The translations under genes and the position numbers were made by a program. The notes under the pieces are model-generated. The model worked only from the letters and a program-made list of their open reading frames with translations, did not search any database and was not told where the DNA came from. 64,000 nt of DNA from Amycolatopsis thermoflava N1165 (GTDB lineage Bacteria; Actinomycetota; Actinomycetes; Mycobacteriales; Pseudonocardiaceae): positions 1,725,731-1,789,730 of the forward strand of contig NZ_KI421511.1 in the NCBI RefSeq assembly GCF_000473265.1. The letters run 5' to 3'. This document shows positions 1-64,000 of the stretch, in pieces (the stretch's first letter is position 1; each line of letters starts with the position of its first letter).

Positions 1-2
1 CC

Positions 3-257
3 GGGCTGTCGTCGGAGGTCGGGCCGAAGGGCGTGACGGCGAACCTGATCGCGCCCGGCTACATCGCGGAAACCGGTTTCTTCCACGGAAAACTCAGCGA
101 GGACCGGCGCAGTGCCCTGATCGCGGCCACGCACAACGGCCGGGCGGGCCACCCGGACGACGTCGCGGCGACGACGTTCTTCCTCGCCTCCGAGGGCGCC
201 CGGCACATCACGGGACAGACCCTGCACGTCAACGGCGGGGCCCACACCACGCGATAA
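3..257 (+). CDS. SDR family oxidoreductase, C-terminal part
   Basis: The frame is open from the window edge and reads GLSSEVGPKGVTANLIAPGY, the segment after the catalytic YxxxK of classical short-chain dehydrogenases/reductases. It ends with the usual tail, an ASEGARHITGQTLHVNGG block. The N-terminal Rossmann fold and active site lie outside the window, so substrate and cofactor preference cannot be read. The family reduces carbonyls or oxidises alcohols with NAD(P). An internal ATG at 33 is not the start, because homology continues upstream of it. Confidence 0.85.
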   Translation, partial: GLSSEVGPKGVTANLIAPGYIAETGFFHGKLSEDRRSALIAATHNGRAGHPDDVAATTFFLASEGARHITGQTLHVNGGAHTTR

Positions 258-296
258 CCGGTTGGCGGACGGTCCCGCAGGCGCGACGATCGCCGG

Positions 297-1607
297 GTGC
301 GGATCAACCAGGACGAGGTGGCGGAGCGACTCGCGGCGGTGCGTGCCGCGCGGAACGCCGACGCCGAGGTCGCGGCGATGGCGGGGGCGAGCCCGCGCCT
401 GTGGCTCGCCGTCGACGACGGCGCGCGGCGCCACCCACAGGGGCACCGCGGCGTGCTGGCCCGGGCGCTCGGCCGGGACGGCCGCCTCCGCGAAGCCGCG
501 CTGACACGGCTCGACGAGCGGATCGCCCTGCCGGTGCTGGCGATCCGCGCGGCGGACTGGGTGCCGCAGGTGCGCGAGCGCGCCCGGCGGGAGTGCCTCC
601 GCCACCTCTTCCGGGACCCGATGACCGCGGTGGACCTGTTCCCGTTCGCGTGCCTGCTGCGGCCACGCGCGCAGGGCGAGTGGCTGGCCGTGACACTCGA
701 AGGCATGCTGCGGACGCCCGAAGTCCGCTCGGCCACCCTCGCCTCCCCCGACGTGCTCACCCGCCGGACCGTCTACACCTCGGGGCGCGCCGACGTCGGC
801 GAGCTGACGGCCGGGCTCCAGGACGCGGACCTGAAGATCCGGCTGGCCTGCGCGGCCCGCCTGGCCGGCAGCACCGACCCCGAGGTGCTGCACCTGCTCC
901 GCAGCAGCGGCACGGCCGCCCTGCGCGCCCGGGCGGTCCGCGACCCCGCTGACGCGCTGCCGGCGCTGGCCGACCCCGCTTCGCTGGTCCGCGCGTACGC
1001 CCAGTTCGTCCTGCGCCGCGCGGGCGAGGACCCGGCCCCGCACTACCGCAAGCTGGTGACCGCGGCGGCGAGCCCGGGTGCGGTCGCGGGCCTCGGCGAG
1101 ACGGGAACCGAGGCCGACGGGGCGCTGCTCCTGCCGCTGCTCGGCGATCCCCGGCCCAAGGTGCGCGCCGAAACCGTCCGCGCCTTGCGGCGGCTGCGGG
1201 TGGTCCCGGTCGACCGCCTGGCGCCGTTGCTCGCCGACCCGTCCCCGCGCGTCGCCCGGCAGGTGGTGCTCGCGCTGCGCGGGTGCGCCACCGAGATCGA
1301 CGAGGCGGCGCTACGCCGCATGCTCGATCCCGGCCAGCCCGGGCACCGCAGGCGCAACGCGTTCCAGTTGCTGTCCGCGCGCGACACCTGGCCCCGCCTC
1401 GCCCTGGACCTGCGCCTGCTGCTGGGCCCGGACGAGCCGCTCCGGGAAACCGCTCGCAACGACCTGAGCAACTGGTTCGCCCACGGGTCCGCGACCACCT
1501 ACACCGCCCCGCGCGGCGAGCGGGCCGCCGAACTGCGCGACCTCGTCAGCCGCGCGGAGCCGCTGCTCGGCGAGGCTCGTGCGCGGGTGCTGCGCCTGTT
1601 CCTCTAG
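297..1607 (+). CDS. HEAT-repeat protein
   Basis: A 436-residue soluble protein built from helical repeats of the PBS-lyase/HEAT type. Units such as LLGDPRPKVRAETVRALRRL and LLADPSPRVARQVVLAL are clear in the second half, and the N-terminal half has weaker copies. There is no signal peptide, membrane segment or catalytic motif. HEAT solenoids are protein-binding scaffolds, so a binding or regulatory role is likely but no partner is visible. The GTG start at 297 has only a weak ribosome site. The 3' end overlaps the convergent efflux gene by 62 bp. Confidence 0.7.
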   Translation: MRINQDEVAERLAAVRAARNADAEVAAMAGASPRLWLAVDDGARRHPQGHRGVLARALGRDGRLREAALTRLDERIALPVLAIRAADWVPQVRERARRECLRHLFRDPMTAVDLFPFACLLRPRAQGEWLAVTLEGMLRTPEVRSATLASPDVLTRRTVYTSGRADVGELTAGLQDADLKIRLACAARLAGSTDPEVLHLLRSSGTAALRARAVRDPADALPALADPASLVRAYAQFVLRRAGEDPAPHYRKLVTAAASPGAVAGLGETGTEADGALLLPLLGDPRPKVRAETVRALRRLRVVPVDRLAPLLADPSPRVARQVVLALRGCATEIDEAALRRMLDPGQPGHRRRNAFQLLSARDTWPRLALDLRLLLGPDEPLRETARNDLSNWFAHGSATTYTAPRGERAAELRDLVSRAEPLLGEARARVLRLFL

Positions 1608-3069
1608 ACCGCAGCAGGACCAGCGCCTGCACCCCGGTGTAGGCGAGCAGCGCGGCCCCGGCCACGGCACTCACCTGCAGGCCGTGCACGAACGCCGCCC
1701 TGGCCGCGGCCAGCAGGGCCTCGGCCCGCGCGGGCGGCAGCCCGGCGGCCGCCGCGACCGCGCCGCCGAGGGTTTCGCGTGCCGTCTCCCCCGCGTCGCC
1801 CGGCACGCGGGCCCGGTAGACCGCCGCCGCGATGCTGCCCAGCACCGCCGTGCCGAGCGCGCCACCCAGCTCGAACCCCGTCTCCGAAATCGCCGACGCC
1901 GCACCGGCACGCGAGGGCGGCGCCGCGGTGATGATGAGGTCGTTGGTGAGCGTCTCGGACAGCGCCACCCCAAAGCCGACCAGCGCCATCCCGGCCACCA
2001 GAATCGCCAGTCCACTGTGGACGCCGAGCGTCACCAGCGCCGCGAAACCCGCCGCCGCGGCCAGCAGCCCGCCGCCGATCAGCCGCGGGACCGGAACGCG
2101 CCGGGCGAGCCGGGCGGCGGCGAACGAGCCCACGATCCCGGTGACCGTCGTCGGCAGCAGCCACAGCGCCGCCGTCATCGGCCGCAGCCCCAGCACCAGC
2201 TGGAGGTACTGCGGCACCAGGAACAGCAGGCCGACGAGCGCGAACACGCCGAGCATGTTGGTCAGCACCGACGCGCTGAACCGGCGGTCCCGGAACAGCG
2301 CCAGGTCCAGCATCGGATCCGGCAGGGCGCGCTGACGCCGCACGAACACCACCGCGAACGCCGCGCCGGTCAGCACGCTCCCGGCCGCGAGCGGATCGGC
2401 GCCGTGCTCGGCGAACCGTTTGATGCCGTACACCACGGGCAGCACCGCGGCCAGCGACAGCACGGCGGACAGCGGGTCGAAGCGGCCGGGCCGCGGGTCG
2501 CGCGCCTCCGGCAGCAGGAACGGCCCCGCGACGAGCAGCACCACCATCACCGGCACGTTGATCAGGAACACCGAGCCCCACCAGAAGTGCTCCAGCAGCC
2601 AGCCGCCCAGCACCGGGCCGAGCGCCATCCCGCCGGAGAACCCGGCGCCCCACACCGCGATCGCGGTCCGCCGCCGCGCCGGGTCCGTGAAGATCGACCG
2701 GATCAGCGCCAGCGTCGACGGCATCAGGGTCGCCCCGCCGACACCGAGCAGCGCCCGCGCCGCGATGAGCATGCCCGGGCTGGTCGCGAACGCCGCGGCC
2801 ACGGACGCGACGCCGAAGGCGACGGCGCCGGACAGCAGCAGCCTGCGCCGCCCGATCCGGTCCCCCAGCGTGCCCATCAGCACCAGCAGCCCGCCGAGCA
2901 CGAACGAGTAGATGTCGACGATCCACAGCTGCTCGGCGCCGGTCGGGCCGAGGTCCTCGCTCAGGTACGGCAGCGCGAACCCGAGCACCGTCATGTCGAC
3001 GCTGATCAGCAGCACCGGCAGGACCAGCACGCCCAGCGCGGCCCAGTCCCGGTGTCCCCCGGCCATCAC
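1546..3069 (-). CDS. DHA2-type MFS drug efflux transporter
   Basis: About 507 residues with some 14 hydrophobic segments. It shows the drug:H+ antiporter-2 hallmarks: the loop GDRIGRRRLLLSGA after helix 2 and motif C (GPVLGGWLLEHFWWGSVFLINVP) in helix 5. The product should be an EmrB/QacA-like inner-membrane exporter. Three starts lie close together (GTG 3075, GTG 3069, ATG 3066). The AAAGGA ribosome site at about 3079-3084 best suits GTG 3069. It is divergent from a TetR gene across two operator copies, so the TetR protein probably represses it. Confidence 0.9.
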   Translation of the reverse strand: MMAGGHRDWAALGVLVLPVLLISVDMTVLGFALPYLSEDLGPTGAEQLWIVDIYSFVLGGLLVLMGTLGDRIGRRRLLLSGAVAFGVASVAAAFATSPGMLIAARALLGVGGATLMPSTLALIRSIFTDPARRRTAIAVWGAGFSGGMALGPVLGGWLLEHFWWGSVFLINVPVMVVLLVAGPFLLPEARDPRPGRFDPLSAVLSLAAVLPVVYGIKRFAEHGADPLAAGSVLTGAAFAVVFVRRQRALPDPMLDLALFRDRRFSASVLTNMLGVFALVGLLFLVPQYLQLVLGLRPMTAALWLLPTTVTGIVGSFAAARLARRVPVPRLIGGGLLAAAAGFAALVTLGVHSGLAILVAGMALVGFGVALSETLTNDLIITAAPPSRAGAASAISETGFELGGALGTAVLGSIAAAVYRARVPGDAGETARETLGGAVAAAAGLPPARAEALLAAARAAFVHGLQVSAVAGAALLAYTGVQALVLLRSRGTGAAPAHEPRRAAAPRG

Positions 3070-3087
3070 GATCACGATCCTTTTCTG

Positions 3088-3148
3088 AACAGTCCGGACG
3101 GTACAGTTTGCCCCTCGGATCGAAACTAAACCGTCCGGACGGTATAGT
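3088..3148. promoter_or_regulatory. Twin TetR operators between efflux pump and regulator
   Basis: Two copies of a GTCCGGAC core, at 3092-3099 and 3133-3140, are 41 bp apart. The right copy extends to a perfect 14-bp palindrome ACCGTCCGGACGGT (3130-3143). The left copy is AGTCCGGACGGT. The right copy abuts a possible -10 (TATAGT, 3143-3148) for the TetR gene, and the left copy sits just before the efflux gene's ribosome site. A shared autoregulated control region is inferred. Confidence 0.75.
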
Positions 3149-3156
3149 CAAGCGTC

Positions 3157-3687
3157 ATGGGACGCCCCTCCGCGCGGGAACAGATCCTCGACGCCTACCA
3201 GGACATCCTCATCGAGAGCGGTTCGGCCGCGGTCACGCTCGACGCCGTCGCCGCGCGCGCGAAGGTGTCGAAGGGCGGGCTGCTGTACCACTTCGGGTCG
3301 AAGGACGCCCTGCTCGACGGCCTCCTCGACCGGCTGCTGCGGCTGACGGCCGCGGACGTCGAGTACGCGCGCACCGCGCCCGAGGGCGTGGTGCGCTACT
3401 ACCTGCTCTCCTCGGTGACCGACGCGGACATGACCAAGCCCGCCCACCGCGCGTCGATCGCCGCGCTGCGGCTGCTGGGCAGCGAGCCGAAGGTCACCGA
3501 CGCGATGAACGAGGTCGGCCGGCTGTGGTCGGAGCTGCTGGCCGGGCATGTCGGCGATCCGCTCACCGCCGAGATCGTGGGACTGCTGGGCGACGGGCTG
3601 TACCTGCGCGCCACGCTCGGCGGGCAGGCGCCGCAGCCGTTGCTCAACCGGCTGCCGGAAGCGCTGCGCCGGCTGGGCCTGTCCTGA
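3157..3687 (+). CDS. TetR family repressor
   Basis: A 176-residue regulator. The N-terminal helix-turn-helix spans about residues 8-50 (AVTLDAVAARAKVSKGGLLY then HFGSKDALL). The remainder is a helical ligand domain of the TetR_C type. No Shine-Dalgarno is visible and TATAGT lies 9-14 bases before the ATG, which suggests a leaderless mRNA. The divergent DHA2 transporter and shared palindromes indicate local control of drug efflux. The ligand is unknown. Confidence 0.9.
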   Translation: MGRPSAREQILDAYQDILIESGSAAVTLDAVAARAKVSKGGLLYHFGSKDALLDGLLDRLLRLTAADVEYARTAPEGVVRYYLLSSVTDADMTKPAHRASIAALRLLGSEPKVTDAMNEVGRLWSELLAGHVGDPLTAEIVGLLGDGLYLRATLGGQAPQPLLNRLPEALRRLGLS

Positions 3688-3690
3688 CGC

Positions 3691-4515
3691 TCAGACGGTT
3701 GGCACCCGCGCCCAGGCGCTGACCAGCGGCGGCAGGATCGCGATTGCGCCGGCTTCCGTCGCCTCGGCGACCAGCCGGGCGGGCAGGCGGTCGAGGTCGG
3801 CGAGGTCGCCGACGTCCAGTCCGAGTTGGACGGCCACCGGCAACAGGGCGCGCCACACGCCCATCACGAAGCCCAGGATGTCCGGATCGGACAGTGGGCC
3901 GAGGCACGCGCCCATCGTCAAGGCGGGCATGGGCAGGCCGGCCGCGTGGAAGAGCCCCGGGAGCGCCGTGCCCGTCTCGGTGGTCGCGCCCGCACCCCGG
4001 AACGCCTGCACGATGATGTCCCGCACCCGGTCGAACAGCGAGATCTCCGGGGCACTGCGGGCGCCGCTGACGTCGAAGTCCTGGAAGGACACCAGGCCGC
4101 CCGGCCGGACCAGCCCGGCCAGCCGGCGCAGCGCGGCGGCCGGGTCCGGCAGGTGCATGAGGATCAGGCGGCCGATGACCGCGTCGAACGGCCGGGGCGC
4201 GTCCAGCTCCTCGATCGCGGCGTGGCGGAATGTGACGTTCGACAGCCCGGCCCCGGCGGCCCGCTGCGCGGCGAGGTCGAGGATCGAGGCCTGCGCGTCG
4301 ACACCGGTCACCGACCCCGCGGGCCCGACGAGGTGCGCCGCGGCGATCGACACGTCGCCCGGGCCGCAGCCGACGTCAAGGACGCGCATGCCGGGTTCGA
4401 GCCCGGCCTGGCGCAAGGCGTGCTCGGTGTGGCCGCGGTAGAGGCGCCCCTGCAGGAGGAGCCGCTCGACCTCGGGATCGTGGTGCCCAAGCACATAGCC
4501 GGTTCCGGTGCTCAT
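3691..4515 (-). CDS. Class I SAM-dependent methyltransferase
   Basis: A 274-residue protein with the SAM-binding motif I VLDVGCGPGDVSIAAA (about residues 45-60), acidic motif II GVDAQ and the post-motif LVRPGG. This is the UbiE/Methyltransf_11-like fold. The C-terminal part (from about residue 150) is alpha-helical and specific to this family and may form a substrate lid. It converges on the TetR gene, with 3 bp between stops, so it is not in an operon with it. The methyl acceptor cannot be predicted. Confidence 0.85.
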   Translation of the reverse strand: MSTGTGYVLGHHDPEVERLLLQGRLYRGHTEHALRQAGLEPGMRVLDVGCGPGDVSIAAAHLVGPAGSVTGVDAQASILDLAAQRAAGAGLSNVTFRHAAIEELDAPRPFDAVIGRLILMHLPDPAAALRRLAGLVRPGGLVSFQDFDVSGARSAPEISLFDRVRDIIVQAFRGAGATTETGTALPGLFHAAGLPMPALTMGACLGPLSDPDILGFVMGVWRALLPVAVQLGLDVGDLADLDRLPARLVAEATEAGAIAILPPLVSAWARVPTV

Positions 4516-4605
4516 CCGCCCAGTCTCCCCGCGCTGCGGGCGGACCGGGGAAAACGGCCCGTTAACAACCGCCGGGAACGCACCGGGGCAGGTGGTGAGA
4601 CGCGA

Positions 4606-4622
4606 AAGTGACCTTGGTCCCC
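4606..4622 (-). promoter_or_regulatory. Candidate DevR/DosR box upstream of devR
   Basis: AAGTGACCTTGGTCCCC on the plus strand contains GACC-TT-GGTC dyad symmetry. It is 14/17 identical to a motif upstream of the GerW-like gene at 5831-5847. It lies 80 bp before the devR start. Mycobacterial DosR boxes have a GGGAC...GTCCC-like dyad, so autoregulation by DevR is inferred from similarity only. Further GTGAC/GTCAC half-sites (4630-4634, 4644-4648, 4678-4682) follow before the gene. Confidence 0.45.
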
Positions 4623-4701
4623 GCCGGAGGTGACTTCCGCCGGGTCACGCGAGGTCCGGTGGGCTCTAGGTTGGGGAGGTCACCTGCGAAAGGGTCCTGC
4701 C

Positions 4702-5376
4702 GTGATCACCGTGTTCCTGGTCGACGACCACGAGGTCGTCCGCCGCGGCGTCGCCGAGCTGCTCGGCACCGACTCCGAACTCGAGGTCGTCGGCGAAGCG
4801 GCCACCGCCGCGCAGACCATGGCCCGGATCCCCGCGCTCAAACCCGACGTCGCGGTGCTCGACGTGCGCCTGCCCGACGGCAACGGCATCGAACTCTGCC
4901 GTGAGCTGCGGTCACGGATCCCCGGGCTCAACGTCCTCATCCTGACCTCCTACACCGACGAGGAGGCCATGCTCAACGCCATCCTCGCCGGCGCGGGCGG
5001 CTACGCCATCAAGGACATCGCCGGGCTGCACCTGGTGTCGGCCGTGCGCGAGGTCGGCTCCGGCCGCTCCCTGCTCGACACGCGTGCCGCGTCGACCCTG
5101 ATGGCCAAACTGCGGGCGAACGCCGCCGACCACGGGCCGCTGGCCGGCCTCACCGACCGCGAGCGCACCCTGCTCGACCTCATCGGCGAAGGACTGACCA
5201 ACGCGCAGATCGCCCAGCGCATGTTCCTCGCCGAGAAGACCATCAAGAACTACGTCTCCCGGCTGCTGGCCAAACTCGGACTGGAACGCCGCACCCAGGC
5301 GGCCGTGCTCGCCGCCAAACTCCAGACCGGCGAGCACGCCGACGCGCCCCGGCCCGGGGCGTCCGTGGTGCGCTGA
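4702..5376 (+). CDS. devR: DevR/DosR-like NarL-family response regulator
   Basis: With the GTG at 4702 (GAAAGGG site 7 nt upstream) the protein is 224 residues. It aligns closely with mycobacterial DevR/DosR from memory: acidic pocket D8-D9, phosphoacceptor D54 in [16 protein letters not shown]82 and K104 all fall at the DevR positions. The C-terminal LuxR-type helix-turn-helix (about 145-210) contains [20 protein letters not shown] and [20 protein letters not shown]. The family controls hypoxia, NO and dormancy genes. No DosS/DosT-like kinase is adjacent, so it is an orphan here. An upstream in-frame ATG at 4630 would add 24 uncharacteristic residues. Confidence 0.92.
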
Positions 5377-5397
5377 CGGCACCGCGCCGGCCAGCGG

Positions 5398-5769
5398 TCA
5401 GGGCGCGGGCACCGCCGCGGCCCGCGCGATGGCCCGGCGGGCGTGGACCTTCGCGATGCGCGAGCTGAACAGCAACACGGCCACGACGACCGCGCCCACG
5501 ACGCCGACCAACCGGTTGACGTCGATGGCGGGCTCCCAGCGCAGCGTGCCGTCCTTGATGACGTAGGCCCCGGTCGGCTTGGCGGTCAGTCCGAACCCGC
5601 CGCCCTCGCCGTGCTGCCCCTCCTTGTCGACGCCGTCGCCGCCGCCCGCGCCGCTGGCGACGCTCGCCGCCGCGATCACCGTGATGCCGTCCTTCTCGTA
5701 GGGCTCGGTGTACACGAGCTTCGCACCGGCCGAGCTCTTCGCCTTCTCGATCAGCTCGTCGATCTTCAT
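5398..5769 (-). CDS. GerW/YtfJ-family protein with C-terminal membrane helix
   Basis: A 123-residue protein starting MKIDELIEKAKSSAGAKLVY, with AGGAGGG 6 nt before the ATG. The glycine-rich core and GGFGLTAKPTGAYVIKDG segment match the sporulation/germination GerW (YtfJ) family. A hydrophobic helix VVGAVVVAVLLF (about residues 88-105) and a basic tail suggest membrane association. In spore formers the family acts in germination; its role in non-endospore actinobacteria is unclear. Its upstream region carries a devR-like box (5831-5847), and it ends 21 bp from devR, pointing towards it. Confidence 0.8.
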   Translation of the reverse strand: MKIDELIEKAKSSAGAKLVYTEPYEKDGITVIAAASVASGAGGGDGVDKEGQHGEGGGFGLTAKPTGAYVIKDGTLRWEPAIDVNRLVGVVGAVVVAVLLFSSRIAKVHARRAIARAAAVPAP

Positions 5770-5830
5770 CGCGACCCTCCTGGAGACCTGTGGGATGAAG
5801 GCATCGTGGTGCGCCCGCGGCCCCGCGCGG

Positions 5831-5847
5831 AAGTGCCGATGGTCCCC
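5831..5847 (-). promoter_or_regulatory. Second devR-like box, upstream of the GerW-like gene
   Basis: AAGTGCCGATGGTCCCC on the plus strand matches the devR upstream motif at 14 of 17 positions. On the coding strand it reads GGGGACCATCGGCACTT, 61 bp before the GerW-like start. This suggests co-regulation with devR. It has not been tested against a position matrix. Confidence 0.4.
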
Positions 5848-5894
5848 GGGATTCACGACGAACGTCCGGCGCAGGCGAAATCCGCGCACGGCAA

Positions 5895-5931
5895 GCGAAC
5901 GGGGCGCCACGAGTAGCGGCGCCCCGTTCGC
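5895..5931 (-). terminator. Hairpin terminator after the channel gene
   Basis: Perfect 14-bp arms, GCGAACGGGGCGCC (5895-5908) and its complement (5918-5931), enclose a 9-nt loop 9 bp beyond the stop of the channel gene. There is no T-tract, as is usual for actinobacterial hairpin terminators. It probably ends the long leftward stress/gas vesicle transcription unit and separates the GerW-like gene from it. Confidence 0.7.
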
Positions 5932-5940
5932 TGCACGAGG

Positions 5941-6777
5941 TCAGGCCTGCGGCCGGTCCTGCGGCATCGTCCCGCTGCCCGGCGACGACGACGGCGGCAT
6001 CGCCGCGGTCCGTTCCTGCGGCATCGTGGCGGTTTCGGCCGCGTGCCGCGGCGCCCCGGCGCCGGCTTCCCGTTCCGCGTCCTCGCGGCCGCGGCGGTAG
6101 GCCTCGGCCCTGGTGCGGGCCGACGGGATCTCCTCCTCGGCCCGGTTGAGCCAGCGGTCCCAGCGCTGCTGCATCGGCCGCATCAGGCCACCGCCCGCGC
6201 CGACGACCAGCACACCGCCGACGGTCGCGAGCAGTGCGATCAGCACCGGCCCGGTGACCGTGGTGGCCACGCCGATCTGGTTCAGCGCCGCGATGACACC
6301 GAAGGCGATCACCACGACCTGCACCATCTTCGCGACCAGCGGGCCGTAGCTGAGCCCGCCCATCGCGCCGCGGATCAGGTCGTGCAGCGCGCTGCCGACG
6401 GCCGCGGCGACGATCACGATGACGATGGCCACGATGGCGCGCGGCAGCCAGGCGACGATGGCCGCCAGGATGGCGCTGACCGGGTTCGGCCCGAACACGC
6501 CGAACGCCAACTGCAGGGCGATCAGCAGGACCGCGTAGTAGACGAGCGCGGCCAGCAGCCCGCTCGCGTCGTACCGGGACTGTTCCAGCGCTCGCTTGAT
6601 CCCGCCGCGCTCCACGGCCCGGTCGAAACCGACCCGTTCCAGCACGACTTTGACGACCTTGCGCAACGCCTTCGCGACGAGCCAGCCGACGACCAGCACA
6701 ACCAGGAATACGGCGAACTTCGGCAGGAACGTGATCACGGCTCCGACCGCGTCGTTCCAGAATTCGGTGAGGTTCAT
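5941..6777 (-). CDS. Mechanosensitive-channel-like (CmpX-type) membrane protein
   Basis: A 278-residue protein with about five membrane segments: FLPKFAVFLVVLVVGWLVAKAL, LLAALVYYAVLLIALQL, a long run near AIVAIVIVIVAAAVGSAL, MVQVVVIAFGVIAAL and LIALLATVGGVLVVGAGGG. Repeated helix-glycine patterns match the conserved TM-helix family that includes cyanobacterial CmpX, a relative of small-conductance mechanosensitive channels. The C-terminal 70 residues are a charged cytosolic tail. Location after glsB-like and gvp genes suggests osmotic or envelope stress function. Gating has not been shown for this subgroup. Confidence 0.75.
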   Translation of the reverse strand: MNLTEFWNDAVGAVITFLPKFAVFLVVLVVGWLVAKALRKVVKVVLERVGFDRAVERGGIKRALEQSRYDASGLLAALVYYAVLLIALQLAFGVFGPNPVSAILAAIVAWLPRAIVAIVIVIVAAAVGSALHDLIRGAMGGLSYGPLVAKMVQVVVIAFGVIAALNQIGVATTVTGPVLIALLATVGGVLVVGAGGGLMRPMQQRWDRWLNRAEEEIPSARTRAEAYRRGREDAEREAGAGAPRHAAETATMPQERTAAMPPSSSPGSGTMPQDRPQA

Positions 6778-6809
6778 CTTTCACATCCGTGAACTGAGGG
6801 GACCGGGCG

Positions 6810-6848
6810 CCCGGCCCGGGCCGGAAACCGTGTCCGGACCGGGCCGGG
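6810..6848 (-). terminator. GC-rich hairpin after the GlsB-like gene
   Basis: CCCGGCCCGG (6810-6819) pairs with CCGGGCCGGG (6839-6848), and an inner CCGG/CCGG pair extends the stem. It lies 12 bp beyond the GlsB-like stop and upstream of the channel gene. It may be a terminator, an attenuator or a 3' stabiliser; without a T-tract these cannot be told apart. Confidence 0.5.
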
Positions 6849-6860
6849 CCGGGAAGGGGG

Positions 6861-7142
6861 TCAGTGCATGAGCTTGCGCCGGCGGCCGCCCCGCAGGGCG
6901 GTGGCCAGCGAGACCCCGAGGACGGCGAGCACCAGCTGGGTCAGCACTTCGAGCCAGTCGATACCGTCGGTGTCGGCGTACCCGACACCCCGGGCGATCG
7001 CGGTGCCTGCGAAGGCCGCGACGATACCGACGACGATGGTCAGCCAGATCGGGATGTTCTGCTTCCCCGGCGCCAGCAGGCGGCCGAGAACACCGATGAC
7101 CAACCCCACGAGCAAGGCACTGATGATTCCGGATATAGCCAT
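6861..7142 (-). CDS. GlsB/YeaQ/YmgE family stress membrane protein
   Basis: A 93-residue protein beginning MAISGIISALLVGLVIGVLG, with GGAG 7 nt before the ATG. Three hydrophobic helices and the LLAPGKQNIPIWLTIVVGIV motif match the transglycosylase-associated-protein-like YeaQ/YmgE family. These proteins are small membrane stress proteins in many bacteria (GlsB anchors Asp23 in staphylococci). It is 65 bp downstream of gvpK on the same strand and may share its transcript. It ends with a basic GGRRRKLMH tail. Confidence 0.85.
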   Translation of the reverse strand: MAISGIISALLVGLVIGVLGRLLAPGKQNIPIWLTIVVGIVAAFAGTAIARGVGYADTDGIDWLEVLTQLVLAVLGVSLATALRGGRRRKLMH

Positions 7143-7207
7143 CGCAACTCCATTGTTCGGCGATGCTTCCGGATTCCCGGACAATTCCCGGCGAAACCTT
7201 TTTCACA

Positions 7208-7498
7208 TCACCGCCGATCCGACAGCAACGGGCCGAGCGGGCCGAGATCGATGTTCAATTCCTCCGGGGACACCCCGAAATGCTCGCACAGTTCCGTCAT
7301 GCGCTCGTCCAGGCGCATGAGCGTCAGCCCGATCGCCTCGACCTGCTCGTCGGTGAGGTCGCCGCGGTCGACCCGGCGCAGCGCCTGTTTCTCCATCAGT
7401 TGCCGCAGCAGTTCCACCACGGTCAGCACGAGGCCGGCCAGACCGCGCTCGACGCTGTCCGGATCGGTGTCGATGCGGCGCTTCGCGGGGTCAGTCAT
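7208..7498 (-). CDS. gvpK: Gas vesicle protein GvpK
   Basis: A 96-residue protein with the GvpK signature: SVERGLAGLVLTVVELLRQL then an arginine/aspartate-rich helix and LTDEQVEAIGLTLMRLDERM. GvpK is an essential accessory protein in gas vesicle assembly. Its start overlaps the gvpS stop by 8 bp. It is the last gvp gene, as in Streptomyces clusters. Confidence 0.93.
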   Translation of the reverse strand: MTDPAKRRIDTDPDSVERGLAGLVLTVVELLRQLMEKQALRRVDRGDLTDEQVEAIGLTLMRLDERMTELCEHFGVSPEELNIDLGPLGPLLSDRR

Positions 7499-7682
7499 CG
7501 GCGGGCTGCAGGGCGCTCACGGAGGACAGCAGGGTCCGCAGCGAGATGTGCACGAGGTCGACGTCGGCGATGGACAGGGTGATCTCGCCGGTCACGACGA
7601 CCCCGCCGGCGAGGACCCGGTCGAGCAGGTCGACCAGCGCCACCGGCTGGTCGGCGACGGGCGCGGGAACCGGTTCGGTCAT
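7491..7682 (-). CDS. gvpS: GvpA-family minor gas vesicle protein (GvpS-type)
   Basis: A 63-residue GvpA-like protein. VALVDLLDRVLAGGVVVTGE then ITLSIADVDLVHISLRTLL is the amphipathic helix-strand core of the GvpA superfamily. It is shorter than the structural GvpA and sits between gvpL and gvpK, the position of gvpS in Streptomyces. The ATG at 7682 has GGAGG 5 nt upstream, and an upstream in-frame start is less likely. It overlaps both neighbours, indicating translational coupling. Such minor homologues are thought to act in nucleation. Confidence 0.85.
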   Translation of the reverse strand: MTEPVPAPVADQPVALVDLLDRVLAGGVVVTGEITLSIADVDLVHISLRTLLSSVSALQPADD

Positions 7683-8443
7683 GTTTCCTCCAAGGACGAG
7701 AACGAGTACGGCGGCCACGGCCCGGTGAGCTGCACCCGGATCGCCGGGCTGTCGTCGTCGCAGGCCGCCACCGCCTCGGCGAAGGTGCGCGCGTCGTCGT
7801 CGCCGACGAGGTAGGCGGCGTTGAGCACCATCTGCTGGTCGTCACCGGACAACGCCTTGCTCTGCAACGGGTGCAGGCGCGCGCCGGCGGCCAGCGCCGC
7901 GAGTCTGGAATGGACCTTCGCGGCCTGCTCGCGCGCGAGCCGTTCGGATTCCGCGCGCGCGTCCCGTTCGGCCCGGCGCCGGGCGAGGTACGCCGTCCCG
8001 GCCCCCCGGCGGGACGGCGTCTCCTCGCGCCCGGGCGGCGGCTCTCCGGCGAAGACCTTGACGCCCCACTCGGTCCGCCCGGCGACGCGGTCCAGGGTGC
8101 GCGTCAGCTCGTGCCCGCGGTGTTCGAGGACGCGGCGCACGCCGTGCTCGTCGCGGTACACCGTGGCCAGCCGCACCGGCACGACCGGACCGGCGCCGGC
8201 GAGGGCGCCGACCACGGCGTCGTGCGCGCGGGCCACGGCGCCGAGCCAGTCCAGGTCCTCCAGGTTGCGGTGCAGGGCCTCCTCGCCGAACGTCTCCAGT
8301 GGAACGTCGCCGACGACCGCCGCCAGCCCGCCTGCCTCCACCGTGCGCAGCGCTTCCCCGGCGACGCCGGGCAGTTCCCCTGCCGCGCCGGCGCCCTCCC
8401 GCCGGGTCACGGCGTAGAGCCAGATCCCGCTGTCCTCAGTCAC
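7679..8443 (-). CDS. gvpL: Gas vesicle protein GvpL/GvpF family (GvpL)
   Basis: A 254-residue protein of the GvpL/F family. The N-terminus reads IWLYAVTRREG, then AVVGDVPLETFGEEALHRNL and the central VVPVRLATVYRDE block. A charged arginine/glutamate helix follows (about residues 135-185). These proteins interact with GvpA and are needed for vesicle nucleation. Position between gvpJ and gvpS supports GvpL rather than GvpF. The start overlaps gvpJ by 8 bp. Confidence 0.9.
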   Translation of the reverse strand: MTEDSGIWLYAVTRREGAGAAGELPGVAGEALRTVEAGGLAAVVGDVPLETFGEEALHRNLEDLDWLGAVARAHDAVVGALAGAGPVVPVRLATVYRDEHGVRRVLEHRGHELTRTLDRVAGRTEWGVKVFAGEPPPGREETPSRRGAGTAYLARRRAERDARAESERLAREQAAKVHSRLAALAAGARLHPLQSKALSGDDQQMVLNAAYLVGDDDARTFAEAVAACDDDSPAIRVQLTGPWPPYSFSSLEET

Positions 8444-8792
8444 GGTGCCGGTCCTCGATCACGGCGCGCTCGTCCGCGCCCTCCAGCTCCTCGACGCGGG
8501 CCCGCAGCTCGCGGTTCTCCCGCTGCAGCCGCGTGGTGTCGCCGGAGAGCCACGGATCGCTTTCCCACCAGTTGATCCCGACCTCCCGCGCGGTCTCCAG
8601 CGAGGCGATCACCAGCCGCAGCTTGATGGTCAGCAGTTCGATGTCGAGCAGGTTGACCCGGATGTCCCCGGCGATCACCAGGCCCTTGTCGAGCACTCTC
8701 TCGAGGATGTCCCCCAGGTTGGCGGGCTGGTGGTTGCCGAGCGCGGGGGACCCGCCTCCGCCCGGCGTGGTGGCCGGCTGCCCAGCGGCCAT
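8436..8792 (-). CDS. gvpJ: Gas vesicle protein GvpJ
   Basis: A 118-residue GvpA paralogue: NLGDILERVLDKGLVIAGDI followed by RVNLLDIELLTIKLRLVIAS. After the core there is a WWESDPWL stretch and a coiled-coil-like acidic tail (LQRENRELRARVEELEG). The longer tail separates GvpJ from the structural GvpA. It is a minor component thought to help nucleate vesicle tips. One base separates it from gvpO. Confidence 0.92.
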   Translation of the reverse strand: MAAGQPATTPGGGGSPALGNHQPANLGDILERVLDKGLVIAGDIRVNLLDIELLTIKLRLVIASLETAREVGINWWESDPWLSGDTTRLQRENRELRARVEELEGADERAVIEDRHRD

Positions 8793-8793
8793 G

Positions 8794-9096
8794 TCAGGAC
8801 ACCCCGCTTCCGCTGTCGGCCCGGCCGCGGACGTACCGCTTGGTGCGCCGGTAGGCGAGCAGCTCGCCGTCCGCGCCGAGTTCCAGCTCGTACAGGGCCA
8901 GCATGTCGGCCGAGGACGGGATGCGCCGGTCCTCCAGCACTTCGAGCTCGACGAGCCAGCCGTCGTCGGTGGGTTCGACCGAGGTGACCGACACCGGGTT
9001 CCGGCTGATCAGCTCACCGGCGTGGGCGAGTGCCCGCGACGCCGCTTCCGGCGCGGACAGCGCGCCGTCCCCTTCGGCCTCATCGCGTGGAGCCAC
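8794..9096 (-). CDS. gvpO: Gas vesicle protein GvpO
   Basis: A 100-residue protein with the GvpO core: AHAGELISRNPVSVTSVEPT then GWLVELEVLEDRRIPSSADM, and a YELELGADGELLAYRRTKRY strand pair. It starts at GTG 9096. In Streptomyces gvpO heads the cluster, but here it lies between gvpG and gvpJ, a local rearrangement. GvpO is required for gas vesicles in haloarchaea; its mechanism is not settled. Confidence 0.9.
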   Translation of the reverse strand: MAPRDEAEGDGALSAPEAASRALAHAGELISRNPVSVTSVEPTDDGWLVELEVLEDRRIPSSADMLALYELELGADGELLAYRRTKRYVRGRADSGSGVS

Positions 9097-9103
9097 TGGC
9101 GGG

Positions 9104-9349
9104 TCACCTCTCCTTCTCGTCGGTCTCCGTCACGTTCAGCCGCCGCAGGACCTGCTGCTGGACCTCGGCCTCCTCCTCGGGCGAGATCTCCCCGGCCGCG
9201 CGTTTCTCCTCCGCCGCTTCGAGTTCGCGGCGGATCGACGCCGGCGCGGCGAGTTCCTCGTTGACCCGGCGCTGGATCAGCTCACCGAGCTGGATCACGC
9301 CGCGGACCGGCAGCAGCGGGAGGCCGAGGATCCCGGACAGCAGGCCCAT
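9104..9349 (-). CDS. gvpG: Gas vesicle protein GvpG
   Basis: An 81-residue protein: MGLLSGILGLPLLPVRGVIQ, then LGELIQRRVNEEL and a charged helix ending in LRRLNVTE. This matches the GvpG family, a small accessory protein interacting with GvpF/GvpL. It starts 3 bp after the gvpF stop. Confidence 0.9.
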   Translation of the reverse strand: MGLLSGILGLPLLPVRGVIQLGELIQRRVNEELAAPASIRRELEAAEEKRAAGEISPEEEAEVQQQVLRRLNVTETDEKER

Positions 9350-9352
9350 CGG

Positions 9353-10117
9353 CTACGCCTCCGGCCGTTGTGTCACGACGAAGTCGTATGCCGCGAGCGG
9401 GCCCAGCAGGCGCACCTCGGCGCGGCCCGACCAGTCCCGCGCGACGCGGTCGACGGCTTCCTCCAGATCGGACTGCTTGGCCGTCTCGACGAGGCACGCG
9501 AGGTGCACCGCGTCCTCTTCGTGCGTCGGCTCGCGCGGGGCGATCTGGGCGCCGATCCCGGCGAGCGCGTCGGCGACCCGCTTGGTGTCGGCCTCGCGGC
9601 GGGCGGCGATCGCGTTGCCGATCCCCTCGCCCAGCGCGATCCGCTCGTTGCGCGTGGCGTCCTCGGACTTCCCGCGGATCGCCTCGCGCAGCTGGGCGAG
9701 CTGCTCGTCGGACTCGAGGATCTCGCGGAGGATGGTCTCCTCCACGTAGCGCGCCTTGACGACGTACTGCGCCTTGCCCTCCAGCTCGTCCAGTGCCGCG
9801 ACGAAGTCGTCCTGGTTGGCTTCGAGCAGTTCGGTGCGCACGGCGTCCTCGTCGGTGACCACGGCGCCGAAGCGCAACGGCAGCACCGGCACCTCGGCAG
9901 CGGCCGCGTCGAGCAGCGACGCGTGGGCGGTGAGGTCCTCGGGCCGCCCGAGCGGCTTGTCCCTCGGCACCTCGCTCACCAGCGCGGCGATCCGGTCGTG
10001 CTTGACCGCGCGGACCTCGGCGGGCGGGTCGCCGACGCCGCGGGCCTCCGGATCGGTCTCCACGTCGGACGGCACGATGCCGTACACGTAGACCACCGTC
10101 TCGCGCTCCTCGGTCAT
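9353..10117 (-). CDS. gvpF: Gas vesicle protein GvpF
   Basis: A 254-residue GvpL/F family protein. It begins [15 protein letters not shown] and contains [20 protein letters not shown] and [20 protein letters not shown], the usual strand-helix core. A long helix (about 150-195) follows, with a C-terminal [13 protein letters not shown] strand. Its ATG overlaps the gvpA stop by 4 bp, as expected for GvpF directly after GvpA. It is probably required for GvpA recruitment. Confidence 0.92.
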
Positions 10118-10512
10118 CGCCCACCGTCCTTCCGGCGCCCGGCGCGCTCCGGCTCCTCGTTGCCGCCGAGGAGGTCCTGCAGCTTGTCACCGGCGGCTTC
10201 GAGCGCTCCCCGGGTCTTCGCCTTGGCGCCGCCGGAGGTCACGTCCTCCAGCAGGTCCGGCAGACCCTTCTGCTCGGTGTCGGAGATGTCGAGCCGGTTC
10301 ACCGCCTCCGCGAACCGCAGGTAGGTGTCCACGCTCGCGATGACGACCCGCGCGTCGATGGTCAGCAGTTCGATGCCGACCAATGACACGCGCACGTAGG
10401 CGTCCAGGACGAGTCCCTTGTCCAGGATCGTGTCGATCACGTCCGCGAGACTGCTGGAGGTGGGCCGGTCCAGGCCCCCGCCACCGCCCGACGGCTGCAC
10501 CGCTGTCGTCAT
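10114..10512 (-). CDS. gvpA: Gas vesicle structural protein GvpA
   Basis: A 132-residue protein with the GvpA core at about residues 20-72: [20 protein letters not shown] then [20 protein letters not shown]. The core forms the ribbed vesicle shell. A 60-residue acidic and basic C-terminal extension, absent from cyanobacterial GvpA, resembles actinobacterial versions. The ATG at 10512 has a GGGGGAG site, and it overlaps the upstream SRPBCC gene by 4 bp. A much longer open frame continues upstream but is only a shadow of the neighbouring genes. Confidence 0.95.
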
Positions 10513-11549
10513 CGCCTGCTCCCCCGTCCTCTGCCCGCCGACGCCCGGGTGCGTGTACGCCGCGCCGGCGGTTCCTCGGCCTCTTCTTCGGGTTCTTCTT
10601 CTTCGGGTTCTTCCTCGTCGGGCGCCTCGGCCTCGTCGGCCTCGGGTTCCTCGGGTTCTTCCTCGTTCCCGGGTTCCTCGTCGCCGTCCTGGACCTCGCC
10701 GTCGTGGATCTCGCCGCGCCAGCCCTCCACGTCGTCCGGGTGCAGGATCGCCTCGGTCATCACGTGCCGCTGGAAGTGCTTGAGCTCCAGCCGCGCGCGC
10801 CGCCCCTGGGCCCGCCAGATGTTGCCGGTGCGCTCGAACAGCCCCTGCGGGTGGTACTCCAGCACCAGCACGACGCGGGTCAGGTCCGGGGTCAGCTCGT
10901 GGAAGGTCACGGCGCCGTCGACGTGGCCCTTCTCGCCCTCGGACCGCCACACGATGCGCTCGTTGGGGACCTGTTCGAGGATCGTGGACTCCCACGTGCG
11001 GTGCGACCAGAAGATCTGCGCCTTCCACGTCAGCTTCTCGTCGCTGGTCTGGTCGACGTTCTCGACCTTCTTCATGAAGCGCGGGAACTCGGTGAAGCGG
11101 GTCCACTGGTCGTAGACCAGGTCGATCGGGGCGCCGATGTCGGCCTGCTCGACGATGTTGGTGACCTTGAGCTTGCCGCCCCCGCCCCCGCCACCGCCGC
11201 CGCCGACGGCGTCCTTCACCTTGTCCGCGAGCCCGGAAAGCCCGCCCTTGACCGCGCCCATCATGGCCTTGCCCTTGACGCTGGGCTTGCCGCCGGTGAC
11301 GGCTTCGATCAGGCCGCCACCGCCGCCACCCGAGGCGTAGTCCTGCAGGCGGCCGGAGGTCGAGGTGATCCGGTTCGCCAGCGAGGTCGACGCGCGGGTG
11401 GTGACCGCGCCGGCCAGTTTGCGCAGGGCTTCGGTCAGCTCGGTGGACGGCTTCGGCGCGGCGTCGGCCACGCCGGAGACCGTGTCGGTGGCCGCGCCGG
11501 TGGCCTTGTCGAGGGTCTTCCTGATCTGGTCGGTCGCCATGGCGCTCAC
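10509..11549 (-). CDS. SRPBCC/polyketide-cyclase-like gas vesicle cluster protein (GvpZ-like)
   Basis: A 346-residue protein. Residues 1-125 are helical and glycine-rich with two poly-glycine linkers. Residues about 125-265 form a START/SRPBCC domain ([20 protein letters not shown], then [20 protein letters not shown]). The last 80 residues are very acidic (runs of EEPEE), then basic. Streptomyces gvp clusters carry a comparable extra gene, gvpZ; that assignment is by context and memory. The poly-acidic tail may interact with the vesicle surface, which is inference. Confidence 0.7.
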
Positions 11550-12139
11550 CTCCGCGCCCGGCGGACCGGGGTGCGGGCGGCAGCCGCCCGGCCGGTGCGG
11601 CGCGCCCGGGTCGGAGCGGGCTCTTCGTCTTCGTCTTCGTCCTCGGGCTCGGGTTCCGGTTCGGCCCGGCGGCGCCGGGTGGCGGTGCGGCGGGCGCGCG
11701 CCGGTGGCGCGGGCTCCTCCTCGGGCTCCTCCTCCGGCTCCTCCTGGGTCTCTTCGTCCTCTTCGGGCGCTTCTTCGGACCGGTCCTCGGTCTCCTCGTC
11801 AGTCTCCTCCGGCTCCTCTTCCGCGCCCTCGTCCCCGGACGGGCGCTTGGCACCGTCCTGGAGACGTTCGCTGAGCGACTCGATGCGCTGCGAGGCCGCC
11901 GTCACCGCGGCCGCCTTCGCCGCGCTCAGCAGCTGGTCGCGGGCGACGTCGGTCAGTTTCGTCAGCTCCGCGGACGATCCGAGCTGGCTCAGGCCGTTCT
12001 GCAGCAGCTTCCCCGGCGTGACGCCGGTCTTGCCGGTCGCCCCCGCGGCCGCGATCATCAGCGCCAGGCGCATCTTCTTCGTGCGGCCCAGTAGGTAGCC
12101 GAGCCCGACACCGAGGGCGACACGCGATCCTGCCTTCAT
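11546..12139 (-). CDS. Acidic-tailed gas vesicle cluster protein (GvpY-like)
   Basis: A 197-residue protein starting [20 protein letters not shown], with AGGAGG 9 nt before the ATG. A short hydrophobic helix (about 26-40) and a helical region to about residue 95 are followed by about 70 residues dominated by glutamate (repeated EEPEE, EEDEE) and an Arg/Ala-rich end. This is the first gene of the gvp operon and overlaps the SRPBCC gene by 4 bp. Streptomyces clusters have gvpY beside gvpZ; homology is assumed from layout. The tandem acidic repeats are prone to length changes. Confidence 0.65.
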
Positions 12140-12238
12140 TCGTAAGTCCTCCTGACTCCGGCGATTGGCGAGTCCTGCCGACAACCCACGCGCCACCCCC
12201 CGAACTCATCGGGGCGAGCAGGATGTACCGGCCGAGAA

Positions 12239-12264
12239 CTACCCCGCGGCCACACCGGAAAAAC
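12239..12264 (-). promoter_or_regulatory. SigB-like promoter for the gas vesicle operon
   Basis: On the minus strand GTTTTT (12259-12264), a 14-nt spacer and GGGTAG (12239-12244) match the GTTT-N14-16-GGGTA pattern of actinobacterial SigB/SigF/SigH-type stress promoters. It lies about 100 bp upstream of the first gvp-operon gene, in an otherwise AT-richer gap of about 290 bp (12140-12432). An inverted repeat GACTC-N11-GAGTC (12154-12174) lies between promoter and gene. Confidence 0.5.
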
Positions 12265-12432
12265 TGCGAGTGGCGCGCGAAAAACAATTTCCAGGAAACG
12301 ATCTCTCTTCAAGATCTACTCACGGCTTGCCTACTGGCGCGTAAGAAACGCGGTTCAACAGCTCGTCTTGCGCGGCGGCGTCCGAGGTGGACTTATACTC
12401 CGGGCAAATCGCCGCGACAATTCACCGGGAAA

Positions 12433-12963
12433 ATGGGTGACGAAACGAGTACCGATAGCGAGGGAATCGAGAGCGGATCCGCTGTCACCGGAACCGCGGC
12501 GAAGTTGCTGTCGGCTGCCCGCGGGCAGCGGCGAATGTCGCAACGGGAACTGGCGCGCCTGGCCGGCGTGCCACAGTCGACGGTGGCGACGATCGAGGCG
12601 GGCCGCCGCCAGCCGTCGGTCGCGATGCTCGAACGCCTCCTGCGCGCCGCGGGGTTCCACCTGGCCACCGAACTGGTGAACACGCTGCGCCCGAGCGAAC
12701 TCCTGGAGCGGCAGCGCCGGAGCGTCACCGAGGTCCTCGCGCGGTACCCGGTCACGCGGGCGTGGCCGACCGGCCCCGCCGCGCGCGGCGAGGACCGCCC
12801 GGACTCCGACCTCGACCTGGTGGTGGCGCTACGCCCCGGCGCGGCGCCCGGCGATGTCGCCGGGCTGGCCGGGGAACTGTCCACGGTGCTCGGCTGCCCG
12901 GTCGCCGTGACGACCGGCGACCCGGGCGGTGGAGAGAACTTCTTCTACACGCGCACGGCTTAG
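12433..12963 (+). CDS. HTH (XRE) - nucleotidyltransferase (MNT) fusion, truncated C-terminus
   Basis: A 176-residue protein. An XRE helix-turn-helix (about 22-80: MSQRELARLAGVPQSTVATI, EAGRRQPSVAML) is fused to a minimal nucleotidyltransferase domain (about 100-170) with ARGEDRPDSDLDLVVAL. The usual GS before the catalytic aspartates is GP here. MNT proteins often serve as antitoxins to HEPN toxins, but no HEPN gene is present. The stop codon overlaps the left end of an IS remnant and the domain looks about ten residues short, so the end may have been replaced by insertion. TATACT at 12394-12399 is a likely -10. Confidence 0.75.
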   Translation: MGDETSTDSEGIESGSAVTGTAAKLLSAARGQRRMSQRELARLAGVPQSTVATIEAGRRQPSVAMLERLLRAAGFHLATELVNTLRPSELLERQRRSVTEVLARYPVTRAWPTGPAARGEDRPDSDLDLVVALRPGAAPGDVAGLAGELSTVLGCPVAVTTGDPGGGENFFYTRTA

Positions 12964-13135
12964 GTCGTGTCCTGTTGGGGATCCGGGCGACCGCGATCCC
13001 GTCGAGCAGCGGCAACAGTTGCGGGTTGTCGCCGGCGTGACCGCGGGTGAGCAGCACGCGCATCGGCAGGCCTCGCCACCTCACCCCGACCCAAGATCAA
13101 GCACCCACGGCCGGATCAACCACCGGACACGACCT
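12962..13135 (-). mobile_element. IS5-type element remnant, 174 bp with both inverted repeats
   Basis: The ends AGGTCGTGTCC (12962-12972) and GGACACGACCT (13125-13135) are perfect 11-bp inverted repeats. Between them, on the minus strand, a fragment from about 13084 to 12968 reads RWRGLPMRVLLTRGHAGDNP then QLLPLLDGIAVARIPNRT, typical of the DDE domain of IS5-type transposases. Most of the transposase is deleted, leaving a MITE-sized relic. No clear target duplication is visible. The rest of the gap to 13213 shows nothing recognisable. Confidence 0.75.
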
Positions 13136-13213
13136 GGACCGCCACCACCGGGATCGCGCCCAGCGCCCGTCGTGCGTGGCGGCGGGCCAGGACAGCGCCA
13201 CCGGCCCGCGACT

Positions 13214-14365
13214 TCAGACCGCCACCACCGGGTGGCGGACGACGGCGCCGAACAGGTAGCCCTGCGTGTTGTACGGCTCGGTGTCCGGCTGGGCCACACC
13301 GTGGCGGTCCACCGCGCGCGCCCGCAGCGTGTGCTCGCCCGGGTGCGGGCGCCACCGCAGCGTCCACCGCTGCCACCCGCGGCCGCTGCCGACGAACTCG
13401 GCGCGCCGCCAGGTGCGGCCGTCGTCGGTGCTCACCTCGACCCGGCGGATGCCGCCGGAGCCGGACCAGGACCGGCCGCGCAACACGTGCTCCCGGCCCG
13501 CGGCGAGGGTCGCCCGCCACGGCAGTTCGAACACGCTCTTGGTGTTCTGCCGCGTCACCAGCACCCCTTCGGGCGGGTAGTCCGGGCCGGTCAGCCGGTA
13601 GTACTGCGTATCCCACGGCGAGTCGAGCGAGGTGCGGGACACCTGGATGCGGCCGAGCCACTTGATGGACGCGATGCCGATCCAGCCCGGCACCACCAGC
13701 CGGGCCGGGAAGCCGTGGTCCGGCGGGAGCGGTTCGCCGTTCATCTCGTACGCGACCAGCACGTCGTCGAGCGCCTTGCCCACCGGCAGCGGGCGCCGCA
13801 CCCGGCCCAGGTTCACCCCGCCGGTGACGTAGTCGGCGTCGAGGCCTTCGGGCAGCACGTCGACGGCATCGCGGGCGAGGCCGGCCCGGTGCAGCAGCGT
13901 GGCCAGCGGCACGCCCCGCCAGCGCGCCACCCCGACCGCACCGAGCCGCCACGCGGTGCCGGCGACGGTCTGCCCCTGCTGCGAGGTGAAGAAGCTGCGC
14001 CCGTTGCCCGCGCACTCGATGGCCGCGGTGATCGTTTCCGACGGCAGGCGCAGCAGGTCGTCGTAGGTGACGGTGACCGGGCCGCCGCGCAGCCCGTCGC
14101 CGGTGATCTCCAGGCGCCAGGTCCGCGCGTCGAGCAGCGGGGTGGCGGTGTGGTTGCGCACGAAGAACCGGGACACCGGCACGACGTCGCCGACCGGGTG
14201 CGGCGAGTCCCACCGCAGCTCGGCGTTCGTGCCGAGCACGGTGAAGTCCTCCGGTGGCAGCGGTTTCACGATGGGAGTGTCGGCCGCCGCGGCCGCCGTT
14301 GTCCACAACGGACCGGCCGCGGCGACCCCCGCCATGCCGAGCACGGTCCGCCGCCGCACGTTCAC
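13214..14365 (-). CDS. Sulfite-oxidase-type molybdopterin oxidoreductase
   Basis: A 383-residue protein with an RRR-containing N-terminal signal-like segment (VRRRTVLGMAGVAAAGPL, possible Tat signal). The molybdopterin-binding domain has TITAAIECAGNGRS with the molybdenum-ligand cysteine C118. It continues with HGFPARLVVPGWIGIASIKW and a C-terminal Mo-co dimerisation (Ig-like) domain (about 270-383). The family oxidises sulfite or related oxyanions in the periplasm or cell exterior. No heme partner gene is adjacent. Its GTG start overlaps the preceding small gene's stop (GTGA), so the two are coupled. Confidence 0.88.
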   Translation of the reverse strand: MNVRRRTVLGMAGVAAAGPLWTTAAAAADTPIVKPLPPEDFTVLGTNAELRWDSPHPVGDVVPVSRFFVRNHTATPLLDARTWRLEITGDGLRGGPVTVTYDDLLRLPSETITAAIECAGNGRSFFTSQQGQTVAGTAWRLGAVGVARWRGVPLATLLHRAGLARDAVDVLPEGLDADYVTGGVNLGRVRRPLPVGKALDDVLVAYEMNGEPLPPDHGFPARLVVPGWIGIASIKWLGRIQVSRTSLDSPWDTQYYRLTGPDYPPEGVLVTRQNTKSVFELPWRATLAAGREHVLRGRSWSGSGGIRRVEVSTDDGRTWRRAEFVGSGRGWQRWTLRWRPHPGEHTLRARAVDRHGVAQPDTEPYNTQGYLFGAVVRHPVVAV

Positions 14366-14568
14366 AGCGCGAGGTCCGCGGCGAGCACGTGGAAGGCTTC
14401 CCGTTCCCGTCCGGAGAGCGGCACCGTGAGACGGTCCGCCGGATGGCCCAGGGGCGGGTAATCCGGACGGGGCAACGCGAAGCCGACGTCGTAGGGCGCG
14501 CCGACCGGGACCATCGCGTGACCGATGCTGCCGAGCGCGCGCCCGAACGCGCGGAGGATCCGGGCCAC
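14362..14568 (-). CDS. Small hypothetical protein (DUF6059-like pattern)
   Basis: A protein of about 68 residues, starting at GTG 14568 (AGGGGG 7 nt upstream); ATG 14607 is an alternative. It ends GHPADRLTVPLSGREREAFH, resembling small Streptomyces proteins of the DUF6059 type in which GHPxRL precedes a PLSxxER helix. Function is unknown. It is translationally coupled to the sulfite-oxidase-type gene. Confidence 0.5.
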   Translation of the reverse strand: MARILRAFGRALGSIGHAMVPVGAPYDVGFALPRPDYPPLGHPADRLTVPLSGREREAFHVLAADLAL

Positions 14569-14671
14569 CGTCACCACCCCCTGAGCCGTGGAAGTTCCTC
14601 CGATCATGGGGGATCCCGGGCGTTGCGCGGTAGCCGTCCCACAGAGCGGGCGGCCGCTCAGCGCGGCGGGG

Positions 14672-15439
14672 TCAGGCGTGCGCCGCCGACATCTCCCATG
14701 GCGCCTGCGGCAGCACGTCACCGGTCTCCAGCAGCGACTTCAGGTTCGCCAGCACCGCGGGCCAGCCGCTGGAGATGCCGTTGCGCATCTCCTCGTTGGG
14801 CAGCCTCTCGTGGGTCACGGTGAGGCGCACGATCTCCTCGTGCGGCTCGACGAGGAACGTGACCACCGACGGATCGCGCGACTCGCCCAGCGAATCCTCG
14901 AACGTGATCACCAGCCGGGTCGGCGGCTCGGACTCGAGCACCTTGCCCACCACGTCCACGGCGCCCGACCCGTCCACGCGGCGGTGCTCCCACACCGAAC
15001 CGGGCTGCCAGTCGGAGATGTTGGCGTGCCCCCAGTAGCGGGCGGTCAGGTCCGCGTCGGTGAGCGCCCGCCACACCTGGTCGGCGCTCGCGCGGATGTA
15101 GGTGACGTAGACGTAGTCCGGGACGGTCATGGCGTACTCCTCTGCCTGGTCTTTGATGGCCGCGAGCACACGCAGCCGGGGTTTGTCGAACTCGGCGATC
15201 CAGCGCTGCTCGATCTCGTGGATGGGCCCGGGGTTGAGGTAGTGCAGGCGTTCCCGGCCGCGGCGCACCACGGTCACGAGGTTGGCCCGCACCAGGACGT
15301 CGAGGTGCTGGGTCGCCGACTGACGGGCCATGCCCAGCGGCTCGCACACCTGGCTCAGGGTCTGCCCGTTCTGCTCCCGCAGGCGGTCGAGCAGCAGCCG
15401 CCGGGTCGGGTCGGCCAGTGCCTTGAACACCACGTCCAT
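14672..15439 (-). CDS. ArsR-type HTH fused to SRPBCC (AHSA1) domain
   Basis: About 255 residues from ATG 15439. Residues 1-100 are an ArsR winged helix (MDVVFKALADPTRRLLLDRL, QVCEPLGMARQSATQHLDVL). Residues about 110-250 are an AHSA1/START-like domain (YIRASADQVWRALTDADLTA, RLVITFEDS). Such fusions are taken to be one-component sensors that bind a small hydrophobic ligand. ATG 15463 is an alternative start but would lie inside the proposed promoter. A perfect 16-bp palindrome before the gene suggests autorepression. Confidence 0.85.
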   Translation of the reverse strand: MDVVFKALADPTRRLLLDRLREQNGQTLSQVCEPLGMARQSATQHLDVLVRANLVTVVRRGRERLHYLNPGPIHEIEQRWIAEFDKPRLRVLAAIKDQAEEYAMTVPDYVYVTYIRASADQVWRALTDADLTARYWGHANISDWQPGSVWEHRRVDGSGAVDVVGKVLESEPPTRLVITFEDSLGESRDPSVVTFLVEPHEEIVRLTVTHERLPNEEMRNGISSGWPAVLANLKSLLETGDVLPQAPWEMSAAHA

Positions 15440-15461
15440 CGCTTCCGCGCTCACGCCGACC

Positions 15462-15492
15462 ATTATGCAGGTAATTACCTGCCTTTTGTCAA
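15462..15492 (-). promoter_or_regulatory. Promoter and palindromic operator of the ArsR-SRPBCC gene
   Basis: A consensus -35 TTGACA on the minus strand (15487-15492) is followed by CATAAT (15462-15467), spacer 19; the overlapping TGCATA (15464-15469) gives spacer 17. The perfect 16-bp palindrome GCAGGTAATTACCTGC (15467-15482) sits between them, where a bound repressor would block RNA polymerase. The divergent LysR gene starts 55 bp away. Confidence 0.75.
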
Positions 15493-15546
15493 CAACGGCT
15501 TCGACGCGGCGGCACAACCGCTGGTTGTGGCAGTAGGTTCGGCGTC

Positions 15547-16476
15547 GTGGATCTCGAGGCGGTGCGCACCTTCGCCGCGGTCGCCGCGGCGGGCCGGTTC
15601 CAGGCGGCCGCGGACGAGCTGGGCGTCACGCAGCAGGCGGCGTCGAAACGGGTGGCCGGCCTGGAGCGGCAGCTCGGCGTGCGGCTGTTCGTGCGCGCGG
15701 CCGGGGGTGTGCGGCTGACGGTGGACGGGCAGGCGTTCCTGCCGCACGCCCGCGAACTGCTCCGCGCGGCCGAGCGCGCGCTGACGGCGGTCACGCCGGG
15801 GCGGCGGGCGCTGCGGATCGACGTGCTGAACCGGCGGGTCGCGGCCGCCGGCATCCTGCACGATTTCTACCGGCAGCAGCCCGGCATCGAACTGGACGTG
15901 GTGACCCTGACCGTGGACGCCGCGTCGGCGCTGGCCGAGGTCGGCGCGGGCACGCTCGACGCCACGTTCCGGTCGCTGCGGGCGGCCGCGGGGAAGGTGC
16001 CGGCCGGGCTGCGGGCGGCGCGTGTGATCGACGACCGGCACCAGGTGCTGGTCGGTCCGCGGCACCCGCTGGCGCGCGCGGCGGCGGTGACGCTCGCCGA
16101 GCTCGCCGGGCACCCGATCTGGATGCCCGGCCTCGCCGACACCGAGGCGAAGGGCTACTACGAAGACCTCGGGGCCGCGTTCGGGCTGACCATCGACACG
16201 ATCGGGCCGAGCTTCGGGGTCGAAGCGCTGCTCGCGGAGATCGCCGACTCGGCCCGGCTGGCCACCTTCGTCGGCGAGGGCTCGCGGTACCTCTGGCCGG
16301 AGAGCTACGACCTGCGCCGGATCCCGGTCGTCGGCCCGACGCCGGTGTACCCGCACTCGGTGATCTGGCGGGCCGACAACGCCCACCCGGTGCTGGCGAG
16401 CTTCCTCGGCTACCTGCACAGCCGCTACCGGGCCACGGCGGGCGGCGACGTGTGGGTGCCGGAGTGGGCGCGCTAA
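15547..16476 (+). CDS. LysR family transcriptional regulator
   Basis: A 309-residue protein. The winged helix is at 1-60 (VRTFAAVAAAGRFQAAADEL, GVTQQAASKRVAGLERQL) and the periplasmic-binding-like effector domain at 90-300. It starts at GTG 15547. It is divergent from the ArsR-SRPBCC gene rather than from an enzyme operon, so its target is not evident. It ends in a 2-4 bp convergent overlap with the sigma-factor relic. Confidence 0.9.
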   Translation: MDLEAVRTFAAVAAAGRFQAAADELGVTQQAASKRVAGLERQLGVRLFVRAAGGVRLTVDGQAFLPHARELLRAAERALTAVTPGRRALRIDVLNRRVAAAGILHDFYRQQPGIELDVVTLTVDAASALAEVGAGTLDATFRSLRAAAGKVPAGLRAARVIDDRHQVLVGPRHPLARAAAVTLAELAGHPIWMPGLADTEAKGYYEDLGAAFGLTIDTIGPSFGVEALLAEIADSARLATFVGEGSRYLWPESYDLRRIPVVGPTPVYPHSVIWRADNAHPVLASFLGYLHSRYRATAGGDVWVPEWAR

Positions 16477-16748
16477 GCCTTCGCGGCGAGGGCCTTGCGC
16501 AGGCTCGCGAGCGCCCGGTACTGCGCGACGCGCACGGCGCCCGGGGTCGACCCCGACGACCTCGGCCGTCTCCTGCGCGGACAACCCGGCGACCACCCGC
16601 AGCACGGCGATCTCGCGTTGCTTGTCCGGCAGCACCCGCAGCAAGGCCGACATCCGTCGCTCAGTTCGCCAAGGACGAGCTCGGTCACCGCGTCCTCGGC
16701 GATCGTCCGCGCCTCGGAGACCGGGCACCCGAGCTTGCGGAGGGTCAT
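16473..16748 (-). pseudogene. ShbA-like ECF sigma factor relic with two frameshifts
   Basis: Three segments in two frames make one sigma region 4. TELVLGELSD is in frame A, then RRMSALLRVLPDKQREIAVL and RVVAGLSAQETAEVVGVDPG in frame B, then AVRVAQYRALASLRKALAAK again in frame A. A one-base loss near 16660 and a one-base gain near 16555 cancel out. Region 2 is missing upstream. The text resembles ShbA, the sigma factor that transcribes hrdB in Streptomyces. A functional copy is presumably elsewhere. Sequencing error could explain the shifts but not the missing 5' half. Confidence 0.7.
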
Positions 16749-16800
16749 GTCGCGCTCCACCGGTAAGTGACGCACGGCGGGCACAGGTGACCGAGAATTT

Positions 16801-17157
16801 TCAGGCGGCGCGCCGCACCGCGCGGGATGCCGCGGCGAGGCTCGCTTCGCAGGCGGTGATCAGTTGCGCGTCGGCGCGGGTGTGGCTTCCCCGGGCGCAC
16901 TTGGGGCACCTCAGGGCGACCGTGCCGAGCACCTCGTCGACCGCCACCTCCAGCGCCCGTTTGCAGGGGCGGCACCACCGGTGCCCGCTGACCTGGCTGA
17001 CGTGCAGGTCGCTGTGGCAGCACTGGTGGATCCACCGCCGGTGCACCGGGCAGGTGATCCGGTCCAGCGGGTCCAGGAAACCGCACTCCTCGGCGTGGTC
17101 CTCGGCGACGAGCGCGTCGTCCAGTGCGATCCGGGTCAGCAGCGTCGTGGTGGTCAT
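16801..17157 (-). CDS. Cysteine-rich hypothetical protein
   Basis: A 118-residue protein whose cysteine/histidine spacing suggests zinc ribbons: ECGF, TCPVH, HQCCH, RWCRPCKRA and RCPKCARG. There is no membrane segment or signal. AAGGA lies about 8 nt before the ATG. Paired CxxC motifs suggest metal binding, perhaps with nucleic acid or protein contacts. No family is recognised. Confidence 0.6.
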   Translation of the reverse strand: MTTTTLLTRIALDDALVAEDHAEECGFLDPLDRITCPVHRRWIHQCCHSDLHVSQVSGHRWCRPCKRALEVAVDEVLGTVALRCPKCARGSHTRADAQLITACEASLAAASRAVRRAA

Positions 17158-17232
17158 CGCTCTCGTCCTTCCTCCTCGTCCTTACCGGTACGTCGAACCA
17201 CCACGCGCCGGATCGACGGGACGGGGGGAAAT

Positions 17233-17769
17233 TCAGAGTTTCTTCACCACGCGCGCCGGGTTGCCGACCGCCACCACGTCCGGCGGCAGATCGCGCGTCA
17301 CCACCGACCCCGCGCCCACCACCGTGTTCTCCCCGATCGTCACGCCGGGGCACACGATCACGCCACCACCGAGCCACACGTTGTCGTGCAGGGTGATCGG
17401 CTCCGCGGCCTCCCACTTGTCCCGCCGCAGCCGCGCGTCGAGCGGGTGAGTGGGGGTCAGCAGCTGCACGCCGGGGCCGATCTGCGCGTCCGCGCCGATC
17501 GTGATCGGGGCGACGTCCAGCAGCACCGCGCCGTAGTTGAGGAACGCGCGCGGCCCGATGGTGACGTGCGAGCCGTAGTCGACGTACAGCGGCGGCCGCA
17601 CCTCGGTGCCCTCCCCGACCGAGCCCAGCAGCTCACGCAGCACCGCCGGGTCCCCGCCGTCGTTGAACCGCCGCTGCAGTTCCGCCGCACGGCGCAGCGA
17701 GGCCTGCAGCTCCGGGTCGTCCGCGCGGTACAGCTCCCCCGCGAGCATCCGTTCCTTCTGACCGGTCAC
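17233..17769 (-). CDS. Hexapeptide-repeat sugar O-acetyltransferase
   Basis: A 178-residue maltose/galactoside O-acetyltransferase-like protein. The N-terminal ERMLAGELYRADDPELQ motif is typical, and the left-handed beta helix runs about 60-170. LLTPTHPLDARLRR carries the catalytic histidine, and GNPARVVKKL ends the fold. It uses acetyl-CoA to acetylate a sugar hydroxyl. It follows the cyclase gene by 3 bp and is probably co-transcribed with the cyclase, transporter and amidohydrolase. Confidence 0.9.
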   Translation of the reverse strand: MTGQKERMLAGELYRADDPELQASLRRAAELQRRFNDGGDPAVLRELLGSVGEGTEVRPPLYVDYGSHVTIGPRAFLNYGAVLLDVAPITIGADAQIGPGVQLLTPTHPLDARLRRDKWEAAEPITLHDNVWLGGGVIVCPGVTIGENTVVGAGSVVTRDLPPDVVAVGNPARVVKKL

Positions 17770-17772
17770 GCG

Positions 17773-18561
17773 TCACCACACTGCCAGCGGCCGCACGGGC
17801 GCGCCAGTGGCCCCGACGACCGGCAGCGGCGCGCACACGAACAGGAACTCCGCCGGCCCGGCCGCCGCCAGCTCCTCCAGGTTCATCACCTCGATGATGT
17901 TGATCCCGTTCTCCTGCAACAAGATCCGGTGCACCGGCAGCCGCCCCAGCCCCGCCTCCGGGCCGATCTGCTCCAGCGCGATCGTGTCGCCGCCGACCGC
18001 GCGCACCCCGCGTTCGGCCAGCCACTCCGCGCCGCTCGCGTCCAGTCCCGGCACGCCACCCTCGCCGCCGAGGTAGTCCGCAGGCCGGTCCCACAGCTGC
18101 GCCCATCCGGTGCGGACGAGGGCGACGTCTCCGGCGTGCACGTCCAGACCGGTCGCGGCGAGATCCTCCGCGGTGACGGCCTCCCCCGGTCCGAGCCGGG
18201 GCACCTCCCGCAGCCGTGGGATGTCGAACAGCACCCCGCGGCACAGGATCGGCGGCACCGCCTCGATGCCGCCGACCCGGTAGCGTCCCCGCTCCAGCGC
18301 CTGCGCCACCGGCACCCCGCCGTGCAGGACGCCGTCGGCCGCGACGTGGCTGACCGCGTCCATGTGGGTGCCGACGTGCCCGCCCATCACGATCAGCTCG
18401 TGCGACCCGGTGAGGCCGTCTTCGCGGACGACGTCACCGTGCCGCTGGGCGAGCGCGAACCGGAACGGCGGGTGCGTCGGCGAGGACGGCATGCCGTTCT
18501 CCAGCGGCTGCGAGAGGTCGGCGATGCGGTGGCCGTCGGTCAGCGCGTCCAGCAGGGACAT
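17773..18561 (-). CDS. Cyclase/kynurenine-formamidase-like hydrolase
   Basis: A 262-residue protein with the metal-binding signature HVGTHMDAVSHVAADG of the putative cyclase family (HxGTHxDxxxH). Members include KynB-type formamidases and isatin hydrolases, which open N-formyl or lactam-like bonds with Mn or Zn. It lies between an MHS transporter and an acetyltransferase. With the M20 amidase upstream, the set suggests uptake and hydrolysis of an amide or N-acyl compound. Confidence 0.85.
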   Translation of the reverse strand: MSLLDALTDGHRIADLSQPLENGMPSSPTHPPFRFALAQRHGDVVREDGLTGSHELIVMGGHVGTHMDAVSHVAADGVLHGGVPVAQALERGRYRVGGIEAVPPILCRGVLFDIPRLREVPRLGPGEAVTAEDLAATGLDVHAGDVALVRTGWAQLWDRPADYLGGEGGVPGLDASGAEWLAERGVRAVGGDTIALEQIGPEAGLGRLPVHRILLQENGINIIEVMNLEELAAAGPAEFLFVCAPLPVVGATGAPVRPLAVW

Positions 18562-18564
18562 GGT

Positions 18565-19848
18565 TCAGCTCAGTTCCTTGGCTCGGGTCTCGGGCAGGGT
18601 GGCGATGGCGGCGGTGGACACCAGCATCAGCAGGACGAGGTATCCGGTGAAGGCGGACCGGCCGAACTCGGCGCCCACCCACGCCTGAAGATACGGCGCG
18701 GTCCCGCCGAAGGCCGCGACGGCGATCGAGTACGGCACGGCGAGCCCCAGCGCGCGGATCGCGGTCGGGAACATCTCCGCGTACACCGCGGGCAGGATCG
18801 ACACGCCCGCGGAGATGAACACCGCCGCCAGGCTCATGCCCAGGAACAGCTGCCACGCGCTGGTGCGCACGAGGAACTGCACCGGGAACAGCAGCGCCGC
18901 GCACCCGAGGGTGGAGATCAGCAGCACCGGCTTGCGCCCGATCCGGTCCGACAGCATGCCCCAGAACGGCATCGTGACCATGAGGATCACCGCCGACCCG
19001 ACCCCGGCCCACAGCGCGGCGGTCGACCCGATGTGCAGGGAGCTGATGGCGTACGCCGGGGCGGCGATCACCCACGAGTAGTAGACGACGGTGAACCCGA
19101 CGGACAGCCCGATCACCTGCAGCGCCTGCCTGCGGTGCTCCACGATCGCCGGCCACAGCCGGGCCTTCTCGCGCCGCCGCGACGCGGTGAAGGTCTCGCT
19201 CTCGGCCAGGTTCCGTCGCATGTAGACGGCCACCAGCCCGAACACGCCGCCGAGCAGGAACGGGATGCGCCAGCCGAAGGACTGCATCTGCTCCGGCGTC
19301 AGCACGACCGTGAGGACGAGCCCCAGCACGACGCCGACGGTGTTGCCGAAGACGCTGGCGATGTAGATCAGGCTGGACCACCGCCCGCGCTGGGCCGCGG
19401 GCGCCATTTCGGACAAGTAGGTCTGCGCCGACGGCAGTTCCCCGCCGCAGGCCAGGCCCTGCACCACGCGGGCGAGCAGCAGGATCAGCGACGCCCACGC
19501 TCCGACGGCGGCGTAGGTGGGGGCGACACCGATGGCGAAGCTGGCGCCCGCGATGGTCGCGACCGTCACCGTCATCGCGGTCCGCCGCCCGGCGCGGTCG
19601 GCGAACCAGCCGAACAGCAGCCCGCCCAGCGGCCGCGCGACGAACCCGACGGCGAACACGGCCAGGCTGGACAGCATCGCGGAGAACTGGTTGCCGCGGT
19701 CGAAGAACTGGGTGGCGAAGAACGGCACGAAGATCGCGTAGATGCCCCAGTCGTACCACTCGAGCGCGTGCCCGAGGCCGGTGCCGACGAGCGTGGTGGT
19801 GCGGCGCGTGGCCGGGGCCCGGGTGCCGCGCTGCGCGGTCTCGGTCAT
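18565..19848 (-). CDS. MHS-family MFS transporter
   Basis: A 427-residue, 12-helix permease of the metabolite:H+ symporter family. Marks include GHALEWYDWGIYAIFVPFF near the start, RPLGGLLFGWFADRAGRR in loop 2-3 and DRIGRKPVLL in loop 8-9. The family imports organic acids and zwitterions. It overlaps the M20 gene stop-start by 4 bp (ATGA), so the substrate is probably that of the hydrolase or its product. Confidence 0.9.
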   Translation of the reverse strand: MTETAQRGTRAPATRRTTTLVGTGLGHALEWYDWGIYAIFVPFFATQFFDRGNQFSAMLSSLAVFAVGFVARPLGGLLFGWFADRAGRRTAMTVTVATIAGASFAIGVAPTYAAVGAWASLILLLARVVQGLACGGELPSAQTYLSEMAPAAQRGRWSSLIYIASVFGNTVGVVLGLVLTVVLTPEQMQSFGWRIPFLLGGVFGLVAVYMRRNLAESETFTASRRREKARLWPAIVEHRRQALQVIGLSVGFTVVYYSWVIAAPAYAISSLHIGSTAALWAGVGSAVILMVTMPFWGMLSDRIGRKPVLLISTLGCAALLFPVQFLVRTSAWQLFLGMSLAAVFISAGVSILPAVYAEMFPTAIRALGLAVPYSIAVAAFGGTAPYLQAWVGAEFGRSAFTGYLVLLMLVSTAAIATLPETRAKELS

Positions 19849-21044
19849 GGTCGGTCTCCTTCGGACGCGAGCCGGCGTCGTGCCAGCTCGGTGAACAGGG
19901 CCGCGCCGTCGGCGAGCACGGAGTCGTCGAACACGGCGTGCGGGCTGTGGTTGAACGCCGCCCGGCGCGGGTCGGCGCCGGCGGGCAGCGCGCCGAGGGC
20001 GAGGAAGCAGCCGGGCACCTCGGCCAGGACGCGGGAGAAGTCCTCGGCGCCGGCGATGGGGTTGGGCATGGTGGCGTAGCCGTCGTCGCCGAACGTCTCG
20101 CGCACCACGTCGCGGGCGAACGCGGTCTCGCCGTCGTCGTTGACCGTCGCGGGACGGGCTTCCAGGTACTCGGCGTCGGCCTCGACGTCGTGGGCCTGCG
20201 CGATGCCCCGCACCAGCCGGACCGCGGCGTCCCGCACGCGCTGCCCGGCGTCGCGGGAGAAGGTCCGGACGGTGGCCTCGAACCGCGCGGTCTCCGGGAT
20301 GATGTTGCTGCGGGATCCCGCCCGCACCACCCCGACGGTAAGCACCACGGGGTCGAAGACGTCGAAGCGGCGGGTGACCATCGTCTGCAGCGCGGTGATC
20401 ATCTCGGCGGCGACCGGCACCGGGTCGCGCGCCAGGTGCGGGGCGGAGCCGTGCCCGCCGCGGCCGCGCACGGTGACCGCGAACGACGCCGAGGCGGCCA
20501 TCATCGGCCCTGGCCTGCTGGTGAAACCGGGCTCGAACGTGGAGAACACGTGCAGCCCGTAGGCGGCCTCGACACGCGGGCCTGCCGCGTCGAGCACGCC
20601 TTCGTCGATCATGGCCCGCGCGCCCTCCCAGCCCTCCTCCCCCGGCTGGAACATGAACACCACGTCCCCGCCCAGCCGGTCGCGGCGGTCGGACAGCAGC
20701 CGGGCCGCGCCGGCGAGCATCGCGGTGTGCAGGTCGTGCCCGCAGGCGTGCATGGTCCCCTCGGCACGCGAGGCGTAGTCCAGCCCGGTCGCCTCCTGCA
20801 CGGGCAGCCCGTCCATGTCGGCGCGCAGCAGCACCGCCCGGCCGGACCCGGCGCCCCGGAGCACGGCGGTCACCGCGGTGGAGCTGCGGCCGGTGGTGAT
20901 CTCCAGCGGCAGGCCGTCCAGCGCCGCGAGCACGCGCTCCTGCGTGCGGGGCAGGTGCAGGCCGACCTCCGGCTCGCGGTGCAGGTCCCGCCGCAGCCGG
21001 ATGAGGTCCTCCGCCATCGCCCTGGCGTCCGCCACGACCGACAT
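19845..21044 (-). CDS. M20-family amidohydrolase (hippurate/IAA-amide hydrolase type)
   Basis: A 399-residue metal-dependent aminoacylase. Motifs are LLRADMDGLPVQE, MHACGHDLHTAML and the PGEEGWEGA glutamates, with an internal dimerisation domain at about 185-290. The family removes acyl or aromatic groups from amino acids, in the cytoplasm. It heads the leftward operon hydrolase - MHS transporter - cyclase - acetyltransferase and is divergent from a Lrp-type regulator. Confidence 0.92.
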   Translation of the reverse strand: MSVVADARAMAEDLIRLRRDLHREPEVGLHLPRTQERVLAALDGLPLEITTGRSSTAVTAVLRGAGSGRAVLLRADMDGLPVQEATGLDYASRAEGTMHACGHDLHTAMLAGAARLLSDRRDRLGGDVVFMFQPGEEGWEGARAMIDEGVLDAAGPRVEAAYGLHVFSTFEPGFTSRPGPMMAASASFAVTVRGRGGHGSAPHLARDPVPVAAEMITALQTMVTRRFDVFDPVVLTVGVVRAGSRSNIIPETARFEATVRTFSRDAGQRVRDAAVRLVRGIAQAHDVEADAEYLEARPATVNDDGETAFARDVVRETFGDDGYATMPNPIAGAEDFSRVLAEVPGCFLALGALPAGADPRRAAFNHSPHAVFDDSVLADGAALFTELARRRLASEGDRP

Positions 21045-21157
21045 CCGTTCTCGCCCTCCTCGTCGTCACGTTGTTCCCAGGAGTTTGCGCAACGGCTACC
21101 CTTTGGCCGCCGAAATCGAATGATTCGCGCATCGTTTCCGGGATCGGGGAGGTTTTC

Positions 21158-22165
21158 GTGCATCCGGATCTGGACGAGCGGGACCTCGAGCTGCTCCACG
21201 GGCTGCAGATCGCGCCGCGGGTGACCTGGGCGGACGCGGCCAGGATCCTGGGCACGACCCCGGCGACGGTGGCGGCGCGCTGGGCCCGCCTGCGGGAGGC
21301 CGGGGTGGCGTGGGTGACGGCCCACCCCGGCGGCGACTACCGGCGAGTCGTCCTTGCTCTGGTCGAGGTGGACTGCCTGCCCGGCGCGCGGGACGAGGTG
21401 GTGCGGGCGGTGTGCGCGGATCCGCGGGCGGTCACCGTCGAGGAGTCGACGCGCGGCCGGGACCTGCTGCTCACCGTGATCACCCCCGACCTGGCCGGGC
21501 TCACCACGTTCGTGCTCGACGACCTGCCGCGGATGCCCGGCCTGCAGCGGCAGCGCACGCACGTCGTCAGCGCCACCCACCGCGACGGCAGCTCGTGGCG
21601 GCTGGACGCCCTGAACCGGTCGCAGGAGCTGGCGTTCGAGGCCGCCGCCCGGGCCACCCGCCCGGTACCGGGCGTGACCCCGCCGCCGAACGCAGGCCCG
21701 CTGATCTCCGCGCTGGCGCACGACGGGCGGCGCACGGCCGCCGAGCTCGCGTCGCTGACCGGCCGCAACCCGGCGACCGTGCGGCGGCAGCTGGCCCGGC
21801 TGCTCGCCTCGGGGCTGTTGTCGTTCCGGTGCGAGGTCGCCCAGTCGGTGTCGCGCTGGCCGATCAGCAGCACCTGGCTGGCCAGCGTCGCCCCGGCCGA
21901 CCAGCAACGCACCGTCGACGCGATCACCACGCTGCCGGAGCTGCGGATGTGCCTGTCCACCACCGGCGACAGCAACATCGCCTTCACCGTGTGGACCCGG
22001 TCGCTGGCCGATCTGCTGCGCCTGGAGCGCCTCATCGGGGAGAAGCTGCCGTGGCTCACCGTGCGGGACAACGGGATCAACCTGCGCACCCCGAAGCGGA
22101 TGGGCTGGCTGCTCACCGCGGACGGGCGCGCGACCGGCGAGATCGTGCCGCCGATGACGTGGTGA
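21158..22165 (+). CDS. Two-unit Lrp/AsnC family regulator
   Basis: A 335-residue protein starting GTG 21158 after GGGGAGG. It has two Lrp units: HTH 1 at about 8-50 (VTWADAARILGTTPATVAAR) with a RAM-like domain, and HTH 2 at about 185-230 (TAAELASLTGRNPATVRRQL) with a second RAM-like domain. Single-unit Lrp proteins are about 150 residues, so this is an in-gene duplication, as also seen at 36717-37643. Divergence from the M20 operon suggests that it regulates it. Confidence 0.88.
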   Translation: MHPDLDERDLELLHGLQIAPRVTWADAARILGTTPATVAARWARLREAGVAWVTAHPGGDYRRVVLALVEVDCLPGARDEVVRAVCADPRAVTVEESTRGRDLLLTVITPDLAGLTTFVLDDLPRMPGLQRQRTHVVSATHRDGSSWRLDALNRSQELAFEAAARATRPVPGVTPPPNAGPLISALAHDGRRTAAELASLTGRNPATVRRQLARLLASGLLSFRCEVAQSVSRWPISSTWLASVAPADQQRTVDAITTLPELRMCLSTTGDSNIAFTVWTRSLADLLRLERLIGEKLPWLTVRDNGINLRTPKRMGWLLTADGRATGEIVPPMTW

Positions 22166-22168
22166 TCG

Positions 22169-22513
22169 CTAGCGCGGCAACGGCTGCGCGGCGATGAGCT
22201 CCTCCGGCGCGGACAGCCGCCACGCCTCGTAGACCAGTTCGGCCAGCTCGTCGGCGTCGATGCCGGCCAGGTGGACCACCACCCAGCCGAACCCGCCCGC
22301 GGTGAACTGCTCCTCGAACACCTCCGGCCGCTCCGCGACCAGCGCCTGCTGCTCGATCAGCGTCTGCTTCAGCCCCACGGTCTCCGTGCGCGGCCAGTAG
22401 TAGCCGAACCGCTTGCCGCGCACGCTGAAGGACGTGTACTCGCTGCCCTTGCCGCGCTCGACCTCCGCCAGCGCGTCCACCATGTCGTGGAACTCCGCAC
22501 TGCGCACGCTCAT
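22169..22513 (-). CDS. MmcQ/YjbR-like protein
   Basis: A 114-residue protein of the YjbR/MmcQ fold: GSEYTSFSVRGKRFGYYWPR, then KQTLIEQQALVAERPEVFEE and FGWVVVHLAGIDADEL. The family has a CyaY-like fold suggested to bind DNA, but its biochemical role is unknown. It converges on the Lrp gene with 3 bp between stops. Confidence 0.85.
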   Translation of the reverse strand: MSVRSAEFHDMVDALAEVERGKGSEYTSFSVRGKRFGYYWPRTETVGLKQTLIEQQALVAERPEVFEEQFTAGGFGWVVVHLAGIDADELAELVYEAWRLSAPEELIAAQPLPR

Positions 22514-22561
22514 CGCCCACCCCCGTCGTCCGGGCACCAGCCTAGACAAACCGGGCAGGGG

Positions 22562-23443
22562 TCAGGAATCGGTCCAGGGCCGCAGTTTCTCCGGGTTGCG
22601 CACCGCCCAGATCCGGCTGACGCGGTCGCCGTCGACCTCGAACGCCAGCACCGCCTCGGTGCGGCCGGCGTGCCGGACCACCAGGCCGGGCTGGCCGTTG
22701 ACCGGGCGTTCCTCCAGGCCCAGGCCGGGGGCCTGCTCGACGAGCGCGGCCATGTAGCGGGCGATCTCCGCCGCGCCTTCGATCGGGTGCGGCGCGGCGC
22801 TGACGAGCCCGCCGCCGTCGGCGACCACCGTCGCGCCGGGGTCGAGCAGGCCGACCAGCGCCCGGATGTCCCGGTTTTCCCACGCGCGCTTGAAGTTCCG
22901 CACGACCGCCGCCCGCTGCTCGGCGGAGGTGGCGGGCACCCGCGCGTCGCGGACGCGGCGCCGCGCCGACGTGGCCAGCTGACGGCACGCCGCGGGTGTG
23001 CGGCCGACGATCTCGGCGACCTCGGCGAACGGGTAGCCGAACACGTCGTGCAGCACGAACGCCACCCGCTCGGCCGGGGTCATCGCGTCGAGCACCACGA
23101 GGAAGGCCATGCTGACCGACTCGTCGAGCGTGACGCGGTCGGCCGGGTCGGCGGCGGACCCGCGGTCGGGCAGCGGCTCCGGGATCCACTCGCCGACGTA
23201 CCGCTCGCGGCGGGCGCGGGCCGAGCCGAGCAGGTCGAGGCAGATCCGGCTGGCCACCGTCGTCAGCCACGCGCCCGGGGAGGCGATCGCCTCCTGCTGC
23301 GCGCGGGACAGGGAGTACCACCGGGCGTAGGTCTCCTGCACGACGTCCTCGGCGTCGGCCAGCGTGCCGAGCAGCCGGTAGGCGAGGTTGATCAGCTGAC
23401 GCCGCTCGCTGACGACGGCGCTCAGGCCCGGATCGGTGGTCAT
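22562..23443 (-). CDS. ECF41/SigJ-type sigma factor with SnoaL-like tail
   Basis: A 293-residue sigma factor. Region 2 is at about 10-75 (INLAYRLLGTLADAEDVVQE, SPGAWLTTVASRICLDLL) and region 4 at about 115-165 (MTPAERVAFVLHDVFGYPF, EIVGRTPAACRQLATSARRR). A C-terminal SnoaL-like domain (175-290) carries the NGQPG motif that in ECF41 factors controls activity, replacing a separate anti-sigma factor. Typical partner enzymes (carboxymuconolactone decarboxylase or oxidoreductases) are not obvious next to it. Confidence 0.9.
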   Translation of the reverse strand: MTTDPGLSAVVSERRQLINLAYRLLGTLADAEDVVQETYARWYSLSRAQQEAIASPGAWLTTVASRICLDLLGSARARRERYVGEWIPEPLPDRGSAADPADRVTLDESVSMAFLVVLDAMTPAERVAFVLHDVFGYPFAEVAEIVGRTPAACRQLATSARRRVRDARVPATSAEQRAAVVRNFKRAWENRDIRALVGLLDPGATVVADGGGLVSAAPHPIEGAAEIARYMAALVEQAPGLGLEERPVNGQPGLVVRHAGRTEAVLAFEVDGDRVSRIWAVRNPEKLRPWTDS

Positions 23444-23567
23444 GGCGGCTCCCTCGGTGACGTGCTCCCGCTGTTCGACGAGACAGCGCCCTCGATTGTG
23501 AGGCGTGTCCGGATGTGACAGAACACCGTCATTGCCGCCATGGCCGGCCGCCGGTCACGATGGGTGC

Positions 23568-24551
23568 ATGCCAACCACCCGCCGTGTCGTGATCGCGGTC
23601 TTCCCCGACGTCGACCTCCTCGACGTCACCGGCCCGGCCGAGGTGTTCACGCTGGCCAACCGGGCGACCCGGGGCGCGGCGGGCTACGTCGTCCAGCTCG
23701 CCGGACCGGACGGCGGCGTCGTGGCCACGTCGGCGGGGGTGCGGCTGGTGACGGATCTGGCGTTCGCCGACGTGGACGGCGCGCTGGACACGCTCCTGGT
23801 GCCCGGCGCGGTCGACCTGCGCCCGGGCGGGCCGGTCGCGCGGATCGACCAGGAGGTGGTGACCTGGGTCAAGGCGACCGCGCCGCAGGCGCGCCGGGTC
23901 GCCTCGGTGTGCGTGGGAGCGCACGTGGTGGCCGCGGCCGGGCTGCTGGACGGCAAGACCGCCACCACCCACTGGTCGACCGCCGCGCAGCTGGCCGCCG
24001 ACCACCCGGCGGTGCGGGTGGACCCCGACCCGATCTTCGTGCGCAGCGGGAACGTGTGGACCGGCGCCGGGATCAGCGCCTGCATGGACCTCGCGCTGGC
24101 GCTGGTGGCCGAGGACCTCGGCGAGGAGGTCGCCCTGGATGTGGCGCGGCAGCTGGTCATGTACCTCAAGCGCCAGGGCGGGCAGAGCCAGTTCTCGGTC
24201 CCGCTGAGCACGCCGCCCGCCTCCCGCCGGGACATCGACGAGCTGCGGATGTTCATCGCCGACCACCTCGACGGCGACCTGTCCACCGCGGCGCTGGCGG
24301 CCCGGATGTGCCTGAGCGAGCGGCACTTCGCCCGGGTCTTCCGGCAGGAGACCGGCCATCCGCCCGCCGCCTACGTCGAGGCCGCCCGGGTGGAGGCCGC
24401 GCGCCGTCTGCTGGAGAGCACCGACGAGCCGCTGGACCGGATCGCCGCGGCATGCGGGCTCGGCTCGGTGGAGACCCTGCACCGGGCGATGCGCAAGCAG
24501 ATCGGCACCACGCCGGCGGCCTACCGACGCCGGTTCCGCACCACCGTCTGA
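23568..24551 (+). CDS. GlxA-type AraC regulator with DJ-1/PfpI domain
   Basis: A 327-residue protein. Residues 1-195 are a DJ-1/PfpI (GATase1-like) domain (VFPDVDLLDVTGPAEVFTLA, elbow VASVCVGAHVVAAAGLL). Residues 215-325 are an AraC double helix-turn-helix (AALAARMCLSERHFARVF, GLGSVETLHRAM). No Shine-Dalgarno precedes the ATG at 23568. It lies 66 bp upstream of an isochorismatase-type gene it probably controls. Confidence 0.92.
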   Translation: MPTTRRVVIAVFPDVDLLDVTGPAEVFTLANRATRGAAGYVVQLAGPDGGVVATSAGVRLVTDLAFADVDGALDTLLVPGAVDLRPGGPVARIDQEVVTWVKATAPQARRVASVCVGAHVVAAAGLLDGKTATTHWSTAAQLAADHPAVRVDPDPIFVRSGNVWTGAGISACMDLALALVAEDLGEEVALDVARQLVMYLKRQGGQSQFSVPLSTPPASRRDIDELRMFIADHLDGDLSTAALAARMCLSERHFARVFRQETGHPPAAYVEAARVEAARRLLESTDEPLDRIAAACGLGSVETLHRAMRKQIGTTPAAYRRRFRTTV

Positions 24552-24617
24552 CCCGCTGATTCCGGGCGCGGCACTCCCGCCGCGCCTGCCGTTTCCCTGC
24601 CCAGAAGGAGTTTCGTC

Positions 24618-25220
24618 ATGCCCGTTTCCCCGACTCTGCGGGACGTGTTGGGCCTCGGCGCCGGGGTGCCCCGGCTCGCCGACGCCACCGTCGTGCTGAT
24701 CGACTTCCAGAACACCTACCGCACCGGGGTGATGGCCCTCGAAGGCGCCGAGCCCGCTCTCGCCGCGGCGGCCCGCCTGCTCGCCGCCGCCCGCGCGGCC
24801 GGCGCGCCGGTCGTGCACGTCATCAACGACGGCGGGCCCGGCAGCCCGTACGACATCCGGGCCGACATCGGCGCGATCAGCCCCGAGGTGTCGCCCGGCG
24901 AGGGTGAGCCCGTGGTGGTCAAGCGGTTCCCGGACGCCTTCCACGAGACCGGGCTGGAGAAGGTGCTGCGCGAGCTGGGTTCCGGCGCGGAGCTGGTGCT
25001 GGCCGGTTTCATGACCCACATGTGTGTCACGTTCACCGCCCAGGGCGCCTTCAACCGCGGCTACCGCCCGACGGTCGTCGCCGAGGCCACCGCCACGCGG
25101 AGCCTGCCCGCCCCGGACGGCACGCCGGTGGTGGCGGGCACGCTGCGGACCGCGGCCCTGACGACGATCGGCGACCTGTTCGGCACGATCGCCCCGACGG
25201 TGGAGGACCTGATCCGCTGA
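24618..25220 (+). CDS. Isochorismatase-family cysteine hydrolase
   Basis: A 200-residue protein with the family's Asp-Lys-Cys triad at D29 (VVLIDFQNTY), K102 (VVVKRFPDAFHETGLEKVL) and C136 (GFMTHMCVTFTAQGAF). AAGGAG lies 7 nt before the ATG. Members hydrolyse amides, vinyl ethers or ureido compounds. The GlxA-type regulator next door recalls isonitrile hydratase or nicotinamidase-like loci, but the substrate is unknown. Confidence 0.9.
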   Translation: MPVSPTLRDVLGLGAGVPRLADATVVLIDFQNTYRTGVMALEGAEPALAAAARLLAAARAAGAPVVHVINDGGPGSPYDIRADIGAISPEVSPGEGEPVVVKRFPDAFHETGLEKVLRELGSGAELVLAGFMTHMCVTFTAQGAFNRGYRPTVVAEATATRSLPAPDGTPVVAGTLRTAALTTIGDLFGTIAPTVEDLIR

Positions 25221-25242
25221 ACGCTCCGGCGTGGGCTGCCCT

Positions 25243-27162
25243 TCACAGGCGCAGCCCGCGCCGTGGATCCGGCGTGGCGTCCAGCCGGCGCGCGCGTTCC
25301 GCCGCGAACGCCCGCCCCAGGCTCAGCCGCTCGGCGGGCGACACCGTGCGGCGCAGCTCGTTCAGCAGGCCGCGCTCCTCCGCGCGGATGTGGTCCTCCA
25401 CAACGGTTTCCAGGCGCAGCAACGCCTTCTCCGAAGCGGCCTCCGCCAGCGCGCGCACGTCGGCGGCGATGTCCGTCCCGGGCGCGGCCGGGTGCAGGAC
25501 CCGCGAAGTCGCCGTGGCGTGGGCGGTCAGCAGCGACACCAGCTCACCCGCCAGCGCGGCCCGGTCGGCCTCGTCGTTGCGCAGCTCGCGGAACAGCTCC
25601 TCCATCCGCCGGTGGTCGGCCTGCACCAGCTCGGTCACGTCGGTGCCTGCGGTCGCCGCCGGGGACGGGCGGGTCCAGCCGAACGTCAGCTCCACCGCCT
25701 GCCGCCAGTGCGCGTACTCCCGCTCGCGGCGGGACGGGTCCATCTCCGGCAGCCACTGACCGGCGCGGTGCCAGTTGCGCCGCAGCCCCTCCAGGTCCGG
25801 CCAGTACCCGACCGACAGCCCCGCCGCGTAGGCCGCGCCCAGCGACACGGTCTCGGCCACCATCGGGCGCACCACCGGCACGTCCAGGACGTCCGCGACG
25901 AACTGCATCAGCAGGTTGTCCGCGGTCATCCCGCCGTCGACGCGCAGTGTGGACAACGCGAGCCCGGAGTCGGCGTTCATCGCCTCCACCACCTCGCGCG
26001 TCTGCCAGCCGGTGGCCTCCAGCACCGCCCGCGCCAGGTGCCCCTTGGTGATGTAGGAGGTGAGCCCGGCGATCACGCCGCGCGCCTCGCTGTGCCAGTG
26101 CGGCGCGAACAACCCCGAGAACGCCGGCACGATGTAGCAACCGCCGTTGTCCTCGACCGTCCGCGCCAGCGTCTCGATCTCCGGCGCGCTGCCGATCAGG
26201 CCGAGCCCGTCGCGGAACCACTGGACCAGCGACCCGGTGACGGCGATCGAGCCTTCCAGCGCGTACACCGCGGGCTCCTCGCCGATGCGGAACCCGACCG
26301 TGGTGAGCATGCCGTGCGTGGACAGCACCGGCGTGGTCCCCGTGTTGAGCAGGAGGAAACTGCCGGTGCCGTACGTGCACTTCGCCTCGCCCGGCGCGAA
26401 GCACGTCTGGCCGAACAACGCGGCCTGCTGGTCGCCGAGCGCGGCGGCGATCCGGATCCCCGGCACCACCCGCGACGTCGTGCCGTACACCTCGGTGGAC
26501 GAGCGGATCTCCGGCAGCATCGCGCGCGGCACGTCGAAGAACTCCAGCAGCTCGTCGTCCCAGGACAGCGTCCGCAGGTTCATCAGCATCGTGCGCGAGG
26601 CGTTGGTGACGTCGGTGACGTGCAGGCCGCCGTCCGGCCCGCCGGTGAGATTCCAGATCAGCCAGCTCTCGATCGTGCCGAACAGCACGTCCCCGCGCTC
26701 GGCCCGCTCGCGCAGCCCCGGCATGTGCTCCAGCTGCCAGCGGATGCGCGGCGCCGAGAAGTACGTCGCCAGCGGCAGCCCGCACAGCCGCCGGACGCGG
26801 TCCGCGCCCGGCTCGCGGGCCAGCGCCTCGACCATCGCGTCGGTGCGCGTGTCCTGCCACACGATCGCCCGCCCCACGGGCACGCCCGTGTGCCGGTCCC
26901 ACAGCACGGTCGTCTCGCGCTGGTTGGCGATGCCGAGCGCGGCGACCTGCTCCGCGCCGATGCCCGCGTCGGCCAGCGCCTGCGGCACGATCCGGCCGAG
27001 GTTGCGCCAGATCTCGGTCGCGTCGTGCTCGACCCAGCCCGGGCGCGGGAAGTGCTGCTGGTGCTCGCGCTGCGCCACGGACACCAGCCGCCCGCGGGCG
27101 TCGAACAGGATGCACCGGGTCGACGTGGTGCCCTGGTCGACCGCCATCACGTAGTGCTGCAC
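25243..27162 (-). CDS. Glycerol kinase fused to a hemerythrin-like (HHE) domain
   Basis: A 639-residue protein, about 135 longer than ordinary GlpK. Residues 1-500 are a FGGY-type glycerol kinase: [51 protein letters not shown] and [18 protein letters not shown]. Residues about 507-630 are helical and HHE-like: [10 protein letters not shown] (H517), TAHATAT (H548), H557 and [12 protein letters not shown] (H591, E595). Some ligand positions are altered (HxxxE reads HxxxT; no clear histidine in the second helix), so metal binding is uncertain. It is downstream of the IclR gene and near a second, ordinary glpK. Kinase function is likely; the sensor-like tail is unusual. Confidence 0.85.
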
Positions 27163-27177
27163 CGGATCACCTCCTCC

Positions 27178-27939
27178 TCACCGGGACGCGACGAGGTCGC
27201 GGGAGACCGCCCTGGCCGCGTCGCGGACCTGCTCCAGCAGCCGCGGTTTCGGGTGCCCGCTGGGCTCGCAGATCCGGTCCTCGGCGCCGGAGACGCCGAT
27301 CGCGCCGACCACGATGCCACCGTGCCCGCGGATGGGCGCGGCGATCCCGGCCTCGCCGGGCACCATCTCGCCGCGCTCGGCCGCCCAGCCTGCCCGGCGG
27401 ACCTCGGCCAGCGCGCGGGCGACCGCGGCAGGCGGCAGGGTGCGCCGGGTGTAGGCCTCCGGCCCGGCCGCGCGCCAGGACGCCAGCAGCGCGGCGTCGT
27501 AGGCGAGCAGCACCTTGCCCAGCGCGGTGGCGTGCAGCGGCAGCATCGCGCCGACGTCCAGGGTCTGCGGGCTGTCGTCCGGGCGGAACACGTGGTGCAC
27601 CACCAGCACCCGGCCCTCCAGCGGCGCGCCGATGCGCACCGCCTCGCCGCTGCGGGCGGCCAGCGCGTCGGCCCAGTTGATGGCGCGGGAGCGCAGCTCG
27701 TTCACGTCGAGGTAGCTGCTGCCCAGGTGCAGCAGGGCGGCGCCGAGCTGGTACTTGCCGGTGTCGCGGTCCTGCTCGACGAACCCGACGCCGGCGAGGG
27801 TGCGCAGGATGCCGTGCGCGGTGCCCTTGGCCAGCTCGAGCGACTCGGCGATCTCCACGACGCCGAGGCGCCCGGAACCGCGCGCCAGCAGCCGGAGGAT
27901 CGCGGCGGCGCGCTCGATGGACTGGATGGGACCCGGCAC
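27178..27939 (-). CDS. IclR family regulator of the glycerol locus
   Basis: About 253 residues from GTG 27939. The winged helix spans 5-65 (SIERAAAILRLLARGSGRLG, IAESLELAKGTAHGILRTLA) and the GAF-like effector domain 80-250 (MLPLHATALGKVLLAY, GIAAPIRGHGGIVVGAIGVS). It lies between the GlpK-HHE gene and glpF. Two copies of a TTCGACA dyad upstream are the likely binding sites. In Streptomyces the IclR protein GylR controls glycerol genes in the same way. Confidence 0.9.
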   Translation of the reverse strand: MPGPIQSIERAAAILRLLARGSGRLGVVEIAESLELAKGTAHGILRTLAGVGFVEQDRDTGKYQLGAALLHLGSSYLDVNELRSRAINWADALAARSGEAVRIGAPLEGRVLVVHHVFRPDDSPQTLDVGAMLPLHATALGKVLLAYDAALLASWRAAGPEAYTRRTLPPAAVARALAEVRRAGWAAERGEMVPGEAGIAAPIRGHGGIVVGAIGVSGAEDRICEPSGHPKPRLLEQVRDAARAVSRDLVASR

Positions 27940-27966
27940 AGCGGGGACCCTAACCCGCCCGCCGCG

Positions 27967-28014
27967 GGTTCGACAATGTCGAACCGCACTTCCGAGTGTT
28001 CGACAATGCCGACC
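27967..28014. promoter_or_regulatory. Two IclR-type operators upstream of glpF
   Basis: The perfect dyad GGTTCGACAATGTCGAACC (27967-27985, centre 27976) is followed 30 bp on by the near copy GTTCGACAATGCCGACC (27998-28014, centre 28006). Three helical turns between centres place both copies on one face of the DNA. They lie between the divergent regulator and glpF. A weak glpF promoter (TTGCCG 28023-28028, CATAGC 28045-28050) lies just downstream. Confidence 0.75.
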
Positions 28015-28094
28015 ACCGCGCGTTGCCGCGGTCTCACCGCCGGTCATAGCTTCGGCGTCACCAACGGGGGAACCGGTCCTTTGTGGAGGAAGCA

Positions 28095-28910
28095 ATGACG
28101 CGAAGCCTCAAGGCTCACGGACTCGCCGGCGAACTCGCCGCCGAGTTCGTGGGGACGATGATCCTCATCCTGTTCGGATGCGGGGTGGTGGCCCAGGTGT
28201 CGGCCGCCGGCATCGGGGACCACGACAGCATCGCCTGGGCCTGGGGCATCGGCGTCACGCTGGGCGTCTACGTCGCATCGCGGATCAGCGGCGCCCACCT
28301 CAACCCCGCGATCACCGTCGCGCTCGCCGTGTTCCAGGGCTTCTCCTGGCGCAAGGTGGCGCCCTACGCGCTGGCCCAGACCGCCGGCGCGTTCGTCGCC
28401 GCGCTGCTGGTGCGCTGGAACTACACCGAGGTCCTGAACGCCGTCGACCCGGGCCTGACCATCAAGACCCAGGGCGTGTTCTCGACCCTGCCGGGCAACG
28501 GCACCCTGCCGGTGGGCGACTGGGGCGCCTTCCGCGACCAGGTGATCGGCACCGCGATCCTGGCGCTGGTCATCTTCGCGATCACCGACCTGCGCAACAC
28601 CGCGCCGGCGGCCAACCTCGGCCCGGTCGTCGTCGGCTTCCTGGTCGTCGCGATCGGCATGGCCTGGGGCACCAACGCCGGCTACGCCATCAACCCGGCC
28701 CGCGACTTCGGGCCGCGCCTGGCGTCCTGGCTGACCGGCTACGACACCGCGTGGAGCGACCAGTACGGCAACCCGTACTGGTGGGTCCCGATCCTCGCGC
28801 CGATCGTCGGCGCGGTCATCGGCGGCGCGATCTACAAGTACTTCATCAGCCGCCACCTGCCCCGCACCGAGGACATCGGGCCCGCCAAGGCCCTCGAGCC
28901 CACCGCCTGA
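28095..28910 (+). CDS. glpF: Glycerol uptake facilitator GlpF
   Basis: A 271-residue MIP/aquaglyceroporin with six membrane helices and two NPA boxes: SGAHLNPAITVAL and GYAINPARDFGPRLA. The aspartate after the second NPA (NPARD) marks glyceroporins rather than water-only channels. The ATG at 28095 has GGAGG 5 nt before it. It is first in the glpF-glpK-glpD operon. Confidence 0.95.
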   Translation: MTRSLKAHGLAGELAAEFVGTMILILFGCGVVAQVSAAGIGDHDSIAWAWGIGVTLGVYVASRISGAHLNPAITVALAVFQGFSWRKVAPYALAQTAGAFVAALLVRWNYTEVLNAVDPGLTIKTQGVFSTLPGNGTLPVGDWGAFRDQVIGTAILALVIFAITDLRNTAPAANLGPVVVGFLVVAIGMAWGTNAGYAINPARDFGPRLASWLTGYDTAWSDQYGNPYWWVPILAPIVGAVIGGAIYKYFISRHLPRTEDIGPAKALEPTA

Positions 28911-28928
28911 GTTCACGAAGGAGTGACC

Positions 28929-30440
28929 ATGCCCGATTTCGTCGGTGCCGTCGACCAGGGCACCACCAGCACCCGGTTCATGATCTTCGACCACGGCGGC
29001 AACGAGATCGCCCGCCACCAGCTGGAGCACGAGCAGATCCTGCCCCGGCCGGGCTGGGTCGAGCACAACCCCACCGAGATCTGGGAGCGCACCCGCGCGG
29101 TGATCGCGAGCGCGCTGACCAAGGCGAACCTGACGGTCGCCGACCTGGCCGCGCTGGGCATCACCAACCAGCGCGAGACCACCGTGGTGTGGAACCGGCG
29201 CACCGGCCGCCCCTACACCAACGCCATCGTCTGGCAGGACACCCGCACCGACCGGATCGCCTCCGCGCTGGAGCGGGGCGGCCAGGGCGAGGTGATCCGC
29301 CGCAAGGCCGGGCTGCCGCCCGCCACGTATTTCTCCGGCGGCAAGCTGCAGTGGATCCTGGAGAACGTCGACGGGGTCCGGGCCGACGCGGAGAACGGCG
29401 ACGCCCTGTTCGGCACCACCGACAGCTGGCTGATCTGGAACCTCACCGGCGGGGTGGACGGCGGCGTGCACGTCACCGACGTCACCAACGCCTCCCGCAC
29501 CATGCTGATGGACCTGGAGAAGCTGGACTGGGACGACGAGCTGCTGTCGTTCTTCGGCATCCCGCGCCGGATGCTGCCGGAGATCAAGCCGTCGTCCGGC
29601 CACTTCGGCACCACCCGCGCCGACGGACCGCTCGGCGGCGAGATCGCGATCACCGGCGTGCTCGGCGATCAGCAGGCGGCCACCGTCGGCCAGGTGTGCT
29701 TCCGCCCCGGCGAGGCCAAGAACACCTACGGCACCGGCAACTTCCTGCTGCTCAACACCGGCCACGAGCTGGTGCGGTCGAAGCACGGGCTGCTCACCAC
29801 CCTGTGCTACCAATTCGGCGACGACAAGCCGGTGTACGCGCTGGAAGGCTCCATCGCGGTCACCGGGTCGGCGGTGCAGTGGCTGCGCGACCAGCTCGGC
29901 ATCATCAGCGGCGCCTCGCAGAGCGAGACCCTGGCCCGGCAGGTCGAGGACAACGGCGGGATCTACTTCGTCCCGGCGTTCTCCGGGCTGTTCGCGCCGT
30001 ACTGGCGTTCCGACGCCCGCGGCGCGATCGTCGGCCTGACCCGCGCCACCACCAACGCCCACCTGGCGCGCGCCACCCTGGAATCGATCTGCTACCAGAC
30101 GCGCGACGTCGTGGAGGCCATGCAGAACGACTCCGGCGTCACGCTCGACGTGCTGCGCGTCGACGGCGGCGTCACCGCGAACGAGCTGTGCATGCAGCTG
30201 CAGGCGGACATCCTGGGCGTGCCGGTGTCCCGGCCGGTCGTCGCCGAGACCACCGCGCTCGGGGCCGCCTACGCGGCCGGGCTGGCCGCCGGGTTCTGGC
30301 GGTCGACCGACGAGCTGGAACAGAACTGGAACGAGGACCGGCGCTGGGAGCCGTCGTGGAACGACGCCCAGCGCGCCGAGGGGTACGCCGGCTGGCAGAA
30401 GGCCGTCGGCCGCACCCTCGACTGGGTCGACGTCGAGTGA
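28929..30440 (+). CDS. glpK: Glycerol kinase GlpK
   Basis: A 503-residue ATP:glycerol 3-phosphotransferase of normal length. Motifs are [56 protein letters not shown] and [11 protein letters not shown]. The start at 28929 has AAGGAG 5 nt upstream; 18 bp separate it from glpF. It makes glycerol 3-phosphate in the cytoplasm for GlpD. Confidence 0.95.
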
Positions 30441-30445
30441 ATCCC

Positions 30446-30498
30446 GTGCCGGAGCGGCCCGCGTGGCGACGCCTGGAGGCGGCTCGCCGCTCCGGCAC
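30446..30498 (+). repeat. Intercistronic hairpin between glpK and glpD
   Basis: Perfect 13-bp arms GTGCCGGAGCGGC (30446-30458) and GCCGCTCCGGCAC (30486-30498) enclose 27 nt in the 83-bp glpK-glpD gap. The glpD ribosome site (GAGGAG) follows 13 bp later. It may attenuate or stabilise the operon mRNA and so set glpD level. Confidence 0.65.
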
Positions 30499-30523
30499 CA
30501 GGCCTGGAAAAGAGGAGAGAGCC

Positions 30524-32209
30524 GTGTCCCAACCCCTGTCCCCCGCCTACCGCGGCGACGCGCTGCGGCGGCTGGCGAACGAAGAGTTCGACGTGCTCGT
30601 CGTCGGTGGCGGCGTGACCGGCGCGGGCGCCGCGCTGGACGCGGCTTCGCGCGGGCTGTCGGTCGCCCTGGTCGAGGCCCGCGACCTGGCCGCGGGCACG
30701 TCCAGCCGGTCGAGCAAGCTGATCCACGGCGGTCTGCGCTACCTGGAGCAGCTGGACTTCAAGCTGGTGCGGGAAGCGCTGCGGGAACGCGGGCTGCTGC
30801 TGCGCACCCTCGCGCCGCACCTGGTGCGGCCGGTGAAGTTCCTGGTGCCGCTCCAGCACCGGGTCTGGGAGCGCGGCTACATCGGGGCCGGGGTCACGTT
30901 GTACGACACGCTCGGCGGGGCGCGGGCGCTGCCGCGGCACCGGCACCTGAGCCGGCGGCGCGCGTTCGAGGTGGCGCCCGGCCTCGCCGACGACGCGCTG
31001 ATCGGCGCGATCCAGTACTACGACGCGCAGGTCGACGACGCGCGGCACACGATGATGATCGCGCGCACGGCGGCCGACCAGGGCGCGGCGGTGGTCACCA
31101 GGACGCGGGTGACCTCGCTGGTCCGCGACGGCGAGCGGGTCGTGGGCGCGCGGGTCACCGACCGGGAGAGCGGCGCGGAGATCACCGTCCGGGCGCGGGT
31201 GGTGATCGCCGCGACCGGGGTGTGGAGCGACGACATCGCCGAGGCCGCCGGCGTCGAGAAGCCGTTCACGGTGCGCGCGTCGAAGGGCATCCACCTGGTG
31301 GTGCCGCGGGAGAAGATCGACCTGGACACCGGGCTGATCCTGCGCACCGAGAAGAGCGTGCTGTTCGTGATCCCGTGGGGCCCGCACTGGATCGTCGGCA
31401 CCACGGACACCGAGTGGGACCTGGACCGCGAGCACCCGGCGGCCAGCCGCGCGGACGTGGACTACGTGCTCGACCACGTGAACGCGGTGCTGCGCAAGCC
31501 GTTGACGCGCGACGACATCGAGGGCGTGTACGCCGGGCTGCGGCCGCTGCTGGCGGCGAAGGCGACCGCGACGACGAAGCTGTCGCGGGAGCACGCGGTG
31601 GCGCACCCGGTGCCGGGACTGGTGGTCGTGGCCGGTGGGAAGTACACGACGTACCGGGTGATGGCCGCGGACGCGGTGGACGCGGCGATGTCCGATGTGG
31701 ACCGTCCGGCGCCGCCGTCGTGGACGGACAAGCTGCCGATCGTGGGCGCGCGCGGGTACGCGGAGGTCTGGGAGGGCCGGTACGCGCTCGCGCGGCGGGC
31801 GGGCCTGCCGGTGGCGCGGATCGAGCACCTGCTGGGCCGGTACGGCACGGCGGTCGAGGAGGTGCTGGCCCTGGTCGGTGAGCGGCCGGAGCTGGGCGAG
31901 GAGATCCCGGGCGCGCCGGACTACCTGAAGGCCGAGGCGGTGTACGCCGTGACACACGAAGGCGCGCTGCACCTGGAGGACGTGCTCACGCGGCGGACGC
32001 GGATCTCGATCGAGCAGCGGGACCGCGGACTGGCGGCGGCGCCCGCGGTGGCCGACCTGATCGCCCCGGAGCTGGGCTGGACCGCCGAGCGCCGCGACCG
32101 CGAGGTGGCGCACTACCGGGCCCGCGTCGAGGCGGAACGCACCGCCCAGGAAGCCCCCGACGACGCGACGGCGAACGAACGCCGCCTGGCGGTGCCCGCG
32201 CTGGGTTGA
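30524..32209 (+). CDS. glpD: Glycerol-3-phosphate dehydrogenase GlpD
   Basis: A 561-residue FAD enzyme starting GTG 30524 (GAGGAG upstream). The FAD-binding fold is FDVLVVGGGVTGAGAALDAA with GTSSRSSKLIHGGLRYLEQL. Substrate-domain segments FVIPWGPHWIVGTTDTEWD and VVAGGKYTTYRVMAADAVD follow, then a C-terminal helical cap (about 400-545). It oxidises glycerol 3-phosphate to dihydroxyacetone phosphate and feeds electrons to quinone at the membrane. Last gene of the operon. The open frame extends far upstream, but that part only shadows glpF and glpK. Confidence 0.95.
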   Translation: MSQPLSPAYRGDALRRLANEEFDVLVVGGGVTGAGAALDAASRGLSVALVEARDLAAGTSSRSSKLIHGGLRYLEQLDFKLVREALRERGLLLRTLAPHLVRPVKFLVPLQHRVWERGYIGAGVTLYDTLGGARALPRHRHLSRRRAFEVAPGLADDALIGAIQYYDAQVDDARHTMMIARTAADQGAAVVTRTRVTSLVRDGERVVGARVTDRESGAEITVRARVVIAATGVWSDDIAEAAGVEKPFTVRASKGIHLVVPREKIDLDTGLILRTEKSVLFVIPWGPHWIVGTTDTEWDLDREHPAASRADVDYVLDHVNAVLRKPLTRDDIEGVYAGLRPLLAAKATATTKLSREHAVAHPVPGLVVVAGGKYTTYRVMAADAVDAAMSDVDRPAPPSWTDKLPIVGARGYAEVWEGRYALARRAGLPVARIEHLLGRYGTAVEEVLALVGERPELGEEIPGAPDYLKAEAVYAVTHEGALHLEDVLTRRTRISIEQRDRGLAAAPAVADLIAPELGWTAERRDREVAHYRARVEAERTAQEAPDDATANERRLAVPALG

Positions 32210-32216
32210 GGGTGCC

Positions 32217-32463
32217 GCGCCGTCCGGCCGGTGACTCCGGTTCGGACGGCGCCCGGGCCGTGACCGCACTCGGCTGAGGAATACCCGCGCCTATCCGGAC
32301 GGTGATCCCGCCCGGCTCGTGCCCGGGCAGCGACCAGCCCTGCGGCCGCCGCCTGGCGGTGACCGCAGGGCTGAGGAATCCCGTGCACGGTCCCGACGGT
32401 GACCCCCGTCTGGACCGTGCACGGGCAGCAAGCGCCGCCTGGACGGTGACCCCGTCCAGGCGG
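32217..32463. repeat. Array of about five hairpins with TGA(C/T) loops
   Basis: Downstream of glpD are hairpins with unlike stems but a shared G-TGA(C/T)-C apex. A: 32217-32252, 10-bp outer stem. B: about 32284-32328, weak. C: 32336-32372, 10-bp stem. D: 32380-32425, 14 bp + 1 mismatch + 5 bp, loop TGACCC. E: 32435-32463, 12-bp stem, loop TGACC. CTGAGGAAT and GGGCAGC linkers recur between them. The whole gap 32210-32643 has no gene. Confidence 0.7.
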
Positions 32464-32643
32464 TGTCTTACCCCGGCGCATGGCCCCATCCGGGCCGGGC
32501 GAGCGCCGGTTCGCGTGGCAATCGGCCGGCCGGCGACCGCGGCCCTCAATCGGGCAGGGCGGGAAGCCAGCAACGGCAGGCGTCCCGGCCTGCCGACGGG
32601 TCCGGCCCCGGGTGATCTCCCTGTGGGGTGGGATCACCCGGGG

Positions 32644-33096
32644 TCAGATCGCCTCCTGCGAGGGGTGGAAGCCGTCGAGTTCGCGGGCCAGCGCCCGCAG
32701 CCCCAGCATCAGCCCCTGCCGCTCCTCGGCGGTCATCGCGCCGAGCATGCGTTCGTGCCGTTCCCGCCAGGTTTCGCGGAGCCGCTTCGCCGCGGTGGTC
32801 CCCTCGCCGGTGATCCGCACGACCAGGTTGCGCCGGTTGCGCTCGTCCCGTTCCCGGGCGACCAGCCCCTTGCGCTCCAGCGACGAGCAGACCCGGCTCA
32901 TCCGGCTCTTGTCCACCCGCAGCCGGGCGCTGAGCTGCGCCTGCGTCACCTCCCCCGCCCCGAGCAGTTCGACGAGCACGACGCCCTCGGTCAGCGTCAT
33001 CGCCGCCGCCCCGTCGCCGGCCGGCTCGTCGCCCTGCGTCGCGACCAGCCGCATGACCCGGGCGAGCAGGGCCTCCAGCGAGTCGATCTCCGCCAC
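32644..33096 (-). CDS. MarR family regulator
   Basis: About 150 residues from GTG 33096 (GGAGG 4 nt before). The winged helix is LLGAGEVTQAQLSARLRVDK then SRMSRVCSSLERKGLVARER with the basic wing DERNRRNLVVRITGEG. The ends form the dimerisation helices. It is divergent from a methyltransferase across an almost perfect inverted repeat pair, which suggests control of both genes. Ligand unknown. Confidence 0.88.
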   Translation of the reverse strand: MAEIDSLEALLARVMRLVATQGDEPAGDGAAAMTLTEGVVLVELLGAGEVTQAQLSARLRVDKSRMSRVCSSLERKGLVARERDERNRRNLVVRITGEGTTAAKRLRETWRERHERMLGAMTAEERQGLMLGLRALARELDGFHPSQEAI

Positions 33097-33107
33097 CACA
33101 CCTCCAT

Positions 33108-33162
33108 GGTTGATAGTGGCAACCGTTGACGCTAGCATCGGTCACAGTTGCCACTGTCAACC
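33108..33162. promoter_or_regulatory. MarR operator pair
   Basis: GGTTGATAGTGGCAAC (33108-33123) and GTTGCCACTGTCAACC (33147-33162) are inverted copies, 15/16 matching, 39 bp between centres. Each is itself a GTTG...CAAC dyad. They fill the gap between the divergent MarR and methyltransferase genes. Confidence 0.75.
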
Positions 33163-33178
33163 ATCATAGGGAGCGGTC

Positions 33179-33757
33179 ATGCACCGGACACTGCACGGGC
33201 TCGGCCAGCGGCACCTCTTCGCCGACGGGCGGTCGTACGACCGGCACGCGGGCCGCGCGTTCCGCACTCTCCACCGGCGGGTCGCCGACGACGTCGCCGC
33301 GGCGGCGCCGAGCGGCGGGCTGGTGCTGGACGCCGGCTGCGGCACGGGCCTGCTCGCCGCGGAGATCGCGCAGCGGCGGCCGGATCTGCGGGTGCACGGC
33401 GTGGACCTGGAACAGGCCATGGTGGACGTCGCGGTCGAGCGCGCCGAGCGGGCGGGCCTCGCGGACCGGGTCACGTTCACGGTCGCCGACCTGGCGGACC
33501 TCCCGCTGCCGGCCGCCACCGCCGATCTCGTCGTGTCCACCGCGAGCATGCACCACTGGACCGACGTCCCCGCGATCGTGACCGCCCTGCACCGGGTCGT
33601 GCGCCCCGGCGGTCCACTGTGGATATACGACATCCGCTGGGCGCCCTCCGGCGCGGTCCGCGCGGCGGCCACCGCCGCCGCCGGCCGCCGCACGGCCCGG
33701 ACGCTCGTGCGCACGGGCGCGTTCCCGGTCGCGTTGTTCCAGCGCCTGGCGGTCTGA
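33179..33757 (+). CDS. Class I SAM-dependent methyltransferase
   Basis: A 192-residue protein with motif I LVLDAGCGTGLLAAEIAQ (about 50-65), motif II VHGVDLEQAMV and post-motif VVRPGGPLWIYDIRWAP. GGGAG lies 7 nt before the ATG. It is short for the family, with a helical C-terminus instead of an extra domain. It is under likely MarR control. Substrate unknown. Confidence 0.87.
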   Translation: MHRTLHGLGQRHLFADGRSYDRHAGRAFRTLHRRVADDVAAAAPSGGLVLDAGCGTGLLAAEIAQRRPDLRVHGVDLEQAMVDVAVERAERAGLADRVTFTVADLADLPLPAATADLVVSTASMHHWTDVPAIVTALHRVVRPGGPLWIYDIRWAPSGAVRAAATAAAGRRTARTLVRTGAFPVALFQRLAV

Positions 33758-33761
33758 CCGG

Positions 33762-36092
33762 TCAGCTCAGCCGCACCCACACCGCGGGTGACGGGACTCC
33801 CACGTGGTTCACCACCGTCAGCAGGTACCAGCCGGGCGGCGCCAGGTTCGCCGACGCGGGCAGCCGCAACCCGAGCGTGTCCTCTCCCGTCACCGTTACC
33901 GGCAGATCCACCAGCCGCTGCTCCAGCTCGCTGGAGTGCGTGGTCGCGACGGGGCGGATCAGCGACGCGCTCGCGATGTCCGCCGGGTCCGGGACGCCGG
34001 CCTCCAGCGTGTCGCCGTAGTGCACCTCCGGTGTGGTCACGACGACCAGCGGACGCGGGCCGGCGAACAGGTACGGCGGCCAGAACACCTCGATGCGCAT
34101 CTCCTCGGTCTTGCGCGCCGGGTTGGAGCCCGCGGTCACGACCTTGCCGTCCGGCATCAGCAGCGCGACCGAGTGGTACAGCCGCGGCACCCGGCTCTCC
34201 GCGGCCATCGTCCACGCCCCGCTCGCCGGGTCGAAGATCTCGGCGCCCAGCGCCGCCGCGTCGACGTGCTCCTCCATCATCGAGCCGCCGTTGACCAGCA
34301 CCGTCCGGTCCGGCAGCAGCGTCGCGCACAGATGCATCCGCGCCATGTGCAGGTCAGCCGCGGGCGTGTAGCGGGGCGCGGCCGCGGACAGATCGGCGAT
34401 GGCGGCCGACGTGGTCGCGCCGGAGTGGTCGTGCATGTCCCACGGCCCGCCGCCGACGATCATCACCCGCTGGTCCTGCGCCGGCGGCAGCAGCACGCTC
34501 GCCGACTGGTTGCGCAGCCCGGCGCCGGGCAGGCCCGGCACGTCGGTCACCTCGTTGGAAGCCAGGTCCCACACGCTCGGCCGCACCCCGTTGTTGCTGC
34601 CGTACTGGCCGCCGCTGTAGAACACGCGACCGTCGGCGAGCAGGAACAGGTGCCCGTACATCGGCCAGTGCGCCGACCCGGGCCGCGTGGTCCAGCCTGC
34701 GCCGCCGGTGTAGACCTCGGGGACGGTGTTGAGCATGCCGGACTCGTCGAGCCCGGCGACGGCGAGAACCCGCCCGTCGCCCAGCGCGAGCAGCGACGGG
34801 TACCACCGGCCGCCCGCCATGTCCGGTTGCGCCGTCCAGGTCAGCGTGTCCGGGTCGAACACGATCGACTGCCGCAGCCCGAAGAACGGGTCGTACTGCC
34901 CGGTGCCCCCGGCGGCGAGGAGCCTGCCGTCGGGCAGGAACGCGTGGCCGACGCAGAACAGGTCGACCGGCGTGTGCGGCTGTTCGACCTCATCACCCGG
35001 GTAGTGCCAGACCGTGGTGCCGTAGAGGTGCGCGTTGTGCCGGTCCGGGTCGTTGCTCGACCCGGCGAAGAACAGCACGTCCCCGGTGCGCAGGAGGGCG
35101 GCGTGCACAGCGAGGGTGCCGGAGTCGCGTTCGAGCAGGCGCCAGACCCCCATGTCGGGCGCCATGTGCAGGTCGGTGAGCGGGTGCAGCAACCGGTGCA
35201 GCGCGGCGTTCTGCCCGGCCGGGTTGTCCACCGCCAGCACGACGAAGTGCGGTTCGCCGCCGAAACCGGCGACGGCGAGGCCGCAGCCCTGGTTCTCCCA
35301 GAACCCCCAGTCCGGCACCGGGAGCCACGGTCCCCAGCCGTCCGCGGGACGCACCTCGTCGTCGAGCCGCCAGCCGATCGTGCACAGCGCGCGGTTCTGG
35401 CCGGCCGGGTTGTCGACGGTCAGGACGATCAGCTCGTCGTTGCCGTCCCCGTCGAGATCCGCGACCGCCACGGCCGCGCCCTGGTTCTCCCAGAACCCCC
35501 AGTCGGGCACCGCACGCCACGGCCGCCAGTCCGTCACCACGCCGTCCGGGTTCAGCGTGCCGCTGCGGTAGAAACCGGCGTTCGCGCCCGCCGGCGCGTC
35601 GACCATGAACACGACCAGCTGCAGGCCGGCGGCGGTGCGGGCGACGGTGATGTCCCCGCCCGCGTTGAGCCAGGCGAACCAGTCCGGCACCGGCTGCCAG
35701 GGTGTCCAGCCGCCGGTGACCGCGCCGGTGTCCCGGTCGAGGGACCAGCCGACGCGGTAGAACGCCTGGTTCGGGCCGTCCGGCGCGTCGATCAGGTAGA
35801 CGATCAGGTCGGGCTCGCCGTCGCCGTTCACGTCTGCCACGGCGACCCCGGCCGCGTCGTTCTGCCAGGAGAACCAGTCCGGAACCTGCCGCCAGCCGGT
35901 CCACCCGCCGGTCAGGGCGCCGGTTTGGTCCAGCCCGCGCCCGACGCGGTAGAAGGCGGCGTTGCGGCCGGGCGGGTTATCGACCATCAGGAGCACGACG
36001 TCCCCGCCCGCGGTGGCGATCGACGCGCCGCTGTTCTCCCACGGGAACCAGTCCGGCACGGCGGTGAAATCGGTCTGCACCGGCCCGATCAC
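33762..36092 (-). CDS. Galactose-oxidase-like copper radical oxidase with five N-terminal repeats
   Basis: A 776-residue protein. Residues 10-305 hold five repeats of about 60 residues, each starting VPDWxxWxN (12, 70, 135, 195, 259) with FG-GAP-like ADxNGDGxxDLIV cores. Residues about 320-670 form a kelch-like propeller and 675-776 a DUF1929 Ig-like domain. Candidate copper and cofactor ligands are C380 (FCVGHAF), Y431 (GGRWYPSL), Y639-H640 (RLYHSV) and H719 (TTHSS), matching the Tyr-Cys radical site of galactose/glyoxal oxidases. These enzymes make H2O2 and are normally secreted, yet no signal peptide is seen. It follows two small genes on the same strand. Confidence 0.85.
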   Translation of the reverse strand: MIGPVQTDFTAVPDWFPWENSGASIATAGGDVVLLMVDNPPGRNAAFYRVGRGLDQTGALTGGWTGWRQVPDWFSWQNDAAGVAVADVNGDGEPDLIVYLIDAPDGPNQAFYRVGWSLDRDTGAVTGGWTPWQPVPDWFAWLNAGGDITVARTAAGLQLVVFMVDAPAGANAGFYRSGTLNPDGVVTDWRPWRAVPDWGFWENQGAAVAVADLDGDGNDELIVLTVDNPAGQNRALCTIGWRLDDEVRPADGWGPWLPVPDWGFWENQGCGLAVAGFGGEPHFVVLAVDNPAGQNAALHRLLHPLTDLHMAPDMGVWRLLERDSGTLAVHAALLRTGDVLFFAGSSNDPDRHNAHLYGTTVWHYPGDEVEQPHTPVDLFCVGHAFLPDGRLLAAGGTGQYDPFFGLRQSIVFDPDTLTWTAQPDMAGGRWYPSLLALGDGRVLAVAGLDESGMLNTVPEVYTGGAGWTTRPGSAHWPMYGHLFLLADGRVFYSGGQYGSNNGVRPSVWDLASNEVTDVPGLPGAGLRNQSASVLLPPAQDQRVMIVGGGPWDMHDHSGATTSAAIADLSAAAPRYTPAADLHMARMHLCATLLPDRTVLVNGGSMMEEHVDAAALGAEIFDPASGAWTMAAESRVPRLYHSVALLMPDGKVVTAGSNPARKTEEMRIEVFWPPYLFAGPRPLVVVTTPEVHYGDTLEAGVPDPADIASASLIRPVATTHSSELEQRLVDLPVTVTGEDTLGLRLPASANLAPPGWYLLTVVNHVGVPSPAVWVRLS

Positions 36093-36113
36093 ACCCGCTC
36101 CGCGACCGCCCGG

Positions 36114-36344
36114 CTAGGGCCGAACGCCTCTTACCCCGGGTACGTGGGGCGGTCTCATGTGGACTTCGCCGGAGGCAGCTGGGACAGGTCGTGCCGGTGG
36201 TCCTCGGCGTTCTCCGGCAGCGCCGTCGATCACCAGCTCGATGGCGCCGTCGACGTAGCAGGGGTCTTCGGGCGGATCCGACGTCGCGAGGAGTGGTTCG
36301 AAGGTGCCGTCCTGGCGGCGGAGGAAGTTGCGGATCTCGATCAC
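36114..36344 (-). CDS. Small hypothetical protein
   Basis: A 76-residue protein from GTG 36344, 6 bp after the stop of the preceding small gene. The N-terminal IEIRNFLRRQDGTFEPLLAT then SDPPEDPCYVDGAIELVIDG looks like conserved coding sequence. After residue 41 the composition turns Arg/Pro-rich, so a one-base shift near the end is possible (another frame there reads ALPENAEDHRHDLSQLPPAK). No family is recognised. It precedes the copper-radical-oxidase-like gene by 21 bp. Confidence 0.5.
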   Translation of the reverse strand: MIEIRNFLRRQDGTFEPLLATSDPPEDPCYVDGAIELVIDGAAGERRGPPARPVPAASGEVHMRPPHVPGVRGVRP

Positions 36345-36350
36345 GTCCGG

Positions 36351-36617
36351 TCAGCCGCCCCACAGCCGGTGCAGCTCGTTGCCGTGGTGGTCCGACGTCG
36401 TGAAGCTCCCGCGCACCCACACCGAAATGCCACCGGGCCAGTACGTGACTTCGAGGCCGCGAATCTGGGTCTCGTCCAGCAGCGCGCACACGTGCTCGCC
36501 GTCGGCCAGGTCGTAGCACATCCCGGCCGGTTCGAAGCACACCTGTCCCCCGCTCTCGCCCGCCACCCGGAACCGGAGCGTGCTGCCCGTCTCGTCCTGC
36601 CCCTGAGCCAACGCCAT
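36351..36617 (-). CDS. Small hypothetical protein
   Basis: An 88-residue protein with a beta-rich text (TLRFRVAGESGGQVCFEPAG, EVTYWPGGISVWVRGSFTTS) and three cysteines. A GAGGAGGG site abuts the ATG. It heads a probable three-gene leftward unit with the next small gene and the oxidase. No family is recognised. Confidence 0.55.
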   Translation of the reverse strand: MALAQGQDETGSTLRFRVAGESGGQVCFEPAGMCYDLADGEHVCALLDETQIRGLEVTYWPGGISVWVRGSFTTSDHHGNELHRLWGG

Positions 36618-36716
36618 CCCTCCTCAGGAAATCCGGTGCAGCACGGAATCGTGGCCGCTGCGCCACGCACCCTACGGCGGCGAACCCCGCGCCACGACCG
36701 ATTTCCCGGCCTGGCG

Positions 36717-37643
36717 CTATTCGGCCAGTGGCAGCGCCCGGTCGTTCTCCTCCTTGATGGCGCGCAGGTGCGTCCACGCCTCGACCGTCCGCACGCCCGG
36801 CAGGCCACGCACCCGCTCCAGCGTGGCGAGCACGTCGTCCAGTGAGCCGGCCCGGATGGTGCCGATTCCGCCGCACCAGCCGATCCCGGTGGCCAGGCAG
36901 TCGATCTCGTCGAGCGCGGCGATCTTGCGTGCCACGGGCTCGGTGTCGCCGTTGACGTCCAGCGCGAACCCCATCGTGTGGACCCGGCTGAGCGGCGTCA
37001 TGCGCACCAGCGCGCCGACGTGGACCACCCCGGTCTCCAGCAGCCGCAGCACCCGGGCGCGCGCCGCCCCGGCGGAGAGGCCGCTGACGCTCGCCAGCTC
37101 GGCGAAGGAGGCCCGGCCGTCGGTGCGCAGGTGCGCCAGCAGTGCGTGGTCGTGCGCGTCGAGCTCGATGTGCGCGAGCGGGCCGGGGCTTTCCAGCGGT
37201 CCGGGCGGGAAGTAGGGGTCCTTCCAGATGCGCAGGTAGGTCATCGTCTGCAGCGCACGCACCCCCGGCACGGCCTGCACGCGCGCGAGGCCACGGGCGA
37301 AGGACTCCAGGTCGGCGGTGCGCAGCTCGGCGGTGACGGCGAACCGCCCGGCGGTGGTGGTGACGAACGAAACCTCGTCGAGTTCGGCGACCTGCCGCGC
37401 GACCGGGCCGGCGGGGCCGTCGGTCTCGATGGTCACGTGGCCGAGCTGGTGCAGCCCGAACACCGCCGGGTGGATCGCCCCGACGAGCCGGAGCCCGCCC
37501 TCGCCGAGCAGGCGCTGCACGCGGGCCTTGGTGGTGGAGCGGGCCAGCCCGACCAGGCGGGCCAGCGTCTCGTAGGAGGCCCGGCCGTCCTCGTGCAGGG
37601 CGCGGACGAGCCGCTCGTCGATGTCGTCCAGGTTCCCGTGCAC
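36717..37643 (-). CDS. Two-unit Lrp/AsnC family regulator
   Basis: A 308-residue protein with two HTH-RAM units. HTH 1 is at 8-50 (DERLVRALHEDGRASYETLA, RSTTKARVQRLLGEGGLRLV) and HTH 2 at about 160-205 (HDHALLAHLRTDGRASFAEL, SGLSAGAARARVLRLLETG). Each is followed by a ligand domain ending in a VPGVRALQT or LPGVRTVEA strand. It is divergent from the peptide transporter operon and probably regulates it in response to amino acids. Confidence 0.9.
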   Translation of the reverse strand: MHGNLDDIDERLVRALHEDGRASYETLARLVGLARSTTKARVQRLLGEGGLRLVGAIHPAVFGLHQLGHVTIETDGPAGPVARQVAELDEVSFVTTTAGRFAVTAELRTADLESFARGLARVQAVPGVRALQTMTYLRIWKDPYFPPGPLESPGPLAHIELDAHDHALLAHLRTDGRASFAELASVSGLSAGAARARVLRLLETGVVHVGALVRMTPLSRVHTMGFALDVNGDTEPVARKIAALDEIDCLATGIGWCGGIGTIRAGSLDDVLATLERVRGLPGVRTVEAWTHLRAIKEENDRALPLAE

Positions 37644-37749
37644 GGGGACAACCTAACGCACGCCGAGCCGTCCGACGTTCCATTCACGCAAATCGCCCAT
37701 TGAAAGTCGTACCGGCGGCACGGAGGCGGCATAACCGTCGAATCATGCA

Positions 37750-37778
37750 TTGATCACCGGGCCGTGCGGATGTAACGT
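37750..37778 (+). promoter_or_regulatory. Promoter of the peptide-transporter operon
   Basis: TTGATC (37750-37755), 17-nt spacer and TAACGT (37773-37778) preceded by TG form an extended -10 promoter. The transporter start is 35 bp downstream of the -10. Confidence 0.5.
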
Positions 37779-37813
37779 CTGCGCCCATCTGACACGGTCG
37801 GCTCGGAGGTGCG

Positions 37814-39313
37814 GTGGGCGTGGGGAGTACGGATCGGGTGTTCTTCGGCCAGCCGCGCGGGCTGGTCGGGCTGTTCTTCGCCGAGGCGTGGGAACGGTTC
37901 TCCTACTACGGCATGCGTGCGCTGCTGCTGTACTACATGACCGACCGGATTCTGGACGGCGGTCTCGGCATCGACCCGGGCAGCGCGAAGTCGCTGATCG
38001 CGGTGTACGGCTCGGCCACCTACATGGCGGCGATCCTGGGCGGCTGGATCAGCGACCGGCTGCTCGGGGACCGGCGGGCGACGCTCACCGGCGGGGTCCT
38101 GATCATGTGCGGCCACATCTGCCTCGCGATCCCCGCCGGGGCGGGCGCGCTCTTCGCGTCGATGATCTTCATCGCGAGCGGCACCGGGCTGCTGAAGCCG
38201 ACGATCTCCTCGTCGGTGGGCGACCTGTACGCCCGCGACGATCCGCGGCGCGACTCCGGGTTCAGCATCTACTACATGGGGATCAGCGTCGGGGCAGTCG
38301 CCGCGCCGCTGGTCGTGGGCACCGTCGGCGAACGGTACGACTACCACCTCGGGTTCGGCCTGGCGGCGATCGGCATGGCGCTCGGCCTCGTCGTCTACGT
38401 GCGCAGCCAGCGCCACCTGAGCCCGCTCAGCAGCGCGCCGAAGAACCCGTTGCGGCTGGGCGAGGTGCCCCGCTCGCGCGTGGTCGCGGTGGCTGCCGGG
38501 GTCGCGGTGCTCGTCGCCGTGCTCGCCGCGACGATCGGCACCGGCGCGCTCGGCCCGGGCGGGGTCGTCGACCTGATCAGCGTGCTCGCGATCGCGCTGC
38601 CCGTCGGCTACTTCACGGTCATGCTGCGCAGCAAGCGCACCACCGCGGCGGAACGGGCACGAGTGCGCGGCTACATCCCGATGTTCGTCGCCGCGGTCGC
38701 GTTCTGGTGCATCCAGGAACAGGGCGCCACGGTGATCGCGCAGTACGCCGACGAGAGCACCGACCTGGACGCGTTCGGCTTCACCATCCCGGCGTCGTGG
38801 TTCCAGTCCGTCGGGTCGCTCGTGCTGATCGTCCTGACGCCGCTGTTCGCGGTGCTGTGGCTGCGGCTCGACCGGTCCACCCGATCCCCCGGCACGGCGC
38901 ACAAGTTCGCGGCGGGCCTGGCGATCGCGGGGCTGTCCTACCTGATGCTCGTGCTGCCCGCGGCGAGTCCGGGCCAGACCAGCCCGCTGTGGCTGATCGG
39001 CAGCCTCGCCGTGGTCACGATCGGCGAGATGTGCCTGTCCCCCATCGGGTTGTCCGCGACGACCCGGCTTGCGCCCGCCGCGTTCGCCACGCAGACGATG
39101 GGCCTGTGGCTGTCCTCCAACGCCGCCGGGCAGGGCATCGGGGCGCAGCTGGTGAAGTTCTACGACGCCGGGTCGGCGGCCGCCTACTTCGGCCTGCTCG
39201 GGATGGGCGCGGTGGTGCTCGCCCTGGTGCTGTTCGCGCTCGCGCCGCTCATCCGGCGGCATTCCGACCGCGGTTTGTCCACAATGGAACCCGTACGCGA
39301 GGGGCAGCGATGA
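37814..39313 (+). CDS. POT/PTR2 family peptide:H+ symporter
   Basis: A 499-residue permease with the POT signature in helix 1, FFAEAWERFSYYGMRALLL (ExxERFxYYG), and about 12-14 helices. FSIYYMGISVGAVAAPLVVG and AFWCIQEQGATVIAQYADES fit di/tripeptide transporters. GTG 37814 has GGAGG 4 nt before; GTG 37820 is possible. Its stop overlaps the amidohydrolase start, implying peptide uptake coupled to hydrolysis. Confidence 0.92.
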   Translation: MGVGSTDRVFFGQPRGLVGLFFAEAWERFSYYGMRALLLYYMTDRILDGGLGIDPGSAKSLIAVYGSATYMAAILGGWISDRLLGDRRATLTGGVLIMCGHICLAIPAGAGALFASMIFIASGTGLLKPTISSSVGDLYARDDPRRDSGFSIYYMGISVGAVAAPLVVGTVGERYDYHLGFGLAAIGMALGLVVYVRSQRHLSPLSSAPKNPLRLGEVPRSRVVAVAAGVAVLVAVLAATIGTGALGPGGVVDLISVLAIALPVGYFTVMLRSKRTTAAERARVRGYIPMFVAAVAFWCIQEQGATVIAQYADESTDLDAFGFTIPASWFQSVGSLVLIVLTPLFAVLWLRLDRSTRSPGTAHKFAAGLAIAGLSYLMLVLPAASPGQTSPLWLIGSLAVVTIGEMCLSPIGLSATTRLAPAAFATQTMGLWLSSNAAGQGIGAQLVKFYDAGSAAAYFGLLGMGAVVLALVLFALAPLIRRHSDRGLSTMEPVREGQR

Positions 39314-40524
39314 CACGCACCATCTTCCGCGGCGGCACGGTGTTCGACGCCGCCTCCCGCACCGCCGGTCCCGCCGACGTGGCGGTCGAGAACGGCTGGA
39401 TCACCGACGTCGGCACCGGCCTCGACGGTGACGAGGAGGTCGACTGCGCCGGCCGCGGGGTGCTGCCCGGGCTGATCGACTGCCACGTCCACCTCACCAT
39501 GACCGGCGCGGACCTGTTCGCCGCCGCGCAGGAGCCGTTCTCGCTGCAGTTCTACGAGGGCGCGCGGAACATGGCCAGGACGCTCGCGGCCGGGGTGACC
39601 ACGGTCCGCGACGCGGCGGGTGCCGACCTCGGGATGCGCGTGGCGCAGGAACGCGGCCTGATTCCCGGGCCGCGCATGCAGATCTCGCTGAACATGCTGA
39701 GCCAGACCGGCGGGCACGGCGACCCGTGGTGGCCCTCCACGTGCGTGGTGGACCTGCTGCCGCCGCACCCGGGCCGCCCGCCGGTCATCGTGGACGGACC
39801 GGAGGAGATCCGGCGCAAGATCCGCGAACTGGTGCGTGCCGGCGCGGACGTCATCAAGGTCGCGACCAGCGGCGGGGTGGTGTCCAGCGGCGCCGGGCCG
39901 CGGATCCCGCACTTCCGCGACGACGAGATCGCCATGATGGTGACCGAGGCGTCGGCGGCCGGCCTGCACGTCATGGCGCACGCGCACGGCGAGGGCGCGA
40001 AAGCGGCGGTGCGCAACGGGGTCCGTTCGATCGAGCACGGGCACTTCCTGGACGACGAGACGCTGGAGATGATGGCCGCGCGGGGCACTTGGCTGGTGCC
40101 GACGCTCAGCGCGGGCGTCGGGCTGCGGCAGGCGGTCGAGGCGGGTGTACCCTACCCCGACCACATCGCCGAGAAGATCCGGCAGCGCTCCGGCGACAGC
40201 GTGCGGCGGGCCGTCGAGGCGGGCGTGCGGATCGCGATGGGCACCGATGCGCCGCTGTACCCGCACGGCGAGAACCTGCTGGAGCTGGAGCTGCTCGTCG
40301 AGCACGGCCTGTCCCCGGCCGGGGCCCTGCACGCCGCGACGCTGTCCGCCGCCGAGCTGATGGGGCTGGAGTCCACGCTCGGCTCGATCGCCCCGGGCAA
40401 GCGCGCGGACCTGGTGATCGTCGACGGTGACCCGCTCGACGTGCGGGACCTGGGCAAACGGATCCTGGCCGTGTACCAGGACGGCCGGGCCGTGCACGTG
40501 GCGGACCGGGACGTGCCGGACTGA
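39310..40524 (+). CDS. Prolidase-like metal-dependent amidohydrolase
   Basis: A 404-residue amidohydrolase-superfamily enzyme. Metal motifs are LIDCHVHLTMT (HxH), DVIKVATSGGV (carboxylated lysine), HVMAHAHG, SIEHGHFLD and MGTDAPLYP. This is the Xaa-Pro dipeptidase / imidazolonepropionase-like group. The ATG overlaps the POT stop by 4 bp (ATGA). It is cytosolic and probably cleaves imported dipeptides, possibly with C-terminal proline or arginine; specificity is inferred from context. Confidence 0.88.
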   Translation: MTRTIFRGGTVFDAASRTAGPADVAVENGWITDVGTGLDGDEEVDCAGRGVLPGLIDCHVHLTMTGADLFAAAQEPFSLQFYEGARNMARTLAAGVTTVRDAAGADLGMRVAQERGLIPGPRMQISLNMLSQTGGHGDPWWPSTCVVDLLPPHPGRPPVIVDGPEEIRRKIRELVRAGADVIKVATSGGVVSSGAGPRIPHFRDDEIAMMVTEASAAGLHVMAHAHGEGAKAAVRNGVRSIEHGHFLDDETLEMMAARGTWLVPTLSAGVGLRQAVEAGVPYPDHIAEKIRQRSGDSVRRAVEAGVRIAMGTDAPLYPHGENLLELELLVEHGLSPAGALHAATLSAAELMGLESTLGSIAPGKRADLVIVDGDPLDVRDLGKRILAVYQDGRAVHVADRDVPD

Positions 40525-40558
40525 CCGGGGCAGTCGATCTGCCCCGGCCCGGACGCCC

Positions 40559-40895
40559 TTACCCCGCGTAGGTGCCGTCGCCGGTCTCCGGGGCGCCCGT
40601 CGGCAGCACCTTGACCTGCGGGCCTTCGTCGGGGCCTTCGACGGCGCGGGCGGCCGCGTGGACGTGCCCGGCCGCGGCTTCGTCGTGGTCGTCGCCGGCG
40701 GGCCGGTGATCGTGAAGGTCGCTTCCGTGCTGGGCGGGTGCGCCGCGCAACCTGCGCCCGTGCCGGCGCCGGTGCAGCCGCAGCGGTGCCGGAGGTCGTG
40801 GCGCCACTGGAGCCGGAAGCTCTCGACGTCCCGCGGATCGGCGCGCGCTCGACGCTCGTCCCGCTCAGCAGGGCCAAGGCGAGCAGGAACCGCAC
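40559..40895 (-). pseudogene. Decayed small secreted-protein gene with two frameshifts
   Basis: Three frames together make a secreted-type protein. VRFLLALALLSGTS (signal-like, GTG 40895) is in one frame. A Thr/Pro-rich spacer TEATFTITGPPATTTTKPRP then [16 protein letters not shown] is in a second. VKVLPTGAPETGDGTYAG ends a third at 40559. The extracytoplasmic Thr/Pro linker style supports real ancestry. Two indels are needed, so it is either a pseudogene or miscalled bases. The rest of the gap 40525-40975 shows nothing else. Confidence 0.4.
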
Positions 40896-40975
40896 GGCGA
40901 CCGTGCCGCTAACTCGCCGGCCCGATCCGGTTGCCGCCGAAACCGAACCGTGCGGGCTCCGTCCACCTCGGACGA

Positions 40976-42679
40976 TCACCCCTCGGCGTGCGTCCCGTTC
41001 GCCACGTCGAGCACCACCAGCGCGGACTGCGCGTCCACGACGTCGCGGGCCGAGCGCAGGTCCAGACCGCTGAGCGCCTCGATGCGGCGCAGCCGCTGAC
41101 TGACGGTGTTCGGGTGCACGGTGAGCGCCGCGGCGGTGGCCTGCCGGTCCAGCCCGGCGGCGAGGTGCACCCGCAGCGTCTCCAGCAGGGCGGTGCCGTG
41201 GTCGCGATCGTAGGCGACCAGCCCGCCCAGGGTGCGGTCGGCGTACTCGCACAGCGGGGCGGGATCGCCGAGCTGGAGCAGCAACCCGGCCACGCCGAGC
41301 CGGTCCAGCGTGATCGTGGCGCCCGACTGCCCGGCGTAGGCGGCGACGGCGAGTGCTCCGCGGGCGACCCGGTAGGCCTCGGCGTGGTTGACGGCGGGCG
41401 CGGACACCGCGACGGTGGCGTCGTCGACCCCGCGCGCGGTGACCAGCGCCCGGCGGAAGCCGTCGACGGGCTCGCCGTCGGGCCACAGGGCCACCACCTC
41501 GCCGCGATACAGCGCCACCAGCGGGCGCGGCCGGACCCCGGCGGCGAGCCGGGTCGCCTCCGCCACCGCCCGCTGGGTCGCGCCCGGCGGCGCCGGTTTC
41601 CCGGCGGCGACCGCCCGGGCGACGAGCGCGCGGTGCGGGCGGGTCAGGTCGTGACCCAGCAGGCCCGCGCGGTCCCGCACCGACGGGGCCGACGGGTCCG
41701 CCCCGGCCAGCAGGTCGGCCAGCAGCTCGCCACGCAGGTTCTGCTCCACCTCCAGCGCGGTCCGCTGCCGCAGCAGTTCCAGCGACAGCACCACCGAGGC
41801 GTGCTCCAGGGCCCGGCGGTCCAGCGGCGCGAGCGGCCCGCCGGGCAGCCACACCCGGGCGGCGACCTCGCCGGTCAGCACGACGTCGGCGACGACGTGC
41901 GCACCGGTCTCCCGTACCAGCTCGGCGCGCGGTGACCACGGACCGGCGTCGCCGGCCGCCACCGGGCCGCCCGCGGCGGCGAGCTCCTCGCCCCGCGCGT
42001 CGCGGACGAGCACCGGCCTGCCCAGCAGGTCGTGCAGCGCGGCCGCGATCCCGGCGACCCCGCCCGCCTGCACCGCGACACGCAGCAGCCGCTCGTGGAT
42101 CCGCTCCGACCGGGTCACCAGGTCGTGCTGGCGGCGCAGGTCGTCGAGCACCCGCGCCGAGGTGATCGCGATCGCGGCGTGCTCGGCGAGCAGCTGGAGG
42201 CGGCCGACCTCTTCGGCGCCGAACTCGTGCACCGTGGAGCGGTAGCTGTTGAGCGTGCCGATCACGCCGGAGGCCGTGACGAGCGGGACCGACAGCATCG
42301 ACAGGTAGCCCTGCTCGCGGGCGACACCACCCCACACGAAGTCCTGCTCCCGCGAGATGTCCGAGACCGCGCATGGACGGCCGGACAGGAACGCCTGGCT
42401 GGACGGGGCCCCGACGTCGGCGGTGGCCTCGATGCGCACCGGCCGGTCGGAGTTGACGCGGGCGACGTAGGCCTCGGTCAGTCCGCTCCACCCGGCGATC
42501 ACCAGGTTCGCCCGCGCGGCGTCCGGCACCAGGACACCGCAGAAGTCGAGCCCGAGCAGCTCGCGCGCGGTCGCCGCGACCAGGTCGAGCACCTCACGCA
42601 GCCCCTGACCGGCGTTCACCGCCGCGGTCAGGGCGCCGATCGCGCCCAGCCACTCGCGCAACTCGGAAGCCTCATCCAC
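40976..42679 (-). CDS. GAF-PucR (CdaR-like) transcriptional regulator
   Basis: About 567 residues from GTG 42679. Residues 15-170 are a GAF domain (LREVLDLVAATARELLGLDF, LSMLSVPLVTASGVIGTLNS). The middle resembles the PucR spacer (ELLADLLAGADPSAPSVRDR), and a C-terminal PucR helix-turn-helix (500-555) reads TLRVHLAAGLDRQATAAALT, HPNTVSQRLRRIEALSG. No ribosome site precedes the start; the promoter predicts a leaderless mRNA beginning there. It is divergent from the catabolic operon at 42799 and is its likely regulator. Confidence 0.88.
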   Translation of the reverse strand: MDEASELREWLGAIGALTAAVNAGQGLREVLDLVAATARELLGLDFCGVLVPDAARANLVIAGWSGLTEAYVARVNSDRPVRIEATADVGAPSSQAFLSGRPCAVSDISREQDFVWGGVAREQGYLSMLSVPLVTASGVIGTLNSYRSTVHEFGAEEVGRLQLLAEHAAIAITSARVLDDLRRQHDLVTRSERIHERLLRVAVQAGGVAGIAAALHDLLGRPVLVRDARGEELAAAGGPVAAGDAGPWSPRAELVRETGAHVVADVVLTGEVAARVWLPGGPLAPLDRRALEHASVVLSLELLRQRTALEVEQNLRGELLADLLAGADPSAPSVRDRAGLLGHDLTRPHRALVARAVAAGKPAPPGATQRAVAEATRLAAGVRPRPLVALYRGEVVALWPDGEPVDGFRRALVTARGVDDATVAVSAPAVNHAEAYRVARGALAVAAYAGQSGATITLDRLGVAGLLLQLGDPAPLCEYADRTLGGLVAYDRDHGTALLETLRVHLAAGLDRQATAAALTVHPNTVSQRLRRIEALSGLDLRSARDVVDAQSALVVLDVANGTHAEG

Positions 42680-42714
42680 CCGGGCAGTGTCAGCGGGAAC
42701 ACCACACAAGTCAA
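42679..42714 (-). promoter_or_regulatory. Promoter giving a leaderless PucR-type mRNA
   Basis: On the minus strand TTGACT (42709-42714), a 17-nt spacer and GACACT (42686-42691) put the expected transcript start about 7 nt on, at the GTG 42679 itself. Confidence 0.55.
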
Positions 42715-42798
42715 CTCTGTGTCGCCGCAGACATCGCCCGGTGCGGCGCCGTCGATCAGACTCGGGAAGCGCTCCACCCACGACCGAAAGGGCCCGGG

Positions 42799-44280
42799 AT
42801 GTCGACGACGACCACCTCCCCCACCACCGCCGAGACCGGACACGCGCGGCCGATCCTCGACCCGGCCACCGGCCGGGTGCTCGACACGGTGCCGGACAGC
42901 ACGCTCGACGAGGTCGACGCCGCCGTCGCCCGCGCCCGCGCGGCGTTCCTCGGCGGGCCGTGGCCGGCGCTGACCCGCACCGAACGCGGACGGCTGCTGC
43001 TGCGCGTCGCGGACGTCGTCGAAGGCGCCGCCGAGTCGCTGTACCGGCTGGAGACCCGCAACAACGGCCGTCCGGTGACCGAGACCCGCGCGCAGCTGTC
43101 CCGGGTGCCGGAGTGGTTCCGCTACAACGCCGGGCTGCTGGCCGCCCAGCGCGACGCGGTGCTGCCCTCGGACGGCCCGTACCTGACCTACCAGCGGCGC
43201 GCGCCGCTCGGCGTCTGCGGGATCATCACGCCCTTCAACCACCCGCTGCTCATCCTCGCCCGCAGCCTGTCCGCCGCCCTGGCGACCGGGAACACGGTGG
43301 TGGTCAAGCCCTCCGAGATCACGCCACTGTCCACTGTGGCCCTGGCCGGGCTGGTTCGCGAAGCCGGCGTCCCGGACGGCGTGGTGAACGTGGTGACCGG
43401 CGGCCGGGAGGTCGGCGAGCGCCTCACCGGTCACCCGGACATCGCCAAGATCACGCTCACCGGCGGCACCGAGGCCGGCCGGGCCGCGGCGGTGGCGACC
43501 GCCGCGCGGTTCGCCCGCGTCACCGCCGAACTGGGCGGCAAGACCCCGATCGTCGTGTTCGACGACATCGACCCCGAGGTGGCCGCGGAGGGCGCCGCGT
43601 TCGCCGCCTTCGTCGCGGCCGGACAGTCCTGTGTGGCCGGTTCCCGGTTCCTGGTGCAGCGCGGGAGCTACGAGCGCTTCGTCGCCGCGCTGGCCCGCCG
43701 CGCGGACGCGATCCGGATCGGCGACCCGTCCGACCCCCGCACCCAGCTCGGTCCCCTGGTCAGCGCCGCGCAGCGGGACAAGGTGCTGAACCTGATCGGC
43801 GCCGGGATCGCCGAGGGCGCCCGGCTCGCCGCGGGCGGCGGCGCGCCGGACCTGCCCGCGCCGCTGGACGGCGGGTTCTTCCTGCGGCCCACCGTGCTCG
43901 CCGACGCCACCAGCGAGATGCGGGTGGCGCGGGAGGAGATCTTCGGCCCGGTCGCCGTCGTCGTCCCGTTCGACGACGAGGCCGACGCCATCGCCAAGGC
44001 CAACGACAACCGCTTCGGCCTCGGCGCCGGGATCTGGACCCGCGACCTGGCCCGCGGCCACCGCGTCGCGGACCGGATCGCCGCGGGCATGGTCTGGATC
44101 AACGACCACCACCGCCTCGAACCGTCGCTGCCCTGGGGCGGCATCAAGGAATCCGGCACCGGGCGGGACGCCGGATCCGAGTCCTTCGACGACTTCACCT
44201 GGATCAAGACCGTCGTCGCCCGCACTGCCGCCGACGACGTCGACTGGTACGGCGCCGACACCCCCGGCCGCCTCAACTGA
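42799..44280 (+). CDS. Aldehyde dehydrogenase
   Basis: A 493-residue NAD(P)-dependent ALDH. Active-site residues are N147 (FNHP), K170 (NTVVVKPSE), E244 (TAELGGKTP) and C278 (AAGQSCVAGSRF). A short Thr/Ser N-terminus precedes the fold. It oxidises an aldehyde to its acid. It is first in the probable six-gene operon 42799-49380 and faces the PucR-type regulator. Confidence 0.93.
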   Translation: MSTTTTSPTTAETGHARPILDPATGRVLDTVPDSTLDEVDAAVARARAAFLGGPWPALTRTERGRLLLRVADVVEGAAESLYRLETRNNGRPVTETRAQLSRVPEWFRYNAGLLAAQRDAVLPSDGPYLTYQRRAPLGVCGIITPFNHPLLILARSLSAALATGNTVVVKPSEITPLSTVALAGLVREAGVPDGVVNVVTGGREVGERLTGHPDIAKITLTGGTEAGRAAAVATAARFARVTAELGGKTPIVVFDDIDPEVAAEGAAFAAFVAAGQSCVAGSRFLVQRGSYERFVAALARRADAIRIGDPSDPRTQLGPLVSAAQRDKVLNLIGAGIAEGARLAAGGGAPDLPAPLDGGFFLRPTVLADATSEMRVAREEIFGPVAVVVPFDDEADAIAKANDNRFGLGAGIWTRDLARGHRVADRIAAGMVWINDHHRLEPSLPWGGIKESGTGRDAGSESFDDFTWIKTVVARTAADDVDWYGADTPGRLN

Positions 44281-44310
44281 CCCCTGTCCCCACGGCAAAG
44301 GAGCCGTTCC

Positions 44311-45672
44311 ATGGCCAACCCCTCCGCGCCACCGTGGCGCACCGAGATCACCCGCACCCAGTGGCTGGTCCTGCTGGGCACCACGATGGGCTGGGCCCTC
44401 GACGGGTTCGCGGGCAGCCTGTACTCCCTGATCCTCGGCCCGGCTATGACCGAGCTACTGCCGCACAGCGGGATCGCGCCGGCCACCGGCAGCATCGGGC
44501 TCTACGGCGGCATCACCGTCGCGTTGTTCCTGTTCGGCTGGGGCACCGGCGGGATCCTGTTCGGGATCCTCGCCGACTACTTCGGCCGCGTCCGCGTGCT
44601 GTCCGCGGGCATCGTGACGTACGCGGTGTTCACCGCGCTGGCCGCCTTCGCCGACACCTGGTGGCAGCTGGGTGTCCTGCGGTTCGTCGCCGGCCTCGGG
44701 TCCGGGGTGGAGGCGCCGGTCGGCGCCGCGCTCGTGGCCGAGGTCTGGCGCAACCGCTACCGGGCGCGGGCCTGCGGCGTGATGATGTCCGGCTACGCGT
44801 TCGGCTTCTTCATCGCCTCGCTGGCCTACGCGGTGCTCGGCGGCCACGGCTGGCGGCTGATGATGGGCATCGCCGTGCTGCCCGCGCTGCTGGTGTACTT
44901 CATCCGCCGCCACGTGCCGGAACCGCCGGAGATCAAGGGCTCCATCGCCGCCCGCCGGGAACGCCGCGCCCGCGGCCACCGCACCGAGCAGGACCGCTTC
45001 GTGCTGCGCCGGCTGCTGACCCGGCCGCTGCTCAAGCACACCCTGGTCGGCACCGCGCTGGCCACCGGGTCGCTGGTGGCCTTCTGGAGCGTGTCCACCT
45101 GGTACCCGCAGGTGATCCGCCAGGCAGCGACCGCGGCCCAGCTGACGCCCGCGACGGCCAACGAACGCGTCGCGCTGGCCTCGATGCTGTTCAACGCCGG
45201 TGGCGTGCTCGGCTACGCCACCTGGGGGTTCCTGGCCGACGCGATCGGCCGCCGGAAAGCGTTCGCGGCCAGTTTCGCGGTCTCCGCGGTGAGTGTGGGG
45301 TTCCTGTTCCCGTTCTCGCCCGGCTGGGCCGTGTTCCTCGCCGTCATCCCGCTCGCGGGCTTCGGCCTCTACGGCGCGCTGTCCGGGATCCTCGTCTACG
45401 GCCCGGAGCTGTTCCCGCCGAGCGTCCGCGCCACCGGGATGGCGCTCTACAACGGCATCGGGCGCTACCTCACCGCGGCCGGACCGCTGGTGGCCGGTGT
45501 GGTGGCCGCGTCCTGGTTCGGCGGTGACCTCGGTCTGGCCACCACGTGCGTCGTCGCCGTCGGGATGCTCGGCGCCATCGGGCTGTTCTTCGCGCCGGAG
45601 ACCCGCGGCGCGCCCCTGCCCGCCGATCCGGTCCAGCCCGGCCCGGTTCCCGCTTCGGAGGAGATCCACTGA
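44311..45672 (+). CDS. MFS transporter (aromatic-acid or metabolite symporter type)
   Basis: A 453-residue, 12-helix permease. GTTMGWALDGFAGSLYSLIL is the DxxD/E-like helix-1 motif of the aromatic acid:H+ symporter group; loop 2-3 is GILADYFGRVRVLS, and DAIGRRKAFA follows helix 7-8. An internal hydrophilic loop (about 205-235) is present. It lies 30 bp after the ALDH and overlaps the monooxygenase start by one base (TGATG). It likely imports the pathway substrate. Confidence 0.88.
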   Translation: MANPSAPPWRTEITRTQWLVLLGTTMGWALDGFAGSLYSLILGPAMTELLPHSGIAPATGSIGLYGGITVALFLFGWGTGGILFGILADYFGRVRVLSAGIVTYAVFTALAAFADTWWQLGVLRFVAGLGSGVEAPVGAALVAEVWRNRYRARACGVMMSGYAFGFFIASLAYAVLGGHGWRLMMGIAVLPALLVYFIRRHVPEPPEIKGSIAARRERRARGHRTEQDRFVLRRLLTRPLLKHTLVGTALATGSLVAFWSVSTWYPQVIRQAATAAQLTPATANERVALASMLFNAGGVLGYATWGFLADAIGRRKAFAASFAVSAVSVGFLFPFSPGWAVFLAVIPLAGFGLYGALSGILVYGPELFPPSVRATGMALYNGIGRYLTAAGPLVAGVVAASWFGGDLGLATTCVVAVGMLGAIGLFFAPETRGAPLPADPVQPGPVPASEEIH

Positions 45673-46856
45673 TGAGTGCCTACGCAGGCGCCCGCGCCGC
45701 CGTGATCGGCGGGTCGATCGGCGGGCTCACCACCGCGCTGCTGCTGCGCGACCTCGGGTTCGAGGTCGACGTGTACGAGCGCACCCCGACGCCGCTGGAC
45801 GGCCGGGGCGGCGGGATCGTGCTGCAGCCGGACACCGTGCGCTGGTTCGCCGAGCGCAGCACGCAGAACCCGGAAGCGCTGTCCACCGCGACCGAGTACG
45901 TGCAGTACCTCGACCGCGCCAACGGCGTCGTCCACCGCGACCGCCGCCGCTGGACCTACACGTCCTGGGGCACCTTCTACCGGGCGCTGCTCGCCGACTT
46001 CGGCAGCGAGCACTACCACCTCGGCCAGTTCGCCTGCGGTGTCGCGCAGGACGAGGACCAGGTCACCGTCCGGTTCGTCTCCGGCCACCGTGCCGAGGCC
46101 GATCTGGTCGTGTTCGCCGACGGCATCACCTCGATCGGCCGGTCCCTGCTCGACCCCGGCGCGCAGCTGGAGTACTCCGGTTACGTCGGCTGGCGCGGCA
46201 CGGTGCCCGAGCACGAACTCACGCCCGCGACGCGGGAACTGCTCGGCAACGCGATCTCCTACAGCGTGGTCCCGCACTCGCACATCACGGTGTACCCGAT
46301 CCCCGGGGAGACCGGCCCGTCGGAGCGGCTGATGAACTACGTCTGGTACCGGAACGTGCCGGCCGGCTGTGAGCTGGCGGAGATGCTCATCGACAAGCGC
46401 GGCTTCACCGGTACGGTGTCCATCCACCCCGGACAGGTCCAGGACCGCTACGTCGACGAGATGCGGGACACGGCCGCGGAGCTGCTCGCGCCCGCCGCCG
46501 CCGAGGTGGTCACCCGCACCGCGCAGCCCTACATCCAGGTCGTGTCGGACGTCCGCGCCTCGCGGATGGCGCAGGGCCGGATCGCGTTGATCGGCGACGC
46601 CGCGGCCGCCGCGCGCCCGCACGCCGCCGCGGGCACCGCGAAGGCGGCCGCCGACGCCTGGGCGCTCGCCGGCGCGCTGACCGATGCCGACGGCGACGTC
46701 CCCGCAGCCCTGCGCAAATGGGAGCCCGCGCAGCTGGAACTGAGCGCCCGGCTGCTCGACCGCGTCAAGGCGATGGGCGCGCGCTCGCAGTTCCACAACA
46801 CCTGGACGCCCGGGGACCCGGACCTGCGGTTCGGCCTCTACGGGCCCGGCCACTGA
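45672..46856 (+). CDS. FAD-dependent aromatic/N-heterocycle hydroxylase
   Basis: A 394-residue class A flavin monooxygenase. The dinucleotide motif is VIGGSIGGLTTALLLRDLGF, with VYERTPTPLDGRGGGIVLQP and the late GRIALIGDAAAAARPHAAAG motif. The overall text resembles 2,6-dihydroxypyridine 3-hydroxylase relatives. It uses NAD(P)H and O2 to hydroxylate a ring. It overlaps the transporter by one base and lies 15 bp before the cupin. Confidence 0.88.
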   Translation: MSAYAGARAAVIGGSIGGLTTALLLRDLGFEVDVYERTPTPLDGRGGGIVLQPDTVRWFAERSTQNPEALSTATEYVQYLDRANGVVHRDRRRWTYTSWGTFYRALLADFGSEHYHLGQFACGVAQDEDQVTVRFVSGHRAEADLVVFADGITSIGRSLLDPGAQLEYSGYVGWRGTVPEHELTPATRELLGNAISYSVVPHSHITVYPIPGETGPSERLMNYVWYRNVPAGCELAEMLIDKRGFTGTVSIHPGQVQDRYVDEMRDTAAELLAPAAAEVVTRTAQPYIQVVSDVRASRMAQGRIALIGDAAAAARPHAAAGTAKAAADAWALAGALTDADGDVPAALRKWEPAQLELSARLLDRVKAMGARSQFHNTWTPGDPDLRFGLYGPGH

Positions 46857-46871
46857 AACGAGGAGAAGACC

Positions 46872-47315
46872 ATGTCCGACACCAGTTTCCTGTCCGACCT
46901 GCCGCTGGCGGGCACCCTCGTCGCGAGCGGATTCGAGGGCTGGAGCCCGCAGCTGCGCGCCGAGTTCGAAGCCCACGCCCACGACGGCGAGGTCGGCTCG
47001 CGCCTGCTGAGCGAGAACGAGCGCGTCCGGGTCTGGGAGATCCGCCTGGCGCCCGGGGAGCGCTGGCACGCCCACCGGCACGTGCTGGACTACTTCTGGA
47101 CCGCGGTCAACGCCGGGCGCAGCCGCCAGCACACCAGCGACGGCACCACCCGCGAGGTGTCCTATGTGGCCGGTGAGACGCGGCACTTCACGTTCGGCCC
47201 GGGCGAATACCTGTTGCACGACATCGAGAACATCGGTGACAGCGATCTGGTGTTCACCACGGTCGAGCACCTGGACAGCGCCAACGCGCCGCTGCCGCTG
47301 GGAGAGCGGCGGTGA
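46872..47315 (+). CDS. Cupin-domain protein
   Basis: A 147-residue single-cupin protein: VWEIRLAPGERWHAHRHVLD carries the HxH-type motif 1, and GETRHFTFGPGEYLLHDIEN motif 2. It could be a small dioxygenase, isomerase or binding protein. Its stop overlaps the next start (GTGA), so it belongs to the catabolic operon. Confidence 0.82.
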   Translation: MSDTSFLSDLPLAGTLVASGFEGWSPQLRAEFEAHAHDGEVGSRLLSENERVRVWEIRLAPGERWHAHRHVLDYFWTAVNAGRSRQHTSDGTTREVSYVAGETRHFTFGPGEYLLHDIENIGDSDLVFTTVEHLDSANAPLPLGERR

Positions 47316-48283
47316 TCGGGCCGATCGCGGACGGGCCGGTCGACGTCCACGCGCACTGGCTGCCCGCCGAGCTGTTCGGCCTCCCGCCGGGCGCGCCGTA
47401 CGGGCCGCTGCGCGACTCCGGCGGCGGGCTGCACCTCGGCGAGGTGCCCCTGTCCATCCCGACGCGGGCCATGAGCGACGTGCCCGCGATCCTCGCCGAC
47501 ACCGCCGCGGCCGGACTCGGCGTGCGGGTGCTGTCGGCCCCGCCGTTCGCCTTCCCCGTCGCCGGCCCGGCGGCGGAGTACGTGGACGCGTTCAACACCG
47601 CGCTCGCCGAGGTCGTGGCGTCCGCTGGTGGTGCGCTCGCCGGGCTCGGCCTGGTCTCCCTCGACGACGACGCGGCAGCGACGGAACAGCTGAAGCGGCT
47701 GGCGGCGCAGCCGGGGATCGCGGGGGTGGCGATCCCGCCGCTGCTCGGCGGCGAGTCGCTGGACCGCGGCGTGCTGCGGCACGTGCTCGGCGAGTCCGCG
47801 CGGCTCGGCCTGTCGGTGCTGGTGCACCCGATGCAGCTGCCGCGCCCGGAGTGGCGGGAGCACTACCTGGCCAACCTGCTCGGCAACCCGGTCGAGACCG
47901 CCACGGCGGTCGGCGCGCTGCTGCTCGGCGGGGTGCTCGACCAGCTGCCGGACCTGCGGATCTGCTTCGTGCACGGCGGCGGCTGCACGCCCGGGGTGCT
48001 GGGCCGGTGGGACCACGGCTGGCGCACCCGGGCCGACGTGCGCCGCGACTCGTCGCGCCCGCCGGGCGAGGCGGTGCGGGCCCTGTGGTTCGACACGGTC
48101 ACCCACGACCCGGAGTTACTGCGCCTGCTGACCACGCGGGTGGGCGAGCACGCGGTCGTGTGCGGCAGCGACCACCCGTTCGACATGGCGCAGCCGGACC
48201 CGGTCGGGTTCGCCACCGCGGCCGGCCTGGACGTCGCGACCCTGACCGCGAACGCGCGGGCGTTCCTCGGGGCCGGCTCGTGA
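47312..48283 (+). CDS. ACMSD-like amidohydrolase-2 decarboxylase or hydrolase
   Basis: A 323-residue amidohydrolase-2 protein with metal ligands VDVHAHWLP (HxH), LSVLVHPMQLP, ICFVHGGGCTP and VVCGSDHPFDM. Relatives include aminocarboxymuconate-semialdehyde decarboxylase and resorcylate-type decarboxylases. It acts on ring carboxylates or ring-cleavage products. GTG 47312 is coupled to the cupin and its stop to the OYE gene. Confidence 0.85.
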   Translation: MIGPIADGPVDVHAHWLPAELFGLPPGAPYGPLRDSGGGLHLGEVPLSIPTRAMSDVPAILADTAAAGLGVRVLSAPPFAFPVAGPAAEYVDAFNTALAEVVASAGGALAGLGLVSLDDDAAATEQLKRLAAQPGIAGVAIPPLLGGESLDRGVLRHVLGESARLGLSVLVHPMQLPRPEWREHYLANLLGNPVETATAVGALLLGGVLDQLPDLRICFVHGGGCTPGVLGRWDHGWRTRADVRRDSSRPPGEAVRALWFDTVTHDPELLRLLTTRVGEHAVVCGSDHPFDMAQPDPVGFATAAGLDVATLTANARAFLGAGS

Positions 48284-49380
48284 GCAGGCTGTTCACCCCG
48301 CTGACGCTGCGGGAGCTGACGGTGCCGAACCGGGTGTGGCTGTCCCCGATGTGCCAGTACAGCGCCGGGGCGGACGGGGTGCCGGGCGACTGGCACCTGG
48401 TCCACCTCGGCGCCCGCGCGGCCGGCGGGTTCGGGCTGCTGATCACCGAGTCCACCGCGGTGTCGCCGGAGGCGCGGATCAGCGCGCGGGACACCGGTCT
48501 GTGGTCGGACGCGCAGGTCGCGGGCTGGCGGCGGATCACCGGGTTCGCGCACGCGCAGGGCACGCCGATCGCGGTGCAGCTGGGTCATGCCGGGCGCAAG
48601 GCGTCGGCGTTCCCGCCCGGGGAGGGGCGTGGCACGGTGCCGGCGGGCGAGGGCGGCTGGACACCGCTCGCGCCGTCCCCGCTCGCCTACCGCGGCTTCG
48701 CGACCCCGGTGGCGGCGAAGGAATACGACCTGGCCCGGGTCGTGGCGGACTTCGCCGCGGCGGCCCGGCGGGCGGTGGACGCGGGGTTCGACGCGGTCGA
48801 GATCCACGCCGGCCACGGGTACCTGCTGCACCAGTTCCTGTCGCCGCGAGCGAACCGGCGCACCGACCGCTACGGCGGCGGGTTCGGCAACCGGGTGCGG
48901 TTGCTGCTGGAGGTGGTCGACGCGGTCCGCGCTGCGTGGCCCGCGGAACGCCCGCTGCTGGTGCGGTTGTCGGCGACGGACTGGGTCGAGGGCGGCTGGA
49001 CCGCCGCGGAGACCGCCGATCTGGCGCCGCTGCTGCACGACCGCGGGGTGGACCTGATCGACGTGACCACCGGCGGGCTCGACCCGGACCAGCGGATCCC
49101 GGTCGGGCCGGGGTACCAGGTCCCGTTCGCCGAGCGGGTCCGCGCCCGGACGGCGCTGCCGGTGGGCGCGGTCGGCCTGATCACCGAACCGGAGCAGGCC
49201 GAGGCGATCCTGGCCGCGAAGTCCGCGGACGTGGTGCTGCTGGCGCGGGAGGCGCTGCGGAACCCGGCGTGGCCCCTGCACGCCGCGGAAACCCTGGACC
49301 CCGGCTCGGCGCGGAAGCAGTACCCGGGGCAGTACCTGCGGGCCGCACCCGCCGAGGGGGCGCCGGCCAGGCGGGACTGA
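48280..49380 (+). CDS. Old-yellow-enzyme-type NADH:flavin oxidoreductase
   Basis: A 366-residue TIM-barrel FMN enzyme of the YqjM-like OYE group. Motifs are LSPMCQYSAG, VQLGHAGRKAS, IHAGHGYLLHQFLSPRANRR with TDRYGG, and the phosphate site ADVVLLAREALRNP. It starts GTG 48280, overlapping the previous stop. It reduces activated alkenes or enones, possibly an intermediate of this operon. An upstream frame extension is not coding. Confidence 0.92.
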   Translation: MSRLFTPLTLRELTVPNRVWLSPMCQYSAGADGVPGDWHLVHLGARAAGGFGLLITESTAVSPEARISARDTGLWSDAQVAGWRRITGFAHAQGTPIAVQLGHAGRKASAFPPGEGRGTVPAGEGGWTPLAPSPLAYRGFATPVAAKEYDLARVVADFAAAARRAVDAGFDAVEIHAGHGYLLHQFLSPRANRRTDRYGGGFGNRVRLLLEVVDAVRAAWPAERPLLVRLSATDWVEGGWTAAETADLAPLLHDRGVDLIDVTTGGLDPDQRIPVGPGYQVPFAERVRARTALPVGAVGLITEPEQAEAILAAKSADVVLLAREALRNPAWPLHAAETLDPGSARKQYPGQYLRAAPAEGAPARRD

Positions 49381-49438
49381 CCTGCCCAGCCCCGCGCGCA
49401 CCTTGCGCGGGGCTGGGGGCGGCGGCCGCCGCCCCGGG

Positions 49439-50650
49439 TCAGCTCACCCGCTCGAACACCGCCGCCAGGCCCTGGCCGCCGCCGATGCACATCGTCTCCA
49501 GGCCGTACCGCGCCTCCCGGCGGACCATCTCCCGCGCGAGCGTCGCCAGGATCCGGGCGCCCGTCGCCCCCACCGGGTGGCCCAGCGACACACCGGAACC
49601 GTTGACGTTGAACCGCTCGTCGGTGTCGCTCAGCCCGAGCGTGCGGGTGCACGCCAGCACCTGCGCGGCGAAGGCCTCGTTCAGCTCGATCAGGTCCAGG
49701 TCGTCCAGCGACAGCCCGGCCTTGGCCAGCGCCGCGCGGGTCGCGGGCACCGGGCCGATGCCCATCGTCTCGGCGGGCACTCCGGCGCGCGCGAACGACA
49801 CCAGCCGCACCAGCGGGCGCAGGCCGAGCTTCTCCGCGGTCTCCCGGCTGGTGACCAGGCAGGCCGCGGCGGCGTCGTTCTGGCCGCTCGCGTTGCCCGC
49901 GGTGACCGTGGCCTCCGGGTCGGTGCGGATCATCACCGGCTTCAGCTTCGCCAGGCCCTCCGCGGTGGTGTCCGGGCGCGGGTGCTCGTCGGCGTCGACC
50001 ACCGTCTCGCCCTTCCGCGACTTCACCGTGACCGGGACGATCTCGTCCTTGAAGAGCCCGCCCTCGATCGCCCGCGCCGCGCGCTGCTGGGACCGCAGGG
50101 CGAGGGCATCCTGGTCCTCGCGGGAGATGCCGTGCTCGCGGCGCAGGTTCTCGGCGGTCTCGATCATCCCGCCCGGGATCGGGTGGTGCACGCCGCCCGC
50201 GGTGGCCCGGCCCCGCGCCAGCGAATCGTGCAGCTGCAGGCCGGCGCCCTTGATGCCCCAGCGGCCCTCGTGCGTGTAGTACGGCGCGGCGCTCATCACC
50301 TCGGCGCCACCGGCGAGCACGACGTCGCTGAACCCGGCGCGGATCTGCATGGCGGCGTCGAGCACGGCCTGCAGGCCGGAGCCGCAGCGGCGGTCGATCT
50401 GGATGCCGGTCACCGTGTCCGGCAGGCCGGCGTCGAGCGCGGCGACCCGCCCGATCGCGGGCGCCTCCGACGTCGGGTAGGCGTGCCCCAGGATCACCTC
50501 GTCGACGCGCTCCGGGTCCACGCCGGTGCGCTCCACGACGGCGGACAGCACGTGCGCGGCGAGCGCGGCGGGAGTCTGGCCGGCCAGCGCTCCCCCGAAC
50601 CGGCCGATCGGCGTCCGCAGCGGCTCGCAGATCACGACATCGACGGACAT
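49439..50650 (-). CDS. Acetyl-CoA C-acyltransferase (thiolase)
   Basis: A 403-residue thiolase with nucleophile C89 (IQIDRRCGSGLQAV), VNGSGVSLGHPVGATGAR for the catalytic histidine, and CIGGGQGLAAVFERV with the second cysteine. The N-terminal EPLRTPIGRFGGALAGQTP is typical. It starts at ATG 50650 with AAAGGA 7 nt upstream. It cleaves 3-ketoacyl-CoA or condenses acetyl-CoA. It stands alone and converges on the catabolic operon. Confidence 0.93.
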   Translation of the reverse strand: MSVDVVICEPLRTPIGRFGGALAGQTPAALAAHVLSAVVERTGVDPERVDEVILGHAYPTSEAPAIGRVAALDAGLPDTVTGIQIDRRCGSGLQAVLDAAMQIRAGFSDVVLAGGAEVMSAAPYYTHEGRWGIKGAGLQLHDSLARGRATAGGVHHPIPGGMIETAENLRREHGISREDQDALALRSQQRAARAIEGGLFKDEIVPVTVKSRKGETVVDADEHPRPDTTAEGLAKLKPVMIRTDPEATVTAGNASGQNDAAAACLVTSRETAEKLGLRPLVRLVSFARAGVPAETMGIGPVPATRAALAKAGLSLDDLDLIELNEAFAAQVLACTRTLGLSDTDERFNVNGSGVSLGHPVGATGARILATLAREMVRREARYGLETMCIGGGQGLAAVFERVS

Positions 50651-50752
50651 CCGTTGTCCTTTCACGGCTGGGCAGGGCTTACGTCCGACGATCGCACCCC
50701 GGCACCATGAAGTCCAATATCCGATTCCGGCTCCGCTGAGACGACGAGCGTC

Positions 50753-51346
50753 TCAGCGGGGCGGCCGCAGGGCCGGGAACCAGATGTCGCTGAGCACCTC
50801 GGCCGCCTCGTCGGCCGTCGAGGTGATCGTGCCCTGCACCGCCCACCGGGTGAAGAACCGCTCCAGCTGGCTGACCAGCAGCTCGATCCGCAGGTGCGCC
50901 TCGGCCCGCCGCTGCGGGCCCCACCGTTCCAGGTACCGCGGCATCGCGGCGGGCAGCTCGTCGACCGCCCGCTTGGCGATGGCCCGGAACTCCGGTTCGA
51001 GCGCGACCGCCTCGTCCCACGCGGGCAGGATCGCCTGGTTCTCCTCGAACCACGCGACCGCGCCCCGCATCCAGCGGGTGAACTCGGCGCGCGATCCGGT
51101 GGCGAGCACCTCGTCCAGCTCCGCGTACACCGCGACCGCCCGCTGCGCCATCGTCTCCGCGCCGATCTTCTGCAGCACCTCCGGCTTGCCGGTGAAGTGC
51201 AGGTAGAACGTCGCGCGGCTGCACCCCACCGCGGAGACGATGTCGTCGATCGTCACCGCCGCGTAGCCACGCTCCACGAACAGCGCCTTGGCGTGCTCCA
51301 GCAGGTCGCGCCGGGTCTGCTGCTTCTGCCGCTCCCGCAGGCTCAT
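50753..51346 (-). CDS. TetR family regulator
   Basis: A 197-residue protein from ATG 51346. The HTH (15-60) is FVERGYAAVTIDDIVSAVGC then SRATFYLHFTGKPEVLQKIG. The C-terminal ligand domain is helical. It is divergent from the flavin monooxygenase gene with an imperfect inverted repeat between them, so it likely controls the monooxygenase-hydrolase pair. Confidence 0.9.
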   Translation of the reverse strand: MSLRERQKQQTRRDLLEHAKALFVERGYAAVTIDDIVSAVGCSRATFYLHFTGKPEVLQKIGAETMAQRAVAVYAELDEVLATGSRAEFTRWMRGAVAWFEENQAILPAWDEAVALEPEFRAIAKRAVDELPAAMPRYLERWGPQRRAEAHLRIELLVSQLERFFTRWAVQGTITSTADEAAEVLSDIWFPALRPPR

Positions 51347-51361
51347 GACGGTCAGCCTACT

Positions 51362-51395
51362 CACTGGACACACCGTCAGCGAACGTGTCAGAGTG
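51362..51395. promoter_or_regulatory. Possible TetR operator before the flavin monooxygenase
   Basis: CACTGGACAC (51362-51371) and GTGTCAGAGTG (51385-51395) form an inverted repeat with one bulged base around a 13-nt centre, in the 83-bp gap between divergent genes. Confidence 0.4.
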
Positions 51396-51429
51396 TTCAG
51401 CGGCATCGTGGCCAGCGGAGGAGGCATCC

Positions 51430-52752
51430 GTGAGTTCACTCCCCACCGTCTGCATCATCGGCGCCGGCTGCTCCGGCTTCACCACGGCGAAGCGGTTGCG
51501 CGACCACGGCATCCCCTACGACTGCTTCGAGATGTCCGACGACGTCGGCGGCAACTGGTACTTCGGCAACCCCAACGGGCGCTCGGCCTGCTACGAATCG
51601 CTGCACATCGACACCTCGACCACGCGTCTGCAGTTCGAGGACTTCCCGGCGGGCGCGGACTGGCCGCACTTCCCGCACCATTCGCTAATCCACCAGTACT
51701 TCCGCGACTACGTCGACCACTTCGGACTGCGGGAGACGATCACCTTCGACACCGCGGTCGAGCACGCGGCCCGGCAGCCCGACGGCACCTGGCGGATCAC
51801 CCTGTCCACCGGCGAGACCCGGGACTACGACGCGCTCGTGGTCGCCAACGGCCACCACTGGAACCCGTACCTGCCCGCCTACCCCGGCACGTTCGACGGG
51901 CCGGTCCTGCACAGCCACGCCTACCGCAGCCCGTTCGACCCGGTCGACATGCGGGACAAGCGGATCGTCGTGGTGGGCATGGGAAATTCGGCGCTGGACA
52001 TCGCCTCCGAGCTGTCGCACCGCTCGATCGCCCGGCACGTGTGGGTGTCCGCGCGGCGCGGCGTGTGGGTGCTGTCGAAGTACCGCGGCGGCAAACCGGC
52101 GGACAAGATGATGATGCCGCCGTGGATGCCGAAGAAGATCGGCCTCGCCCTGTCGCGCCGGGCGATCAGGAAGACGCTGGGCAACATGGAGGACTACGGC
52201 CTGCCCAAGCCGGATCACGAGCCGCTGTCCGCGCACCCGTCGGTGAGTGTGGACTTCCTCGCCAAGGCCGGCTCCGGCGACCTCACCTGCGTGCCCGCGA
52301 TCGAGCGGCTGGACGGCGACGCCGTGGTGTGCGTGGACGGCACCCGCGTCGAGGCCGACGTGATCGTGTGCGCCACCGGGTACCGGATGTCGTTCCCGTT
52401 CTTCGACGATCCGGCGCTGCTGCCGGACGCCGAGCACCGGCTGCCACTGTTCAAGCGGATCGTCAAGCCGGGCATCGGCAACCTCTACTTCGCCGGGCTG
52501 GCGCAGGCGTCGCCGACGATCGTCAACCTCGCCGAGCAGCAGAGCAAGCTCATCGCGCGGCACCTGACCGGGGAGTACGAGCTGCCGGACGTCGCGGAGA
52601 TGGCGGCCACCATCGCGCGCGACGAGGCCAAGCACCTCGGGCAGTACTACTCCGCGCCGCGGCACACCATCCAGCTCGACTTCGCCCGCTACGTGCGCGA
52701 CCTGCACCGCGAGATCGAGGCGGGCCGGAAGCGGGCGGCGGCCGTCCGGTGA
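51430..52752 (+). CDS. FMO-type flavin monooxygenase
   Basis: A 440-residue protein from GTG 51430 (GGAGGAGG 6 nt upstream). It has two dinucleotide motifs, VCIIGAGCSGFTTAKRL (FAD) and IVVVGMGNSALDIASEL (NADPH), separated by FDGPVLHSHAY, an exact FxGxxxHxxxY FMO fingerprint. Baeyer-Villiger enzymes usually have W there. ATGYRMSFPFF marks the third motif. It oxygenates a ketone or heteroatom. It is coupled to the serine hydrolase by a GTGA overlap. Confidence 0.92.
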   Translation: MSSLPTVCIIGAGCSGFTTAKRLRDHGIPYDCFEMSDDVGGNWYFGNPNGRSACYESLHIDTSTTRLQFEDFPAGADWPHFPHHSLIHQYFRDYVDHFGLRETITFDTAVEHAARQPDGTWRITLSTGETRDYDALVVANGHHWNPYLPAYPGTFDGPVLHSHAYRSPFDPVDMRDKRIVVVGMGNSALDIASELSHRSIARHVWVSARRGVWVLSKYRGGKPADKMMMPPWMPKKIGLALSRRAIRKTLGNMEDYGLPKPDHEPLSAHPSVSVDFLAKAGSGDLTCVPAIERLDGDAVVCVDGTRVEADVIVCATGYRMSFPFFDDPALLPDAEHRLPLFKRIVKPGIGNLYFAGLAQASPTIVNLAEQQSKLIARHLTGEYELPDVAEMAATIARDEAKHLGQYYSAPRHTIQLDFARYVRDLHREIEAGRKRAAAVR

Positions 52753-53843
52753 ACGGCCACTGCGACCCGCGGTTCGCCGCACTCGGCGACCTGCTGGCGG
52801 AGCGGCTGCGCGACGGCGCGGAGGCGGGCGCGTCGGTCTGCGTGATCGCCGACGGCCGGGTGGCGGTGGACCTGTGGGGCGGCTCGGCCGCGCCGGGCAG
52901 GCCGTGGACGCGGGACACGCTGGTCACCACGTACTCGCTGACCAAGACGATGGTGGCGCTGGTGGCGCTCGCGCTGGTGGACCGGGGGCAGCTGGACCCG
53001 GACGCGCCGGTCGCGCGGTACTGGCCGGAGTTCGGCGCCGCGGGCAAGGACGGCGTGCTCGTGCGGCACGTCCTGGGCCACACCTCAGGCGTGTGCGGGT
53101 GGGACTCGCCGGTCACCTTGGAAGACATCTGCGACGTCGGCAGGGCGGCGGCGCTGCTGGCGGCGCAGGAGCCGTGGTTCCCGCCGGGCGAGGGCTCCGG
53201 GTACCAGGCGGTCAGCCACGGCCACCTGGTCGGCGAGATCGTGCGGCGCGTGACCGGCCGCTCGCTGGGCACGGTGCTGCGGTCGGAGTTCGCGGAGCCG
53301 CTGGGGGCGGACTACTGGCTGGGCGCGCCGGAGGACGTCGACACCCGGGTCGCCACGCTGGTGCCGCCCGAGTCGTCCGGTGTGGACTACGCGGCCCTCG
53401 ACCCGGTCGCGGTGCGCACGCTGACCAACCCGGTGATCCCACCCTCGGTCACCACCACGCGGCCGTTCCTGGCGGCCGAGCTCGGCGGGCTGAACGGCCA
53501 GGGCAACGCGCGCTCGGTGGCGCGCCTGCAGTCGGTCGTCTCCCACGGCGGCGCGATCGACGGCAGGCGGTTCCTCGCGGAGTCCACTGTGGAGCGAATC
53601 TTCGCGGTGCAGGCCGACGGGGTGGACCGGGTGCTCGGCGCGCCCGTCCGGTTCGGGCTCGGCTACGCGGTCGACGGCCGCACCTGCTGGTGGAGTGGGT
53701 TCGGCGGCGCGGTGGTGGTGAACGACCTCGACCGGCGGCTGACGTTCGCCTACGTCATGAACCGGATGGCGCCGGGACTGCTGAACGCGCCGAACACCAC
53801 CGCCTACCTGACCGCGCTCCGCTCCTGCCTGGACTGGCTGTGA
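52749..53843 (+). CDS. Beta-lactamase-family serine hydrolase (EstB-like)
   Basis: A 364-residue class C beta-lactamase-fold protein. The SxxK motif is STLTK-like: YSLTKTMVALVAL carries SLTK, and GYQAVSHGHLVGEI carries the tyrosine. The C-terminal HGG-type motif is less clear (WSGFGGAVVV). Such proteins are often esterases. After an oxygenase that can make esters this is sensible, but the substrate is unknown. The stop lies inside the left repeat of an IS element, so its last residues may have been altered. Confidence 0.88.
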   Translation: MNGHCDPRFAALGDLLAERLRDGAEAGASVCVIADGRVAVDLWGGSAAPGRPWTRDTLVTTYSLTKTMVALVALALVDRGQLDPDAPVARYWPEFGAAGKDGVLVRHVLGHTSGVCGWDSPVTLEDICDVGRAAALLAAQEPWFPPGEGSGYQAVSHGHLVGEIVRRVTGRSLGTVLRSEFAEPLGADYWLGAPEDVDTRVATLVPPESSGVDYAALDPVAVRTLTNPVIPPSVTTTRPFLAAELGGLNGQGNARSVARLQSVVSHGGAIDGRRFLAESTVERIFAVQADGVDRVLGAPVRFGLGYAVDGRTCWWSGFGGAVVVNDLDRRLTFAYVMNRMAPGLLNAPNTTAYLTALRSCLDWL

Positions 53844-54328
53844 TGTTCAGGGAGGTTGGTCAGACGGGTGAGGGGTGGCTTGCCGCCGGTTGAGCTGTGG
53901 GGTCGGTGGTGATTGTAGAAGTGCAGCCGGCTTGGCAGGGCCGCCCGGCGCAGGGTCTCGGATGGGTAGAAGCGGGCGTAGGCCCAGCCGTCGGCCAGGG
54001 TGCGGTGGAAGCGTTCGATCTTGCCGTTGTTCTGTGGCCGAGGGGGCCGGGTGTGTTTCGGAGTGATCCCCGGCTCGGCGCAGGTGTCTCGCCAGGTGCT
54101 CGGGGGTGCGGGCCGGGCTGTGCAGTGGGCGTGAGCTGCGGTCAGCCATCCCGGCTGGGCCTTCGTCACGGTAGCGCTGCGCCCACTTCGCGGCGGTGGG
54201 ACACGAAGGCCTCCCGTGGGTGATGTGGTTCCACGACAGCTCCACGTCACATCCGGAGGCCTTCACCTGTCCGCACCACAGGCCGTCACCGGTCACCTCA
54301 AACCGGAACAACGTCCCTGGACATCACA
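53839..54328 (-). mobile_element. IS481-type element, internally deleted
   Basis: The 15-bp ends TGTGATGTTCAGGGA (53839-53853) and TCCCTGGACATCACA (54314-54328) are inverted repeats matching at 14 of 15. They are flanked by ACTGGC (53833-53838) and ACTAGC (54329-54334), a likely 6-bp target duplication with one change. Inside, on the minus strand, a transposase N-terminus (GRPSCPTAAKWAQRYRDEGP, MADRSSRPLHS) is joined out of frame to the C-terminal integrase part (HTRPPRPQNNGKIERFHRTL, LHFYNHHRPHSS). About half of the transposase is missing, so it cannot move by itself. Confidence 0.88.
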
Positions 54329-54329
54329 A

Positions 54330-55463
54330 CTAGCGAGCCGCGAACGGGCCGCCGAACGCGAGCTTGGCGAACCGCTCCCCCATCAGCCGGTGGGTCGCCG
54401 CGTCGGGGTGGAGGTTGTCGGGCAGCGGGCGGTCGTTCTCGCCGTGGAGGTCGCGGCCGTCGAGGTAGTGCAGGTTCTCGTCGGCGCGCTCGGCGACGAT
54501 CCGCGCCAGCTCCTCCCGGATCACGCGCAGCGTCAGCTTCCCGGCGGCGCGCTCGGCCGGGTCCCCGGTGGCCCGGAACCGCACCACACCCGACTTCAGC
54601 GCCTCGACGTCGAACGCGCCGGGGCCCGGCGTGTCCTCGTGGATCGGGCACCAGATCGGCGAGACCACCAGCAGCGGCGCGTCCGGGTGCCCGTCGCGGA
54701 TCGTGTCGAGGAAACCGTGCGCCGCCGGCGTGAACGCACGCAGCCGCATCACGTCGCCGTTCACCAGGTTGATCCCGATCTTGACGCTGATCAGGTCGGC
54801 TGGCGTGTCCCGCATGACCCGCGCGGTGAACGGGTCCAGCATCGCGCTGCCGCTGAAGCCCAGGTTCACCAGCTCGGCCCCGCCCAGCCCGGCGGCGACC
54901 GCGGGCCAGGTGGTGACCGGGCTCGCGGCGTCCGAGCCGTGGCTGATCGAGCTGCCGTGGTGCAGCCACACCCGCCCGCGCGCGGGCGACGGCGAGACCG
55001 GCGCGTCCGTGCGCAGCGCGATCAGCTCGGTGATCTCGTTGTGCGGCAACCAGATCTCCACGTCCTTGTCGTGGCCGGGCAGGCCGTCGAACCGGACCGT
55101 GCCGGGCGGTCCGGGCTCCATCCGAGCCGCGCCGGTGGACAGGTCGATGTGGACGGTGTTGCCGCCGCCGACCCCGCCCTGCGCGGTCAGCCGTCCGTCG
55201 ACGAGCAGGTCGTACACGCCGTCCGGGCGCGGCGGGGTGCCCACGTAGGACCGGGTGGTGCGCAGCGCGTCCAGCTCGATCACGGTCGCGCGGGTGCGGA
55301 AGGCCAGCCGCACGCCGGAGGGTTGCGACTCCGCCATGCGGAGCTGCGCGTCGGCCCGGGCGCGCGCCCACGCGGGCAGCCGGTGCGGCACCAGGCCGTG
55401 CGCCCCGGACTCGACGTCCAGCGCGCCGCGCAGCAGGTCCGCGGTCAGGGGTGTGGTGATCAC
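54330..55463 (-). CDS. SGNH/GDSL-family hydrolase
   Basis: A 377-residue protein from GTG 55463. Residues 1-165 form a beta-rich accessory domain. The SGNH part starts at VWLHHGSSISHGSD (nucleophile serine), includes ISVKIGINLVNGD (Asn block) and ends NLHPDAATHRLMG (Asp-x-x-His-like block). It is likely a carbohydrate esterase or lipase. There is no signal peptide. Its TAG stop lies in the target duplication of the IS481-type element. It overlaps the TetR stop by 4 bp and shares its transcript. Confidence 0.85.
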   Translation of the reverse strand: MITTPLTADLLRGALDVESGAHGLVPHRLPAWARARADAQLRMAESQPSGVRLAFRTRATVIELDALRTTRSYVGTPPRPDGVYDLLVDGRLTAQGGVGGGNTVHIDLSTGAARMEPGPPGTVRFDGLPGHDKDVEIWLPHNEITELIALRTDAPVSPSPARGRVWLHHGSSISHGSDAASPVTTWPAVAAGLGGAELVNLGFSGSAMLDPFTARVMRDTPADLISVKIGINLVNGDVMRLRAFTPAAHGFLDTIRDGHPDAPLLVVSPIWCPIHEDTPGPGAFDVEALKSGVVRFRATGDPAERAAGKLTLRVIREELARIVAERADENLHYLDGRDLHGENDRPLPDNLHPDAATHRLMGERFAKLAFGGPFAAR

Positions 55464-56038
55464 GATCCGGTCCTCCCGGGCCAGTTCCGCAGGGTGACGT
55501 CGAGGACCTCGAGGATCCGCGACCAGGACTCGCCGGGCGCGGGCGCGCTGTGGCCGAACGCGCCGCCCGATTCGAGCTCGACGAAGCCGTGGACGACGCT
55601 GCCCAGCAGCCGGACGGCGTGCGGGTGGTCGGCCTCCGGCACGTCGTAACCACGCAGGATCGCCTGCATCATCCGGGTGTGCCGGGGCCCGGCGCTCGCG
55701 GCCGCGTGCTCCGGGTCGAGCCGGAACTGTGCCGCCGCCCAGCGGCCCGGGTGCTCGTGGGCGTAGTCGCGGTAGACACCGGCGAAGGCGGCCAGCGCGT
55801 CCCGGCCGGCTCGCCCGGCGAGCGCGTCGGCGGCCCGGTCGGCGAGTTCGCCCAACGCGAGCAGCGCGACGCGGACCTTGAGGTCGTGGGCGCCCCGCAC
55901 GTGCGTGTACAGGCTCGCGACCTGGACGCCGAACCGGCGGGCCACCGCCGACGGGGTGACCTGGTCGAACCCGGCCTCGTCGGCCAGCTCCGCCCCCGCC
56001 TGGACCACGCGCTCGGTGGTCAGTCCCGCTCGCACCAT
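55460..56038 (-). CDS. TetR family regulator with WHG-type C-terminal domain
   Basis: A 192-residue protein: TTERVVQAGAELADEAGFDQ then VTPSAVARRFGVQVASLYTH forms the HTH, and the C-terminal half (SVVHGFVELESGGAF) resembles the TetR_C WHG domain. It lies between the acyl-CoA synthetase and SGNH hydrolase genes on the same strand, 12 bp after the former. Confidence 0.9.
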   Translation of the reverse strand: MVRAGLTTERVVQAGAELADEAGFDQVTPSAVARRFGVQVASLYTHVRGAHDLKVRVALLALGELADRAADALAGRAGRDALAAFAGVYRDYAHEHPGRWAAAQFRLDPEHAAASAGPRHTRMMQAILRGYDVPEADHPHAVRLLGSVVHGFVELESGGAFGHSAPAPGESWSRILEVLDVTLRNWPGRTGS

Positions 56039-56050
56039 GCCTAAAGCTTA

Positions 56051-57673
56051 TCAGGAACTTCCTAAACGTTTTAGGAGGAGGTCGCGGGCCCAGGCCAGCT
56101 CGAGCTTCCCGGTCGGCGTGCGGCGCAGCTCGGGCAGCAGCGCGATCGTGCGCGGCACCTTGTACCCGGCCAGGCCGCGGCGCACCCACTCCCGCAGCTC
56201 CCCGGCCGACAACGTCGCCGACGCGGTCGCGACCACGGCCGCGACGCGCTCGCCCCACGTCTCGTCCGGCAGGCCGACCACGACCGCGTCGGTGACCTCG
56301 GGGTGGGTGAGCAACGCGTCCTCGACCTCCTGCGGGTGCACCTTCTCGCCGCCGGTGTTGATCACGCCGGACCCGCGGCCGAGGAACCGGATCGCGCCGT
56401 CGGCCTCGACGGCGGCCAGGTCGCCGGGGATGGCGTAGCGGACGCCGCCAATCGTGCGGAACGTCGCGGCCGTCTTCGCCGAGTCCTTGTAGTAGCCGAG
56501 CGGGATGGGGCCGCGGTAGGCGAGCACGCCGGTCTCGCCGCTGCCGGGTGTGACCTCGGCGTCGCCGGGACCGAACACCTTCGTCGCGGGCACCGGGAAG
56601 AACCGCGACGGCAGATCGTCCACAGTGGAGGTCACCGCGAACGCGAACGGCCCGCCCTCGCTGGAGGCGATCGCGTCGAAGATCGTGACGCCCGCCCGCT
56701 CGTGCAGCGCGTGCTTGAGCCGGTCCGACAGCGCGGTGCCGGAACTGATCACCGACCGCAGCGAGCCGAGGTCGTGCGGGCTCCCTCGCCGCTCCGCCGC
56801 GACCAGCTCGTCGACCAGTGGACGGCACACGGCGTTGCCCGCGACGATCATCGTGCGCGCCCGCTGCGCGGCGACCGTCGTCCAGACGTGGCGCGGATCG
56901 AGCGCACCGGGATCGGTGGTGATCACCCGGCCGCCGGTGAGCAGCGCGCCCATCGAGTTGAACAGGCCGGTGCCGTGCATCAGCGGCACGACCGGCATCG
57001 TCGCGTGCGAGCGGTCCTCGGCGTGCGCGTCGATCGCGAGGCCGACGGCCTCGGCGAGGGTGGCGGGCAGCTCCCGCGCGCCCAGCGGCCGGAAGACCGG
57101 CACGAACAGCGAATGCAGCAGGTCGGACTGCCGCCAGATGACGCCCTTCGGCTTGCCGGTGGTGCCGCCGGTGTACATGAAGATCTCGTCCGAGCCGAAC
57201 CGGTGCTCCGGCGGCCGCGGCGGCGTGGCCGCGAGCAGTTCCTCCAGTTCCGGCGCCGCGGGCCCGGGCTCCGCGGCGGGTCCGGCGCGGACCAGCAGCC
57301 GCAGGGTCGGCACGTGCGCCGCGGCGTGGCGCAGGTTCGGCGCGAGCGCACCGCTGAACACCACCGCCGCCGCGTCAGCGTCGGTCAGCAGCGCCGTCAG
57401 CTCGTCCGCGGTGTACCGGTAGTTCGCGTTCACCGGAACGGCGCCGATCTTGAACGCGGCGAACACGGTTTCCAGGTAGGCCGCGCCGTTGTGGAGGTAG
57501 CAGGCCACCTTGTCGCCGGAGCGCACCCCGGCCTCTTCGAACGCGGTGGCCAGCCGGGCCGCGCGGTCGTCGAACTCCGCGTAGGTCAGGTCGCGCCCCG
57601 GTTCGGAGATCGCGACCGCGTCCGGCAGGCCACGGGCCACGGCCTCCCACACGGTGCCGAAGGAGACGTCCAT
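56051..57673 (-). CDS. AMP-binding acyl-CoA synthetase
   Basis: A 540-residue adenylate-forming ligase. The P-loop-like motif is FMYTGGTTGKPKGVIWR (about residues 165-180). IRFLGRGSGVINTGGEKVHP is the hinge motif and PRTIALLPELRRTPTGKLEL carries the C-terminal lysine. It activates a carboxylic acid to its CoA thioester with ATP. It is divergent from an SDR-MaoC gene pair, so the whole looks like a lipid or side-chain oxidation module. ATG 57673 is preceded by a GAGG site. Confidence 0.92.
   Translation of the reverse strand: MDVSFGTVWEAVARGLPDAVAISEPGRDLTYAEFDDRAARLATAFEEAGVRSGDKVACYLHNGAAYLETVFAAFKIGAVPVNANYRYTADELTALLTDADAAAVVFSGALAPNLRHAAAHVPTLRLLVRAGPAAEPGPAAPELEELLAATPPRPPEHRFGSDEIFMYTGGTTGKPKGVIWRQSDLLHSLFVPVFRPLGARELPATLAEAVGLAIDAHAEDRSHATMPVVPLMHGTGLFNSMGALLTGGRVITTDPGALDPRHVWTTVAAQRARTMIVAGNAVCRPLVDELVAAERRGSPHDLGSLRSVISSGTALSDRLKHALHERAGVTIFDAIASSEGGPFAFAVTSTVDDLPSRFFPVPATKVFGPGDAEVTPGSGETGVLAYRGPIPLGYYKDSAKTAATFRTIGGVRYAIPGDLAAVEADGAIRFLGRGSGVINTGGEKVHPQEVEDALLTHPEVTDAVVVGLPDETWGERVAAVVATASATLSAGELREWVRRGLAGYKVPRTIALLPELRRTPTGKLELAWARDLLLKRLGSS
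56053..56075 (-). promoter_or_regulatory. Overlapping palindromes upstream of the TetR gene
   Basis: AGGAACTTCCT (56053-56063) and CCTAAACGTTTTAGG (56061-56075, 6-bp arms) overlap at the 3' end of the synthetase gene, 15-37 bp before the TetR start. An unusually AT-rich patch for this genome, it fits an internal autoregulated promoter. Confidence 0.45.
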
Positions 57674-57850
57674 CCGGTCTGCACCTCCTCGGCTCGGCGT
57701 CCAGCGTAGGAAGGCGCGGGGTCCCTGCGACACGGCCGGGAACCGCAGGCCGGGCGGGACAAACGTCGCGCCACGGTGGCGACGCAAGGCCAGCGTGCCG
57801 GGCCGCCGCGGCCCATACCGTCGAGGAGATCCGCGATCGAAGGAGGGCAC

Positions 57851-58744
57851 ATGCTCGACGGCAGAGTCGCCGTGGTCACCGGGGCAGGCCGCGGCCTCGG
57901 CCGGTCCTACGCACGGGCGCTGGCCGCCGCGGGCGCCGCCGTGGTCGTCAACGACCTCGACGCCGACGTCGCCAAGGCGACGGTCGCGGAGATCACCGCC
58001 GCGGGCGGCCGGGCGGTTGCCGTGGTCGGTTCCGTCGGCGGCAGTTACCTGGCCGACGCGCTGGTGCGGCGGGCGGTCGGCGAGTTCGGCCGCCTCGACG
58101 TGATGGTCACCAACGCCGGCGCGCTGCGCGACCGGACGCTGCGCAACACCAGCGACGACGACTTCGACCTCGTGGTCACCAGCCACCTGCGCGGCACCTT
58201 CACCTGTGGCCGGGCGGCGGTGCGGCGGTTCCGGGAACAGGGCGAGGGCGGGCGGCTGATCCTCGTCGGCTCCCCCGCCGGGCAGCGCGCCAGCTTCGGG
58301 CAGACCGCGTACTCGGCCTCGAAGGGCGCCATCGTCGCGATGATGCGCACCTGGGCGGTCGAGCACGCGAAGATCGGCGTGACGGTCAACGCGATCGTGC
58401 CCACCGCGCTCACCCGGATGGTCGCCACCATGCCGGGACTGGGCGAGCTGGTGTCCAGAGTGGACGCCGGGGAGCCGGTGCCGGAGCCGCTGCGGCGCCA
58501 GGGTCTCGGCACCCCGGACGACGTGGCGCCGCTGGTCGTCTACCTCGCGTCGGCGGAGTCGGCGCACGTCACCGGCCAGGCCATCGCCGTGGGCGGCGAC
58601 CGCATCGCGCTGTGGACGCACCCGGGCGAGGTGGCCGAGGAGCTGCGGCCCGGCGGCTGGACCGTGCCGGAGGTCGCGCGGCTGTTCGCCGGTGCGCCGC
58701 TGCAGGAGTTCGAACCCGCGCCGCTCGCGCTCGAGGAGGTCTGA
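57851..58744 (+). CDS. SDR oxidoreductase (3-hydroxyacyl-CoA dehydrogenase-like)
   Basis: A 297-residue SDR with cofactor motif VVTGAGRGLGRSYARALAAA, NNAG-like VTNAGALRD and catalytic YSASKGA (YxxxK). AGGAGGG lies 4 nt before the ATG. The tail after the usual SDR end (GGWTVPEVARLFAGAP) is longer than normal and resembles multifunctional-enzyme type 2 SDR proteins, which work with MaoC hydratases. The next gene is a MaoC protein. Confidence 0.9.
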   Translation: MLDGRVAVVTGAGRGLGRSYARALAAAGAAVVVNDLDADVAKATVAEITAAGGRAVAVVGSVGGSYLADALVRRAVGEFGRLDVMVTNAGALRDRTLRNTSDDDFDLVVTSHLRGTFTCGRAAVRRFREQGEGGRLILVGSPAGQRASFGQTAYSASKGAIVAMMRTWAVEHAKIGVTVNAIVPTALTRMVATMPGLGELVSRVDAGEPVPEPLRRQGLGTPDDVAPLVVYLASAESAHVTGQAIAVGGDRIALWTHPGEVAEELRPGGWTVPEVARLFAGAPLQEFEPAPLALEEV

Positions 58745-58745
58745 C

Positions 58746-59204
58746 GTGGCGATCGTGGTGCACGGCGTCGAAGGGGTGCGCGCCCTGCCGGTCGGGGAAC
58801 CGCTCGGCAGCAGCGGGCTGGTCGAGGTCACGCAGGAGGCGGTGAACCGGTTCGCCGAGGCGACCGGGGACCACCAGTGGATCCACGTCGACGTCGAGCG
58901 GGCGAAGAGCGGGCCGTTCGGTGGTCCCATCGCGCACGGTTACCTGACGCTGTCGCTGGTGCCGCGGCTGCTGCCGGAGATCGTGGAGTTCACCGGGTTC
59001 GGGCTGACCGTCAACTACGGCTGCGAGAAGGTCCGTTTCCCCTCCCCGGTGCCGGTGGGCAGCAAGGTGCGCGCGACCGCGACGCTGGAGGAGGTGACCG
59101 AGGTGCGGGGCGGGCTGCAGCTGGCGATCACGATGACGATCGCCGTCGCGGACGCGCCGAAACCGGCGTGCGTGGCGACGATCCTCATCCGCCAGGTGAC
59201 CTAG
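58746..59204 (+). CDS. MaoC-like hotdog dehydratase
   Basis: A 152-residue R-specific enoyl-CoA hydratase-like protein. The hydratase-2 motif FAEATGDHQWIHVDVERA is followed by GPFGGPIAHGYLTLSL, containing the Asp and His catalytic residues. It starts GTG 58746 with GAGGAGG 6 nt before, right after the SDR stop. It hydrates enoyl-CoA to hydroxyacyl-CoA for the SDR. Confidence 0.93.
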   Translation: MAIVVHGVEGVRALPVGEPLGSSGLVEVTQEAVNRFAEATGDHQWIHVDVERAKSGPFGGPIAHGYLTLSLVPRLLPEIVEFTGFGLTVNYGCEKVRFPSPVPVGSKVRATATLEEVTEVRGGLQLAITMTIAVADAPKPACVATILIRQVT

Positions 59205-59231
59205 CGGCGAAGCGGGAATTCGATGGACGGG

Positions 59232-59253
59232 CGGTGCGTTCGCACCGTATAAG
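59232..59253 (+). promoter_or_regulatory. Inverted repeat and -10 before the DHA2 gene
   Basis: CGGTGCG (59232-59238), TT, CGCACCG (59241-59247) is a perfect 7-bp-arm dyad touching TATAAG (59248-59253), a good -10. A repressor bound there would overlap the promoter; no regulator gene is adjacent. Confidence 0.5.
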
Positions 59254-59356
59254 TGGTTCGGCTGTTTTCGCCTGCCCTGCTGGGGGATGGGGTGCGGCCG
59301 TTCCGGCGGCGCCGAGGCCGCGATCCCGACCACTGAATTCCCTGTGAGGTGCTTCC

Positions 59357-60796
59357 ATGGCCGCCCCCGCGACCACTCCGCCCGACGCCACGCTCGAGGC
59401 GCCGCCGCGGTCCGGGCTGCTCATCGGCGTGCTGGTCGTCTCCGCGTTCGTGATGATCCTGAACGAGACGATCCTGAGCGTCGCGCTGCGCGACCTCACC
59501 GCCGACCTGGCCGTCTCCACCACCACGGTGCAGTGGCTGACCAGCGGGTTCCTGCTGACGATGGCGGTGGTCATCCCGACCACCGGGTTCCTGCTCGAAC
59601 GGTTCACCCCGCGCCAGGTGTTCCTCGCGTCGCTGACTCTGTTCAGCGCGGGCACCGCGATCAGCGGGCTCGCGCCCGGCTTCGGCATGCTGATGGCCGG
59701 GCGCGTGGTCCAGGCGTGCGGCACCGCCGTGATGCTGCCGCTGCTGATGACGTCGGTGATGCGCCTGGTGCCGGAGAACAAGCGCGGCGCGACGATGGGC
59801 ACGATCACCATCGTGATCGCCGTGGCCCCCGCGGTGGGGCCGACGATCGGCGGGGCGGTGCTGGCGTCGCTGGGCTGGCGCTGGATGTTCTGGATCGTGC
59901 TCCCGCTGGCGCTGGCCGCGCTGGCGGTCGGCGCGACGTGGTTCCGCCTGGACAGTTCGACCCGGAAGGTGCCGCTGGACGTGCCGTCGGTGCTGCTGTC
60001 CGCGCTCGGGTTCGGCGGCGTGCTCTACGGCCTGGCCGGCATCGGCGAAGGCGGCGGGCACTCGCCGGTGCCGCCGTGGGCCACGATCGTCGGCGGGCTC
60101 GCCCTGCTGGCCGTGTTCACCTGGCGGCAGACGCGGCTGCAGCGCGCGGACCGGGCGCTGCTGGACCTGCGGCCGTTCACGCACCGCAGTTTCGTCGTCG
60201 CGCTGGTGCTGGCCGCGCTGCTGTTCGTGTGCCTGCTCGGGGTCGCCTCGATCATGCTGCCGCTGTACCTGCAGACCGTGCTGCACACGAGCACGTTCGT
60301 CAGCGGGCTGGCGGTGCTGCCCGGCGGCCTGACGCTCGGGTTGCTGGGCCGCCCCGTGGGCGCGCTGTTCGACCGGTTCGGCGCGCGGCCGCTGGTAATC
60401 CCCGGCGCGGCGGCGCTGGCGGTGTCGATGTGGCTGTTCGCGCTGCTCGGGCCGGGTTCGCCGCTGGCCGCCGTGATCGCGATCCACGTGCTGCTGATGG
60501 CCGGGCTCGGGTTCATGATGACCCCGCTGATGACGGAGTCGCTCGGCGTGCTGCCGGACCACCTGTACTCGCACGGCAGCGCGATCCTGGCGACGCTGCA
60601 GCAGGTCGCGGGCGCGTTCGGCACCGCGGTGTTCGTCAGCGTGGCCACGCTGGGCAGCAACGACCCGGCGGGCACCCCGGACGCCACCGGCCTGCGCACG
60701 GCGTTCGTGGTGGCCGGCGTCGTCGGGGTGCTCGCACTGGTGACCGCGTTGTTCGTGCGCAAACCCGCTGCCGCCGCGGTGCCTGCGGCGCACTGA
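59357..60796 (+). CDS. DHA2-type multidrug MFS transporter
   Basis: A 479-residue permease with about 14 helices: VLVVSAFVMILNETILSVAL (helix 1), TTVQWLTSGFLLTMAVVIPT, and motif C-like AVGPTIGGAVLASLGWRWMF in helix 5. This resembles LmrB/EmrB-type exporters. GAGG lies 7 nt before the ATG. No TetR partner is adjacent, unlike the copy at 1546-3069. Its last codons are part of a direct repeat that recurs at about 61000. Confidence 0.9.
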   Translation: MAAPATTPPDATLEAPPRSGLLIGVLVVSAFVMILNETILSVALRDLTADLAVSTTTVQWLTSGFLLTMAVVIPTTGFLLERFTPRQVFLASLTLFSAGTAISGLAPGFGMLMAGRVVQACGTAVMLPLLMTSVMRLVPENKRGATMGTITIVIAVAPAVGPTIGGAVLASLGWRWMFWIVLPLALAALAVGATWFRLDSSTRKVPLDVPSVLLSALGFGGVLYGLAGIGEGGGHSPVPPWATIVGGLALLAVFTWRQTRLQRADRALLDLRPFTHRSFVVALVLAALLFVCLLGVASIMLPLYLQTVLHTSTFVSGLAVLPGGLTLGLLGRPVGALFDRFGARPLVIPGAAALAVSMWLFALLGPGSPLAAVIAIHVLLMAGLGFMMTPLMTESLGVLPDHLYSHGSAILATLQQVAGAFGTAVFVSVATLGSNDPAGTPDATGLRTAFVVAGVVGVLALVTALFVRKPAAAAVPAAH

Positions 60797-61123
60797 CCGC
60801 GGGCGCTACCCCCGCCGACGCACCACCCCCGCCGGCGTCGCCGCTGGGCAGCCCGCGCGCTGAGCGCGAGCACCCGGCGGGTGGCCGCGCTGCGGGGCAT
60901 CACCTGCCTGCCGCAGGCGAAGCCTTGGGCGCCAACCGCCCTTCGCGCGACCACCACCCTGCCGAGCCGCCGCCGTGGATCCACCGATGGAGCAAGCCCG
61001 CTGTTGCCGCCGCGGCGCCTGCCGCGCACCGAGCGCGGGCGCTACCCCCGCCGACGCACCACCCCCGCCGACGCACCACCCCCGCCGGCGTCGCCGCTGG
61101 GCAGCCCGCGCACTGAGCGCGGG
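60764..61123. repeat. Imperfect direct repeats in the gap after the DHA2 gene
   Basis: A unit of roughly 110 bp (60764-60870), which begins in the DHA2 gene's final codons, recurs at 60997-61123 with scattered changes. Within it, CGACGCACCACCCCCGC-like 17-bp steps occur once in the first and twice in the second copy. The gap 60797-61225 holds no gene. Confidence 0.65.
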
Positions 61124-61131
61124 CTGCCCAG
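61097..61131. terminator. Strong bidirectional hairpin
   Basis: Perfect 15-bp arms CTGGGCAGCCCGCGC (61097-61111) and GCGCGGGCTGCCCAG (61117-61131) with a 5-nt loop lie between convergent genes. The equivalent place in the first repeat copy (about 60843-60875) is only partly complementary. Confidence 0.7.
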
Positions 61132-61225
61132 TTCTCGCTCACCGTGGCGGTGGCGGCATCGTGGCCGAGCAGCCCGCGCGGTAGCCAGGCGCTGCGACGG
61201 CCATGGCGTGGGCAAACACGCCAGC

Positions 61226-61852
61226 TCAGTAGCCGCGCGCGATCCACTCCGCCAGGTGCGGCGCTTCGGTTCCGATGGTGGTGCCGTCGCCGTGGCCGGT
61301 GTGCACCCGGGTGTCCTCGGGGAGCTTGAACAGCCGGTCCCGGATCGAGTCGATGATCGTCGGGAAGTCCGAGAACGACCGGCCCGTCGCGCCCGGCCCG
61401 CCGGCGAACAACGTGTCGCCGGTGAACAGCGCCTTCGCTTCGGGCAGGTGCAGGCACACCGATCCGGGCGAGTGGCCGGGGGTGTGGATCAGCTCGATCT
61501 CGGTGCCCGCGACGGCGATGCGCTGACCGTCGTCGGCCTTCCAGAACGCCTGCCCGGCGTGGGTCATGTCCCACAGCTCCTGGTCGCCCGGGTGCAGGAG
61601 CACCGGCGCATACAGCTGCTCGCCGAGCTGCGGCGCGTACGTCACGTGGTCGTTGTGCCCGTGCGTGCAGATCACCGCGACCACCTTGCGCCCCGCGACG
61701 GCCTCGACGATCGGCTTGTCGTCGTGCGCGGCGTCGACCACCACCACCTCGCGGTCGTCGCCGATGAGCCAGACGTTGTTGTCGACCTCCCAGCTGCCGC
61801 CGTCGAGTTCGAAGACACCGGAGGTGACGACCCGGTCGATCCGGAAGCTCAC
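61226..61852 (-). CDS. MBL-fold hydrolase paired with the mycothiol dehydrogenase
   Basis: A 208-residue metallo-beta-lactamase-fold protein with THGHNDHV (HxHxDH), [14 protein letters not shown] and FTGDTLF, and glyoxalase-II-like order. GTG 61852 overlaps the dehydrogenase stop (GTGA). In mycobacteria the equivalent gene also follows mscR, and a role in hydrolysing S-formylmycothiol or a related thioester is suspected. Cytosolic. Confidence 0.9.
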
Positions 61853-62934
61853 CAGACCACCACCGAACGCAGCACCTCGCCGGCGTGCATGGTGTGGAAG
61901 GCCTTCTCGACGTCGTCCAGCGAGATGCGCTCGGTGACGAACTTGTCCAGCGGCAGCCTGCCCTGCAGGTGCAGGTCGATCAGCACCGGGAAGTCCCGTT
62001 CCGGCAGGCAGTCGCCGTACCAGGACGACTTCAGCGCGCCGCCGCGGGAGAAGAAGTCGAGCAGCGGCATCTCCAGGCGCATGTCCGGGGTCGGGACGCC
62101 GACCAGCACCACCGTGCCGGCGAGGTCGCGCGCGTAAAAGGCCTGCTTCCAGGTCTCCGGCCTGCCCACCGCGTCGATCACCACGTCCGCGCCGAACCCG
62201 CCGGTCAGGGCCTGGACGGCCTCGACGACGTCGGTCTCGGTGGCGTTCACCGTGTGCGTGGCGCCCAGTTCGGTCGCCCACTCGAGCTTCTTCGCGTCGC
62301 GGTCCACGGCGATGATCTTGTTCGCCCCGGCCAGGCGCGCCCCGGCGATGGCCGCGTCGCCCACACCACCGCAGCCGATCACCGCGACGGAATCGCCGCG
62401 GCTCACCGCGCCGGTGTTGACCGCCGCGCCCAGCCCGGCCATCACACCGCAGCCGAGCAGGCCGGCGACGGCGGGGTCGGCGGCCGGGTCGACCTTGGTG
62501 CACTGCCCGGCGTGCACGAGCGTCTTGTCCGCGAACGCGCCGATGCCCAGCGCCGGGGTCAGCTCGGTGCCGTCGGTCAGGGTCATCTTCTGGGTGGCGT
62601 TGAACGTGCTGAAGCAGTACTGCGGGCGGCCGCGTTTGCAGGCGCGGCACTGGCCGCACACGGCACGCCAGTTGAGGACGACGTAGTCGCCCGGCTGGAC
62701 CGAGTCGACGCCTTCGCCGACGCTTTCGACGGTGCCGGCGGCCTCGTGCCCGAGCAGGAACGGGAACTCGTCGTTGATGCCGCCCTCGCGGTAGGTCAGG
62801 TCGGTGTGGCACACCCCGCACGCGGCGATCGCGACCACGACCTCACCGGGGCTGGGGTCGGGGATCACGATGTCGGTGAGCTCGACCGGAGCTCCCTTCG
62901 AGCGGGCGATCACGCCGCGGACCGTCTGTGGCAT
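61849..62934 (-). CDS. mscR: S-(hydroxymethyl)mycothiol dehydrogenase
   Basis: A 361-residue zinc-dependent class III-type alcohol dehydrogenase. Catalytic zinc ligands are in [11 protein letters not shown] and [13 protein letters not shown]; the structural zinc site is [15 protein letters not shown]. The NAD site is [39 protein letters not shown] matches mycothiol-dependent formaldehyde dehydrogenases (also S-nitrosomycothiol reductase). The ATG at 62934 is preceded by AAAGGA. The cofactor mycothiol confirms an actinobacterial host. Confidence 0.9.
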
Positions 62935-62975
62935 CGGCTGTTCCTTTCGGTGGAGAAGCATGCGCGGTGACGCAT

Positions 62976-63030
62976 ACCGTTGGCGACGGTAGCCCCGAGT
63001 GGCGTTTCCGCGACCTGGTCGTCGGACCAG
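62976..63030. promoter_or_regulatory. Dyads between mscR and the divergent regulator
   Basis: ACCGT-N5-ACGGT (62976-62990) and CTGGTC-GTCG-GACCAG (63015-63030) are the only dyads in the 127-bp divergent gap. Either could bind the regulator encoded at 63062. Confidence 0.35.
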
Positions 63031-63061
63031 TAAAACCTCGACCTCCGGTTAGAGTGGCCGC

Positions 63062-64000
63062 ATGGATCCGGTGACCGACCTGGTGGCTCTGCGAGAGGTC
63101 GTGGACGGGCCGCTGCACGAGATCGCCCGCCGCCTCTCGCGGTTCCTCGGCGAGCGGTGGCCGCACACCGCGCTGGTCGTGTTCACCCGGGAGTGCACCG
63201 GGCGGCCACGCAAGGTCGCCGGCGCCACCGAGATGATCAACAAGGTCACGATCGGCGAGCTGGAGGAGCTGAAGGCCGCGGTCGAGCCCGGCCGTCCGGT
63301 CAGCACGACCGCGTCGATCGCGGGCGCGGAGCGGACCGTGTGGGTGGTGCTCGATCCGGCCGGCACGCTGCTGGTGCTGGTCCCCCGTGCGGCGCGGCGG
63401 CGGCTGCCGGAGCCGGAGCTGCTGGCCGCGATCTTCGGCCTGGTGGTGACCTCGATCAGCCAGCAGGTCGCCCAGGCCAGCCCCGACTACCTCGCCGAGT
63501 CGCGGGCCGCGTCGAGTGAGCGGGAGCGGACGATCGCCGAGCTGGCGGCCGCGCACGAGGCGGCGCTGGTGGCGATCCTGACCCCGCTGCGGTCCGCCGG
63601 CCTGGATGACCGCCGGGCGCGGCTGTCGGCGGCGGACTCGGCGTCGGCGGCGTTGCTGGCGCTGCGGTCGGCGCGGAAGTCGGACCAGGCGCTGTCCGAG
63701 GAGGCGGCGCCGGAGGCGTTCGCCCGGCTGCGCGAGGACATCCGGCAGATGCTGCGGCATCACGAGGCGCCGATCGAGTTCGTCGCACCGTCGGGCGGTT
63801 CCGTGCCCGGCGAGATCGCCCATGCCGCACGGGCGATGACGCGGACCGCCGTACTGGCGTTCACCGCCCAGCAGGGCCTGGCGCGCCTGCGGATCGCGTG
63901 GTCGAGCGACGGCGCGAGCCTGGTGGTCGACGTGCGGGACCAGGGGTCCGGGGAGCTGGACGTGGACGCGCTGCGCCGGGGCCTGCAGGGCCGGGCGCGC
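63062..64000 (+). CDS. Regulator with GAF-like and ATPase-like parts, 3' cut by window
   Basis: The frame is open from ATG 63062 to the window end (313 residues, partial). Residues 1-140 look GAF-like (EIARRLSRFLGERWPHTALV, VWVVLDPAGTLLVLVPRAAR). A coiled region around 150-200 (SSERERTIAELAAAHEAALV) follows, then a helix-rich stretch and LRIAWSSDGASLVVDVRDQG, reminiscent of a HATPase fold of sensor kinases. A LuxR-type DNA-binding end may follow beyond the window. No ribosome site is obvious. Divergence from mscR suggests it senses aldehyde or thiol stress, which is inference. Confidence 0.6.
   Translation, partial: MDPVTDLVALREVVDGPLHEIARRLSRFLGERWPHTALVVFTRECTGRPRKVAGATEMINKVTIGELEELKAAVEPGRPVSTTASIAGAERTVWVVLDPAGTLLVLVPRAARRRLPEPELLAAIFGLVVTSISQQVAQASPDYLAESRAASSERERTIAELAAAHEAALVAILTPLRSAGLDDRRARLSAADSASAALLALRSARKSDQALSEEAAPEAFARLREDIRQMLRHHEAPIEFVAPSGGSVPGEIAHAARAMTRTAVLAFTAQQGLARLRIAWSSDGASLVVDVRDQGSGELDVDALRRGLQGRAR

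Follow-up and report, generated by a model that had tools for sequence, protein, structure and literature searches.

A gene in the glycerol locus of Amycolatopsis thermoflava N1165, a soil actinobacterium, raises the question of what a hemerythrin-like domain does at the end of a glycerol kinase, and whether it ties glycerol flux to oxygen, iron or redox state, as a preliminary description of this DNA had proposed. The window analysed here is a stretch of 64,000 nucleotides of contig NZ_KI421511.1, and the open reading frame in question, which the preliminary description had given without its strand, is real:

25243..27162, minus strand: fused gene glpK2, encoding a GlpK2 glycerol kinase with a C-terminal HHE-type domain (639 aa, GTG start at 27162)
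25672..27162, minus strand: kinase part of fused GlpK2, residues 1-497, assigned by the GlpK equivalog model and conserved active-site positions
25246..25671, minus strand: HHE tail, residues 498-639 (142 aa), assigned by a PF01814 match and ligand positions

A Shine-Dalgarno-like sequence, AGGAGGTGAT, lies just 5' of the GTG start. Judged by its sequence, the region from residue 1 to 497 is a complete glycerol kinase. The fused protein scored 696.8 bits against TIGR01311 (cut-off 590.35, model positions 1-496) and 709.9 bits against NF000756, GlpK (cut-off 498, model positions 4-499), and R82, E83, W102, Y134, D244, Q245, T266, G267, F269 and G411, which we take to be substrate- and ATP-site residues of GlpK, do not vary in an alignment of 51 rows, made up of both window kinases and 49 of the 80 loci described below. 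Its best solved relative by sequence is 2d4w (662.8 bits). Compared with GlpK as modelled by TIGR01311, the fused protein has the same whole kinase plus about 140 additional C-terminal residues.

The identity of these additional residues rests on several kinds of evidence. Isolated residues 498-639 matched PF01814 (Hemerythrin) narrowly above the Pfam cut-off (26.8 bits against 25.3, E 7.7e-6), a check that had been set beforehand, whereas the same model scored 21.8 bits, under its cut-off, within the whole 639-aa protein. When the organism's own genome was searched with PF01814, three other places were reported but the fused tail was not among them, so that both results place the tail near the edge of this model. 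Among relatives, all 27 aligned fused tails matched PF01814 at E<=1e-3, the best at 3.4e-9. No NCBIfam model matched the isolated tail, and the tail profile found no hemerythrin match among PDB sequences; three of 72,556 plasmid records matched the tail, two of them annotated as hemerythrin domain proteins and one without annotation. The predicted structure of the tail resembles a hemerythrin-type bundle, with the third helix shortened to 11 residues. Together, the HMM match, this predicted fold, likeness to stand-alone HHE proteins over the full length and conservation across 42 distinct tails (see below) support a hemerythrin ancestry, and the earlier view of a full glycerol kinase with a C-terminal hemerythrin-like tail agrees with scores above cut-off for TIGR01311, NF000756 and, for the tail alone, PF01814. 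The three other HHE matches in the same genome (L001, L002 and L003), all above the Pfam cut-off, were too distant to be found by a search with the fused tail at E<=0.01.

The fusion is conserved among relatives and has one origin on the kinase tree. When 80 loci were fetched by similarity to the whole fused protein, 26 proved to be fused (610-657 aa), and in the other 54 the kinase ends at 498-521 aa. The fused loci belong to Amycolatopsis (22), Kibdelosporangium (2), an Actinosynnema sp. (1) and a record labelled Rhodococcus rhodnii (1). Among the matches listed, 32 of 297 family genomes have an open frame of at least 600 aa with a strong tail match (E<=1e-22), and these same genomes hold the 32 best kinase matches, at 88-100% identity. 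All further kinases are at 82% or below, and genomes with such kinases gave weak tail matches or none among the matches listed; in all, 102 genomes had a kinase match at E<=1e-230, the 70 others being called tail-less from the tail search alone, again among the matches listed. A tree of 82 rows, built from 81 GlpK2 kinases and the window GlpK1, places all 27 fused rows in a single clade (support 100/97), in which the deepest branch is A. anabasis, followed by A. rhizosphaerae. A count of this architecture in relatives had been proposed at the outset, and its presence in 26 of 80 loci and in 32 of 297 family genomes (among the matches listed), together with purifying selection on the tail, rules out a frameshift or annotation artefact. 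The record labelled Rhodococcus rhodnii NRRL B-16535 (L053), in which the fusion is present, groups with Kibdelosporangium persicum in the kinase tree and may be mislabelled.

Wider searches at E<=1e-12 with the tail profile matched 53 of 397 genomes in a sample of the order, which includes family members, and 22 of 396 in a sample of the phylum. Matches in open frames of at least 600 aa fell in 14 genomes of the kinase clade and in G550 for the order, and in G000 and G623 for the phylum. No glpK lies within the 6 kb read around the matches in G550, G623 or G195, the last a 643-aa frame from the family search, and no other kinase fusion appeared at E<=1e-12 in the order and phylum samples, where up to nine candidates were scored per genome and more diverged fusions could escape. 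A match in Nocardia anaemiae (L106) that initially ran to residue 631 was rejected as a fusion, its kinase ending at 505 aa with no HHE frame seen after it. In the open-access literature searched, no paper on a glycerol kinase-hemerythrin fusion was found.

The closest non-fused kin of the tail are stand-alone HHE proteins of about 170 aa (some in longer open frames) from the same bacterial family. Those of 19 loci (L114-L130, L132 and L133) are 33-41% identical to the window tail and can be aligned over the whole of it. The canonical hemerythrin motif is H-HxxxE-HxxxH-HxxxxD (PMC9388753, in excerpt), and the motif H-HxxxE-HxxxH-HxxxxE is complete in 17 of the 18 stand-alone proteins that are readable, L128 being masked and L133 being without the second helix-C His. 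Unlike the fused tail, these proteins are encoded by separate genes, with a full helix C and nearly always the full ligand motif. Replacement of the stand-alone gene by the fusion is weakly suggested; a copy at 55% identity or more to one of these proteins (query L120) is also present in two of the 32 fused genomes (G015, 56%; G286, 55%), and several other fused genomes hold more distant copies.

The idea that the donor gene lay adjacent to glpK before the fusion found no support: the 14 kb read around each of two stand-alone HHE genes (L156 and L157) contain no glpK, and the neighbours of these two genes differ from each other. In L156 the HHE gene (6732-7232), which seems to be without the second helix-C His, lies near a gyrase A-like gene (8332-12105) with what appears by eye to be an intein insertion. 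In L157 (6790-7702) the HHE gene is followed directly by a frame that, by eye, is OsmC/Ohr-like, a hint that the donor family may work in a redox setting.

The fused gene is part of a larger glycerol locus, with the following neighbours:

27178..27939, minus strand: gylR-like gene for an IclR-family regulator, 15 bases 5' of the fused gene (start 27939 chosen; mechanical ORF start 28095)
27997..28014, minus strand: GylR operator match, 18 of 18 positions identical to the minimal Streptomyces clavuligerus operator
27967..27984, minus strand: second GylR-operator-like site with three mismatches, 30 bases from the first, start to start
28095..28910, plus strand: glpF, glycerol facilitator, divergent from gylR (ATG chosen; mechanical ORF 28083), named by sequence and neighbourhood
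28923..30440, plus strand: glpK1, ordinary glycerol kinase (505 aa, HMM match)
30524..32209, plus strand: glpD, glycerol-3-phosphate dehydrogenase (GTG start 30524 chosen), named by sequence and neighbourhood

A gylR relative adjoins GlpK2 in 78 of the 80 loci, and in the other two (L065 and L067) the sequence begins 58 and 18 bases before the kinase. From this arrangement, gylR and fused glpK2 probably form one co-transcribed operon, divergent from glpF-glpK1-glpD. Two operator sites with three or fewer mismatches were observed in the window against 0.04 expected from shuffles. Sites at this threshold occur in the fetched stretch of all 26 fused loci and 39 of the 54 unfused ones, as raw counts, the shuffle expectation being for the window only. 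By the count made here, all 26 fused loci and 35 of the 54 unfused ones have the layout glpK1-glpF-gylR-glpK2; the other unfused loci are in many cases from Streptomyces without glpF and glpK1 in the fetched flank, or are cut by a contig end.

This layout has already been published for the actinobacterial gylR/glpFKD locus, with an operator identical to the window site (PMC9732521). As excerpted, that work places gylR and another glpK 5' of glpFKD in over half of Amycolatopsis genomes, and the words hemerythrin and fusion are absent from its main text. In S. clavuligerus, where the minimal 18-bp operator was defined by experiment, GylR acts as a repressor of glp and of its own gene, gylR, and glycerol 3-phosphate and DHAP release it (PMC9732521, in excerpt), so that, by homology, the fused kinase is probably made together with a repressor whose inducer it produces. 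The ordinary glpK that had been described as adjoining the fused gene is glpK1, and the genome as a whole has three matches above the TIGR01311 cut-off. A division of labour between glpK1 and glpK2 is plausible, given separate, divergent units that would share GylR-type operators. In A. balhimycina, a GlpK, the copy being unspecified, is down-regulated under phosphate limitation (PMC3004843, in excerpt).

What the tail could do in this setting depends on its ligands, which were compared across 57 fused tails, 42 of them distinct. His517 in helix A, His548 in helix B, His591 in helix D and Glu596 are retained in all 42 distinct tails. The bridging Glu of helix B is replaced in every one (Thr in 40, Ala in one and Ser in one; T552 in the window), one helix-C His is kept in a single tail, that of A. 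anabasis, and the other in none. Four of the seven canonical ligand positions are thus kept, with E counted for the last D, and three are missing, a loss that exceeds the degeneracy noted in the preliminary description. Of the histidines named there, H517, H548 and H591 stand as invariant, and H557 is not a ligand position: its column, which holds R in 31 fused tails, H in 10 and G in one, aligns with the Tyr of the 'VYP' motif of the stand-alone proteins, a Tyr kept in none of the 42. On the canonical assignment of each His to an iron, both helix-C ligands of Fe1 and one bridging acid would be lost; Fe2 would keep its two His and Fe1 a single one, with the second bridging acid also in place. 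Because the helix-B Glu and the two helix-C His are lost, a classical diiron O2 site, and O2 binding at such a site, is unlikely; a one-metal site in the tail is possible.

The explanation that we prefer, at a probability of about 0.42, is that the tail is a regulatory module that binds one metal and is carried by an inducer-making kinase. On this explanation, a single event in the ancestor of the Amycolatopsis/Kibdelosporangium group would have joined a stand-alone HHE protein to the C terminus of GlpK2, and the diiron site would then have been stripped of one bridging Glu and the two helix-C His, but not of the other bridging acid or the His in helices A, B and D. The flexibly tethered tail could bind a single metal ion via H517, H548, H591 and E596 and so modulate or place the kinase, whose product, glycerol 3-phosphate, may act as inducer by freeing the glp promoters of GylR. 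It is unlikely that the site of three His and one Glu goes further and acts as a sensor that tunes the kinase, with metal or redox state setting glycerol 3-phosphate, the GylR inducer, and thereby output; any link of the fused kinase to oxygen, iron or redox is hypothetical.

There is a substantial, if less than even, chance that the tail is instead a metal-free helical bundle, a structural, oligomerisation or protein-interaction module in which the His and Glu residues serve packing and hydrogen bonds. The brevity of the third helix in the model and a tail length that varies from 117 to 160 aa among the 42 distinct tails are consistent with such a bundle, as is the strict conservation, equal to that of the ligands, of many other positions (27 positions in all are invariant among these tails). 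In addition, the 18 stand-alone proteins share 67 nearly invariant columns, and the fused tails, all 42 of them, preserve 20 of these without change, so that enrichment of the four retained ligands is only moderate (0.006 by counting, for positions chosen after the fact). What argues against a metal-free bundle is that these four positions, three of them His, persist in 42 of 42 tails although their diiron partners are gone.

The tail is under purifying selection, and the constraint on it is weaker than that on the kinase. Across 351 pairs of fused genes, which are not independent of one another because of common ancestry, the kinase has a median dN/dS of 0.083. For the tail the median is 0.34, values range from 0.07 to 0.98 and no pair reaches 1. 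Within the tail, dN/dS is 0.27 for helices A-B (at least 1 in 7 of 351 pairs) and 0.25 for the helix D region (3 of 350), and the decayed helix-C region is the least constrained at 0.49 (79 of 331). A tail that is a neutral passenger in decay, neither helping nor harming the kinase, would account for a dN/dS about four times that of the kinase, for the relaxed helix-C region and for the variable lengths and C termini, but it is improbable in view of the constraint on helices A, B and D, the lack of any pair at dN/dS 1 over the whole tail, and the fact that every family genome with a kinase at 88% identity or more (32 of 297, among the matches listed) carries the tail. Least credible is gating of glycerol phosphorylation by a working diiron O2 or redox sensor like Bhr-DGC or DcrH, since despite the hemerythrin-type sequence and predicted fold, and the response to redox state of hemerythrin domains fused to other enzymes (PMC9388753, in excerpt), three of the seven canonical ligands are missing (in 42, 42 and 41 of 42 tails), the Tyr of the stand-alone motif is gone as well, and with the missing ligands the usual oxygen-sensor reading falls.

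Comparison with known hemerythrin systems sets the fused GlpK2 apart. Hemerythrin-type domains are fused to other proteins in DcrH, Bhr-DGC, Bhr-HD-GYP and a P1B-5 ATPase, all of which keep complete or nearly complete diiron motifs, and the characterised fusions covered in that review comprise c-di-GMP enzymes, receptors and one metal ATPase (PMC9388753, in excerpt); here the partner is a kinase of core carbon metabolism and the site is incomplete. A 2016 survey, as excerpted, counted 56 architectures of long O2-binding hemerythrins and found O2-binding hemerythrins to be negligible in number in Actinobacteria (PMC4919030). The iron-bound HHE protein of Mycobacterium kansasii, Mka HLP (6q09), an NO peroxidase, is unfused, at 22% identity; it binds two irons through four His, two Glu and one Tyr. 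The Tyr of the stand-alone motif, which is absent from the fused tails, may or may not correspond to this Tyr.

The graded loss of the site, from A. anabasis and A. rhizosphaerae to the rest, with kin of the donor still extant, offers a natural experiment that shows how a diiron site comes apart and which of its elements are retained. If the tail were a one-metal sensor, a metabolic enzyme would be the metal- or oxygen-aware gatekeeper of its own locus. Were glycerol entry controlled at the kinase, this would matter for the growth of antibiotic producers on glycerol. If the tail were inert, it would still be a clean example of a tolerated fusion. In A. tucumanensis (L035), the Glu that precedes the last ligand, almost invariant elsewhere, is replaced by Val, and the C terminus is shortened; the kinase of this protein is 99% identical to the window kinase despite the altered tail.
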